Shown: positions 1 through 64,000 of the stretch, piece after piece | Layout of the letters: the number at the start of each line of letters is the position of its first letter | Position numbering within the stretch: the first letter of the stretch is position 1 | Assembly: GCF_000002985.6 (NCBI RefSeq) | Contig: NC_003279.8 | Coordinates: forward strand, 8,990,001-9,054,000 | DNA: 64,000 nt | DNA from: Caenorhabditis elegans | Lineage: Eukaryota > Nematoda > Chromadorea > Rhabditida > Rhabditidae | Reading direction: 5' to 3' | Notes under the pieces: model-generated | Told to the model about the DNA's origin: nothing | The model's database searches: none | What the model saw: the letters and a program-made list of their open reading frames with translations, nothing else | Made by a program: the position numbers and the translations under genes

Positions 1-1042
1 TTATTTTTAATTGTGATATTTTCTTTTATTGCTACATATTATCCACTGACAATGCACAATGAGCATGACGAGGAAGAGGTTTTCAACTTTTTTTTTTAAT
101 TTAGAACTTTAAATCCTGACAAGACAAGGAATATTAGATATACCCACACTTTAAATGCGCCATAGTTCCATTATTACTAACTGAGCTGAAATACTTCAAG
201 CAGCAGAGCTCCAGTAATTTCCTAACTGAAATTAGTTCTGTACACTACTTCACTTCACTTGGTTCATAGAATAACTTTAAAAGCTGTTTTCAAGGGTGGT
301 CAGTGTATAAGAAAAGGAGCTTTTGAAAATTTTATTTATTTAAAAAAAACTCATTTAAGAATTGACAAACACGTTATAGAGTTCTACTCCGAAGCCCGCT
401 AAAAACAGCATCAAAAAATGTGAAAATTGTTTTGGGGCACTAAAAAAGACTCAAAAGTAGTGAAAAAATCATTAGGCAAATTTTCAAACGAAACCCAGTC
501 CACCGGGTAGATCAAGAATAGATGAAAAAACTGTTATCGTTTACCACAATAATATACCAAGTTGAAGTCCGTAAACTCACTGCCTTTCTTTAAAGAATGT
601 ACTACTTTTGAAAACCTGATCTTATGGTTACTTGACAAAAACGTTATAATTGATCTTTTGAAACGATCTACAAAACTTGTTCGTGCATGAATCTGAGTTT
701 CGAGCGTTTTGTACGCGTACAATCCCCACGCAATCTTGTAAAACTTTTTGATGATTCTAAAAGCAGGAGAATTCGTGATAAGTTGGATTGTTTAGAGAGA
801 ATAATTCGCATTTTGAAATGTTGTTTAGAAAAAAGAATGCAAATTTTGTCGATTGTAGCAATTATATATTTTATAAAAATGCAATTGTAAACAAAAATTT
901 AATTTTCAATTAAAAAAAAATTTTACACGATTTTTCTATATACATAGAACTTTCTATTATACCAACAAAAACCCCCATTGGCAGTTTTTCTCAGTTAAAC
1001 AAAAAACAGTTACAGAACTTGGAGTATTTCGATCAATTTTCC
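1..1042. other. Non-coding stretch upstream of the DUF273 gene
   Basis: AT-rich sequence with no convincing exon. An in-frame run around 838-890 could encode a hydrophobic N-terminus, but I found no donor that joins it in phase to the next exon. A strong 3' splice site (tttttctcag) lies at 985-994 and its downstream sequence is open into the DUF273 reading frame, so an unseen upstream exon or a trans-splice is possible. Confidence 0.5.
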
Positions 1043-3461
1043 ATGAAAAGAAACGTTCACAATGAAAAACGCGATATAACAGTATTGATAATTGTGAATA
1101 ATTTGGGAAGAGCGGAAAGTGAATATAGCATTTCATTGAATACAGTTCGATGCTATTGCCAAAAACACAATTATCGATTGGAAATTGTAGAGGATACTGA
1201 ATTTCGAAATTTCTGTCAACAGGAAAATGTAAGTAAAACTATTACACAATTTAATTTTTTTGCGAATGGTCTACCTGAACATACGCTCTCCCAAAATAAT
1301 TATTTCAAATTCGAATTCTCTAAAAATGGTGTGCTCCCTTAATATATACAGTAATCCATTCTATGTTTCCATTTTTGATCAAGAGAAAAACATGAAAAGT
1401 TTTTGCTGAAATTTCAGAGCATGTACCGTCGCCACTGCATAGTTGGTCATTTGCTCCGTAACAATGATTTCATATTTTTGTTAGATCCTGGAATGACTAT
1501 TTTGAATACTGAAATGTGAGAAAAATTTACAAAAATGAAATTATTTTAATAATAATTTTTTTCAGAAGACTAGAACAGTTTACCGATGAAAAGTATGCGT
1601 TGACTATGTTCGATAAATTTTCCAACTGGGAGATTGAAACTAGTAAGTGTTTAATATTTTAAGTTACTAACAAGCAATCCAAAAAATTCAGAAAATTAAA
1701 ATTTTAACTTGTCTCAGATTCATACGTTGTCAAAAACACATATTGGTCCCGCAACTTCTTGATGAAGCTTGCAGACTTTGAATCAAAGCTCCCTTTTTCA
1801 AGTACAGATAACGTTGCAATTCATGTAAGAATTTAGTTTTGAAATCTATATATTAGATATAAAATTTTTGGATATTTCAATTTTAGTATTTTTAAAGCAG
1901 AGATGGCAAATCACCGGAATTTCAAAAATAAAAAGCAAATTTGATAAATATTTAATTTTTGGTCAATTGACTGATTTGCCGCTTGCCAAAAATATACACA
2001 GTTGGCAAATTTTCAAATCAGTAAATTGCCGAAAAACTATTTGCCTCCAAACTCATGAAGTATTCGAAATTGAGAAAATTTTTACTTGCTCTCTCAGTAC
2101 CAATTAAACTAAAAAATTTTCAGATTCTCATTCAGAAAGATTTCTATCCACAGTTCACCGAAGAAGCCGGGACTTGCCTTAAAATTTTGGAAAATTTGGA
2201 ATTTTCCACTTCAAATTCAGCTATTATGTACACATTCGAGGCATGTATTCGAGCAGTTATCGGAGAAAATCACGAGTTCAAAAATTTAAGGATACTTAAA
2301 AAAGTTTGATTTGTACCTGTTCCAAGCATATGTATCTTTAAAAAATATTATTTAACAGGGCACAGGCTGGGCGCGAGATATTTGGTTGACTGAATCAAAA
2401 TGGAGCCAGCAAAGAGATTTTATGCTCAGTGGTTTGAAATATTCACTGAAGACTGAAATTTCAAATGGGATACTGTCTAATATGTGAGTCTTCCTTAATT
2501 TAAAAAAAACCTTCAATGTTGATGGTTGAATTTCAAGCTTTTAAAATGTAGTCTACTCGAAAAAGTACAAAAATTTCAGAAAAAATCACTGAAAACATGA
2601 ATTTCTATTTGAACACACACACTTTACGTAAGCCAACGCTACATCATTTTTTGTCGGCTGCCGGTTTTTGTTAATAATCCTAAAACCATTGCATGATAGA
2701 TCCTCAGGACGGAAGGGGCGTCAGGTCGTTGTACCTCATTACCAGTATGGAGAGGGTCTCATTTATCATAAAATCAAAAAAGTTGAAAAAAGAAACCTCA
2801 CTCGGTTCGCAAGAACCATCAAACCCTCTCTGAAGGGTCATCACCAGCATCTCCCTTAATTTTGGAAAAAAAGGATCCCGAGAGGGATCCGGGAGTCTGT
2901 AAAAATCCGAGTTTCAACATTTTCTGTGAAACAAGGAACAACTCGGCAAATTAATTAATTTAAATTCAATTATTCGCCACCCATCCCTGTTAGATATCAA
3001 GAAAATATTTATCAATTTAAAAGCTCAGGTTTCAGTCAGATTATTTTATTTTCTCATTTTACTTTCAATTTAATTTTTCCGAAGGCGTTTTTCGGGCGCG
3101 GAGGCGGAAAGGCAGACGTGTTTTTTGTAGTTAATGATGATGTACCGTGTTTCAGTATGGAATAATGAATTGATCACAAGTTTAGAATACTTCACCAAAG
3201 CGCTTTTTTCTATAGAATTTTTCAGAAACAATTTTGATCAATTTTATTTGCAGATTCCTCGGCAAAGAATCCTGGAAATCACCATTCCTAAAAACTCCGT
3301 TTTTAGGAGAATGTGATGAAAAGGATTGGATACACGATCAATCTCTCATCACAACAAAAACCGAAATCGAAAGGTATCTAGTGGAGAAATTTAAAGAAGT
3401 TGAGAAAATGCGGTGGCGAAGTTTAGCTGCAGCTGGAAATTATTTAAGTAAACAATCATAG
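1043..3461 (+). CDS. DUF273 family protein (putative glycosyltransferase fold)
   Basis: Seven exons: 1043-1228, 1418-1515, 1566-1642, 1718-1824, 2124-2303, 2359-2483, 3254-3461. All phases agree and give 326 residues. The product carries the DUF273 landmarks I know from nematode paralogues: an RHCIVGHLL block, FDKFSNWEIE, SYVVKNTYWS, STDNVAIHI, and GTGWARDIWLTESKW followed by RDFMLSGLK. DUF273 proteins resemble Golgi GT34/MNN10-type galactosyltransferases; activity is unproven. Oddly, the place where I expect an LDADIG-type DxD motif reads LLDPGMTILN (about residue 87), so metal-sugar-nucleotide binding may be lost. The start was chosen as the first in-frame ATG; an acceptor at 994 could extend the protein by 16 or more residues, and no signal anchor is visible in the model. 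Intron 6 is unusually long (about 770 bp). Confidence 0.85.
2690..2900. repeat. GC-richer island in the last intron of the DUF273 gene
   Basis: A block of about 210 bp inside the 770 bp intron is richer in G and C than its surroundings. It contains a short perfect palindrome built on ggatcc (ggatcc-cgagag-ggatcc, about 2873-2890). It looks like an inserted sequence, perhaps a dispersed repeat, but I cannot name the family. Confidence 0.3.
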
Positions 3462-4713
3462 ATTTCCAATATCGATTATTCATTGAGAAATTTTTCATAA
3501 TGGCGTCATTATTGCTCTAATATTTTGAATTACTTTAACAAACATTAATTCCCGAGTTAATTCCCACTTGCTTTAAATTATACTGTTTTATTCATCATTG
3601 TTTGTAAAAATATATCTGAATATATATACTCAACTAATTTACAGTGTATATAATTGCTTTCCAAATAAATATTTTAAAGAAAAATATGTTATTCCAGATT
3701 CGATAATTTGTCTTCAGAATTTTTCCCCATTTCCCAAAAAATCCTTCAGAGCCCATTCAATATATTTTTGAATTTCCAAAATCTTTTCCGAAAATTCGTA
3801 ATAAAAAGATATTGACTACTACTACAAATTGTCATCGTTCTCGTTTTCGTCCTGACTCCTTTTTGGTGGTATTCACCATGACAATGGTTCGTCCACAATA
3901 CACATTTGTCTCTTCAAAGTGCACATTAATGTTTCATCCTCATGGTGACTCCGCCTTGTTGTCAAGGCAGGATTTGGCCCAGGTGCCTCTCCTTTTTGTC
4001 CACTTTATATATTTTTGTTCTGTGTTGGGTACTTGTTGTGAACACGAACAATGCCACAATACAAAGGAAGTGTAAGTTATTATTTTTATTCACATTTACA
4101 TTTTTCTTATTCATATTGAGTTCATGTTGAAAATATAGTAGTGGAAAATGCACTAATTTGTTTCATTTCAAATTTTTTCTGTTATTAGATGGAAGTTAGA
4201 GTTCATACTTTTGAAACCCTTTGAAACTATATAGAAACACTTTTTTAAGTATAAAAATTTATAAAGTATACTCATTTAAAACTTCCTTCAAGTCTCCTTA
4301 AAAGCGTTAATAATAAAACAAATTGAAATAAAATTAAAATAATTGTGATTTAAAAACTTTTCGGAATGTTCTTTTCAACCGCCTTTTAAAAAGTCGGTCA
4401 AAATTTGGACATAAATGGTTTAGGTTGCGCACAAGTTTAGTCTAAGTTTGATCCACAACTTGTCAAGGTTTTACTCAAGTTGTAAACGACACAAAAAAAA
4501 TTCTCAAAGACTTTAGTTCAAACTTTGGCTTACAAGCTAACTATTAGGCGCCACCTCAACGAAATCTTGCTCGACATTTGGCAAGACTTTTTGTAAGGCC
4601 GTGTTTGCAGAATGTCAAATTGATGCAACAGTGCATAAAAATTATGTGGATTGTAATGGGAAATTTAAGATTTTGATGTATAATTAGGTTTTCTATCCAT
4701 TTCGAATTTACAG
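3462..4713. other. Intergenic region and unresolved first exon of the alpha-tubulin gene
   Basis: It contains the 3' end of the DUF273 gene (AATAAA at 3664-3669) and must contain the alpha-tubulin promoter. The tubulin reading frame begins right after an acceptor at 4713 with the codons for REVIS, so the initiator ATG has to be a separate exon ending in ATG|GT. Candidates here are ATG at 3894, 3942 and 4415, each directly followed by GT. None has a strong donor and I cannot choose among them. Confidence 0.4.
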
Positions 4714-8533
<3,820 letters not shown>

Positions 8534-8580
8534 CACTTTAAAATAATTTATTTTCATCCAAATTCATTTATTTTTCAATT

Positions 8581-8586
8581 AATAAA
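8581..8586 (+). terminator. Poly(A) signal of the alpha-tubulin gene
   Basis: AATAAA about 50 nt after the tubulin stop codon, also only about 20 nt from the stop codon of the convergent fatty-acid-synthase fragment, so the two 3' ends are very close or overlap. Confidence 0.6.
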
Positions 8587-8606
8587 AGGAAATTATTTAA
8601 ATTTTT

Positions 8607-9564
8607 CTAGACGATCGAATTCCGATTTCTAAGCTTTGTCATCCTTTTTTTTGTTGAAAAATTGATCTTGTCGGCCGAATGAGATGGTCCTTGCAAATCG
8701 AATGTGTATGAAATACGGTTAGAGAACATAGAAGGCACAGTATCCGACATTATGCACCCCATTTCAGTCACGGGATTTTGTTTTTGCGTTCCAGATGTTC
8801 CTGGAGTTGCACATTCATCAAAATCTCCTATTTGGGATCCACGAAGGCCTCTGGGATTTATGCCTGAAATTTAGATACGTAAAACATCTTCTTGGCAATT
8901 TCATCCTCTTTCTAGCCCTGATCTCAAAAAAAAATTAGCGCACAGGGGAAAACAGCGGAAATTAATATTTGCCTTGAAAAGGATATAAGGTAACCCAATC
9001 GCCTGATTTACAAGTATTGATAGACAATACGAGAGGGAGAAAATGGTTACCTGCATCAACCATTGCCTCCCAAGAAGCTTCGAGAAGTAGTCGGACTTGT
9101 GGATCCATAGGATTATTTTGTTTTGAAGTACCGGGAAGGATACCAGCGTCGAATTTGTTCAAATCTTTTTTCTTTCCCCGTTTTTTTGGTAGATCTGTAA
9201 ATCCTGGAGCCCAACTGAGTTGATCTTCGGTCACCACGTCATCGCAGGCAAGAAGCATGCCACCGAACATTTTGACTTCTTTATTATCGCATCTAAAAGT
9301 ATTCGAAAGATCTGAGAATTTTCAAGTATAATAGATGTGAGACCTCGAATTGTTTCACGATTGCGAACAATCAAAAATTCAAAAACTGAATGAGTCCGAT
9401 GACATCTAGCTCAAAACAGCTAGTGAAAAAAACATATCTAGACTTTGTTTGTGGGAACAAGGAATACATACGTTTTGAACTAAAAGTCTAAAACAGTACC
9501 TTGGAATTTGATCTTTTGATATTACGATATCTTCCTGCTTCTCCCACCAACGTTTGGGATCCAT
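8607..9564 (-). CDS. Truncated fatty acid synthase ketosynthase fragment (FASN-1 N-terminal paralogue)
   Basis: Three exons (9564-9500, 9292-9051, 8863-8607) give at least 187 residues. The product resembles the very N-terminus of animal fatty acid synthase. It has WWEKQEDIVIS, then a degenerate version of the SGRFPRC motif (KDQIPRCDN), MLLACDDVVTEDQLSWAPGF, MDPQVRLLLEASWEAMVDAG and MFSNRISYTFDLQGPS. In a working beta-ketoacyl synthase the DTACSSS block with the nucleophilic Cys would come next; here the sequence diverges and stops after about 22 residues. No acyltransferase, reductase or carrier domain follows. It cannot be a condensing enzyme; it is either a decaying partial duplicate or a gene with another role. 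From memory, a full fasn-1 gene lies close by in C. elegans. The reading frame stays open upstream of this ATG, so the start is uncertain. Confidence 0.75.
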
Positions 9565-10455
9565 GTTATCCGAAAGCTGAATTTGGAAATTACTTTTGCT
9601 CAACAGTTCAACAATAAAGGAATCAGAGTGGAAGCTGGTAAATTTGGAAAATCTTGAAAATGAACCAGACGACTATCCTTTGTGGCAAAAGAAGAGGTTG
9701 AGGGAAGATGGAAGAAGAGAAAAAGAAAAAGAAGATAACCGGACAGCTACGTAAGCACTCATATAAGAGCGCATTACTGCACGGCACAGATGGTAAAAGA
9801 TAACGGAAACCGTCGAGATCCGTCTTATTCATCAACTGATGTCAAAGGTATCTCGATCTCCTCATTTCAATTTCCCTTGGGTTTGAGGGATCATGGATAC
9901 CGATCATTGGGCTTTTGTGGATTGGGAAGGTTTATCCGCTTTAATTAGCTAATAATGAAAATTATTTCCAAAACATTAACTTTCAGAAATTATATTAGCC
10001 CCTGGAAAATAATCTGAATATATTGGTAAAGGTGAGTTTCCAGAAGACATTAATCAATTGTATCAAGAAAGAGGATCAGTGTCTGAATATTTAAACTTTT
10101 TTCATAGAAAACTGTTTATTTTTCATTCAATAAAGGCGGCAAAGAACATGTAAGATAATAAAATATAAAGATATATTTAAAATTGAATCAATATTAAGAA
10201 TTACAATGGATTGTTTTAGAAACATTTTCCATCAGTTACAACTTTGGTTAGTAGTTTGCTCTTGTTAAAATCTGATCATGCATTCGCAAACTTTGCATGC
10301 TTGAAATTACAAATAACAACATTACACAAATTATAAAACCCGCATTTAATCTAATATACAACAATTTTAATCTCTAATTTCACAGAAAAAAAAATAGAAA
10401 GTGAATAATGTTTACTCATAATTTTTTAGAATTGATTATCCTCAACGTTCACTAA
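9565..10455. other. Intergenic region, no gene seen
   Basis: This stretch separates the synthase fragment (-) from the small membrane protein gene (-). It should contain the promoter or 5' exon of the former and the 3' UTR of the latter. Short open frames lack codon bias and splice structure. Confidence 0.5.
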
Positions 10456-11580
10456 TCACTGCGAACTCCTTCGTTCTGGTAAGTATGAACTTCTTGTGGA
10501 ACCACTTTGGAAAGTAGCTTGTTCTGACTGAAATTACGTAGATCATATGATTAGTAATATTTTAAAATTAGGGATTACCTGATAGTTAGGTTTCTTTGGA
10601 TAAATGAACATGAATTGTCTTGAAGGGCTTTCAACTTCGACGGGATTTGTGTGAACTCTGAAAATTAATTTATGAAGTTTCAAACATTTCAAACCATTAA
10701 TGTTTGAGTATCTCAGTACGCTTCTTCCCATTATACAGATCATGTTAAAATTTAACAATAGCAATTTTCAAAGTGAAGAAATTAACAAGTGTTTCAATTT
10801 TCCATATTAATGAATTTTCATCTGATAACGTTCGTAAAAACATGAAAACACCTTTTTAGTGAATTAAAAAAAATATATATAAATTCTAAACAAACCTTCG
10901 AACTGGTGGTTTTGTGTAAGCTGTAGGTGTCGGAGGAAGTGAAGTATTTGGAAGTGATTTGATTACTCGAATTGTTGATCTTTTTGGAGATATTCCAGTT
11001 TCAATATCCTCCGTTTTTCCCGATTTTCGACCCAAACATTTTTGAAATGGTTTACGCATTCGAGTTGAATACTGAAAAAAAGTTAAGTTGGTTGGAATGG
11101 CATATTGTTGGAAACTGCTAAAATGTGCTGGTGAAAGCAAACATAACAGTGCAAAGCTTCCGATCATGAACCTATAAATCTGTTGCGGCCCTACCGTAGT
11201 CTACAGTACTCAACTTAGACATTCATGACAGGCCTGCCAGTATTTCGGTTTTTTTCTTTTTGTTTTTTGCGGTACCTGGTTACCTGGTTGTACCTGGTTG
11301 TGGTGACACGATTGAAAATGTTTAAATGAAAGCTTCGAAAAGGAATGTGCGCCTTTAAGGAGTACTGTAGCTCTCACATCTCACTGCTTCACTGTTTTCA
11401 AATAGCCCTTTCCCGGCCTTTTTTAGCATTCAACTTTCAGAAAACGAAGTATTTATTAATCTTGGCTTTTTATACTTATTATATCATAAAACTCACCATA
11501 AACAATAAAATAAGTGTAGCTACCGCTAAGGCGGCTAAAATAATAGCAACGAGCACAAAATCAATAATACTTTCAGCCAT
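10456..11580 (-). CDS. Small single-pass membrane protein, uncharacterised
   Basis: Four exons (11580-11497, 11071-10896, 10657-10579, 10527-10456) join in phase to give 136 residues. Exon 1 encodes MAESIIDFVLVAIILAALAV and more: a nearly pure transmembrane helix (residues 6-28) with a very short acidic N-terminus. Exons 2-4 encode a basic, Ser/Pro-rich tail with no domain I recognise (STRMRKPFQK, TSLPPTPTAY, FIYPKKPNY, then a C-terminus rich in Ser and Arg). The charge pattern suggests an outside-N, cytosolic-C topology. An acceptor-like ctgcag lies about 17 nt before the ATG (11597-11602), possibly a spliced-leader site. It lies about 530 bp downstream of syx-7 on the same strand, so it may belong to the same transcription unit. 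The gene is supported by splice sites and phase only. Confidence 0.65.
11271..11301. repeat. Short tandem repeat of tacctggtt units
   Basis: Three imperfect copies of tacctggtt lie in tandem inside the first intron of the small membrane protein gene. No function is visible. Confidence 0.5.
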
Positions 11581-12109
11581 TTTAAAGGTCTATGTTCTGC
11601 AGTAAGTTGGAGAGTAAAAGAAAAGAGAAGATTTGCGTAAAACTTTTCGTTTTATACAGCAGCGGCGGTAGTGCGAATTCAGAATTTCACAAGTGCGTCA
11701 ATCGGCCGTTAGGTTTGGCTGAAAAAATGAAATCACTGTTTTTTCCGAAAAGGAGAAAAAACGTGTTTAGAGCCGAACCCGTGTTTGCCACACTGATCGG
11801 ATTTGCATAAGTTTTTTATTTCATTTTTTCCCGGTCGATCATCATTTCATCGGTCAAATGATCCCGATCATTCTTCTTCTCTGAAAAGAACGTCAAAGCA
11901 GTACGTCATATTCAATCAATACATTTTATTGAGAAAAATTCGAAAAAAAGCAACGAGAGGGAAGTTAGTACAATTGAGGAGTTGAACATATTTTAGACTT
12001 AGGTTAGACTGTATACAAACACATGACTTATAATAAAAGCTCGATTCTCAGTATGTTTTTCAAATAAATATAGGACAGGAAGCATATTCACAGAACAGAG
12101 ACACTCCTA
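11581..12109. other. Spacer between syx-7 and the small membrane protein gene
   Basis: About 530 bp. It holds the 3' UTR of syx-7 on the minus strand and a pyrimidine-rich tract before the next ATG. I see no other gene. Confidence 0.5.
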
Positions 12110-14489
12110 TTACTTAGCCAGGTAGAGGGTTAATCCAATGATAAAGATAAGAATAACAAAGAAACAGAGAAGGAGAAGCTTCTTTTGACGGGCTTTCTGA
12201 TTGTAGTAGACGGCTTGTTGCACATTTTGAGCACCCTTAATTTATTTTTTATTAAAATGGAATACCCACTATTTTTCAACTTTGAAAGTACCTAAACGTG
12301 TATATTTTTAGATAAATTAAAGTTTTTTTTGCAGATTTTCGTTTTCATCGCTTCATTCTCGAACAATTCTGTGATTCTCCGAATTTTTACCTGTTCAACG
12401 TAAATCTGTGCATGCTCCACATTTGCCTCAATCGAATCCACCATATCTCCTTGTTCGTGTACGATATTCGCGAGTTCGGCGAAAATCTGAAAATTAATTA
12501 ATGTTACTTAATCTTGAAGAGTTATTTTTCGTATGGCACATCCTCTAACCGCTTTTAATGAAATTAATAGAAATTAAAAAATAATAATTTTTAAATTGGT
12601 CATTATAACTTCAATTGAATAAAGCCTACCGCATTAACATCTCCAATATCTCGTTCCAATTGTTGTAATGCATTTTGTCGTTCTTTCATATCTTGCAAAT
12701 TTCCTTGTTGCTGTGCCGTCATCTGCATCTGTCCACCACTTCGTCCATTATTTCCGTACATATCGTATTCGGCAGCATCACGTGCCGCTTGAGCATCCAT
12801 TTCTGCTGCAACCATTCCAGCTTTTTCAGTTTGTGCAGCTTTTCGTTGAGATGCTTGAAGGCGGTTGAGCACTCCGATATACTCATTTTGAAGACGCTCT
12901 CGGACTCCTCGTAAGTTCTTCTGAAATATTTTAATGTTGTTGATAATACTATAATAAAATATTCCTTCAAAGACATCTCTCCCAAACGTGTATTTCCTAT
13001 TTTCATATGAATATCAATACAAAATGAGTTTGAAATCAATTTTCAGAAAATTTAAATTTCGGATTTAAAAATTGATTTATGAGGTTATTCAAGTAGAGTC
13101 GGAAAATTGTAGACAAATGGCGCCACAACTGTAATCAAATACATACAAAAACATGTATTTTAATATAGTTGTGACGTCATTTTCTACACTTTTTAATTTT
13201 CCGATACTACTTGAATAGGCCACTTATTATCAAAATATATAAACTGTCATGTGAAACGTGGCTTATTTTTTATTTTGTTTTTTATTTAAGCTCCTCCCAT
13301 TTTTTTAAAATGAACTAATAAATACAAACTTTAACGAAAGGTCAGGAATGGGAGGAGCTTGAATAAAAAACAAAATAAAAAATAAGCCACTTTACACATG
13401 CCAGTTTATATATTTTGATAATAAGATTATTTCAAATTATTTTTTTAAGTTTTTTTTATTTAACAAAAATCGTGTGATTTTATGATTTATTTTTGAATGT
13501 TATAAAATTTTAAAACCTTAGGATAATTTTTTTAAAATATAAATTCATTGAAAAATTTTGCCTTCACCAAAGTTTAATATAAAAATTTATACTGAAACTC
13601 ACATCAGAGTTGCTCATCACAACTAATCTTTTCAGCAGGGCATTGGTTTCCTTCGAGAGTTCCTGAGCATTATGAGCTTTCTGAAATATTTTAATGTAAT
13701 ATTAATTAATAGAGAGTAATAACTAACGCGATTGAAAAGCTCCCGTTCTCTTTGTCCTGATTCACTGCTATCTGATAGATTTGTGATAAAGGATTCCAAT
13801 TGAATAACTGAAACGAAATTTAGTGTACAACGTGTTTTTTTTAATAAAAAATTTCGTGCAAACCTTGTTGATTTAAATTCTGAATATTGAGTTGAAGCTG
13901 ACTGGCTGTCTCATTGCCGGCATCTCGATTGAAATCCATTCTGGCTTTGAGATAGGCTTCAAACTGAAAAGATTCTTGACAATGAGTAAATCGATAAAAA
14001 CCGCTGAAAATACATACAAAAAAGGCGCTTAGTGCGCGTGTGTGCAAAAATGCTCTATAGACAAAAAATGCGAGAAAATATTTCTTTTCAAAAGAGAAAA
14101 GTAAATACTTTTTTCATAAACTTTCACTGCAATGGTAAATAAACTAGTCACTAAAAGGAAATGAAATAAGTTTTTTCAATAGCTAATCACTCTACCAATT
14201 TTTTTCAAAACTTTTTGCGAATATATAGCTTTTAATAACTTTTAATAATAAGGAAATAGTAAAAGATCGATAAAAATCCAGTTCGGCAAAACGTGTTGTT
14301 GAAACGATTGATTGTGTAATATAAGACCACATTGAATTGTATACAAATTGTAAATTATTGATTTTTGTGGAAATGTAAACATTGTACTACATTTGTTACA
14401 TGAAACTTTTTTTGGTCTCGCGTAACAAATACTATACATTAATCCTATAATTCGAAAAAAATAAATCATACTTCCGAATCAAACGGCAT
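12110..14489 (-). CDS. syx-7: Syntaxin (Qa-SNARE), syx-7
   Basis: Seven exons (14489-14472, 13963-13864, 13807-13728, 13680-13603, 12920-12630, 12486-12391, 12235-12110) give 262 residues. The order is classic for an endosomal syntaxin 7/12/Pep12-type t-SNARE: an N-terminal three-helix (Habc) region (about 10-110), a Gln-rich linker around 140-155, a SNARE helix (about 165-230) with the central Gln in IVHEQGDMVDSIEANV, a basic KARQKK stop, and a C-terminal transmembrane anchor (LLLLCFFVILIFIIGLTLYL) four residues from the end. It would act in membrane fusion on endosomes or lysosomes. Intron 4 carries two large hairpin-forming inverted repeats. fcp-1 lies 513 bp upstream on the same strand. 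Family assignment is firm; the isoform name is from memory of the locus. Confidence 0.9.
13086..13217. repeat. Imperfect inverted repeat (hairpin 1) in a syx-7 intron
   Basis: The outer sequence tattcaagtag at about 13087 reappears inverted as ctacttgaata at about 13206-13216. The match continues inward through cggaaaatt and its inverse, giving imperfect arms of about 50 nt around a short loop. Its size and structure fit a miniature inverted-repeat element. Confidence 0.7.
13224..13425. repeat. Long inverted repeat (hairpin 2) in a syx-7 intron
   Basis: Arms of about 74 nt: ttatcaaaatatataaac at the left is inverted as gtttatatattttgataa at the right, and the interior (gtggcttattttttattt, then agctcctccca) is inverted almost base for base. 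A loop of about 45 nt (13301-13346) separates them. It is directly adjacent to hairpin 1. Together they look like two abutting foldback or MITE-type elements. Confidence 0.8.
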
Positions 14490-15001
14490 TGCGAAAGCGT
14501 CAGCAAGAAAAATAGAAATGAATCTCATTCATTTTCAGAAAAAAATAATAACGATCAACGTGAAACGAGAGAAGAAATGAGACAATGACGCGATTTAGAA
14601 AAAAAAATTAATTCGATAAAATGAAAATAGAGGTATTTAAGTAAGCAATCGAAAGATGAATAACTCCATAGTGACAGACTTTTCTTGAATTTACAATCAA
14701 AAGGCAAAAGATAAGTGAATAAAAAGCAATCTATATTCCAAACCGTGAACGTTTATATATGACAAAAATGCAGGCTTCTAGTGAAGTTTTGATTGATTTG
14801 ATGAAAATCACTCTGATCAAGCAGCCGACATTAATTGTCAGATTATTCCCATTTAAATGGAGGTAAATAGTACAGAAAACATTGAGTATCGAATCAAATG
14901 GGGAACGGGGGTGATAATTATGAGATGTAAAAGATGGGAAACAACTGAAAGAATAATAGGAAATGAAAACAATAATAGCACATGATGATTTCACAGAAAA
15001 C
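14490..15001. other. Spacer between fcp-1 and syx-7
   Basis: About 510 bp, AT-rich, with no open frame of interest. It is short enough for the two minus-strand genes to be co-transcribed, but I see no sharp poly(A)/U-rich/acceptor arrangement that would prove it. Confidence 0.45.
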
Positions 15002-18000
15002 TCATTGATCTTTTTCATCTACTGCATCGCTAATCTGACGTTCGATCAATGCAGCCATATCCTCGAACTCATCGTCATCATCAGATTCCGGTACTTCCTC
15101 ATCTTCATTGTCTTCGTCATCTTCTTCTTCATCTATATTAGCTGGTGCGTGGCCTTTCTGTAAAAGTCTTTTTTTTTCAAAACACTTTTGATCTCCCAAG
15201 CAGGAATAATGATTCACGTGTTTCTTTGAATTTTTGTTTAATATCGATAAAATGTCGTATTTTTCGATAAATTCTAGACACTGGAACGATTTGGATTGAT
15301 ATTTTTAAGCTCAAGAAGCCAAAATTTAACTTTTTTCAAAAAATTCACTACTATTAATTTTAGCCACTATAAATTCAAAACTTTCCGTTTTATTTTCAAT
15401 TTTTTATACTTGCCGCCCTTTTTACCTCATCATCAACATCAAATACTGCATCATCCTCGTTTTCTGGAACAATTCGACCTTTTTTGCGTGAATCTGACAA
15501 AAGTGCTTTGTACGACATAGGGGTATCGTCATCCTCATTATCAGAATCTGATTCCTGAAATAAATATTATTGGAATAAATTATTTTCAAGTTTCTTACCT
15601 CTTCCTCGTCCTCCATTTCAGGACAATGCTTTCTTTTCTGTCCCCTTGATGTAGAATCTGTCTCGTTTTCCAAAGCATCTCCTGATTGATTCTCAACAGA
15701 TCCATTCTGCTCAACATCATCCATTTCTTCTTCATTTTTCTCTTGTTTCTCTTCTAAATTTTCATCTCCCTTATCTTCTCCAACATCATTCCCATCATCA
15801 TCCTCATCCTCATTGTCTCCATCGTCTTCATCATCCGATAGAGCTTCATCTACTTCATTATTCATATCAGCTAACGCGGCTTTCCCAATTGTGTCCATAT
15901 TTGCCAAATCATTGACATACTTTGATCCAAGTGGACGTCCAACTGGAGGAGTACTTTCTTTTGTTAGTTGAAACAGATTTTCATCTGCTTTAAGCCACTT
16001 TTCGACACAAGCATATACCCATTGAACTGTGACCACAAACTTATTGAGACGATTGGCTTGATAAACTTTTCTGAAAATAAAAGAATTTTAAAATGCTAAA
16101 ATGATAAAACTAACTGTGTTCCATATCTTGCTCCAACAACATGAGTAACATCATCAGTCACATCTGGTACAATAACTGCTCCAAATTGAGTACACAAACG
16201 ATAAATATCAGTTCTTTCAAGCTTTTCACCCATTGGTACGATTCCCGAAAAAACAATGACACATCCATCAAGAACTTTGTGTCGTTCCTCTTTGATCACT
16301 TCCTGAAAATCAACTTCTAGAAGTCCAAAAGACTTAAATATTCAACTTAGAATAATAATTCAATAACTAAATATTTAAAATGAAAATTTACCTTTACATC
16401 AAGCAACACTTCCTCGGATCCTCTTAAATCGTGCTTTTCATAATATTTATCATGAATATTCGTTAAAACTCGCTCAATTTCTTCAAGAACCTTATCCTCA
16501 TGAGCATCATCTTCAATTTGAACTGGCATTTGTTCTTTTGAGTTTTTTGGAGCATTAATGTCGCCGACTTCTTTGAAGAATCGATAAGGTTTGATTTGAA
16601 TAAGTGCTTCAGAATACATCCAGACATCTGATCGATCATCAATAATCACTACAAGATTGTCGCCACATGGGAATAGAGCCTGAATAAAAATTGTTGTGTT
16701 TAACACTTATTCTATGATGTTAAAAAAAAACCAAATTTCATGGTAACACTTTTTAAAAATTTGAAATTTTCATTAACAGTCGAAAAATTGATGAAAACTC
16801 ATTTTTCATTCATCACAATTCTGATCGATTAATATTTTCTACGAGTTTCATGTTTTCAGGGCTGAAGATTTCTTGTTTTTCGCTTTAAAAAAAATGGTGT
16901 TTTTTTTTGACAAAAAATGTACTTTCCGTTTTTTTATATTAAAGAGCAAAAAAACGAAGAATTTGTAAAAAACTTTTAAATGACTTTAAAATTATAGTTT
17001 TTAGTTTTTCGCTTTTTTCGTGATTTTTGCGAATTTTGGGCAAACTCCATTGGAGTTTGAAATTATTTTTATTTTTAATTTTTAAAAATTATACCTTCAA
17101 ATTATTGGTCTTGTGTTGAGCCGAGAATAGTTCATCTCGAGACAAAATGCGTTGTTCAAAGAGTCGAGCATCTGGATCAAGAATCTGAGCAATACGATGA
17201 GCATATTGACGTTGTCCATAGGTAACAATGTGCATTTCATACATATTTGACATTTTATTCAAGAATTCTGTTGTATGTGGTCGGAGTTTAGTGGTATAAA
17301 CACGAGAGTGAAGGTTATATTTGGTGATGTCTTTGTGCTGAAATTTATAGAAAATATATGAGTATTCCTATCAAGAGTGACAATTTTTCGATAATTTTAG
17401 AAAATCAAAAAACACAATTTTTTTGTACCAAAATTAAATTAGAAAAAAGGTTTCTCGGAAAATAATTTAAAGTTTTTGTCGATTTTTCTTATTACGATAA
17501 GAAAATTATGCTTTTCTAACTTTATCATTTACATAGAAGCTCGATGAGAAATTTTTTTTGAAATCTTTATTAATTTTCTGAAAAGTGTTTTTTTTTTCGA
17601 AAAATGGCTTTACATTTTGGCCATTTTTTTTCTAGAAGAAAATTATATGGTTGTTTGAAATTATTTGTTTTCATCGACACGACCAAAATTCGTTAAATTT
17701 GTGTTTTAATTTTTTGCTAATTTTCGGAACATTTTTTTTCAATTTTTCAGTTTTCTCTGAGAAAAACTGAAAAAAAACTTTTTTTTCGTCAAAACTATTG
17801 ATTCTTACATTTTCAGTATCCACAGTCATTGGTTTGTCGGAAGTGTGAATAATTGTCTGATCCAAATCAACAAGCAATACGAGTTTTCTATTGGTGATCA
17901 GATTGTTTTCATCGGCTGATCCAATCTCTTTTGCTAGCTGAAAAAAAAGTTTTTTATCGAAATATTATTTGCCTAGTAGGCGAATTTTTGAGCCAAAAAT

Positions 18001-18708
18001 GCGGTTCACGGTCTCAACACGACAATTTTTGATAAATGCAAAAATATGTTCGTCTTTAAAAAGAACTGTAATATTATGGGATTTTCATGAAGTTTTCTAT
18101 TTTTCTCAAAATCGTATACTTTACTTAAAAATAGTTTAAACTTGCTTTATTTTAAAGTTTTAATTAACTTTCGAAAAACGATGAAAATTCTGCATTAGCT
18201 ATTTAAAGGCGCACAACGTTTTGCGAGACCGGTTACCGTATTTTTATTGAAAAAATCGCCGCATCCGGGTAATAAAAATGATGCTAACCGTATCCGACAC
18301 AATAAGTTCTGGAACATGATGAATCATAGATACATTAGCCGTTGATTGTTCCTTTCTCTGACCGGCTCGTCCTCCCTTTTCACGTAGATCTTTACCACAT
18401 GTTGCACACATATCTTTGATAACAATTGCATGAGTACATTCGGATACTGTAGCAATCACTTGACCCTGAAAATGAAAACAGTTTCAATTGAATAAATAAT
18501 TTCAATTTACCTTATTCAATACGATTCCTGGTTTAAGACCTTTTCCAAAAGTAACTACACCCTCACATGGTGTCTTTATCTTTCCCGCCACTTTTCCGTT
18601 GATTTTGAATTCTATCAGAACGTGATCTTTCAATACAAAACTTCCTTCACTGGCCTTTTTCAGGCCAGCTGTGCACTCGGCATCGTTTCCTTCAAATTTA
18701 ATATCCAT
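15002..18708 (-). CDS. fcp-1: FCP1-type RNA polymerase II CTD phosphatase
   Basis: Nine exons (18708-18511, 18465-18289, 17937-17809, 17337-17095, 16679-16392, 16302-16115, 16070-15599, 15554-15426, 15157-15002) give 659 residues. The catalytic signature LVDLDQTIIHTS (DxDxT nucleophile, about residues 147-158) is that of FCP1. It is followed by the FCPH core (VYTTKLRPHTTEFL, IVTYGQRQYAHRI, VVIIDDRSDVW) and a BRCT domain (DGCVIVFSGIVPMGE ... VTHVVGARYGTQ, about 350-450). The C-terminal 200 residues are extremely acidic, ending ALIERQISDAVDEKDQ, as in other FCP1 tails that bind TFIIF. Before the catalytic core is a biotinyl-lipoyl-like segment (GKIKTPCEGVVTFGKGLK). The enzyme would dephosphorylate the Pol II C-terminal domain in the nucleus. 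A tttccag acceptor abuts the ATG, so trans-splicing is likely. Confidence 0.95.
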
Positions 18709-18720
18709 CTGGAAAAGAAT
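18709..18720 (-). promoter_or_regulatory. Probable trans-splice acceptor at the fcp-1 start codon
   Basis: On the minus strand the sequence ttcttttccag lies immediately before the fcp-1 ATG with zero spacing. This is the usual look of a spliced-leader acceptor. SL2 use would support an operon with rbpl-1 upstream. Confidence 0.6.
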
Positions 18721-19259
18721 ATTTATATCTTTTCAATTAAGATATCAAATTCGACTGTTATTGAATTATTAAATGTTATTTAAAAGTAAAATTTTTCAAC
18801 AATTTTGTGTTCATCATCTAAAATACATATGTACGCATTCTCTCCAAAACTTTTTTTTCAATTTTCGATTTTATTACCAAAAGGTTAATTTCGGCGCTTT
18901 TTTTGAAATCGAATCTGTAAAATTAGCCATTCTGATATTATTTGCGGCAAATTCAGGACCGAGAAATTTTGGGATAAAAATAAGAAAAAAGGTAAAAATA
19001 GAGTAAAAATAAAACGGAATTTTTATTCCAACAGGAACAAGAAAAGTGAAAAAAAAACAGAATAATTCCACAGATGGGACGAAAAATGAATAAAAATGGA
19101 AGCGTTTTTAGAAAAAAAAAATAATGGTGAAAAAAGAGAATCAAAGTCACAGTAGATGTGGTTCCCTCTAAGAAGAACTAGAAAAATAGGGGGGAATATG
19201 AGAAAAACGAATAATAGGATGGAACATAATTAATAACTCAAATATAGATACAAAAATGA
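18721..19259. other. Spacer between rbpl-1 and fcp-1
   Basis: About 540 bp. On the minus strand it begins with the rbpl-1 3' UTR, has an AATAAA-like signal near 19020-19025, and continues as U-rich sequence to the fcp-1 acceptor. No coding sequence seen. Confidence 0.5.
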
Positions 19260-22200
19260 TTACAAAAGATCAAATTTAATCTTGGTACTCTTGTGTTTGA
19301 CATCTACACTCTCCTTTGGAACTTTTCGAGACGAAGATTTCTGAAATATCTAAGATTAAAATTCTTCAAAAACAACAAAAATTACCTTCTCCTTTTCCCC
19401 AATGCTCTCCACGTCAGTTTCGTCCTTCTTCCGGCGATCCCGCTTCGACCGCTAAAATTTTTAAATTATATATTTTTTGATTAATTGAATTTTAGTGAAA
19501 TATTTGTGAATAAAACGTACTTCTTCATCTTCTTGTTCCTTGGTTGATGATGAGGACGAGTATTGACGAACTCTGATGTTTGTCGTTGGTTTGCTCGAAG
19601 CAACAGTAAACGAGACAGGTTTTCGTTCAAGTGATGGAGCAGTAGTAGTTCTAGAGCTTGAAGAAGTGGATGAGTCAGCTTTCTGCATACGCTCATGAAC
19701 CGATTTTCGTGGTTTCTCAGACTCTTTCTCAACGATTTTCCGCTTCTCTTTGCGATCCTTCTCGTGTTCCTTTTCCACTTCCTTCTCGCGTTGTTTCTCT
19801 TTTTCATTATCCCGATCACTCTCCTTTCTTTTACTCTTCTCCTTTTCATAGTCATCCTTCCTGCGTTCCCTGTCCCGTTCATAATCTTTCCGATCGTCAC
19901 GCTTCTTGTCTTCACGCTTCACCTTTGTCTTGGGGGCCTGCAATTTCTATAAAAATTTGTTCATTTTTCCTAAACCCGGAAGATGATTTCTGATTGCTAA
20001 ATTTTTCCTCAAAACAATCAACAATTAAAACAACTAATCTAAAAATAAGAATAAACCAAAACTTACATCACTGTCATATGCCTCGGTCTCTCGATCTCGC
20101 TTTCTCTCTTTCTTTCTATCTTGCTCATCAATTTTTTGAGAATCTCTTTCATGCCGACGTTCCTTACGATCATCCTCATCATCATGTCTACGGTCTTTCC
20201 TGTCTCTCCGATCGGATTCCTTAGGAAGCTCCTCTTTTCTATCCTCGAAGATGTCCTCTTCATCCTCATTCCATTTTCCTTTCTTCTTTTCTTTTTTGTC
20301 AGCAAAATTTTTGTCCAACTCCACTTTGTCCTCATCATCTAGAGATCTTGGCTCTTTTCTATTAGAATCCTCATCTTTATCATCCTGATACTTTCTTTCC
20401 TTCTTTTTTTCTTTCTTTTCGGTATCAAGATCATCCTCATCCTCATCTCTCTTCTCCTTCTTTGACTTTTTCTCTTTTTTGTGCTTCTTGTGCTTCTTCC
20501 GTTTTCGTTCCTCATCCTCATCACCGTCTTCCTCTTTCCGATGATGTTTCTTGTTCTTTTTACTTTTTTTGTGTTTCTTCATTTTCTTGGAACTTTCGTC
20601 ATCTTCATCTGCTGTATTAATAGTAGACGATTGTGATTCTTTCTCTTTTTTGTGATCTTCCACATCTTCATCGTGATTTTCAGGTTCCTCATCTTCCTCA
20701 ACTGGTACTGATTCCTCTTTTGTCTCCGCCACTTCAGCTTCACTCGTCTCCATTGCTTGATATACGGGATCAATTGACTTGTCACGTACAACTACTTCTG
20801 TGTCCATTTCTTCGTCAACTGGTTCCTCGTCAGCATCTTCCTCGTGAGTTTCATCAGGTTTTGGAGACACGCTCTCTTCTTTCGGAGAAGTTGAATCTTC
20901 ATCGTTCTGTGCATTCTCATCAGCAACTTGTGCATCTCCATCTGTGTCTTGTGCCTGGACGTTACCATATTCAGCAATGATACCGTCGATGTCGATCTCA
21001 TCTTCGTCCTTCGACTCAGCATCCTTGGTTTTTCTGAAAATTTTCATGTAGAAAGGAGGAAACTTTAAATTCAACTTACTGATCATCATCTTCTTCCTCT
21101 CTTTTCTCTCGCCTTTCTTTTTTCCTTACATCATCACGCCTTCTATCCTTTCTTCTAGCGTCGTCACGATCTCTACGATGTGATGAAGACGCTTTTATAT
21201 CCTTGCTTCTTCCGCTGCTTCTAACGTCTCTGTGGCTACGATCACGATCACGCTCACGGTCTCTATCTCTATCTCTTCGATGCTCATCCGCGCGTCTTGG
21301 ACGTTCTTTTTCAACACTTCGCCGTTTCTTGGATGACTCCTTTTCACGACGCTTACGACGACGTTCATCTTCATCAGATGAGGACGATGACATGCTAGAC
21401 GATGATGAGCTGTCTCTGTAATATTTTCCACAATCACGCGGTGAGATTATGCTCTAAAATCTGAATTCTTACCGTCTCCGACGACTTCTAGAATCATGTC
21501 GATCCTTTCGTCTCGTCCGATCTTTGTGATCCCTTCTGCTGCTATTTCTATCTTTATTTTGAAGGAATGCATTCCATTCATCGGAAATGGCAGATGGACG
21601 AGGAACTGATGAGACGGCTGGTGGGAAACCGGCAGAAAACAATGGCATCCTAAAAAGAGTTTAATACGATCTGCGATAAACGTTCACAGTTTCAATTTTA
21701 CGTCATTTTGCGACCGTTTGTTTTATTTTCAAAAGGAAATAGAATGTAAATAGTGTACAAAAAAGGAATTATAGTTGGCACGTCAGCTTTCCCTTTAACA
21801 AAAAATTAGCTAAAAAACTAACCCATAGTTGAGAGGCATTGATTGATGCTGTGGTAGCACGGTCGCTGAAAGACCTGGAACCCCCGGTGGAGGAAGTCCA
21901 AATTGTGGAAGACCGGGAATACCCGGAGGAAGCTCTTGGCGGAGTTGAGGAGGAGGGAGGCTGACATCCTGAACCATCGATGGAACTTGTGAAGCCAATG
22001 GGATGCCAGGAATTGACGGATTCACATTGGAAGGCTGCAAAATCGTTTTATCAAAGATATTAATTGATTTCTTCCACGAATTAAATTAAGTTCAGATTGA
22101 AATTCTACGGAAATTCTAATTACCTGAGCACTAAGTGATGTCCCTGAACTGACTGATGTTAACGTCGTTTGCTGTTGTACTAAAGTACTTCCTGGTGAGA

Positions 22201-23858
22201 TTCCAGAAGGAGTTATCTGTGATTGTGAACTAGACGGAGCTTTTAGTCCGATTCGAATCCGGATTTGTTCCGGCTCCGGAACAATTTGAGGCGTTGTCGG
22301 TGCTCCAGGACCAGTTGCACTGAGCCAAGCGGCTGCCGCGTCACGAAGAGTTTTATTGGGAATTATGCTTGTAATGGAGATGTCTTTTCCGCAATCAGCT
22401 CCTGGACATTTCTGATTATCCGGGTCCAATATCCTAGCCTCAATACAATCTGCACAATATGAATTTCCACAACAGGATGTGACAATTGCTTCTTTGAAAA
22501 GTGATTGGCAAATCGGACAAAGCAATTCTGGAGGAACTTTTCGACTAGTTTGAGCAGGGGATGACGATCCGTCTTCGTTCTGGAACATTTTGTTAAGACT
22601 AAAACTCGAATTTCGCTATTTCAAACCTTTCTTGCTAGCGTTTCTTGGCGAGCTTTCCAGTGCATTATCGGTATGACATACTTTCCGCTTGGATGCATCA
22701 TTGCGTCCGGATCATCTACCGTTGTTTCCATCAACTCTTGAGATGGTATACCAGTGGTACGTTTTGTGTTGAGCTGAAAAATTGAACACTTTTGCTGAAA
22801 TTTCAAACTACTATTGCGAGGCGGCGGCTACTGATGATTGCACGCTCTTTGACGAAATCGGTCTGCAAATTGATTACGAATCTAAAAAAAACATCGAAAA
22901 CCAATAGAAACATTATTAGAAAAGTCCCAAGAACTACAAAAATGGGTGTTTTATCTTCGTTCAACGCACACACACAATATTGGATACAAACGAGCAAGAT
23001 ATAGCTCATATAGATGAAAGAAGAGCTCCCTGAGGAGGTACAAAAAAGAAGAGGGGTTGTGAAAAGTGAAGCCGGTTTAGGCATTACCATCGGGCAGTTT
23101 TTGTACCAATGTCCTGGTTGACTACAACGATTACATGTATATGTTGGTGGAGGTGGTCCTGTCATAATGCCTGGCTGACGGCGACGAAAGCTGAAACTGG
23201 TTGAAATTAAAATAGTTCTTACTATTAGATCAAAGTAGGTTTTTCAATAAAAACTAATGTTTTCAGTGCAAAAATAGAGGGAAAGATAATCTTACTTTGA
23301 TTGATCGTATGCTCTTGTCGACTGGTCTCTGATATGATTGAGACGTTCTGCTTCGTCCATGTTTTCAAATTCTGCCTGGAAAGAAACAAACTATTTGACA
23401 GCATTATTAATCATTTACATACCGATGAAATATGAGAACTTGGATCAAGAAATGAAGAAGTAGCATCCAACTGATTAACCATACCAGAATTCACTCCAGC
23501 TCTTAAAATTGATTATTTTATTTGACTTTTACGCTCTCAAACAATAAACTTACTGGACTTTCTGTACTTTTGCGGCGTCCTTCCGAGGGAATCGTTGAAC
23601 TATTATAGACGAATTTCTCGGGATCAGCTCATCGTCGCTGTATGTCTTTTTTGTGTGAGCATTCTAAAAACAAAAAATTATAAATAGATTAATAAATAAT
23701 AAATAAATTACCTGAAGCTGCAACTCGAAGAGTTCCAATTTGAGATTCTCCTTGGCACAAATTTCGCGGACAAGTTGCTCGCCACGAATATGCAGTCCGT
23801 CAAACTGCAGTGTCTTGTAATCAAGTTCCGCACGGAACTTGTAGTGAATTGACGACAT
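19260..23858 (-). CDS. rbpl-1: RBBP6-like protein (DWNN, zinc knuckle, RING/U-box)
   Basis: Fourteen exons (23858-23712, 23663-23554, 23501-23423, 23375-23296, 23190-23088, 22773-22627, 22579-22124, 22034-21823, 21649-21473, 21415-21080, 21033-20067, 19946-19521, 19451-19386, 19340-19260) join in phase to give 1128 residues. Domain order matches RBBP6/Mpe1: a ubiquitin-like DWNN domain at residues 1-85 (SIHYKFRAELDYKTLQFDG), a CCHC zinc knuckle CNRCSQPGHWYKNC (158-171), and a RING/U-box CPICQSLFKEAIVTSCCGNS (from 243). A Pro-rich stretch (about 400-440) and then a very long Lys/Glu/Asp/Arg- and SR-rich tail follow. The family links ubiquitin ligase activity with pre-mRNA cleavage and polyadenylation. 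Two in-frame acceptors 9 nt apart precede the 426-nt exon, so a 3-residue alternative splice is possible. It is the first gene of a possible cluster with fcp-1 and syx-7. Confidence 0.95.
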
Positions 23859-23885
23859 TTAAAAACCCTCGTTCCGAAACTTTTT

Positions 23886-23896
23886 CTGAAAAAATT
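23886..23896 (-). promoter_or_regulatory. Probable trans-splice acceptor upstream of rbpl-1
   Basis: A minus-strand aattttttcag ends 27 nt before the rbpl-1 ATG. With no exon evident upstream it is best read as a spliced-leader acceptor, marking the first gene of the minus-strand cluster. Confidence 0.5.
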
Positions 23897-25356
23897 AATT
23901 ATATACATCGTTAGAAGGTTATGGGGCTCCAAATCGCTAATTTAGGAGGAAATAACGTTATCCAAAGATACAAAACAATTTTGAAGCTTATTCGGAAGAA
24001 AATAAACGTATTAAAATAGAAAAACGTGCTGTGAAATTCGAAAAAGATGAACGAGTTTTTTCGAATTGTCCACGAAATGACGAATATACGCAAACACGCC
24101 ACTGACGCACCGTCACGCACAAATGCACAGAATGGTGTAAACAACTTATCCAATGAGTTCAGCTGACCAAACCTGAGAGTTTGGGGAGAAGATAGAGAAA
24201 ATCAAAGAAAAATTGGAGAAGATACATAAATTTCCTATAAAATACTGTGCATACAACATCTAAGCAACAACGAAAAGGAAATATGCACCAGGTCAGAGAA
24301 GAAGAGACGAATAGACACAGCATCTAGTCACATGCAAAGAAATAGACAAAAAACATACAAACACAGCGGTGTGTTTGAAGTGACTGGGTACACCGGATCG
24401 ATAAAAACAAACAAGCAGAGAATTAATAAAAAAACATTCATTGTTGCATTTATTGTGAATTCAAAGAATTACCTCGGTAAATAAAAACTTGGAGAATTTA
24501 GAATGATTTCGAATTTTAAATTTACTTCTGAAAACTACGGGGGTTTCCTGAAAACCAAATGAACCAAACGTAATGAACCAATCAATAATTAAATATTTAC
24601 AATTTCTTCTTGAAAATAAGAACTTCGAATATAATGGCAAGAATTATTCGAATGGGGAATCATGATTCCCCATCGGATGAAAAGAAACTTAAGTCTAGAC
24701 TTACTATTAGGTAGCTTTTTTGGTAATTTGGTAATTTTCAATCTCGTTGCTTCTGATAGTTTTACGAACTCAGTTTTGAAGTTCAACTTCGAAATTGAAG
24801 GAGGTTTCAAATGTATTCTGACAGTAGGCACAATAACAGATTTTGTCCAATTGATACGCATTGTTCAATTGGAAATTGTTTCTACTTTTCATAACATCAT
24901 TTGTCTTTTGTAATAAATTCTTTGTATAAAAAGTTATTACAAACAGAAAATAAATACACAAAGCAAAAAACAAAATAGAAGAGAACACTTGCATCAAAAA
25001 ATCCAACCAGGGCGTCAATGGTAGTCAGGCACGTTTTAGAGGTATTCACCAATTTTATGCCTTCCCATCCACACGCGTACCTGTCTACCTATTACCTATT
25101 GTACGCTTTCAGGTTATTTTGTTTTTATTTTGCAGTTTTTCAGAGATTTGAACCATTTTGAATATTTTAAAACTAAATCCCCATTATCTCAACTCCTCTT
25201 GTACACAAATCGAACACCGGAGATCGCTGGATCTATAAATTATTGAAAAAAAAATTTCTTATTTTTTTCTTGATCATAATATCATCCTTTAGATTCTATA
25301 CAGAATACTCAAATATTCAACAGAAAACCATTTATTTTCATTTCCCAAATTGAAAA
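23897..25356. other. Mostly non-coding region between rbpl-1 and the cysteine-rich gene
   Basis: It holds the rbpl-1 promoter side (near 23.9-24.5 kb) and the 3' flank of the cysteine-rich gene. Apart from the weak open frame at 24770-24994 I see nothing convincing. Confidence 0.4.
24770..24994 (-). CDS. Possible small membrane protein ORF (weak)
   Basis: A 74-codon open frame encodes a short N-terminus, a strong hydrophobic helix (residues 5-24), then a polar stretch with the cysteine cluster CYCAYC. There is no clear acceptor, promoter or downstream poly(A) context, and codon use is not distinctive. I list it because the order membrane helix then Cys cluster is not typical of random AT-rich sequence. 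It may be spurious. Confidence 0.22.
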   Translation of the reverse strand: MQVFSSILFFALCIYFLFVITFYTKNLLQKTNDVMKSRNNFQLNNAYQLDKICYCAYCQNTFETSFNFEVELQN

Positions 25357-25711
25357 TCAAACACAATGACCACGTGAGCAGTACATCCTAAATGGACATT
25401 GCATACTTGTGAAACAATACATTGCTGATCCAAATAAGAAATGACTAGATCCATTATGCTTTTCACAGTTTCCATTGATACATTTGAAGTTTCGAGGGCA
25501 GAATTGAGATGTTATACAACGATTGTCATCAAATGATTGACAATAACCATGATGACATACTTCATTTGTTAGACATTGAAATGATCTTCGACATGTTCGA
25601 TGTTGAGTTGATAATATTGAAATCGGAAGAATGAGAATAATAATCTAAAAAATTAATACTTTTAATATTCAAAATTTTTTTTAAAAAGCTCACCAATGCC
25701 AGAAAATTCAT
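25357..25711 (-). CDS. Small secreted protein with three C-x5-C-x5-C-x4-C repeats
   Basis: Two exons (25711-25694 and 25644-25357) give 101 residues. Residues 1-18 (MNFLALIIILILPISILS) form a clear signal peptide. The mature part contains twelve cysteines in three tandem blocks with identical spacing C-x5-C-x5-C-x4-C: CRRSFQCLTNEVCHHGYC, CITSQFCPRNFKCINGNC and CFTSMQCPFRMYCSRGHC. The protein ends two residues after the last block. No transmembrane segment follows, so it is probably an extracellular disulfide-rich protein. The pattern loosely resembles EB-type Cys modules of nematodes, but I cannot assign a family. It is divergently arranged with the next gene on the plus strand. Confidence 0.8.
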
Positions 25712-26796
25712 TGTAGTCGAATTTCTAGAAAATTAAAAAAGAATTTCACCGTATTTACGGCGTGGTGTTTTTCACTGGTGACTCAAAACCTAATTGCATC
25801 AATTGGAACAATCGAACAAAATAGTGAAAAAGGGAGAGCCAACGTATATATTATTTGTCGATTTTGGGTGTCTATGGGTTTCCGGTAGACATTAGAACAT
25901 GTTAATACGTGGGTTTAAGCAGCGATGTGTAACGTATTGGTGACGGGTTGTTCATGTGAATAATTTCAATTTTTTTCTAAGAATTCTGAAATTTCAAAAA
26001 TGTTCACTCTAAAGTTTAATGAAAATATTAAATTCTATGATCCCCTTTCTTACAAGAGTTATCCATTTTCAAACAAATAAAATTAAAAATTAATTACCAC
26101 TATCGTGCAAAAACGAAATATCAGAGTAAGACTTTAAAAAATCATTTTGGCTCACATTATGGCTGTTCTGCACATTTTTGCGCCAATTTCTAATGTACTC
26201 AACAGATTTGTTTGTAGTTGGTGTTGATATGACCCGATATCATAATAAATTACTTCAGCTTTTTTCTCTTTTAATATATCTAAACTCGCAACACGATCCC
26301 ATATGCTAACCATTAGAGTTTTAATGTTGTGGCAAAGTCTTATTTATTGGCTTTCAAACCATCTGTTTTTCATCGAGATGCCGCCGAGCCAAGAGCCCAA
26401 TAAATAATGTGGTGAGCAGCAGGCACAGATAATGTTGAGATAACACCCCTTCAGATCATCACACATCCTTGTTTTTTTCCTTGTTTTCTCACACTCTTCG
26501 GTTTCCTTATTTTTTCTGTTCGAAGTGATGTGACATGTCATCTGTTTCCAATTTTTTCGCAAAAAATGTTCAGTCTTAAGAGAGGATCCTGGTTTGAGCT
26601 TATCCTCCTGTTCATTTTAAATCTATGCTCTGAGAACCCTCCTGAACAAACAATGCGTGTCTTTTGTGGGATATCAGATAAAAAGTTTAAAAACCCACTT
26701 TTCTATTGATCTTACCGCTTTATGTGTGTGCCGCCCAAAAAATGAAAATTTGTTAATTTTTATAGAAGGAACATGTGTTGATTTCGGAGACCGGAG
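25712..26796. other. Divergent intergenic region
   Basis: About 1.1 kb between the minus-strand cysteine-rich gene and the plus-strand acidic gene; it should contain both promoters. A pyrimidine-AG site (tttttatag at 26757-26765) lies 31 nt before the chosen ATG of the plus-strand gene and may be its trans-splice acceptor. Confidence 0.45.
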
Positions 26797-27979
26797 ATGG
26801 GTGCATGTCGGCGAATATTCAAGAATTATGAGCCATGTGAACTTACAATTTGTGTCACGATTATTTGTGGTGAGCATTTTTTTTATTGTTCAAACTTGCC
26901 ACGGTGCTTCAGATTTTGAGTTAAATTGCGCAACTTTTCTTGAGCTTGAGATTTCTGCCAATAAAATATGGAACTGTTTTCAAAGCAAAAGGGTTTGCGC
27001 CTTTAAAAAAGTATTTAAAAATATCAAAAAATTTTTAGAATTAACCAGAAAATTAAACTAAAATTCAGAACCCCGTTCTCCTCCGAAGTTCGATCACTGG
27101 AAAATCTCAAAACCTGGATGTCCACCAAAGATTATATCATGCTCGAAAGGTAAAGCTCTAAGTTCCGAAAAAGTGTGGTTTTAAAAAAAATATTTCAGCC
27201 ACCAACAACGATGTGAATCGAGAAAAACGGTCAAGACGGAAATTGGTAAAAAAGAGGACACCGTCTGAAGTTATCGAAAAACTTGAAGAACAGGAAGGAT
27301 CTGAAAATTGTGAAAATGTTCCTTTCGACAAACCACTTTTACACTCTGACTCAGCTACATTGATATGTGATGAAGTGGCTACAAGCAGGTCACCATTTGA
27401 AATATCAACTAATGAAGTGGAAAATGTGGATATTCAGTCGGAACCGAGGGATCGACACGTGTCAATTACTTCTATGGAAAGTGTGGCAGGATTAGGAGAA
27501 GCAGATGATCAAGATGATGTCACGATCTTGAAGGGATTGGAAGAAGTTCATGAAATAGAAGTTGATAAAACAGTAATAGAAGAATCTATTCCAAATCAAC
27601 CAAAAGGACAAAGATTTGATCTACTTTCAAATGGAGATGTGACTATTCCAGCAATGATCATGAATGATGTCGATGGTCCGAAGAAAAAATTACTTGTTCG
27701 GAGGAAAAAAAAGTCCAAGACGCCTGATTGTAAGTTTTTGTTTTTTTTTTTTATTAAAAAAAACTATGTAATTTGCGTCAACTTATTTCAGCACCACCTC
27801 AATATCGTGATTACACGGAGACGTCCATTTACATGTATATTGAAATGGATAAGCAAAATGTTGGAGAATTTGTGTGGGATCAGCAATGCACACGAATTGA
27901 TGCTCTTGTTGCTCCAATTGTTGAATTGGACAGAATGACGACTCCAGAAATTCCACTTGAAATTGAACTTTTCGATTGA
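26797..27979 (+). CDS. Uncharacterised acidic/basic protein
   Basis: Four exons (26797-26869, 27069-27149, 27199-27729, 27792-27979) join in phase to give 290 residues. I do not recognise a family. Seen in the product: a Cys-containing N-terminus, a Pro-rich linker (EPRSPPKFDHW), a basic cluster (NREKRSRRKLVKKR), a long acidic region (about 75-205), a second Lys/Arg block (KKKLLVRRKKKSK) that could be a nuclear localisation signal, and a compact, probably folded C-terminus (IYMYIEMDKQNVGEFVWDQ, then Pro/Glu-rich IPLEIELFD). The first exon was chosen because it is the only frame that reaches the strong GTGAGC donor in the phase needed downstream. An AATAAA overlaps the stop codon (27979-27984). 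Confidence 0.6.
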
Positions 27980-27984
27980 ATAAA

Positions 27985-28733
27985 TATTTTTCTCAAAGCT
28001 TTTTTTTAAATTCTATTGTTTTTAGATTTTATTGCAATTTAATGCAACTCCTCATCCTAGAAACCGCCAATCCAAGTCTTCTTACCTTTCAGTACTTTGC
28101 GAAGATGGAGGTCCCTCAGTTTTTTCTGCATTTTTTGCCTGTCAAAATAATTTTTGCGCTAATGGAAAATTTCATACCGCGTAACACTTACAATATACCT
28201 CTGAGGATTACTTTCTATGGCGTCGTCGAAAAATTTACAAAATATCAATGTTTTGAGAAATAGGGAAAAAATGTATCTTAAACTTAGAAAAAAATTCCCG
28301 AAAAACTATCGGGTTATCTTGATTTTTATTTAAAAAATTACATCATAAAATAGACAAAAGAAAGTCAAAAATATAATTTTTTTTACTGATTTTCAAGAGC
28401 TAGTTTTTTTTTAATGAAGAAACATCATCGATCACATTTCCATCATCACCACCATCCTTTGTTATTCATCCTTGAAAATTTCAAACCCCCTCTATGAACA
28501 GTCTTTCTTAATCAAACAATAGACGGGTAAATCCAAATCTACGAAAAATAAAAGAAATAGTGTTCACCTAGAAGAGAATTAGAAATATCCGCCCACATGA
28601 AAGCAAATAAGTTCGAAAAATGAAAAAATATATATCGAGTGTCTTGAGCCTCTCGACCCATACCAATTCAACACAGTTTGAAACAAAAGAAGTTATCAGT
28701 TTGGTTGAAATTTCAATACTGTAACTATTCATT
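27985..28733. other. Intergenic region, no gene seen
   Basis: AT-rich spacer between the acidic-protein gene and the upstream alternative exon of the Costars gene. Only short random open frames. Confidence 0.5.
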
Positions 28734-28758
28734 ATGTCAATTGCATGTGCTAGAATTG
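28734..28758 (+). CDS. Candidate alternative first coding exon of the Costars gene
   Basis: An ATG-containing mini-exon encodes MSIACARI plus one base, then a perfect GTAAGT donor. Its phase (1) matches the phase of both the second and third exons of the Costars gene downstream, so it could start an alternative isoform. Confidence 0.45.
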
Positions 28759-29293
28759 GTAAGTCTAGAAATTATAAATTGGAATGTGTACATAGGTGAT
28801 AACATTTTATTATTAAATATTTTTTGAATATAAAAATAGGTACTTATACTTTTGTTTTTTTTTAACAAAAAGATCCAATTAATACGGATGTATTGCGTAT
28901 TCAATGTGAAAGATAAGATCTGGACTAAACAATTAAACAACTGTGAAAACAATATATTTTATCTATTTGTTGAAGCGTCTCATTTAAAATTTAAGCAAAA
29001 TACCTTCTCTTAGAAAAATAAAAGAACTGAGGGTATGAAATAGTTGATCGGTTGACAATCAGTAGCTCTAATGATATGACGTGTTGATCTAAATCAGCTT
29101 CCCACTCAACTAACTGGGAATTCAAAAATCAGCATCAGCTGTCGTATCTCCTCGAGAAATAGAATTCAGAGCTGGGATACGCAGACATTGAAATTTTACA
29201 ATAAGTTGTTAGGGGAATTCCTCGAGCTTCAGATCATTTAGTTTTCTCATTCATTTCGTTGTTTGTCAGTTGAAGAACGTCAATTTATTCATT

Positions 29294-30169
29294 ATGGCAG
29301 AACCTTCCGAATGCAGTAATTTATTTTCTCTATTTTTCTCTCTGCATGCTTTCATAAATCATTAATAAAATTTTCAAACGTCTTGTTAACTTTAAAAGTA
29401 GGAAAAACAACTTTTACATTAAATTACTGTAGAGAAAGTGAACTAATCAAAATTATTCAATATTCAATAATAGCTTTACATTATTTTCAGATAAAACAAT
29501 TTTCAAATTCAAAGAAATGGAGCAGAATGTAGCGACTCAGAGCAAAGGTAGTAATGTTGATGGGGCATAAAACATAAAATTTATAAATTCAGATGATGTG
29601 TATTCCAAAGATTTTACTCAAAAGAAAATGGACAAGTCCAGTAGCGAATATGGACGGCCAAAACCAGGAACTCTTACAGAGCAAAGAGCTAAAAAAGCTG
29701 GTTTGTTTTCAGTGTTGTTTCAATAAATACAAGTTTTCGTGATTCTATTTCAAAAAAAAAATTGAGCTTGCTAAACTTTTTTTAAAACATTTTCTCAAAA
29801 AAAAACTTTTCAGCCGCCCACGTTCACAGAGAAATGCTAACATTATGTGAAGTTGTGGAGGATTATGGTAAACAAGAGAAGGAAGGAGATCCAATCAGAA
29901 TCACATTTGGAAGACTTTTCACAATTTATGTCAATATTTCTGATAAGGTACGTATCGTTTTAAATATCCTATGATAAACCATTTTCAATTTGTCTTTTTT
30001 TCAGGTAGTTGGAACCCTTTTGCGAGCTCGTAAACACAAAATGATAGATTTTGAAGGAGAAATGTTATTTCAAAAGAGAGATGATCATGTTATTATCACA
30101 CTTTTACTCTCTGGAGCACAGCTTAAAGAGGCTATTCGAGCACACGCAGCAGCAAACCCAAAGGAATAA
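29294..30169 (+). CDS. Costars-domain protein (ABRA family)
   Basis: Five exons (29294-29315, 29491-29547, 29593-29700, 29814-29947, 30005-30169) give 161 residues. The C-terminal 85 residues are a Costars domain as in actin-binding Rho-activating protein and the Dictyostelium protein costars: EMLTLCEVVEDYGKQ, IRITFGRLFTIYVNISDKVV, GTLLRARKHKMIDFEGEML, HVIITLLL. The family promotes actin assembly and Rho/SRF signalling in muscle and in motile cells. Here the N-terminal half is short and polar (YGRPKPGTLTEQRAKKA). An alternative first exon with compatible phase lies 0.5 kb upstream. A poly(A) signal AATAAA is at 30288-30293. Confidence 0.9.
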
Positions 30170-30287
30170 ATATTCCGATTCGATGGAAAATTGTAAATTC
30201 ATTGTTTTAAATGATTTTTTTATTTTATTACTTGGCCTGTCAAATACCGGGTTTTTAATCGATAAACGTATTGTTGAAAAATATTCC

Positions 30288-30293
30288 AATAAA
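30288..30293 (+). terminator. Poly(A) signal of the Costars gene
   Basis: AATAAA about 120 nt after the stop codon. Confidence 0.6.
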
Positions 30294-30905
30294 TTTTGAA
30301 TTATATATGGAAAATATAAAAATCGACTGACAATGAGTCTTTAATTTGAATTGCTTAAAAATCTAGGATGATGGTACTGTAACTATTGTTTTTTTTTATT
30401 TTTACGAGTCAACAAAAACGAAACCATCAGTTATGTTCAATAGTTGCCGATATCAGTAGAACATTCAACATTACAAGAGACAACTCGCTTGAAAACTTGT
30501 ACAGTGCAACAAAATAAACAATTAATTTTGGCAGACAGATACCTATTTAATAAGCAGTTATGAAGCATGAAAAGTCAAAATATGATGACTGCTTGGCAAC
30601 GGACTTAATGAATGATCAACACATTGGGAGCATAAGAGGGATTATAATAGTAGCAAGAAAGAGAAAGAGAAGAAGAAGAAGCACGCAAGGGAGGTCATAT
30701 CAACTAGTATTTCCATTTGAGAGAAGGAGATGGATAGAGAAGGCTTTTAGAAGGTTTTAATATTTATCACTGGAAATTTAAGCCTTCCTATCATTTCTTT
30801 GCGTCTCCTTGTATATATCTTCACTATATTGTTTCCTGTTTTCGTAACTATTTTGAATCGTTTTTTTCAAACCCAAGTTTCCATGTTCAATTGGATTTTT
30901 ACAGT
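30294..30905. other. tax-2 promoter region
   Basis: About 600 bp between the Costars poly(A) signal and the tax-2 first exon. I see no other gene; an Arg-rich open frame at 30560-30760 is judged spurious. Regulatory sequence probably extends into the long first intron (31026-31990). Confidence 0.45.
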
Positions 30906-30915
30906 TTCGTTTCAG
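30906..30915 (+). promoter_or_regulatory. Probable trans-splice acceptor of tax-2
   Basis: gtttcgtttcag ends at 30915, two nucleotides before the ATG. This fits a spliced-leader acceptor. Confidence 0.55.
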
Positions 30916-30917
30916 AA

Positions 30918-33900
30918 ATGTCAGAAAAACCGGAGTTTTCCGATATGTATCAAGTTCCAAAACGAGCAAAAACAAACTTGGCTCGCGAAATACGGAAAAG
31001 AGAGTTCAGTTATGTGGATAGACAGGTACATAATCTTCAGAATCTGAAAAATAAAAAAGTATTTTAAAAAATAAGAAAAAAACACTTTATCTGTTCAGAC
31101 GACGATAAAAATGTTTTGTTTTTTTTAAAATTTAAATCAGGATGAAAAATATATGTCTCTAAAATTTCTCCATTAAACATTTCAATTTATTGAGAGTTTT
31201 CGCTCCATCAAAGCTTTTGGTAAATTGTCAAATTTTCCAACAAAAAAATGTGAAATGTTTGGGCTACTTCGAGCATTTCTGCAGGTTAAACCTCTAGAAT
31301 TTTTGGATACAAAAAATTGAAATTAAAATGTTATATTTAAATATAAAATTTGCCAAACAAAATTATTTTTGCACCACTTTTTGACTTTAAATTGTTTTTT
31401 TTAAGTTGTGAAACGATTTGCCGAAAATAAATATATTTAAAAAAAAGTTTTACTAACTATAAGATATATTTGACGTATAGAAATTTCATACGAAAACTGG
31501 AAAAAATTTCAGAAAAAGTGTTTTGTTTGTTCTTGAAAATCTCTTTAAAATTTTTCGGCAAATTAGGCAAACAGGCAATCTATAGATTTGACGCTACGAC
31601 TTTTTGAATGTTTGAAAAAGTTTTCTTTATTTTAATATTAAAAATGTGGACACTAACCCATCTTTATAGAATGAATGAAAAAGATGATCCCTGAGCATTA
31701 CCTCCTTCCAAATCTCTAACTTGCCTCTCTCACCATATTTTCGATTTCTAGAATTATGTTAATTGTCAGTTTATGTAGGCTCACTCTTTTTCATCTCCTC
31801 CCCCGCGTATTATCTCTGAAAAGGGTTTGAAAATAGTGTTTGTAACCGAGGAGACACAGAGAAAGGCGATGGGTAAACTTGTAGAGGGAGAGGAATGAAG
31901 GGAGATGCTGCTATTCTCATTCACTATATATTTTACCTTCCATAACTTGCTCGAATGCCTTTCACACCTTCTGAAAAAATCTCTTCGGAGAAGGAAAGTG
32001 AAAGCGATGAGAAGAAATCCACAAGAAGTAGTGCTCGAAAAATTACATTTACTGCTAAAAAACACTGGCGACGATTGTCAGATCTTGTCGATGCTGTGAG
32101 ATATCTTAATGTTTATTGATTTGTTTTTTAAACGTACTCATCGATTTTTCAGAAAGCAAGTAAACCAACGCAGTTGAGTGAAAAAGAATGGAAATCGCCA
32201 AGAAGTGAAGATTCCTTTGATTTGTAAGTATGAAATTTTGTGTCGCTGAAATATTTTGTAGAAACTAGAAACTTCGTGAAAAGTTAATAGGTTTCAAACA
32301 GGAAATTAATTTTTTAGACACAGGAAATGTACTTTCTACTTCCGGTAAACTTATATAAATCCCAATAGACTACTCCACAAACGTTTTGGAGTTTTAACTT
32401 GAAACATACGTGTGAAATAATGAGTTTCTTCAAATTGCAGACTTGATCCAGCAAATGCTTCAAAAGAGCCATCGGCCAGTACCCGACCACTTCCATATCC
32501 ACCAACTCGCCCTCCAGAAGTCGTAATTCAAATTGATGAAGTTGAATCACCAATTCTTGGACTTATTGATGAAACGGATGATCATGAATTGGATGGAAGA
32601 TTGGATCCAGCTTCATCTTTTGATGCAAATTCACTTTCAGCCACAAGAGCATCTAGTATCATTGAAGATGATGTTCGTTCTCAAATATCATTTATTATGA
32701 GAGAAAGATTACATTCAATTGCAAAAGAAGTTCATAGAAGAACATCTGCAGTTCGTGAAGATTTAATAAGAGAAACACCTGAAGATACTGTATCAATGGC
32801 ATCTAATGTACCAAAACAAAATGAGCATCGACCGAGTTTGATGTCATTGATTGGACTGCAGGTGAGCCAAATTAAATAATCAACTTTCAAAAATTTTAAT
32901 AGTTGTATTTCAGAATCGTTCTGAGTCACCGACTGTCGACACTGTCAAAAATTGCTTTGGGTTTTCATTGAAAGGAACATTTCATCCGTATGGTCGTTTC
33001 TACATGACATGGCTCTCACTAGTTACTTTATGTTTTTTATTCAATGCATTTTGTATTCCACTTCGATCAAGTTATCCTTATCAGACAGCAGATAACTGGA
33101 TGTATTGGTTCATTGTTGATTATTCTTGTGATTTGGTTTATGTAATTGATATGCTGCTAATCAAACCACGGTTAAGATTCACGAGAGGAGGAATTCAAGT
33201 CGTAATGTTTTGCTTTTTCATTCCCTGAATTTTAAAACGCAAGTTTGAATTTTCCAGAAAATTTATAAAGATACACAACGTCATTATCTGATGACTAGAA
33301 CCTTTAAACTGGATATTCTGAGTATTCTTCCAACAGATTTAATGTATTTCTTCTTTGGGAAAATGCCAATTTGGAGGATTAATCGAGTTTTGAAGGTGAG
33401 TCAATGAAAAATCTAGTTTTTATGTTTACATTTTGGAATAATTCAGATCAACTCATTTTGGCTACTTTTCGACATGCTTGACAATTCTTTTGCCAATCCA
33501 TATGCCATTAGGTAAAACTTCAAAAATTTTCGGACTCTCACACTTTCTTTATTTTCAGAATTGCTCGGACTCTTTCATATATGATATACATCATTCATTG
33601 TAACAGTTGTGTATATTACAAACTTTCGGCATTACAAGCGTTTGGACAAATTGCTTATTTGGAAAATGGAAAATGGTATTTGAACAAATGGGTTTATAAC
33701 AATCAAGGTGTGACAAAACACTACACAATTTGTTTTTTAACAATTGTATTACAGGAAATGCGTATATCCGATGCTTCTACTTCACCGCAGCCGTGGCCAC
33801 ATCTACTGGAAATAACCCAGCACCAACTAATGTTATCGAGTGAGTGACTAGTTATTAAATCAAGATATTTCAACAAACTTTATCAGGTACATTTACATGA

Positions 33901-35553
33901 CATGTTCCTGGATGATGGGAGTGTTTGTATTTGCCTTGTTGCTCGGTCAAATTCGAGATATTGTGTCGAACGCAAATCGCAATCGGGAAGAATTTCAAAG
34001 AAAAATGGATTTAGCATTGGGAGAATGCAAGAAACTTGGTAACTTTTTGAATGTTTGAACAAAATAATAGCAAAAAATCCATTGTCAAAATTTTAAACTT
34101 CCCGAAGATTTTGAAAATTGTATAATAATATTTGTTCTAGGTCTGAAAATGGAAACGACCAACCGAGTTCGTGATTGGTTTATCTACACCTGGCAGCAAC
34201 AGAAAACTTTAGGTATACCTTTTTTCATTTAAAAATTTTAAATTGCTATTTGTCCCTCTATATTTTTACATTTCAGACGAAAAGAAGCTCATCGAAAAAC
34301 TGCCTCTCAAGCTACAAACTGATCTGGCTTTGTCTGTTCATTACACAACTTTGAGCAAAGTTCAACTATTCCAAGACTGTGATCGTGCTCTTCTGAGAGA
34401 CTTGGTTTTAAAATTGAGACCCGTTATATTTTTACCCGGTGATATGATTTGTTTGAAGGTTTGTGTTATTTCATTTCATTTTGCTTATTTTCAAAATAAG
34501 ATTTTATTAAATATTATTACAGGGAGACGTTGGAAAAGAAATGTACATCATAAATCAAGGAATTCTTCAAGTCGTTGGTGGAGATCACAATGAGAAAATA
34601 TTTGCAGAATTAGCACAAGGTGCAGTATTTGGAGAAATCAGTCTATTGGCAATTGGTGGAAATAATCGAAGAACTGCATCGATCCGTGCAAAGGGTTACT
34701 GTACTTTGTTCGTTTTAGCAAAGGAAGACTTGAATGATGTCATCAGATATTATCCACAAGCACAGACAATTTTACGGAGAAAAGCAGCTGCTATGTTGAA
34801 GAATGATAAAAAGAGTGATGAAAAGACAGAAAAGATAAAGGCGCAAGCAGAGTTAGAAGATAGATGTAAGATTAATCCAAGACAAGTTCCTAAATTGATT
34901 ACGGTAAGGAATTGTTTTAAACCGGCAGGAATATATAATTGAAATTTTCAGTTGATTGCTAATATGACAGAGATGAATGAAAACAAAGGAGTTCAAGAAT
35001 TGAAGAAAGTTATTGAGGAAGAAACAGGTAATAGCATTTAAATTTCACAAGGACTCGGTGTTTTGAAAACATCCTAGCTGCTCTTTTACAGTTTTTGAAT
35101 TTTCAGAATTCTTCGGCAAACTTCGCCATGTATCTTTAGAAATTTAGTTAGAGTTCAAATTTTGAGCCCACAAAATATCAAAGAGAGCATAATTTATTCT
35201 TTAGTTGCCGTGTTGTCTTTATGTTAGATTGAAAATAATAGAGACATCGATGTATTTTGACGGACGCCAGGTTTTTACTGTTTTAGAATATGTTACAAAA
35301 TTTGATTCCAGAAAAGTCACGCCGGCAATCGATATACTATCCCTGGAGTACTCTACAAAGAGACGATGACGACGAAGAAGAATGGAATGATGAAGAGGAT
35401 CTATCAGATGTTGGAGAAGATTTTGATTTGGATCCAACAAATCATTCCGACGATGAGGATCCGATGGAGGATGTTGACTTGGCACCGGAGGTACATGATG
35501 ATGATTGGGATCAACCAGGAACTTCCGGAACACAGAAACTACATGCCGATTAA
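30918..35553 (+). CDS. tax-2: Cyclic-nucleotide-gated channel subunit TAX-2
   Basis: Fifteen exons: 30918-31025, 31991-32095, 32153-32223, 32441-32861, 32914-33201, 33258-33395, 33447-33511, 33559-33707, 33755-33839, 33887-34038, 34141-34212, 34277-34458, 34523-34903, 34952-35027, 35312-35553. They give 844 residues. A long polar cytoplasmic N-terminus (to about 235) is followed by six membrane segments (S1 around [19 protein letters not shown]), a pore (about 449-478) and a cyclic-nucleotide-binding domain with the phosphate-binding cassette [20 protein letters not shown]. The tail is acidic. The pore reads TSTGNNPAP, with Asn where CNG alpha subunits have the pore Glu, as expected for a modulatory beta-type subunit that pairs with TAX-4 in sensory cilia. 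The exon 2 acceptor (ttcggag) is unusual; an in-frame ATG at 31955 could instead start a shorter isoform. Confidence 0.93.
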
Positions 35554-35608
35554 TTTTCTTTTTTTTTTTTGATTATAACGTAATATAACCAGTAAATTTA
35601 TTACAAAA

Positions 35609-35614
35609 AATAAA
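35609..35614 (+). terminator. Poly(A) signal of tax-2
   Basis: AATAAA about 55 nt after the tax-2 stop codon; the next same-strand gene starts about 240 nt further on. Confidence 0.6.
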
Positions 35615-35855
35615 CTATTTTTCGAGATCATTGAAAAAAAAAACTGCTCTCAATTTTCTATACCTATCAAAATTTAACGTCATCAATGTACAAAAACAAA
35701 TTGTTTACATTGGGTACACTTATTAATCGGTTTCACGCGTACATCCTGTCGGATCTTGTCAAAAACTAGTTGTCAAATATTGTTCACACCTCATACCACA
35801 TCCCCTATACAGGTATATTAAGCCAAACATCTCCTATTCCATTTTTACACTGAAC

Positions 35856-38800
35856 ATGGCCACGGCTGTTGAGCTTGCTCTTCTCAAACAACCATATTTC
35901 GATTTGAATGCTTTATGTAAAACTGTCTTCGTGACTTATAAAGCCGGTCCCGGCTTGAAAAAAATTGTAACAGTGCAGGCTCAGTATGTGGTAGGTACAG
36001 TTTAAAAAAAGATGCATAATGCTTTCCCAGGATATTTGCAACAAGCCCAATGTACGTGGTACGGTAGTATCATTACCTGGCTCACCTGGATCCCATAATG
36101 ATATCAAGTATATGAGAGACTCATTCGAAAAACACAATATTCGTTTAATCTGCGTAAATTGGCCAGGGTCTGAGTTTGTTACAGGTAATATTATTTAAAT
36201 TCTTATATTCCTATTCTCCGCTAATTCCTCTAGTCTTGTATTTTCTTTCCTATTCTGTACTCGTTTTTTTACTAAGGGATGTTTTAGTAAAAATGACCAC
36301 AATTTGCGTATATACATACAATCTGCGAAGGAAATTTTAAAAATTTAAATAAAGTTTATTTTTCCAGAAAAACAGTATTTTCATTCAAATTTCTCGGGTT
36401 AATTTACATTTCTTGCAGGGGGCATGAATGATACCTACACGAATGCAGAACGCAACTCTTATGCCAAAGCATTAATGGAAAAGTTGGAATTGAAAAAAGT
36501 CGAGAAATTAATTTTATTGGGACATTCAAGAGGTGGCGAAAGTGCGCTGCAACTGGCGTGTACTCTGTCTGTTAGTCTTAATTTATTTTGAAAAAATTGG
36601 AATAATTTGTTTTAATTTAAATTTTCTAGGATGACAGAAGTTGGCCGTTGATTGGTGCTGTGATGCTCAATTCTCCTGGATTTGTAGTTCATCGTGGAAT
36701 TTCTATTAGGTATACAGTTTCGGTACTAGCCAGCTATCAAATTAAAAAAAGCATATTTTCAAATAAATAATTGTTGAAGAATGGGAACAATCAACACTGT
36801 TTCGTTTCTCGTAAAACTTCGCTGGAAAATTGTTGACTGTATTCTTTTTCCTGTACTTGATTGGTGTAGGTTCACTGTAAAATTATTCGTCTTTCAATTT
36901 TTTTATACAGTTTACAACGATTTCGTTGGTCTCCGCGTGTCCGATGGAAAAGTATGTGCTGCTGCAATGCTTCCAATGCAGACATTTGCATTTGAGGAAC
37001 AGAGAGCTTCAATTGATGAAATGAAGAAGAAACCATGGGCCAGAGACTAAATTATGCTTTCAAATAATACTTAAAAATGCATTTCAGATTCGAATGTTTT
37101 ATGCATATGGTTCAAAAGATTTTCTAGTCGATGAATCAGATTCAGAAGAACTTGCAATGCATTTTGGAGGAGATCACTATGTGAGTTTCTTGACAAAGAT
37201 AGAGCAGAGTTTTCTAATATAATGCAAAACTCTAAAAATATGTTTTGGAAAATGTAAGATATTATAACGCCCAAAACGTTAAGATTAAATGATCAAAGTA
37301 ATAAACATAATATCAAAGAAAACTTTTTTCGGACCCCGAATCTATTCCCGTGTCAGAATGATCGTTTTTGAAACTGCTTATTGCAACAAAAAAAAAACGT
37401 ATCAACATTTTTTTTGCAAAGTTCCACTCTAGTATTTGATACTGTCAGCATTATCGGAGTGCTTTTAAAAAATTTCCCCACTGATACTACTGATTGAAAA
37501 GAACGATGGTTTTTCACGTGTTTCTCCACCTACTGCTCGTTAGATAATTCATCCTCTTCCTCTTCCTATCTCTCTCCTCCCTCCAATCCTATTCCTCAAA
37601 CTTCTGATTACACCTCTTTGACAGTTGATACTCATATCTCTGAACGTTTATCTTCCTCTCAGCAATTTTCCTCGCCCCCCGGTAGCTTTATACCGTCGCT
37701 AGATAACCTAACTCTAAAACCAATGTCTCTTGCAAATGTACGCGGTGTAGCTGTCCTACCTAAGATAATTATGCTCAAAGAATTCTTCACTTCATCAGAC
37801 CTGGATATCCTCTTTCTTACTGAAACTTTTCTTAACAATACAGTACCTTCTAGTCTTTTCGCTTCCCCCCTATTTTCTTTCGTAAGAGTAGACCGTAATC
37901 CAGAACTTCATTCTAAGGTGGCGGAGTTGCTATTATGTACAAGAATTCTTTAAAAATTTCAATTCGTAACATTAACTTTGAAACCCACTATCCCAAGCAT
38001 CGCTGCGAAATTCTGGCCTTTGATATCCTCAACACGCATTCTCCTGCGCCCCCACTTACGGTTTTCTTAGTTTATAGACCACCTTGCTGTTCCGTAGCTG
38101 AAAACGCCTCTCTAATAGCCCATCTTGAAGATTATTTACCACTCAGCCGCACTCTCCTCACAGGCGATTTTAACTTCCCCCAAATCAATTGGTCATCTCC
38201 CAACGCATCGTCGCACCCATTTGCCTCCTTTCTGTGCTCAAGTGATCTTTCGCAAAGAGTTCGATTCCCAACCAGAGTTTCTTGCACCTCCAGTAATATT
38301 CTAGACCTAGTGGCCTGCTCCTCCGATATCTCTGTTCTGGATCTGGCCCCACAGCCTGCGCTTCTGAACTCGGATCACTTATCTGTTGAATTTAAGATCC
38401 CACTTCCCTATCCTACTGTAATCCCTAGTTGTTCTTCCTCCCAAGATTCTCGCAATGTTTTATTGTATGATTATAAAAAATGCGATTTTCCCTCACTCAA
38501 TAGAGACCTGGCTTGCATTAATTGGCAGTTCGAATTTAGCTTCCTAAACTCGGTTTCTGATAAATTTGAACACCTCCTTTCAATTCTAGAGAACCTCCTA
38601 ACTCAATACTGCCCAACCAAATCAATGATCCCGACCTCTTCTATCCCTCCTTCTTCAAATTCCTTGTGGAAACTTAAACGCCTACGTCAAAAGATTAGTA
38701 AGCTTGTTCTCTCTAGGAATTGTCCTCCCGAAACCATTATAATTGCCCAAGCCAAATACCGCAAGTTGTACCGCAATTACAAAAACTCCCTTCGACGTTC

Positions 38801-41232
38801 TGAAAACGGAATAATCTCCAGCTCAAACTACGCTAAAATTAGGCGTCTCATCAATAGTCGCCTCAAAACGCTAGACCTTGTTCCAGCAATTATATCTGAC
38901 AATAAAACCATAGTTAGTGACTCTGATAAAAGCGAAATTTTTGCTAAAATGTTCGCTTCACACTACTCCCCTGAAAACACCCAGCTTCCTGACCCGCTTC
39001 TCAATAGTCCTCGCAATTCTGATTCTACCAACTCCAACTCGACCACCAACTCTATTAGGAATGATTCCTTCCAACCCTACATAATAGAAAGCGTTCTATC
39101 TAAACTCCCACCCAAATGCGGGTTCTCCCCCCACTGCGCAAATTACTTAGTACTGAAGAAATGCGCCACCCCGCTCGCACTGCCTCTTTCTCTAATATTC
39201 CATCAATCATTTGCTGAATCTACTATTCCCGCCCGATGGAAACAGGCAATAATCATCCCTATTCTCAAAAAGGGTAATCCCTCATCCCCTCACAACTACA
39301 GACCCATCTCGTTGACGGACCCCTTTGTGCGCGTAATGGAACGCATCATCTGCTCCCGAATCCGCACGGATTTTTCCCATCTACTTTCCCCCCATCAACA
39401 TGGGTTCTTACAACTTAGAAGCTGTCCTTCCTCTCTAGTCCGCTCCATTACTCTCTATCACTCTATAATTAGACAGGAAAAATCACTTGACATTATCTTT
39501 TTCGATTTTGCCAAGGCGTTCGATAAAGTCTCCCATTCTATCCTCCTCAAAAAACTTGCTTCATTTGGATTAGACCCCCTCACTTGTTCTTGGTTCAAAG
39601 AATTCCTTAATCAAAGAACGTTCTCAGTAAAAATCAATAAGTTTTTATCTAAAAACACCTACCCCATTTCTTCTGGAGTCCCGCAGGGTTCCGTTTCGGG
39701 CCCTCTCCTCTTCATTTTATTCATAAACGACTTACTGATTGATCTTGAACACTCTATAAATGTCTCCTGCTTTGCGGATGACATTAAAATCTACCATCAC
39801 AACCCTTTAATTATCCAACAATCTATCGACACTATTGTTAGCTGGTCCAAGAAGAATGAGCTGCCCCTCGCTTCTGCCAAATCTGCTTCCCTTTCTCTGG
39901 GTTCCCTAAACACCAACCACCAATACTCAGTTGATGGTGTTCCCATAATCCCCTCTTCTACTGTTCGCGACTTAGGTCTTGTCACCGATCCCAAGCTTAA
40001 ATTTGAGGCCCACATTGCCAAAGTTAGTTCCCTAGCCATGCTTCGGGCTAAACAACTCCTAACAGCATTCTCTTCCAACTCACCTAACTTCTACGGGTTT
40101 CTTTTCAAAACTTACGTGGCTCCAATTATAAATTACTGCGCTGAGGTTTACTCTCCCTCCCCTAATTCATTGCTCTCGACTAAACTTGAGAAACCTCTTA
40201 GACACTTTACCAAGCGCGTTCTGCAACGATGTAATACTAAATTCTCCTCTTATGAAGATAGACTTAGCATAATGAATCTCTTCTCCACCAGACACACTAG
40301 AATTAAAGCTCAAATGAAACTACTCTATAGATTCCTCACTGGATCGTCCCACTTCCCTAGTCTTAATCAATTTGTCTCATTTGCTAGCTCTAGTAGGCAC
40401 CCTATGATTCTCGTTAGAAAGGACAGTTGCACCGCTCACTTTTTCGCCCAATCAGTTCCCATTTGGAATAATCTTTTTAAAAACGTCCCGGTTTTCCTCT
40501 CTCCTTTCCAATTCTCTCACTTTCTCGATCTTCACATTCCCCGGTATTGATACTATGTGATCCCGAGTCCATGTTCTTTTCTTTATAATTTTTCATTCTC
40601 TATTCTTCTTGTTTTATGATTCTTACCTTACCCATTTCCCACACTCGAGATGAACTCTTGCTGGGTTTGTCTCGTTTTATTAATTTATTTTCTCATTAAA
40701 CCTAAATTGTACTACCTTTTTTAATGTATTACCTTTTTTGGCTTATGTTGAAAATAAATCAATCAATTAATAAACATAATATCAAAGAAAACTTTTTTCG
40801 GACCCCGAATCTATTACCGTGTCAGAATGATCGTTTTTGAAACTGCTTATTGCAAAAAAAAAAAAACGTATCAACATTTTTTTTTGCAAAGTTCCACTCT
40901 AGTATTTGATACTGTCAGCATTATCGGAGTGCTTTTAAAAAATTTCCCCACTGATACTACTGATTGAAAAGAACGATGGTTTTGCGTAACGAACAAATAT
41001 TCCGCACACTATTCTTATTGTAAATCGTCGAATTACAAACAAATTTCAGATAATCCACAGCAAAAAAGAATCGGAAGAAACGATTCCAAAAATCTGGAAC
41101 AGTTACGAGAGAGGGCAATCATATGTAACTGCAAACTTCACTGAAGAGGGCCATTATCTTCATAAAACATATCCAGAATTCTTAATTCAAATCTTCGGAG
41201 GGATTTTCGATGTTAAGACAGAAAAATCATGA
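35856..41232 (+). CDS. Alpha/beta hydrolase (DUF1057 type), possibly disrupted
   Basis: Eight exons: 35856-35990, 36031-36184, 36419-36570, 36630-36709, 36780-36865, 36911-37047, 37088-37180, 41050-41232; 339 residues if all are joined. The product has the serine-hydrolase layout: oxyanion-side GTVVSLPGSPGSHND, nucleophile elbow GHSRGG (Ser133), a likely acid in YGSKDFLVDE and a His in GHYLHKTYPE near the end. The family is a nematode-expanded group of unknown substrate. Two oddities: after the last codon of exon 6 (GAC) the genome reads TAA, with no GT in the 45 nt before the next acceptor, so the expected donor is missing. The final intron (37181-41049) contains a LINE. Without the donor the product stops at 248 residues and loses the acid and His. 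A GTATGT donor earlier in exon 6 (from 36950) is in phase and could rescue splicing at the cost of about 32 residues. Confidence 0.75.
37299..37513 (+). repeat. Left copy of a 215 bp direct repeat flanking the LINE
   Basis: It starts taataaacataatatc and ends gaacgatggtttt. It reappears almost identically at 40768-40983 on the other side of the LINE. This is a very long target-site duplication; this copy or the other is the original intron sequence. Confidence 0.92.
37514..40767 (+). mobile_element. CR1/Jockey-type non-LTR retrotransposon (LINE), probably 5'-truncated
   Basis: A 3.25 kb insertion with different base and codon use from its surroundings (C- and T-rich coding strand). It encodes an APE-like endonuclease and a reverse transcriptase, and ends in an A/T-rich tail (aataaatcaatcaat) rather than a long poly(A). 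The RT motifs (PQGSVSGPLLFILFINDLL and FADDIKIYHH) and the C-terminal domain (FFAQSVPIWNNL) are of the CR1/Jockey group, which in C. elegans includes the Sam elements as I recall. It lies in the last intron of the hydrolase gene in the same orientation. The open frame runs straight from the left junction with no 5' UTR, so the element is probably 5'-truncated. Confidence 0.9.
37516..40550 (+). pseudogene. LINE endonuclease-reverse transcriptase ORF with a frameshift
   Basis: The first part (to about 37915) reads an endonuclease N-terminus with LANVRGV and DILFLTETFL. A one-base shift near 37915-37930 then moves the frame to a long open stretch (37935-40550, 871 codons). That stretch holds the rest of the endonuclease (LLTGDFNFP, SDHLSVEF), the RT fingers and palm with an intact FADD, and the C-terminal domain. 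No other break is visible in the long part. The frameshift in the endonuclease would prevent a full protein, so this copy is probably not autonomous, although the RT part alone is uninterrupted. Confidence 0.85.
40768..40983 (+). repeat. Right copy of the 215 bp direct repeat flanking the LINE
   Basis: Nearly identical to 37299-37513. I count about three differences: ctattaccg versus ctattcccg, one change in the A-run after ttgcaa, and one extra T in the following T-run. Confidence 0.92.
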
Positions 41233-41317
41233 ACTGAAACTGATAAATTTAATAATTGTTTATATGTACAACAAAGCAAAAACAATTGAAACTGTATATG
41301 TTATTTTAAAAAGACGA

Positions 41318-41323
41318 AATAAA
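41318..41323 (+). terminator. Poly(A) signal of the hydrolase gene
   Basis: AATAAA about 85 nt after the stop codon, in the short (200 bp) gap to the convergent acr-19 gene. Confidence 0.55.
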
Positions 41324-41431
41324 GATATACATTTGTACTTAAAATCACAAATTGGCTCTAAATGTAAAATTTAAAAAGAAGCAACAAGAGATATGAATTT
41401 CTTGACTCTTACTCTATTGAATTAGAAAAAA

Positions 41432-44012
41432 TTATACAAATAAATGCGGGGCATTATAAGAAATAATAGCAGTGCACATGAAGAGAAATGCTGAAAAAGC
41501 AAGAAAACAAACCCGATCTACAACTCGACTTGCAAACATCCAATCAGCTTGAAGTGCATGCATTGCTTCTTCTTTTCTCACACGAGCTGATATAACACGA
41601 AGCTCATTCAGAATATGATGAAAATGACGATCTTCGAATTGAGTCTTTTGGTTGTTTGCACATTTATAGATATTATTGTTATTGATTGGATTTATTTGAG
41701 GTGATGATTTGTGATTTATTGTTGCTGAACCGTTTTCCAGTGGACGCTGTAAGAATACAGTTTTTTATAGTATTATTCAACTCGAGAAACAATGGAAACT
41801 AACCGTAACTTTTGTACAAGTATATTTATTAATTGAAGAATCCAATGCTCCATTCATTTGAGTTGTTGGCAATCCAGTCATACCCATTATTGAAGCACTT
41901 GTTCGTTTTGGAGAAGGTGATGATTTTTTAGCATCAGAGTGTGGATTACCAGTTGATAAGTCAAGATGCACTGCTTTATCAACTGCTGAATGTCCATTTC
42001 CATTTGGACGGGTTAGAATATGTCTCTCCACTTCTATTAGGTATTGACGTTGTTTTCTGAAAAATTAGTTTTATTACTATAGTTCATCAATTTGCTATCA
42101 GGTTAAAGCGCCAGTGGGAAGTCTGTAAAATATAATCAAAACAAATCAGAAAAACGAAATATCTTAACTATAAGTAAATACTTTGAAAAATGTTTGGGGT
42201 TTTTTTTAATTTGGGAAAATTTTCAAGACACGAAAAGTTTTTTGAAATTATTTGTAGAAAACCCATTTCTCTGACCAATTGAAAAAATAATTGAAAAAAA
42301 TGTTTTACTGTGATATTCAGGCACTGTTATGGCACTATATTCAGGCACTATTGAAATGTTTTTTGAAATTAATTTTCCCACTGGTTATATATTTATTGGA
42401 TTACAAAGGTTATCGTTCGATATTCGGAAAAACCGTACTTTTTATTGTCAGACGCATAATGTGCTCCATGTACAGAAAGTTCAAGAACATCAGGACGTTC
42501 CATGCCAAGAAGTGTTGGAAGCCAGCCCAGAAGAAGAGTTTTCAACTGAAGATGCAATTATTCTTCTTCGGAACAAAGAAATTTCACTTACAAATTTGTT
42601 CATAGGCTTGTACTGTTCTGGTGATCGATGATGAAAGTTCAATGCAATCACAGTGGCCACCACTGATGCACCAACTTGGAACATTATGCACGAGAAATAG
42701 ATTTCTGAAATGGAATATTGCTTTGCACTATGAATAATATCACTTACGAATTAATGGAAGTGCATCACTTGTTTGAGGCATTGCTTCAGCAACCATAATC
42801 ATAAAAACGCAAAGAGACATGAAGATTGTGACGCCTAAAATGTTTTGCTATCAAGCTGTATTCTCTTAACAGTCTTCTTACCTAAATTCAGTTTCTCTCC
42901 ACAATCAGCTGGAAGTGTGAAACTCAACAAAGCCAGTGAGGAAATGAGCATACATGGGAGCAATAAGTTGAATCCATAATAGAGAGTTCTCCTCCTAATT
43001 GAAACAGTAAACGTGACATCATAATATGGCTCCGGGCAGCATTCATAGAAAAATATCGAGCGTTGCGACGTTAAGCCAAGTAATTCCCATTCTCCATTTG
43101 GTTTATAAGTGGCTGGAGATATTGTTGTGTTAATGAGATCAGTGAAAAAACCAGAATATGTCCAGGAACCGAACTTCATAGTACAATGTTGAGTATCAAA
43201 TGGAAAATATGCTATGTCAATAGCACAACTTGATCGAATGATGGCTGGAGGAATCCACGTTACGTTTCCCGTGCTGAAATTATTTGACTGTCGATTTAAT
43301 TTGAAGGTCTGGAAAATTCTTTGTTCGTGGATAATTTTTAATTTTGATAGTTTCTGTTATAAATTTTCTTAGGAATTTTGAGCTCGCAATTTTTCAAGCT
43401 GATGTTTACTACTTCCAAGTTGATTTCTTGGATTACCATCAAATTCAAACAACAACTTACTACAAAACAACAGCATTAACGGGCCATGTACTATCAAACT
43501 GTTGATCAACACTATTGTAGAGAAGAACATCAGGTTTCCAGATATTATTGATTGGCAAACGAACTTCTTTGATATTTCCAAACTCTGATGGATCCCATGT
43601 CAAGTAATGATCTGTCCATGACATCCGTAACCAAACATTTGAATTCATTATTTGATGTTTTTCGTCCTAAAATATAAATTAGAAGTCTTTTGTATTCTCA
43701 CTTCAGACTCACAATATCCAAAATTTGTTGATAATCCATCCCAAGAAGAACTACTACAGCTTCACTTTCATTTCGAACAGGTCTCGCCAATTTGTTGTAG
43801 TTTTCCGCCAATTTTGCATATAGTCTACGTTCATGGTCACCCGTCCATATCACTGTAATTATCGACTAAATATAAATCTATATAAATTATTTTTCTTCAA
43901 AAATAATTTTTAAACAATATTTTAAGTTTTTATATGTTTTACCTTTGGAACATTTAGTCTCCCAAATCAAAATTGAAACTGATAAAACCAATTGGCAAAT
44001 GTTGATGATCAT
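41432..44012 (-). CDS. acr-19: Nicotinic acetylcholine receptor alpha-type subunit ACR-19
   Basis: Nine exons (44012-43943, 43852-43713, 43666-43461, 43273-42882, 42834-42748, 42704-42592, 42545-42439, 42056-41804, 41746-41432) give 560 residues. Residues 1-20 form a signal peptide. The ligand-binding domain has [26 protein letters not shown], the Cys-loop [15 protein letters not shown] (155-169) and the vicinal pair [11 protein letters not shown] (217-218) that defines alpha subunits. M1-M3 follow, with [20 protein letters not shown] as the M2 region (Glu before Lys fits cation selectivity). A long M3-M4 loop precedes M4 and a short tail. It should form acetylcholine- or choline-gated cation channels in the plasma membrane. 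A tttactcag acceptor 18 nt before the ATG (44031-44040) suggests trans-splicing. The symbol is from locus memory. Confidence 0.93.
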
Positions 44013-44030
44013 TAAGATTATTCTTTTTCT

Positions 44031-44040
44031 CTGAGTAAAA
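44031..44040 (-). promoter_or_regulatory. Probable trans-splice acceptor of acr-19
   Basis: Minus-strand ttttactcag ends 18 nt before the ATG; no upstream coding exon is needed because the first exon already encodes a signal peptide. Confidence 0.5.
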
Positions 44041-47000
44041 ATAGTTTCAGAGAAAGAACTTGAAAAGGAAATTTACAAAAAAAAATGAAGAATGTCATCA
44101 TTTTTCGAGTAGAGAAGCCAGAACAAAAACAAGATTAATCGAGGAAGAATTCATATTTTGTTTTTTTTTCTTCAATTCAATTACCGTAACCCCAACCAGC
44201 TGAAACCTTCAAGATCTGTGTAACGATAACAAAAAGCCATTTTTCTTGACATATTTATCTAGTTTTCAGAATAAAATTCAAAGAGAATTTAGGAAGAGGA
44301 TGAGGAACTGGGATCAGGAGTTACAATAATTTTTAATTTTGGGAAAACCAAACTTTAATTTATTTTATTTCAATTATTAGAAACAATTTAGAAGAGTCAT
44401 TAACTTCAAAATAATATGTATCCACTAAACGGCATAACTTCAAACTCATTTTCCTTCGAATGTCATTTTCAGAACCAAAAAAAATAGGAGATGATATTTT
44501 TTGGAAATTGAAGATACATATATGTGAAGCATATTGCAATTAAAATTAATTTATATTTTCTAAACTTAAGTGAAAAATTCCAAAGAACAAACTTGAAAAC
44601 GTAAACTTTATATTTTGGAAAATAAAATATACTCTAGACAATTTAATTTAGGACCAACGCGGAATAGAAAAATATGTGTATCTATCATTTCTATTGAACA
44701 ATTGTTAAAAGTAGAAAACTATATTTCTCAAAATTCGCAAATACTGTTTGGCTATAAAAAGATAAATGCTTGTTCAAGAAATTTAAGTTCGAAAAAAATA
44801 AGTAAAACAAGTAAAAATTGGATCAAAGTAAACAGAATTTGGATAACGTTGAATATTGTCATAACACTCCAAACAGTAACAAAATATATATTTAGAAATC
44901 TCAATATAAAAATCATATAGAAATTCAAAGTTTTCGTGAAAACAGGAAAAATTTGGAGAAAGATTAAGCATTGAGATTGATATGGTGTAGAGAAGAAGGT
45001 CTTTCTTTCAAAGATTTTGACCCCAATTCCCAATGGTCTCATTTCCATACAAAACCTTCCTTTTTTCCTTTTTAAAACCGCCCATGATCATGAGCTTATT
45101 CTACTCTTCTTTATGTTTTTTTGCATGTTTTGGGTTAGTAGAAAATTTGGAAAAAAGATATGAGTTGGTTAAGATGAAGGAAAGATGAAGGTTGAGTAAA
45201 CACTAGCAAAAACTCATTAAAACTTTGGTCTTTTTTGGATTTGCAGAAAATTGGAAAACATTCAAGAGATTCTGGAATGAGCACGTTTCGGTATAGAGCA
45301 AAAATCTTTAGGTTTGTGAATTCCTTCAAAAAAGAACAAATTTTAGTGATGTCTGTTAGTAAAAATTATGTTCAAATGCACTGGTATTTTTGAAAAGGCC
45401 GCACTTTCATGAGAATTTCTCACAGTAGAGTTGATCAGTGATCGCAGTTTAGGAAAAGTATTTCCAAAAATCTATTTTTGCAGATAGGGAACATGGTCAA
45501 CTGGGAACTCAGAAAATTCATAATTTATTGGTGAAAAAAATTAAACAAATTGTTATTCAAAAAAGGAAACGTTCGGCATTTACTTGTTTTTTTTTTTTGC
45601 AAATCAGACTTCCTAATATCGTTATAAAAATATTGGGGAATTTTATTTGTGAAGATCAGAAATTTTCGAGTAGACATCAGTTGTAGTTCTAATTAACAGA
45701 CAGACTTGGATCATGTTACGTACTTTTTACTAAATATGAGAGAGAAAGTTCCGTCTTGAAAGAATCAACAAAAAATCAAATCATATGACATAAATCGTGT
45801 ACAACTCCCAAAAAAAACTGCTTGCTCCATTTCTTTGTCTCTGTTACACCAAAAATCCCGTCAAAATGAAGTGAAGCGAAACTAAATGAATTGTCAAGAA
45901 AATGAGAGGTCTCCTTTTTCACAGCTTCTTCGGTTTTTGCCCCATTTTTTCACACCAACTTCTTCATCTTAAGCTGTACGGGAGAAGGGCTTCAGCAGGG
46001 AAGAGCAAAAAAAATGAGAAGAAGAGAGGTAAAGGGTATATGAGACCTCCCAAAGATTTACCGACTTTTTGAAATAAGAGAAGACGACTCGTTTGAAGAT
46101 GGAGACGGGGAGGACGAAGTCGTTATTTAGAATTCTCAACAGCACCGACGTCTGTTTCGTGGGAATATTTGGTAACGGACAAAGCATGTGATCCTAAAAC
46201 TTCTCGGAATGGGAAGTTCGGGGTCAAAGGTAGATTTTGCAAGATGGGACTGAATGGCAAGGTGTGAAAGAACCGAAAGATCACATCTGACAAGAGAGAA
46301 TTTTTTGATAACCCTTTCTCATAGACTGATCATAGAAAACTGAAATTTCATGAATCCACAAAAATTCATAATTCAGTGTGATATAATACTGAAAAAAAAA
46401 GCGTAAGCCTTGGCATACAATAATTTAGAAACGACAATAGTCTAGAAGCGTGATTGATTCAGTGCTAAGTTTTGATGAGATACTTTTTATATTTATCAAC
46501 GTCAGCGCTGGCGTGGTTCTGGCGTGGTTCCTTGTCCCTGAGTGCCTAACAAATTACTATCTTAACTGGAAATATTTTCGTAGACTATTCAAATTTTAAA
46601 AAACAAACCTCGAAAAAGTGCGAAAAAGAATGCGATGCCGATTTCGAACCTTCTCCTCATCCTTGTCGACCTTGGTGGCGTGGCATTGAGAGTTGCTGAA
46701 AGAAAATGTGAATTGAGAAAATTGAGAATTGTTCAAGGATTTGAAAGAAAAAAATAAGTACGGTTGATTGCAGTAGGGTTAAGGATAAAATGTCATTAAG
46801 GATGAAATATACAAATTCTAAACACTTGTTGCTGGGGACAATCCTTTGAAAGGAAATAATGTGTGTGGTTTTTGAAAAAAATCCATTTTTTATGAAGTTT
46901 CTCATGTCTCAGTATTTTACTTTGTCAATTTCTATTGAAACTCGATTGCTCTACAGCTGCATAACTACTTGAGAGTTCGACACTCATACCAACTGGCGCG

Positions 47001-50000
47001 CGATCGGAGTGCGAATAGAATTTTTTGAACTCGTTGTAGCAAGCTGAAACTGAAACGGGCGTGAATAAATAAATATATTCAAATGCAAATAAATATGTAT
47101 ATACACTTTACAAAAGATAGGTCGTTTTTGATTCTATCGAGAATTATTTAGACTATAGTCTACTGTCACATCTTGAAGTTTCCAATTTATTTCAAGTATA
47201 CTTTGACTGGAAAACTTTTTTTTTAACCAAGAACTTTTAAGGAGAAGTCGAATAACATGACAGGTGTGGGACAAATAAGCGAAGTACCGTAAATCCTGGA
47301 GTTTTTTGTTTAATGTATAAATTCCTATCAGTCACTGAGATCAGATTTCAAATTACGACAAATTATCAGACACATTTCTACTTGGGCTGCCATCTAAGAA
47401 CTCACTGAACAAAACACATAACTGAACCCTTATTCACCAAATCTTCTATTAAGTTAAACCTTCTGATTCTCTAGAATATTCAAAATCTTCTCACGATATT
47501 GGCCTGCAACTTTTCAACGTTGGCGGGTTGTCTAAGTGAATCATAAGATAATGTATTCTTCCTCGTGAAAAAGGACAACACATAGAAAAAGTTTCCAATT
47601 TATTTCAAGTAAATTTGGGTAAAGTATCAGGTTACCATCCACCACAAGATGAGGAAATAAACGAATAAAAAATGACTGCGAGGCTGAATATTTATGTAAA
47701 GTAGCAACCGAAAAAAGAAAAAGTGATGCGTCATGGAAGTAAATAAGAGTCAAAATAACATTTTTGGAGGAATTATGTCAAGCAGGAATGATGGATCAAA
47801 AATCTTTTGTCTGGTTCATTTTGGGGATTCCTGAGAGTCGGAGACTGTCACCTTTGGAGTTTTTATTTCCAGCTCATATGTCCAGTTCGTGTCAGTGTTA
47901 AAAAGTTGGACCATTTCAGATACTTTGAAAAATCGGAATTTTAACCAAACAAAGTTTTTGATGGGGAATTTGATATCTCATGTACTTATCCATTAAAAAA
48001 ATTTAAAATTAATTTTTAATCTGCGGAATAGTAGATCTGAAAAATGTTCAAGCTTATTAATCTGAGTAAATGAATGGAAAAACCACTTTATCCTGTTTAT
48101 TTTTAATTTAATCTTGATTATAAGATGTTTTGATAACCTGGGTATAGTCGAGAAATTGTTTTCTTTGTGAAAAAAATCTGCATTATTTATCAGGTCGATA
48201 AAGTTTTTTATTTCAAAAAATATATTTATATGGATTTCAAAAAATCTTTTAGAATATTTTCCTACCCCTCGACATCCATGAAATCATCAAAGTTTTCCGA
48301 AAATTCTATTTTGAGTTGTTTTACGGGATTCTATAGTAAAACTACAATGAACTGTAAAACTTCAGATCCTTTCTTTTAACTCAAAGTGTTCCTCTGTCGC
48401 AAATATTTTTTTGGAATAATAGTATTCTTTCTAGAAAAGCCACGATTTTTGTCGACTCAGAAAATTTTTTTACTCATAATGACTTCTGAACTATTAATAA
48501 CTGGACCACCAAAATGAAAAATGAAAAGAAAATGAGGAAATGGACAAAATGAGAAATTTTTGAAATTTCGGATGATGTTGAAAGGAAATGAATATGTATT
48601 GAATTTCGATTCTATATCGTTAAAAAAGTTTTCTTTTCAAATTGAAAAGATTATCTCTTTTAGACACTTAAGATGGGAAGATCGAAGAATATTTTGGAGT
48701 CTCGACGGATGGAAGAGCCCTTGACTTTGGTTTTTGAAAAATTCGAAGGAGTTGATTTTAGTGTGAACTCTTGAAAGTATAGTTTGAATTTATTTGATTT
48801 CAGTTAGAAATGTTAGAAAACAAAAAGAAAAGAAATATGATCCATTTAGGAAATCTTCATGGATTTTGAATTTGGAAAAATATGTAGTATAAAAGTACAA
48901 TTTACAAAGAAACAAGACATCGGAAATTGTTGAAATTTGAAACATAGACGAGAAAAAACACAGAAGAGTAAAAATGTATCGTTATTCAAATGATATATCT
49001 TTGCCCATTTTCTGAATTTCGCATTAGGGCGCATACTATAAAATTCTTCAGAGCTACAAGTTCAAATTGGAAAAAATGAGAGATTAGATACATTTCAATT
49101 TATTGGTGTCACATTTGCATTACACAAGAAAAGTTCAATTTAAGAAAAGCCACATGACCTTAATGAAACCCCAGAATCCTAGGGATTATTCTTTAGCATC
49201 AAAACTCACAATGTTCGGAACTCCAGTAAAATGTGGACTTCCCGAACTTGGTGTCCCATGAGTTTGACCCAAATCTGTCCGTAGTCGAGCTCAAAAATCG
49301 CGGCTCTCTTTATTTCAAAGAATAGGCGCACGAGGCATCTGTCTGCCCCTCGGGGCACGGAAGACATGAAAAATGGAAGAAGATGATGATGATAATGTTT
49401 TGTGTATGAAATAGAGAAGAAAGGAAAAAATGAACAAAGATTGAGCTATCTTTCTCACTTTTTCAAACACTAATAACAACTATTGTACTATACAGTACCC
49501 ACATGGGAATGAATTTTCGGGGGAAAAATCAAAAATTTTCAAATCAAAAAACGGCCCCGCAAAGGTCGGAGAGCTATTTTCAAATTTCCGAAGTTTGGTT
49601 AGATAAAAATTAAACATTGTTCGTACAAATCGTAGCCATAACACGGGTGCACGACTCACACCGCCAGCCTCCCCGAGTCTTTTCCGAAAAACGCTTCTGT
49701 TGCGGGGATGCGAGTGCGAGCTGGGTAGAATTTCTCGAGGAAACATTCCACCATGGAAATACTTCTTACCTTCGAATAACGCATTTTTACAATCTATTAT
49801 ACTTTTGTACAACAGTTATGTACTTAAATTCTGAAAACTAAATAAACCTAAAAACAAAATGTTCGCCAAACACTTAATGTGCATGAGAACATTACTATAG
49901 TAATCCACGAGCATTAAAATCCAATTTTAATATTTTATTACCCCGCAAGCCATAAGAATAATCTACACTTAAACCGATTAGGTGGTCCTAAAATCCAACA

Positions 50001-51367
50001 AAACTACGTATTCGGCTTTTCGATGGCTCCAAGGTTTCCACCATACAACAACGAAGACACACGAAAGAAAGCGCAGAAAATAAATTATTTTCGCGGAGCC
50101 GTTTTCCTCTTTTTTGCTCGGAAGAGCAACATAATGATGAGAATATGAGTAGTAGTTTTGACAGACTTGAACGGGCGGTCCCCCCGAACATAAACATGAC
50201 ATCTTAAACAAATGTGTAATACAATTAAACATGGAAAATGTATATTATGTACACATTCAATAGGAAACAACTAATTATAAGACGGAAGAGTTGGAAAACG
50301 AAAGAAATTATGCTTTTGGCACTTTTTGAAGGAAGAAAGTTGCGTATTTTAATAAAATTGACATAATTGTCTGATACTTTCCATACTTATCCGTACATAA
50401 TAGTAACACCTCGATTTTGATAAGTTTGGAAAACTATCAAATTCATTTCTCCAACTTTGAAAAAGTCTTCGAAAATCGGAAAATCGCGCAATGGCTTCAT
50501 CTGAAAAGGAACCGAAAAGAAACGTGGAATAATTCATAGTAGGTCTAGATTTTTCACGAGTTGTTCTTCGTTTTTGAGGTTCCTTGTTTGGTTTTTTGAG
50601 TGAATTTCAAGTTAGTGTAAAAAGAGAAGCCAAAGACAAAAAGATTAACCTTTTTCGCATATTTTCTAGAGGAAATACAGTTAGAGACAGTAGTTAGGAT
50701 GCTGCCGAGCCCTCCTTACAAAAAACTAAGTGTATAAAAAATTAACTAGTTTCAAAGAAATACTGTACATTTTAACTGGTTTCCTCGGAAATTTATCGCA
50801 TCTTCTCGAATTTCTAGCAACTTTTTACAGATGCAGAAATGTTTCAATAATTGGGGCTAGTGCAATCAGTTTTTGGTAAAATAGACTAAATCAACAACTA
50901 AAACATTTGAATCAAACGAAGTGATCAGACAAACTTCCAATCAGTTCACCTTTAGAGTTCTTTTAACAACACTATACTTTGAATTTTCTCAATTGAAACT
51001 CCTTTTATCAGTGAAAAAAATTATCTGATGAAATTTTCAAATTTAGGTGTCGCCTTGTTTTTTGAACAGGGCAAATTTATATTTCTAGAAAAAACAAATT
51101 AGACGCAAAGTATTTGATGTTTTCTTGAATTAGACAATGATGGTTTTTGTATCTTTAAATTTAAAAGCATAGGAAATATTGTACTCATGTACTCATAAAT
51201 ACCTTCATGTTAACAAGTTTGTTTAGCAGAATAATGGTCAAAGGTCAAACATCTTGTTTTCAATGTTTATCGATTATTTCTATCTTGTGTCCCATGCCTC
51301 TTTCTATTGCCTCATATATTATAATCTTTAATTCAATTTATGAAACACTTCATGAATTCACAACTGT
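44041..51367. other. 7.3 kb region without a convincing gene
   Basis: Only short open frames without coherent splice structure on either strand. It should contain the acr-19 promoter. Features seen: a GC-rich patch near 46499-46545 with a repeated ctggcgtggtt, a 22 nt direct repeat (47177-47198 and 47590-47611), and another GC-rich patch near 49540-49740. Any non-coding RNA here is beyond what I can call by eye. Confidence 0.5.
47177..47611 (+). repeat. Pair of 22 nt direct repeats
   Basis: agtttccaatttatttcaag plus ta occurs at 47177-47198 and again at 47590-47611, in the same orientation 413 bp apart, within the gene-poor region. Confidence 0.6.
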
Positions 51368-51971
51368 ATGAAAATGCGTTTTCCAGTTCTCATTCTTCTT
51401 TCCATGATTTTGTCATCTGTTTCGACAAGTAAATGGGATGCTTCCACAGTGGCTAGTCACTTTTTGAGTGAATTCGAGAAGGCTCTAAATTCGAAGGACG
51501 CTTTCAAAATTCTTGCTCACTTTTCTCCACAGAAGGGTTAGTTCACTTTTGAGTTTATTTTTTTGTACTAACAACAAGTTTTCAAGCCTATAGCTAAATA
51601 TGGAGCTGAAAAATTTCTATGAAAACTCGAGTGTAATATATTTTTTGCTATAGGTAACAACGACATCAGTACACGTAAATTAATCAAGGAACTTTCCAAT
51701 TGGCATGGTTCTTTTAATAATGCACGATTCACAAGAAAGACTGGTGGAGACGTTGAAGTTTCAGTGGTTTTCAGCAATCCCCAAGTTCAACGCAGGCTCA
51801 AAAAAACAGAATTTGTGCTTGAATCAAATGTAGGTTGTCTATATGACTCAATTTATATAATCAATTTAATATAAATATAATCTACATGAATCAATTTTTC
51901 AGGGTGTTATGAGCTACAGTGGATGGACTATTAAAAGCATGACAAACATAATTACCGTCCGCACACCATAA
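51368..51971 (+). CDS. Small secreted NTF2-like protein
   Basis: Three exons (51368-51536, 51654-51829, 51903-51971) give 137 residues. The N-terminus (MKMRFPVLILLSMILSSVS) is a signal peptide. The rest has the order of a short cone-shaped NTF2/SnoaL-like domain common in Caenorhabditis secreted proteins: an N-terminal helix pair (ASTVASHFLSEFEKALNSKD, FKILAHFSP), then strands ending in GWTIKSMTNIITVRTP. The fold call rests on the pattern, not on a search. Two ATGs lie two codons apart and the first was taken. A poly(A) signal lies at 51990. Confidence 0.75.
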
Positions 51972-51989
51972 TGTGTAAAATTGTAATTC

Positions 51990-51995
51990 AATAAA
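51990..51995 (+). terminator. Poly(A) signal of the NTF2-like gene
   Basis: AATAAA 19 nt after the stop codon. Confidence 0.55.
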
Positions 51996-52395
51996 CTTTA
52001 AAAATAATTTGCCTCGAATTAATAATAATCTAGTCATATCTAATTTATCAATCTGTTTTTTTAATACAGTAAGCACAAGTGTGTAATTCAAAATTCAAAA
52101 AGTTTATCCGCCGTTGAGAGGGTTTTGTTATTTAAAATATGAAAAATTGGTTTGAAGCCAACCGCAAATGACCTTGCTGGTCAACTGGTCATATGGTTGC
52201 AGACAAAGAAACCTGATTTCATTTTGAGATGATTTTTTGAATCTTTGCTGTGTGTTCATAACTCTTGCAAAAGAACTCAAAGACTTTATTGTTACACAAT
52301 TTCAAAGTGATTGTACATATCTGGATTCATACAAAAAATTTACATTTCGTCGCAGCGACTTCTTTTTTAAACAGTGGTACAAGATATGAATAATT
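51996..52395. other. Intergenic region between convergent genes
   Basis: 400 bp between the 3' ends of the NTF2-like gene (+) and the 60-residue protein gene (-). Nothing further seen. Confidence 0.5.
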
Positions 52396-52578
52396 TCAGT
52401 AAAGAGCCCAATCAGCATCTTCCTTGTCCGTCTTCTTCTCCTTCATTTTTTCGGCGACTTGCTCATCACTTGTTGGCCAGACGACGGCTTTTACAGTGTC
52501 CACGACTACTTTTTTGACGATTGAGTCTGTGGTTGCGAAGTATGCACAGGCTCCAACGGCAGCAATTGTGTAGAGCAT
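52396..52578 (-). CDS. 60-residue protein with an N-terminal hydrophobic helix
   Basis: Single-exon frame. Residues 1-16 (MLYTIAAVGACAYFAT) could be a short membrane anchor or uncleaved targeting helix, followed by an amphipathic stretch (VKKVVVDTVKAVVWP) and a charged tail (KMKEKKTDKEDADWALY). Size and layout resemble small mitochondrial inner-membrane or complex-accessory proteins, but I recognise no family. A tttcag acceptor 19 nt before the ATG (52598-52607) and good codon use support it as a real gene. Confidence 0.65.
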   Translation of the reverse strand: MLYTIAAVGACAYFATTDSIVKKVVVDTVKAVVWPTSDEQVAEKMKEKKTDKEDADWALY

Positions 52579-52597
52579 TTTAAGATGGAAGTGTTGG

Positions 52598-52607
52598 CTG
52601 AAATTTA
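52598..52607 (-). promoter_or_regulatory. Probable trans-splice acceptor of the 60-residue protein gene
   Basis: Minus-strand ttaaatttcag shortly before the ATG, in a gene that needs no upstream coding exon. Confidence 0.5.
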
Positions 52608-53419
52608 AATTTGAAGTAATTTTTCAGATAAGAGAGATATTTAGAGAATAGCGAGTATGCGAGTATAACTTTTAAAAATTAATTAATTCCCGGAAGATTC
52701 TAGAAATACTTGACTGAAAATGTTATATATTATTCTTATTACACTTTTAAATGAAATAAAAAATGTTAAACAAAAGCTAGTAAACAAAAATCGATCAAAA
52801 AGACCAGTAAACACGAGACACATGAAATGAACAAGAAGTGCTGGGGGAATGAATGGAAAAAGATATTGAGAATGAAGAGGGAGGAAAAGAAATATAGAAA
52901 AACAAGAGATTATAGCATACTGCAGAGACGCAGATTAAGAACGCTGGGTGAACAGGTGAGAGCTGTGAGTTCACTTGGGTCGATTATTGTCTTGTGTATG
53001 TAGGGAGTATAAAGAAAGGTTTAGAGAAACAATGCCATTTAAAGAATGGAATAGATCCATCTGTCAACTTATTTTTGTTTGGTTGTAGGAATTGCTACTG
53101 TAGTTAAAAAAATATTGTCTGAATAAAACACATTTTTGAATGTACATTGTCATATTTCCCAAAAATTGTATTTTTCAAGAAATCTGGAGGATTTTTGCAT
53201 GTTTGAATCCCTATAATGTTCAAATATATATTATCAAAAAAAATGTTTTCTAAAAGTTGAAGAGGCTAAACCCCCATTCATCTTTTCCCAACTCAAAACC
53301 ATCTCAAATTATCCAAACAATCAAGCAACGATATTCATACAAAATTTGAAATTCTCACAACATTGCGAAACATAATAAGAAGAAAAACACAATTGATATA
53401 TTCTTCCAATAAAATAATT
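52608..53419. other. Intergenic region, no gene seen
   Basis: About 800 bp with purine-rich runs (near 52850-52910). It carries the promoter of the 60-residue protein gene and the 3' flank of the thioesterase gene. Confidence 0.5.
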
Positions 53420-56400
53420 CTATAATCTGCTTCTATTTTCTATTGGTTTTAATGGTGCATTAACAATGAAAAGACGAGTCCAATCAGGCATTGGTGGTGG
53501 ACTTCCAAGTTTTCTTTTGAAAAAGTTAATTGTATTTGCCCATGTTCTTTCCTGTGATTTTGCATGAAGCACTATTTCTCCACCGTATCCACAATAGAAT
53601 CCTTGAAATTTGGCATATACAATATCGTGATGTGGGAAGTAAGGAGGTTCCATGATATGACCGCCATTTACTAATTCCAACTGAAAATTGACATTTTAGA
53701 AGTTGAAATTGATTCTGAAAGAATTTCAATTTTAGAAAACAGCAGATATACCTCAACGTAGTGTCCAGTTTCTTGCAATTTCTTTTGAATATGCAAATTG
53801 GAGTGAATTGACGGAGCACATAGATCATCGACGGAGCCCTGAAAAATTATTTGATTTCACTGTTTTTTGGCTTTTTAATGCTAATTCAAAATATTTTAAA
53901 TGAATCTTACAATAAGCCTGAACGCGGTTTCCTTCGGAATCCAATGCCATGGAATTGAATTCTCTTCTGTCAAAATTGGAGTCAATGTCTTGAAGCATGG
54001 AGCTGTTACTAGAATTGTATTCAAGAAATACAACTTTGAATCGTCAAGTCTGCAATAGAAATCAATAAATGAAAGTTTCAAAATCTTGAAGCCTACTCTG
54101 GAACAATCATTTGTTTTCCGTGCTCTTTGAGCAATGAATAACTGCATTGAGCATGTGGACCGTTAATAGAGACTACTGCTTTGATCTGAAATTTTTTTTA
54201 AAATTTATCTGTAGTGAATTCTTTAAGGGTTACAAGAAAACCATCGCAGCAAAACTTTTCAAAAAAAAATTATCTTAAATGTTTTCACTTTCAGACCAAA
54301 AATGGGACCTAATCAGTTTTCGCAACTCATAATTTTTTCGTGAATTTTCTTAAAATTAACAGCTTTCCAAAACTTTGAGGGAAACTTTTCATAACCTTAT
54401 TTTTTGAAAAACAAACTTTGAAAGTTTGTTTGAGAATGCAACTTTCGGGAGCAACCCGAGAAAAACTTGGCGATGACATCGCAACCATGTCGTTTTTTTT
54501 TCAGAAACAGGAACAAAAATTGGCCCCAAGTTCCGAGAAATGAGGCAAGCATTTCACACTCCAAAATAATATTTATGAAATTGATCTATAATACTAACTT
54601 GTGGATATCTAGTAGATAATAGATCAACAATTGTTGCACCAAATGAAACTCCTTGAATTCCGAGCATATTAGTGGTGTACGACAGGCCAAGTACAAATTC
54701 GATGGGCTTCTGGAATTTTGAAATGTAGTGATAACCTGAATATTAGAAAAAATAAAATACCAAAAAATATTCAACGTCGACATCTTCCAGTTTGTACGGA
54801 AGATCTTTGAACTGGAAGAAAGCAACGCAGATCACAACAAAGCCCTCTGAAGCAAGCATTGCACCCTGAAAAGAGATAATTTTGATAATTTTTTCAGGGT
54901 TTTCAATTTTTAAAATAAAAATACCTTATGCTCATGAAGACCTCCTCCGGTTCCAGATATATCCATAACACATGGGAATGGTCCATCACCAGGTGGTTTG
55001 AACAATGTTCCACAGAATCCGTCATACTCAATTTCAGTACGAGTAAGTAGTGGATGCATCCAATGTTTCTTTATGTACATTTCATCGAGCTTTGTTCCAC
55101 TGTCATCGGATAATCTGGAATTATAATCATTTTATTGACAGTATTCTTTGATTGATAGGACTTAGAACTTTCAGATTAAAAACAACGTTTTTTCAAATTC
55201 TTTTTAACTGTCAGTCAAGTTCGTTTGGAATTTCATCACAAATTAGAATGTAGCTTACTGTAAAAGATAGAAGAAAGGAATTGGTGGAGTACAACGAAGA
55301 TATCCTCCATATGCAAAATCCTCACTTGGAGTCATCGAAAGGAATAATCCCATTCCATCGGCTTCTGAAAATTCACTTTTTTATTAAATATGGGGTTTCT
55401 TTATTGAGGAAATTGTTCAGAACCACAACCAACATAATGTAGAATTTTTTAAAAGTTTTGAAACTTTTAATCAAAAAGAAACAGTTACTTGTTCAGCGTT
55501 CATTGTTTACGATTTTGAACTTGACCAAATAACATTTTTTCTACGAGTTTTATTTTTTACCTATAACTTAATTTTTCTTATTCGAATAATTTCCTGAAAC
55601 GTTCACAAAAAAATCTCATTTTTTAAAAGAAAATTTGGCATCTGGCCCAACTTTTGAGTGAAAATATTTAAAATTAGAAAAATGTTCAAAACTTTTAGTT
55701 GTCACAATTGCGAAAATATTCATTTAAAAATCCCACTGACGATACTCGGTTTTCAGGCCTTTTTCTCAATTCTCTAAATATTTTTGATACTTTGAACTCA
55801 AGTTCTTTTCGTCTTTTTCATTAAATAAAAGCTCAATTTAACAAATATGGCAACATTGTCCCGGTTTTTTATGATAAGAAATTGATTAATGACATTTTTG
55901 AGCGACACGAAAAAAGAAGAAATATGGGAATGAAGATAAAGTGCGAAGTGCACTGAAATAGAGTATTGTAGGGTACGTGATGTTCTCGAAGTGTAGATGT
56001 TCCACAATTTGAAAAACCTTAAAACTTTACCAATTTCTTTATAAAGTTCAAATTATATTAGTTGTTTCTGTATTTTTTTTCTAAATAATATTTTATAAGT
56101 TTTAAAAACACACTCGATATTTTAGGCTACTATGCTTCATGTTCTAGAGCCACTAATGCGAAAATTTTCCATAAAACCAAAAAAAATTGATAACAATTAT
56201 CAGCAGCTGTTTTTATTTGCAACACACTGAAAAAAAACAGTCATTTAATTTTAATGATCCATTGATAAGAAAAGAACAAAGAAAAAATGGCTATAACTGT
56301 TTTTTAAACCTCACCGAAATAAGTTCCTCTCAGTGGCTTCTGTTCTTTAAGATCAATATTTCCATCCTTATCCGCTTTCATTACACAGTACGCAGCATGG

Positions 56401-56571
56401 GATCCGTAGTTGTGTCGGAGCCTTAGTTAATTGAAAATAAGAGTTATCATAGTAGAAATTAGCTTACTTCATATCAAAACGATAAGTTCTATCAGGTTGA
56501 AGTCCACTTGCTGTTATGTGAACATGTTCAGGTTGAAGAGTGTCTGGTTTATCAATATGTAGATGCTTCAT
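53420..56571 (-). CDS. Acyl-CoA thioesterase / BAAT-family enzyme with a PTS1-like end
   Basis: Ten exons (56571-56468, 56421-56315, 55364-55259, 55114-54925, 54865-54761, 54709-54599, 54185-54097, 54049-53911, 53838-53752, 53680-53420) give 432 residues. The N-terminal half is the thioester hydrolase/BAAT beta domain; the C-terminal half is an alpha/beta hydrolase. The nucleophile elbow is GVSFG (Ser226), with Asp in SVDDLCAP (about 321) and His in NGGHIMEPP (354). Mammalian relatives have Ser or Cys at the nucleophile; Ser points to a thioesterase rather than a bile-acid amidating enzyme. The protein ends in SRL, a recognised variant of the SKL peroxisomal signal, so fatty-acyl-CoA hydrolysis in peroxisomes is likely. 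A tttccag site 5 nt before the ATG suggests trans-splicing. I recall a C31H5 gene of this family at the locus. Confidence 0.92.
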
Positions 56572-56575
56572 TTTT

Positions 56576-56588
56576 CTGGAAATTTTTT
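56576..56588 (-). promoter_or_regulatory. Probable trans-splice acceptor of the thioesterase gene
   Basis: Minus-strand aaatttccag ends 5 nt before the ATG. Confidence 0.5.
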
Positions 56589-58410
56589 TGAAGAATTTGC
56601 TCAGCAGCCACATGGTCTCGGAAGTCAACATAGATAGGATATTTAAATTGGTTGATTTCTGGATTTTGCTACCTCTAAAATTTAAAAAAGAGTCTGCAAA
56701 AATCTACGATTGGAGCATTTTTTAGTGCCTCGAAAGTAGTGAACAATTTTTTTAAAAGTCTTCCTTCGAATGATATGGGTTCATTTTATAAATTCATTGT
56801 AAGGCTAGGGTGGTTTTTTTATAAACATTTGTCACAGTTATCTAAAATGAAATTTGCGACACAACTGGAAAGCATTGATATACATCAGTATTTCTTTTGG
56901 AAACTTTTAAAAAATGTAATCTATAGACCTACAGGTTTCAAGTTTTTAAAGTCAAAGTACTAAAAATCAAAGTAGACTTCTAATTGAGAATTTCATTTAA
57001 AAAAAAGACATGTAAACGCATAGAGAAAACCAAATGTTAGTGATAAGAAGTTAAAACCATGAGTGGGATTAACAAGCATCGGAAACTCAAAAAAGTGTGG
57101 GGTTTGTCTCAATTGTTTCGAAAAATGAAATAAGCTCCTCCGACTCCCCACAGTCTTTCTTATCACTCATCACTTTTTGAATAAATCAGCGGAACTGATA
57201 AAAAAGAGAGGCGGTTCAAACAGGAAATTGTATGATGTCGGAGGGAAAGGGTTTAGACTCCGGTTACTTCATTCAGAGCATGGACTTTGAATTTGGTACT
57301 CAGAGAGACAGATTGCAAAATATTACAGGACATTGTCTGATCTTTCTTGACTGGGAGAAATGAGCGCTATCAAATGTTTACTCAATTTTCATTTTTTGAG
57401 TGATTATCTGCTTCTGATTGATACAGCCGCACAAATATTTTTAAATGAGCGTGGCGACGCATAATTATTATTTTACTAACCAAAAACCAAAATTAAAAAA
57501 TGCACAATTCATTTTAAGTTGTATGTAATATGTCCAAACCGGTATTCCGATATATTTTCAAAATTTCATACAGATACAATAAAACAATGTTTTAAAAAAA
57601 CAATATTAATCTTTTTTATATATCAGTCTTTAGGTATAATTTAAAAAAAAGATTTCTCAGCTTATTTTTTGAAACACAAGATGACGGCAATCATCTTTGA
57701 AAATTCTACAAAACTATCTATTTCTCCATGGTTCTTTTTAAATCAACTTTCAATGTCATAATATAGAACAACATTTTTCTTATTTTAAAATACTAATTAG
57801 TTGGAAATATTATAGAGATGTTTAAAAATAGCGACTGAATATCGGAAGCATACCTTTTGTACAATTTTCGGACAGTTCCTTTAACTGTTCAATAAAATTA
57901 AAAACTATTTTCAGATCAATCACCTTTTCCCACTATTCTGGCACTAAAATTTAATTTCAAATATTAGAACTGCATAGCGCAATAAGACAATTTGATGAAT
58001 TGCCAAAAGTGATGGTCGTTCTTGTAATTTTCAAAAAAAGAGTCGTCAGTTTCAACATTCAATCGGTAATTCTATTATTTCAATTTATCCGATTTCTGGT
58101 CAGTCCCGTTTTCCAGACTCTTCCACAATGTTAAGTTGAAAATTCCATCCTTTTCAAACTTCAGAACTTTTTAATAAAAAACAGACAATTGGTTTGAACA
58201 AAAATGTTCAATTTATTTACTTTATAAAAATAATTCACAATAGTAAAAATTAATGGTATCAAATTGTTTTACCGGTGACAATGGCCTTAAACTTTGAGAT
58301 TCAATGGAAAATGAGATTTTCGTGAAAAGGGAGAAGAGATCTATTAATTCAATAAAGCAATTATTAGTGTGAAAGTAGAGATCATTTAGGAAGAAAGAAA
58401 TGATTATGTT
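56589..58410. other. Intergenic region of 1.8 kb
   Basis: No convincing gene. Around 57034-57171 the sequence gtgataagaa is repeated inverted as ttcttatcac, with a shorter inner pair (gtgtgggg and ccccacag), so an imperfect hairpin could form; its significance is unknown. Confidence 0.45.
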
Positions 58411-59332
58411 TTACATAATGGTGCATTTAGATGGAATTCTTGGATTACAACAATTAAAACGATGAAGCTTTGAACACAATGAACTATTAGCATTTGGTGC
58501 TCCAGGAATTGGTGGAAGAAGATCAAGATCATCTGATAGAGAATCATCATTGTCTAGATCAAATGAATCACGAAGACGACATCGTTCTTTTGATTCAACC
58601 GTTGAAGAATCTGAAAATTGTAATTTTCTTACAATTAGTGAAAATATTCATTTGTTTGATCTTGCGGCTAATAATCCAATTCTCAAAAATTCAAAAATTA
58701 TCCTCCGAGAAAAAGTTTTCGAAGCACATTTTGAATAAACATCTTACTTTTACTGGATAGTCGAATATTTTGTCCTTTGTCATCTTCTTTCGGTGGAGTT
58801 TTATCTTCTTCTTCATCACTATCCAAATTACATTCAACTAGTCGACTTTTTTCTTCTTCTTTTGTTATTGTTATTCTGAAAATAATAATTGAATTTCAAA
58901 TTATCTCTCTAGTTTTTAAACTAATCAAACTTTTTTTGGAACAAATATCAAAAAAACACGAAGTACACTTTTGATATACTTCTCATCAAACTAAATTTTG
59001 TGAAAAATAGTATCTGTTTGAAACTTAAAAATTGTTGTTTGTATTCCAAATGCAAAATTTTGCCATTTTTAAACAAAAATACGGTTTGAACACAACCGAT
59101 TCTGGAGGATTGCGAGTCGTTAAAAGTACTTTAGGTATTTTTTACACAGTTTTCAACTTTTCTTGATTTTTATAACTCACCGATTGGGTTTTAACTCATC
59201 CGTCTCCTCGTCAACATCCACGTCATCCAGCGTGAATACGTCCGACTCGTTGGCAAGAACACGTGGCATTCCTGATGACCTGATTTGATATTTAGCGTAT
59301 CCACGAGTCGACGACGTGCTTGGCACGTTCAT
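58411..59332 (-). CDS. Acidic protein with a C-terminal CaaX box, downstream of hgo-1
   Basis: Three exons (59332-59181, 58875-58748, 58610-58411) give 159 residues. No known family. Seen: an N-terminal Ser/Thr-rich stretch (VPSTSSTRGYAKYQIRSSG), an acidic block (TLDDVDVDEETDELKP), a mixed-charge middle (KEEEKSRLVEC, DSDEEEDKTPPKEDD), Asp/Ser-rich DNDDSLSDDLDLLPPIPG and a basic Cys-containing end finishing KCTIM. The last four residues, CTIM, form a CaaX motif that would favour farnesylation, and the nearby Cys pair (FNCCNP) could be palmitoylated, so the protein may sit on a membrane. A pyrimidine-AG site (59348-59357) lies 15 nt before the ATG, and the hgo-1 stop is only about 190 bp upstream on the same strand, which suggests an operon with SL2 trans-splicing. 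Confidence 0.72.
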
Positions 59333-59347
59333 TTGACGAGAAGAGGT

Positions 59348-59357
59348 CTGAAAGATT
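59348..59357 (-). promoter_or_regulatory. Probable (SL2-type) trans-splice acceptor downstream of hgo-1
   Basis: Minus-strand aaatctttcag before the CaaX-protein gene, about 180 nt after the hgo-1 stop codon. The spacing is that of a C. elegans operon junction. Confidence 0.55.
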
Positions 59358-59538
59358 TGCTGGGTTTTTGGTCAGAAATATAATGAAACAAAATGAGAAA
59401 TTATTAGAACGGAAAAGAAACCGTTAAACTTGTGATCAAATTAGGAATAACAAGTATATCGAAGAGCAAACATTTTTATAGAAATTTGAAAATCAAAACT
59501 GTGCGAAAATCTCATAAGCAAAATCAAATATTTTGGAA

Positions 59539-61269
59539 TTATTTAGGCATTGTGAAATGTTTCTTGAGTGGTTGCCAATCCTTGTAGTAGTCTTTATCCA
59601 CATTTTGGTAAACTGCCCAGTTGGTTATGGCCATGTTCAAAGAACTTTCAAACATGAAAGACTGCAAAAAGATATTGTAGAACTTGAAGCGGGTTATTCC
59701 TTTTTTAAATACAAATCTTACCATAGTTCCTTCAGCAACTCTTTGTGGTTTAAGGTCAGCATTTGATGCCATTTCAAAACAATTAAAATCAGGTCCATGT
59801 GGAGTCATCATTGAATGAAGGGAACCACCACCTGGCTTGAATCCTCCTTCTTTTGCTTCATAGCATCCAGTGATTAATCCCATATACTCAGACATACAGT
59901 TTCCTGAATTTTGATCTTTCAAAAAAAGGATTGAAACTAGAACTTACTGTGATAATATGGTGGCCTGAAAGTGTTATCGGCACAACCCCATCTTGGTGGA
60001 AAAATCACAAAATCAGCAATAGCGGTACCATGCTTGACAGATGGAGCTGTGAGAACAGTAAAAATCGATGGATCCTGAAATTGAACAGTGGAGATATAGT
60101 AAAAAATACATTCAAATTGAGGCAACATTTTTATAGAATTTTAAATCGTGATAATAAAACTTTTGGCAGTTTGATATCATGAATATTTTCTTACTATTAG
60201 TTGTGTCGTCTACTCCACATTCAATTAAAAACAATTTTGATTAAACCTTTTTCAAAATCAGCATTTTAATTAATAAACTTACACAATGATCGAATGAAAC
60301 TGTATTGATAACCATAAACTTTTTCAAGTCATACTTGTATGGAACATAGTTTCCATGCCAACCAACAACATCAAATGGAGAATGACCCTGAGAACAGCGA
60401 ATTATTGAAATATTTTCATTGACAACTAACTTGTTTGGCCTGGAACCAGGATCCTTGATACTTGTTGATAATGGTAAATTCAACATCGAGATCTTCAAAC
60501 CATGCGACTGGAGCCTCAAAGTCTCTTGGATTGGCAAGACCATTTGCTCCAATTGGTCCAAGATCAGGAAGTTGGAAGTGAGTTCCGTATACTTCTAAAA
60601 TGTATCCACGAGATGGTCCACGAACAGCCACGGAGAAGCGAATACCTAGAATATTGATAAGGATTGGATTTTGATTCAATGTTTTTGTATGAGTGTTTTA
60701 AAAAAACCTTGGGGAATCACAGCAATCTCTTGTGGATTAACGAGCAGACGTCCAAACTCTGTGGTGATTTCCAAGGCACCTTGTTGTGGAACTGAATCAT
60801 TTAATCATTTAAAAGTATACTTTTTCCTTTTTCTATATACCAATCAAGAAATCTCCATCAGAATTATACATTGCCGTATGCTCCATACTGGCGTTGCACG
60901 AGAATTGATGAATTGCCAATCCAGTGCGACTAATAACATCTCCACCACCGCAAACAGTGTAGAGATTATCCACAAAAGTAACACCTTCTTTTGTTGGAAG
61001 TGGGAAAGGATTCCAGCGATATTGATTTGGATTTGGAGGGATTGAAGAAAAGTTGTTGGTCCAATGTTGGTCATTCTCTTTCATTGCCTCGAATGGTCGG
61101 TGAATTACCGATGGACGAATACGGTAGAGCCACGAACGTTGATTTTGTGATCGGGGAGCTGTGAAAGCAGTTCCACTGAGCTGTTCCGCATAAAGCCCAT
61201 GGGAACACTTCTGGAAAGCTATTGAAGTTACTTAGGAAAAATAAAAAATTTTCGCTCCCGGGTGGGCTC

Positions 61270-61305
<36 letters not shown>

Positions 61306-61449
61306 GCCTATTGCGCCACGGAAGCACGTTTCCCACAAAGTTGTGAAAGGTGCACATACCTGCGGTGAGTTTTGTCCAACAGGCAATGCATCAGGTACTC
61401 TTGGATCCGAAGTAGCATGTTCGTTGCCGAACCCAGTAAGGTATTTTAA
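59539..61449 (-). CDS. hgo-1: Homogentisate 1,2-dioxygenase
   Basis: Eight exons (61449-61360, 61210-60841, 60791-60708, 60645-60431, 60387-60283, 60074-59948, 59903-59722, 59661-59539) encode 431 residues; the few N-terminal codons with the ATG are in an unseen upstream exon. Landmarks: [16 protein letters not shown] at the start, [73 protein letters not shown], and [15 protein letters not shown]. The His and Glu of the last blocks match the iron ligands of the family. The enzyme opens the aromatic ring of homogentisate in tyrosine breakdown (cytosol, Fe(II)-dependent). A tRNA-Asn gene sits in the 61211-61359 intron, on the same strand. A CaaX-box gene follows closely and may share the transcript. 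Confidence 0.95.
61253..61325 (-). tRNA. tRNA-Asn (GTT anticodon)
   Basis: 73 nt on the minus strand, beginning GCTTCCGTGGCGCAATAGGC. The acceptor stem GCTTCCG pairs with CGGGAGC (one T-G pair), the discriminator is G, the anticodon loop is CTGTTAA (anticodon GTT), and the T loop is GGTTCGAGCC with the standard B-box. It lies wholly inside an intron of hgo-1, same orientation. Confidence 0.95.
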
Positions 61450-64000
61450 CTGAAAAACATGAGATCAATAATAAATGAGCAAATTCCATGAAGCGTTGGA
61501 ACAAATATAGATGGAAAAAGCCATAGAGCTTCTTGTTGTTTTTGTGTTTTTTTCTTGAGTGATTAGTCATCACATAGAGACATAAAGAAAGAGAGGAATA
61601 AATTGAATTTGGCAGTTTTTATATTTGATTTTTCTCGAGATTACAGGTTTTTCGTGAGTTGTTCTACCACCAGTTCTCGTGGGATTTTTTGTGCTGCTAT
61701 AATCGTTAGAACGAAAGAGCAGAAGTACGTCGTAAATTCGAATGCACTTACGACAAAATTCACTTAACGTTTTGTCCAACCCAAGTCTGATTGGTCAATA
61801 AAAATTTCAAATTGGGCGAAAAAAAACCAGCCTGAAAGTTTGAATTCTGGCTCAAAAATTTTCTATATCTTCTGAAAATGAAAAGAGCTCAGCGGGCATA
61901 ATATCGTAATATTGTACACCGGTAATTGAAGTAGGGAAAGTAATATGTATAAATGATAGTATTACTATACCACTCTCGGAGTCTGATGTCTTTTACTTGT
62001 CAGCTAGTAAAAAATCCAATATCATCCAGAAGTCGTAAGAAATCTCACAGCTGAAGACAAGTATTTTCAGCTAGAAAAAAAAACAAAAATACTAGTAGAG
62101 ACCCTACGCCGATTTTTGATCGTTTTTTTTTTCTTGCCTTTTTTCTACTCAAAAAACCGACAAATACGGTGAGTGTGAGAATATATATAAAAATGAGAAA
62201 AGAGGGAGAAAACCACGGAAAAACGAAGAAGTAGAAGCCGAAGAAATGGGTGACAGAGGGACAAAACAAGTCCCCAGAGATGAAAGAAGGGGGTGAACAC
62301 CACTCAGCCGTGGACAAATTTCCATAAAAGTTGGAAAATTGGAGTATGCTGCTGCTGCTGCTAGGGAGTAAAGGCCCGAGTTTTGACGTAGCATATTCGA
62401 TATATGAATATATGGAGAGTATTAGAGATATGAAGCAGGAACTTTGAAGATGGAAAAGAAGATGCAGATATTGGAGACTTTGTTTCACAATCCCAAATGG
62501 TTTGAATTATAGAATTAGTTAGTTTTGAACTGTTAGAACATATGAAAATAGGATCATAGTTTTCAAAAAAGTGAAACCAAGCTAAATATGAGTAGAAGTA
62601 ATCATTCTATTGTGAAACAAGGATCGATCAAGCTTCTAGTTCTGAAAAGCATGTTTTCCGTAATTTTCATATTATCATGAAGTTTCAAGAAACAAATGTA
62701 AGCAACATACTTCTTCGACTTAAGTTATTATTAGCTCTATTATTAGCATTTCTCATAAATCTGGGATTTGTCTAACTAATTCGAAAGGAGAGATAAGCCA
62801 TAGAAATCCATATGAACAAAGTTCAAGGGAAGCCATGATTGAATTTTGGGGATGAGGTCATAATGTGTTTTTTTACGATAAGCTGTTTCAGATATCATCT
62901 GTCTATTTAAAAGTGTTCATATACACTTTTAAGCTCTCTTCAAAATGGCATAAATTTTATTTTGATAATTTCGGTCTAAAAGTAGATTTGTGCGACTGGT
63001 AACTTTTGTCAAATTAAAATCAAAACGGTACAGGAAATACGAATAATATAATTTAAATTGTTTTATATCTCCAGAAAGTTTCAATCAAAGTTTTGGCAAA
63101 TAGCCATATAACTTGAGCTTTGTGACTTTTTGAGAGATTTTGAGGTTTTTTTTATTTTTATTTTCGAAACCCTTATAATTGAAAACAATTAACACAAAAA
63201 CCTCGTAGAAAAACTTTTTGGTCGACTTCCAAAATTAGGATAGGTGAAAACTGAGTAAATTACACATTTCTAGAAGTACTCTAGTTTGTGGCAATTATAA
63301 GAAAAGTAGAAAATGTCAGAGTCGAAATTATGAATGAACGGAGTATGAATTTGTCGTTCATCATCTTCACTTTTCGTCGGCAACATCGGTTGACGAGATG
63401 CTGCCAAATTGAATTGAATGCAATGTGTGTGTAGAAAGAGGAAAGAAGGGGGTAAATTGCACCACAAGCACTCAATGAGAGGGACGTCCCAAGGAAAAAG
63501 GACCACACATTCACATACAATTTGTGCATAATTTGAAGAAAAAGGAAGAAGTGAGAGAGAGAGAAATGAAGAAAAGAAGAAAAACGAGGGGCAAATGGAT
63601 TTGTAAATGTAAATGTGTGTGTATGTATGTGTGCAACAAATGGACGGAAATGGACTGAAGAAGACGGATGACTATGAGAAAAATAAATGAAAAAACTGAA
63701 GGCGAAATAACAAATATATTCATCAATTTTTAGAGGTTAACTCTCATGATCCTTTGGCGCCACATTTGAAGAAAAATGTAATGTGTAGGTGGTCGAAAGA
63801 ATTATGAATCCTCATTTTTGGAAATGTTTTTTTGTAAAACTTTGCTCGAAATGGATCAGAAAGCAAATATCATTTACTAAATATAAAGCGCTTATTCCGT
63901 TTGTCCATAGTTTGTAGTCTATGTAGTCTTTGTAGTCTGTGAAGTTTTAGCTTATGGAGGGATAGTGAGTTGGGGTTAGTGTAGGGATATAGCCGGGGTA
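61450..64000. other. Upstream region of hgo-1, no complete gene seen
   Basis: It must contain the hgo-1 first exon and promoter. A phase-0 candidate start (ATG AGA followed by GTTAAC near 63735-63750 on the minus strand) is only a guess. A GCTGCTGCTGCTGCT run lies near 62349. The ORF-like stretch around 62045-62488 (minus) is low-complexity and judged non-coding. Confidence 0.45.
63908..63942 (+). repeat. Tandem repeat of tgtagtct units
   Basis: Three near-identical copies of a 10 nt unit (tgtagtctat, gtagtctttg, tagtctgtga) lie end to end near the right edge of the window. Confidence 0.6.

Follow-up and report, generated by a model that had tools for sequence, protein, structure and literature searches.

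The window analysed here, a stretch of 64,000 nucleotides from Caenorhabditis elegans (C1:8990001-9054000, where we equate C1 to C5 with chromosomes I to V and C6 with chromosome X), contains a LINE set between two nearly identical direct repeats, which the sequence supports as a target-site duplication, a single ancestral copy of the target being assumed. Both repeats were read on the forward strand and delimited by repeat alignment, the left one (37299..37513) having 215 bases and the right one (40768..40983) 216. Aligned globally, they are identical at 213 positions, with 2 mismatches and a single-base gap within a stretch of T, in agreement with the earlier note on this DNA, which had spoken of two copies of about 215 bp differing at about three positions. 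When the 64-kb window was compared with itself by BLAST, they formed the sole listed non-overlapping direct-repeat pair of at least 80 bases with at least 90% identity. The right repeat begins immediately after the 3′ end common to the element family, and the left one ends, bar 6 bases in common, at the switch from target to element that is revealed by comparison with another copy, L038; the exact bracketing of the element that had been claimed is thus borne out at both junctions. No extra templated bases were found at either element junction, and the weaker similarity outside the repeats, between 37278-37298 and 40747-40767, pairs target sequence with the A/T-rich tail of the element.

In a search of the genome, which passes over simple repeats and very common words, the 215-base repeat was matched at these two places only. 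Because the match is confined to this locus, the repeat is not element sequence, and what adjoins both ends of the element is host sequence; the earlier note would have given up its reading had the repeat stood at both ends of every copy, which is not what the search shows. The family flanks agree, since none of the 12 other close copies examined carries a long repeat anchored at the 3′ end.

The element, its truncation and its putative host intron

The element is a non-LTR retrotransposon copy of 3254 bases (37514..40767, forward strand), recognized by its domains and by the existence of further copies. The main part of its predicted ORF2 is a frame of 877 aa on the same strand (37917..40550), which covers part of the endonuclease plus the reverse transcriptase, in that order: Exo_endo_phos_2 (PF14529, 2.1e-14) and Exo_endo_phos (PF03372, 6.1e-7), then RVT_1 (PF00078, 2.2e-36). 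The domain search of the element coding part gave no match to an integrase and none to RNase H. ORF2 starts in a different frame, an open one of 151 aa from stop to stop (37498..37953, forward strand) whose first codons fall inside the left repeat; since this start and the main part lie in different frames, and the residues split between them sit in one frame in L038, the window copy is broken by a frameshift within ORF2. At its 3′ end there is a tail of short CAAT/ATCA repeats (40754..40767, forward strand, read from the sequence), whose length varies between copies. With an endonuclease followed by a reverse transcriptase, a constant 3′ end, variable 5′ truncation and no LTRs, the element is, by these predicted features, a LINE of the endonuclease/exonuclease/phosphatase type. 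A short tandem-repeat tail, no RNase H and short or no target duplications are traits of the CR1/Jockey group, to which the element may belong, a label given by the earlier note. The picture here is mixed: there is a CAAT/ATCA tail, no RNase H match was obtained, and the duplications of most copies are short or undetectable, but that of the window copy has 215 bases.

With the element as query, at least 13 other copies at about 82-99% identity were found in the genome; 40 of 78 candidates were scored, so that copy numbers are lower bounds, two rows on C6 were counted as a single copy (L037), and rows of fewer than 75 bases at 80-85% were disregarded. Among the candidates scored, the 3′ end falls at query position 3253 or 3254 in 12 of the 13 other copies, the exception being an internal fragment (C5:15841473-15841811), and the 5′ starts vary widely among the 13. 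This fixed 3′ end of the family implies that the right repeat begins exactly at the end of the element. The 5′ side was clarified by L038 (C6:1638595-1641858), which is 98% identical, aligns with the window copy from the latter's first base onward and runs on for about 680 bases past its 5′ break, coding there for most of a 219-aa frame (stop to stop), ORF1. Parts of this ORF1 were matched in related copies at 68% (L045), 44% (L048) and 27% (L052) identity, although no Pfam match for ORF1 was obtained. As its parts recur in related copies, ORF1 belongs to the element, where it precedes ORF2, and was lost from the window copy. This copy is therefore 5′-truncated and devoid of ORF1, a detail missing from the earlier note.

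The break coincides with a microhomology between target and element, GGTTTT, at 37508..37513 on the forward strand and also at 40978-40983; the element sequence upstream of the break, visible in L038, includes these same six bases. At least 6 shared bases occurred in 0.19% of 200,000 random element/target junctions. A full-length window copy, suggested by the start of the L038 match at the very same base, was considered and rejected, given that L038 extends into ORF1 and that the GGTTTT in common is microhomology.

The insertion lies, in the sense orientation, within what we infer to be an intron of a host gene (37181..41049, forward strand), delimited by GTGAGT at 37181 and by a TTTCAG ending at 41049, after which an open frame follows; minus the insert, this putative intron would measure about 399 bases. 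Elsewhere in the window, a tRNA-Asn (GTT) gene at 61253-61325 on the minus strand is the only Rfam match at gathering score.

Flanks of related copies

How common such duplications are was assessed in 47 related copies, two of which carry a long target duplication, the window copy and L048 on C4, and the remaining 45 do not; this rarity indicates that something unusual happened at the window insertion. Whole upstream and downstream flanks were aligned for 42 copies: 13 of the 14 of family A (DNA identity from about 82% upwards, the internal fragment on C5 being left out), 8 of family C, drawn from 47 match rows and with flanks of about 500 bases in seven of them, and 21 related ones at about 68-76%. 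The last correspond to 22 loci, with 6 further rows lacking a locus left out; their flanks are mostly of 1.2-1.5 kb and their ends were set by cross-matching. Only two of these 42, the window copy and L048, have a repeat of at least 25 bases whose start lies close to the 3′ end, and each of these two repeats extends exactly to the 5′ boundary. In five more distant copies (L047 and L049-L052) no direct repeat of at least 25 bases at 80% identity or more was found bracketing the element.

L048 (C4:114676-118510) is a 3835-base element of a related family in which part of ORF1 is detectable. Its repeats, 321 bases long and 99.4% identical, stand exactly at both element ends, at L048:1619-1939 and 5775-6095 (C4:114355-118831), and in the genome search this target sequence had only partial relatives elsewhere, at no more than 92% identity.

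Short duplications were scored with a separate rule that views about 60 bases and is blind to long repeats, so that the window copy scores 0 and L048 scores 4. Exact duplications of 10, 10 and 13 bases were found in L033, L034 and L036, that is, in 3 of the 13 family A copies, whereas none of 212 mismatched flank pairs reached 10 bases (7 of the 212 reached at least 7), which indicates that the family uses ordinary target priming. The other copies of families A and C score 0-7, values that chance alone gives or nearly gives. In L033, L036, L040, L011, L019, L025 and L031 there are matches of 20-23 bases that begin close to the 3′ end, but none that also ends at the 5′ boundary. At the 5′ end of L038 a match of 17 bases falls within a minisatellite, which makes the duplication of this copy ambiguous (7 by the short-duplication rule).

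Some of these loci have peculiarities of their own. L038, within C6:1635595-1644858, has a minisatellite array with units of about 26 bases on either side; the two arrays are seemingly related and in opposite orientation. L041 (C2:653822-661392) is 5′-truncated and its flanks look by eye like mutual reverse complements, as if its point of insertion had been the middle of a palindromic repeat. L037 (C6:13267752-13274304) is rearranged into two element pieces 180 bases apart, with a short repeat of element sequence on the 5′ side and ORF1 fragments just upstream, which make its 5′ end uncertain. Finally, a copy at C3:393833 with a 1023-aa frame, which we take, as a guess from the reading frame, to be of RTE type, served as a positive control for long duplications; apart from a dispersed repeat of 77% identity its flank windows have nothing notable in common, so that it is uninformative.

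Routes to a long duplication

With the structure of the two junctions, the 5′ truncation, the microhomology and the non-element nature of the repeat shown above, we regard as very probable a single intronic insertion by target-primed reverse transcription in which the second strand was broken about 215 bases away, again on the assumption of one ancestral copy of the target. The endonuclease would have opened the bottom strand at the present 37298/37299, freeing a 3′ end to serve as primer for the copying of the element RNA into cDNA, which would start at the CAAT-repeat tail. The synthesis would have halted short of the RNA 5′ end, with the loss of ORF1, and the top strand would have been broken about 215 bases downstream of the first nick. 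Its 3′ end, finishing in GGTTTT, could then pair with six complementary bases of the unfinished cDNA and prime the second strand, and fill-in of the 215-base single-stranded stretches would leave the target sequence present once on either side of the element, the length of the duplication being the distance between the two breaks. The order of these events and the distant second-strand break are what we infer; the latter need not be a cut by the element and may instead go back to a nick made by the host, a gap left in replication or an intermediate of repair. The earlier note had held that the insertion implies nicks far apart on the two strands. This remains the simplest route to such a repeat, but as a necessity it does not stand, since other routes are possible. 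The review PMC2881922, in the part available to us, presents the same target-priming scheme and considers that the cutting of the second strand is in most cases not known.

Among the other routes, the one that fares best is an origin in repair, in which a break at the insertion site was followed by repair synthesis, or a stalled fork, that copied about 215 bases of target, and the cDNA end was joined by microhomology. We hold it to be a possible but not a probable origin, and since it is a variant of the above, with the same insertion and a different second end, the odds of both overlap. It yields an identical end product and finds some accommodation in the 6-base microhomology at the 5′ junction; moreover, exposed replication or repair ends are named as possible second-strand primers in PMC5223499. 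Against it, neither junction carries the extra templated bases looked for, and a distant nick would leave an indistinguishable sequence. Much less credible is a tandem duplication of the 215 bases beforehand, with the element landing at the junction of both copies, for this demands an insertion precisely at the repeat boundary, and the 321-base repeats of L048 would require the same coincidence again. Fainter still are the prospects of a misjoin in the assembly that doubled the flank, given that the copies differ at three positions and that the same anatomy is found at L048 with another target sequence. LTR-type terminal repeats were rejected as practically out of the question: the repeats are indeed direct, near-identical and at both ends, but within the sensitivity of the genome search they were matched at this locus only and are not common to family members, they start with TA and end with TT, and the coding part of the element encodes an endonuclease and a reverse transcriptase, without any match to an integrase.

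The differences between the repeats allow a rough dating. At a mutation rate of 2.7e-9 per site and generation, 2 substitutions in 215 bases correspond to an age of some 1.7 million generations (Poisson interval 0.2-6.2 million), an estimate that conversion between the repeats would bias towards too young an age. The insertion is young but not very fresh; the near-identity of the repeats had been taken to indicate a recent event, and youth is upheld while freshness, at some 0.2-6 million generations, is not. Divergent wild isolates may lack the insertion.

A more speculative idea, to which we give little credence, is that in C. elegans LINEs of this group long cDNAs are favoured by a distinct second outcome, with attack of the second strand 200-320 bases away. 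Two of the three copies longer than 3 kb among the 21 examined of families A and C carry the long duplications, a link that was spotted post hoc on three copies. It is countered by L038, which exceeds 3 kb and has at most 17 ambiguous bases, and by L045, a long related copy with ORF1 and no long duplication. If the idea were true, a step of the worm host, for instance fork-coupled or polymerase-theta joining, would set the length of the duplication.

Meaning and comparison with known systems

Long duplications are the rare tail of a known process, of which there are now two clean examples in one genome. The case is less of a surprise than the earlier note made it, as long duplications have been described in other LINEs, most of all in L1, and by itself it overturns nothing. 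A literature search of partial coverage turned up no paper that describes them for CR1-like LINEs of C. elegans. The way in which LINEs cleave and join the second strand of the target has yet to be settled, according to the available part of PMC2881922, and two natural insertions with duplications of 215 and 321 bases, with clean junctions and in a genetically tractable animal, offer material to ask if the distance is fixed by host repair or by the element. Moreover, long duplications might permit the precise loss of an element by recombination, mimicking an empty site, as has been suggested for L1 in the part of PMC5223499 available.

Rte-1 of C. elegans (RTE clade), from the same host, has long flanking repeats, as the earlier note also stated. 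Like the window element it is non-LTR and intronic, and it presumably belongs to another lineage. Its location is an intron of prk-1 (PMC1291365, as far as the text was available). In zebrafish ZfL2-1 (L2 clade), 93% of the inserts in DT40 cells have duplications of 1-8 bp, and those above 20 bp are handled as a class of their own (PMC4245944, in the part available). These very short usual duplications resemble most copies of the window element's family; unlike the window copy, 200-300 bp are not described as usual for ZfL2-1 in the portion of PMC4245944 available.

A close parallel is found in human L1, also a LINE with usually short duplications and a minority above 100 bp (PMC5223499, PMC2912911 and PMC4245944, each in part), and with the same combination of 5′ truncation and microhomology at the 5′ junction (accessible part of PMC4245944). 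Extremely long duplications at 5′-truncated L1 inserts in HeLa cells are cited in the accessible part of PMC2912911, and, according to the sections of PMC5223499 available, duplications above 100 bp never exceed 10% of HeLa events, were seen in 4 of 7 cases in XPA-, 21 of 23 in XPC- and 22 of 28 in XPD-deficient lines, against 3 of 9 after complementation of XPD cells, and have been attributed, as a proposal, to a distant nick. Unlike the window element, human L1 belongs to another LINE lineage and has a poly-A tail, and its long cases, in the parts of these sources available, come from cultured or repair-deficient cells, whereas the window case comes from the worm reference genome.
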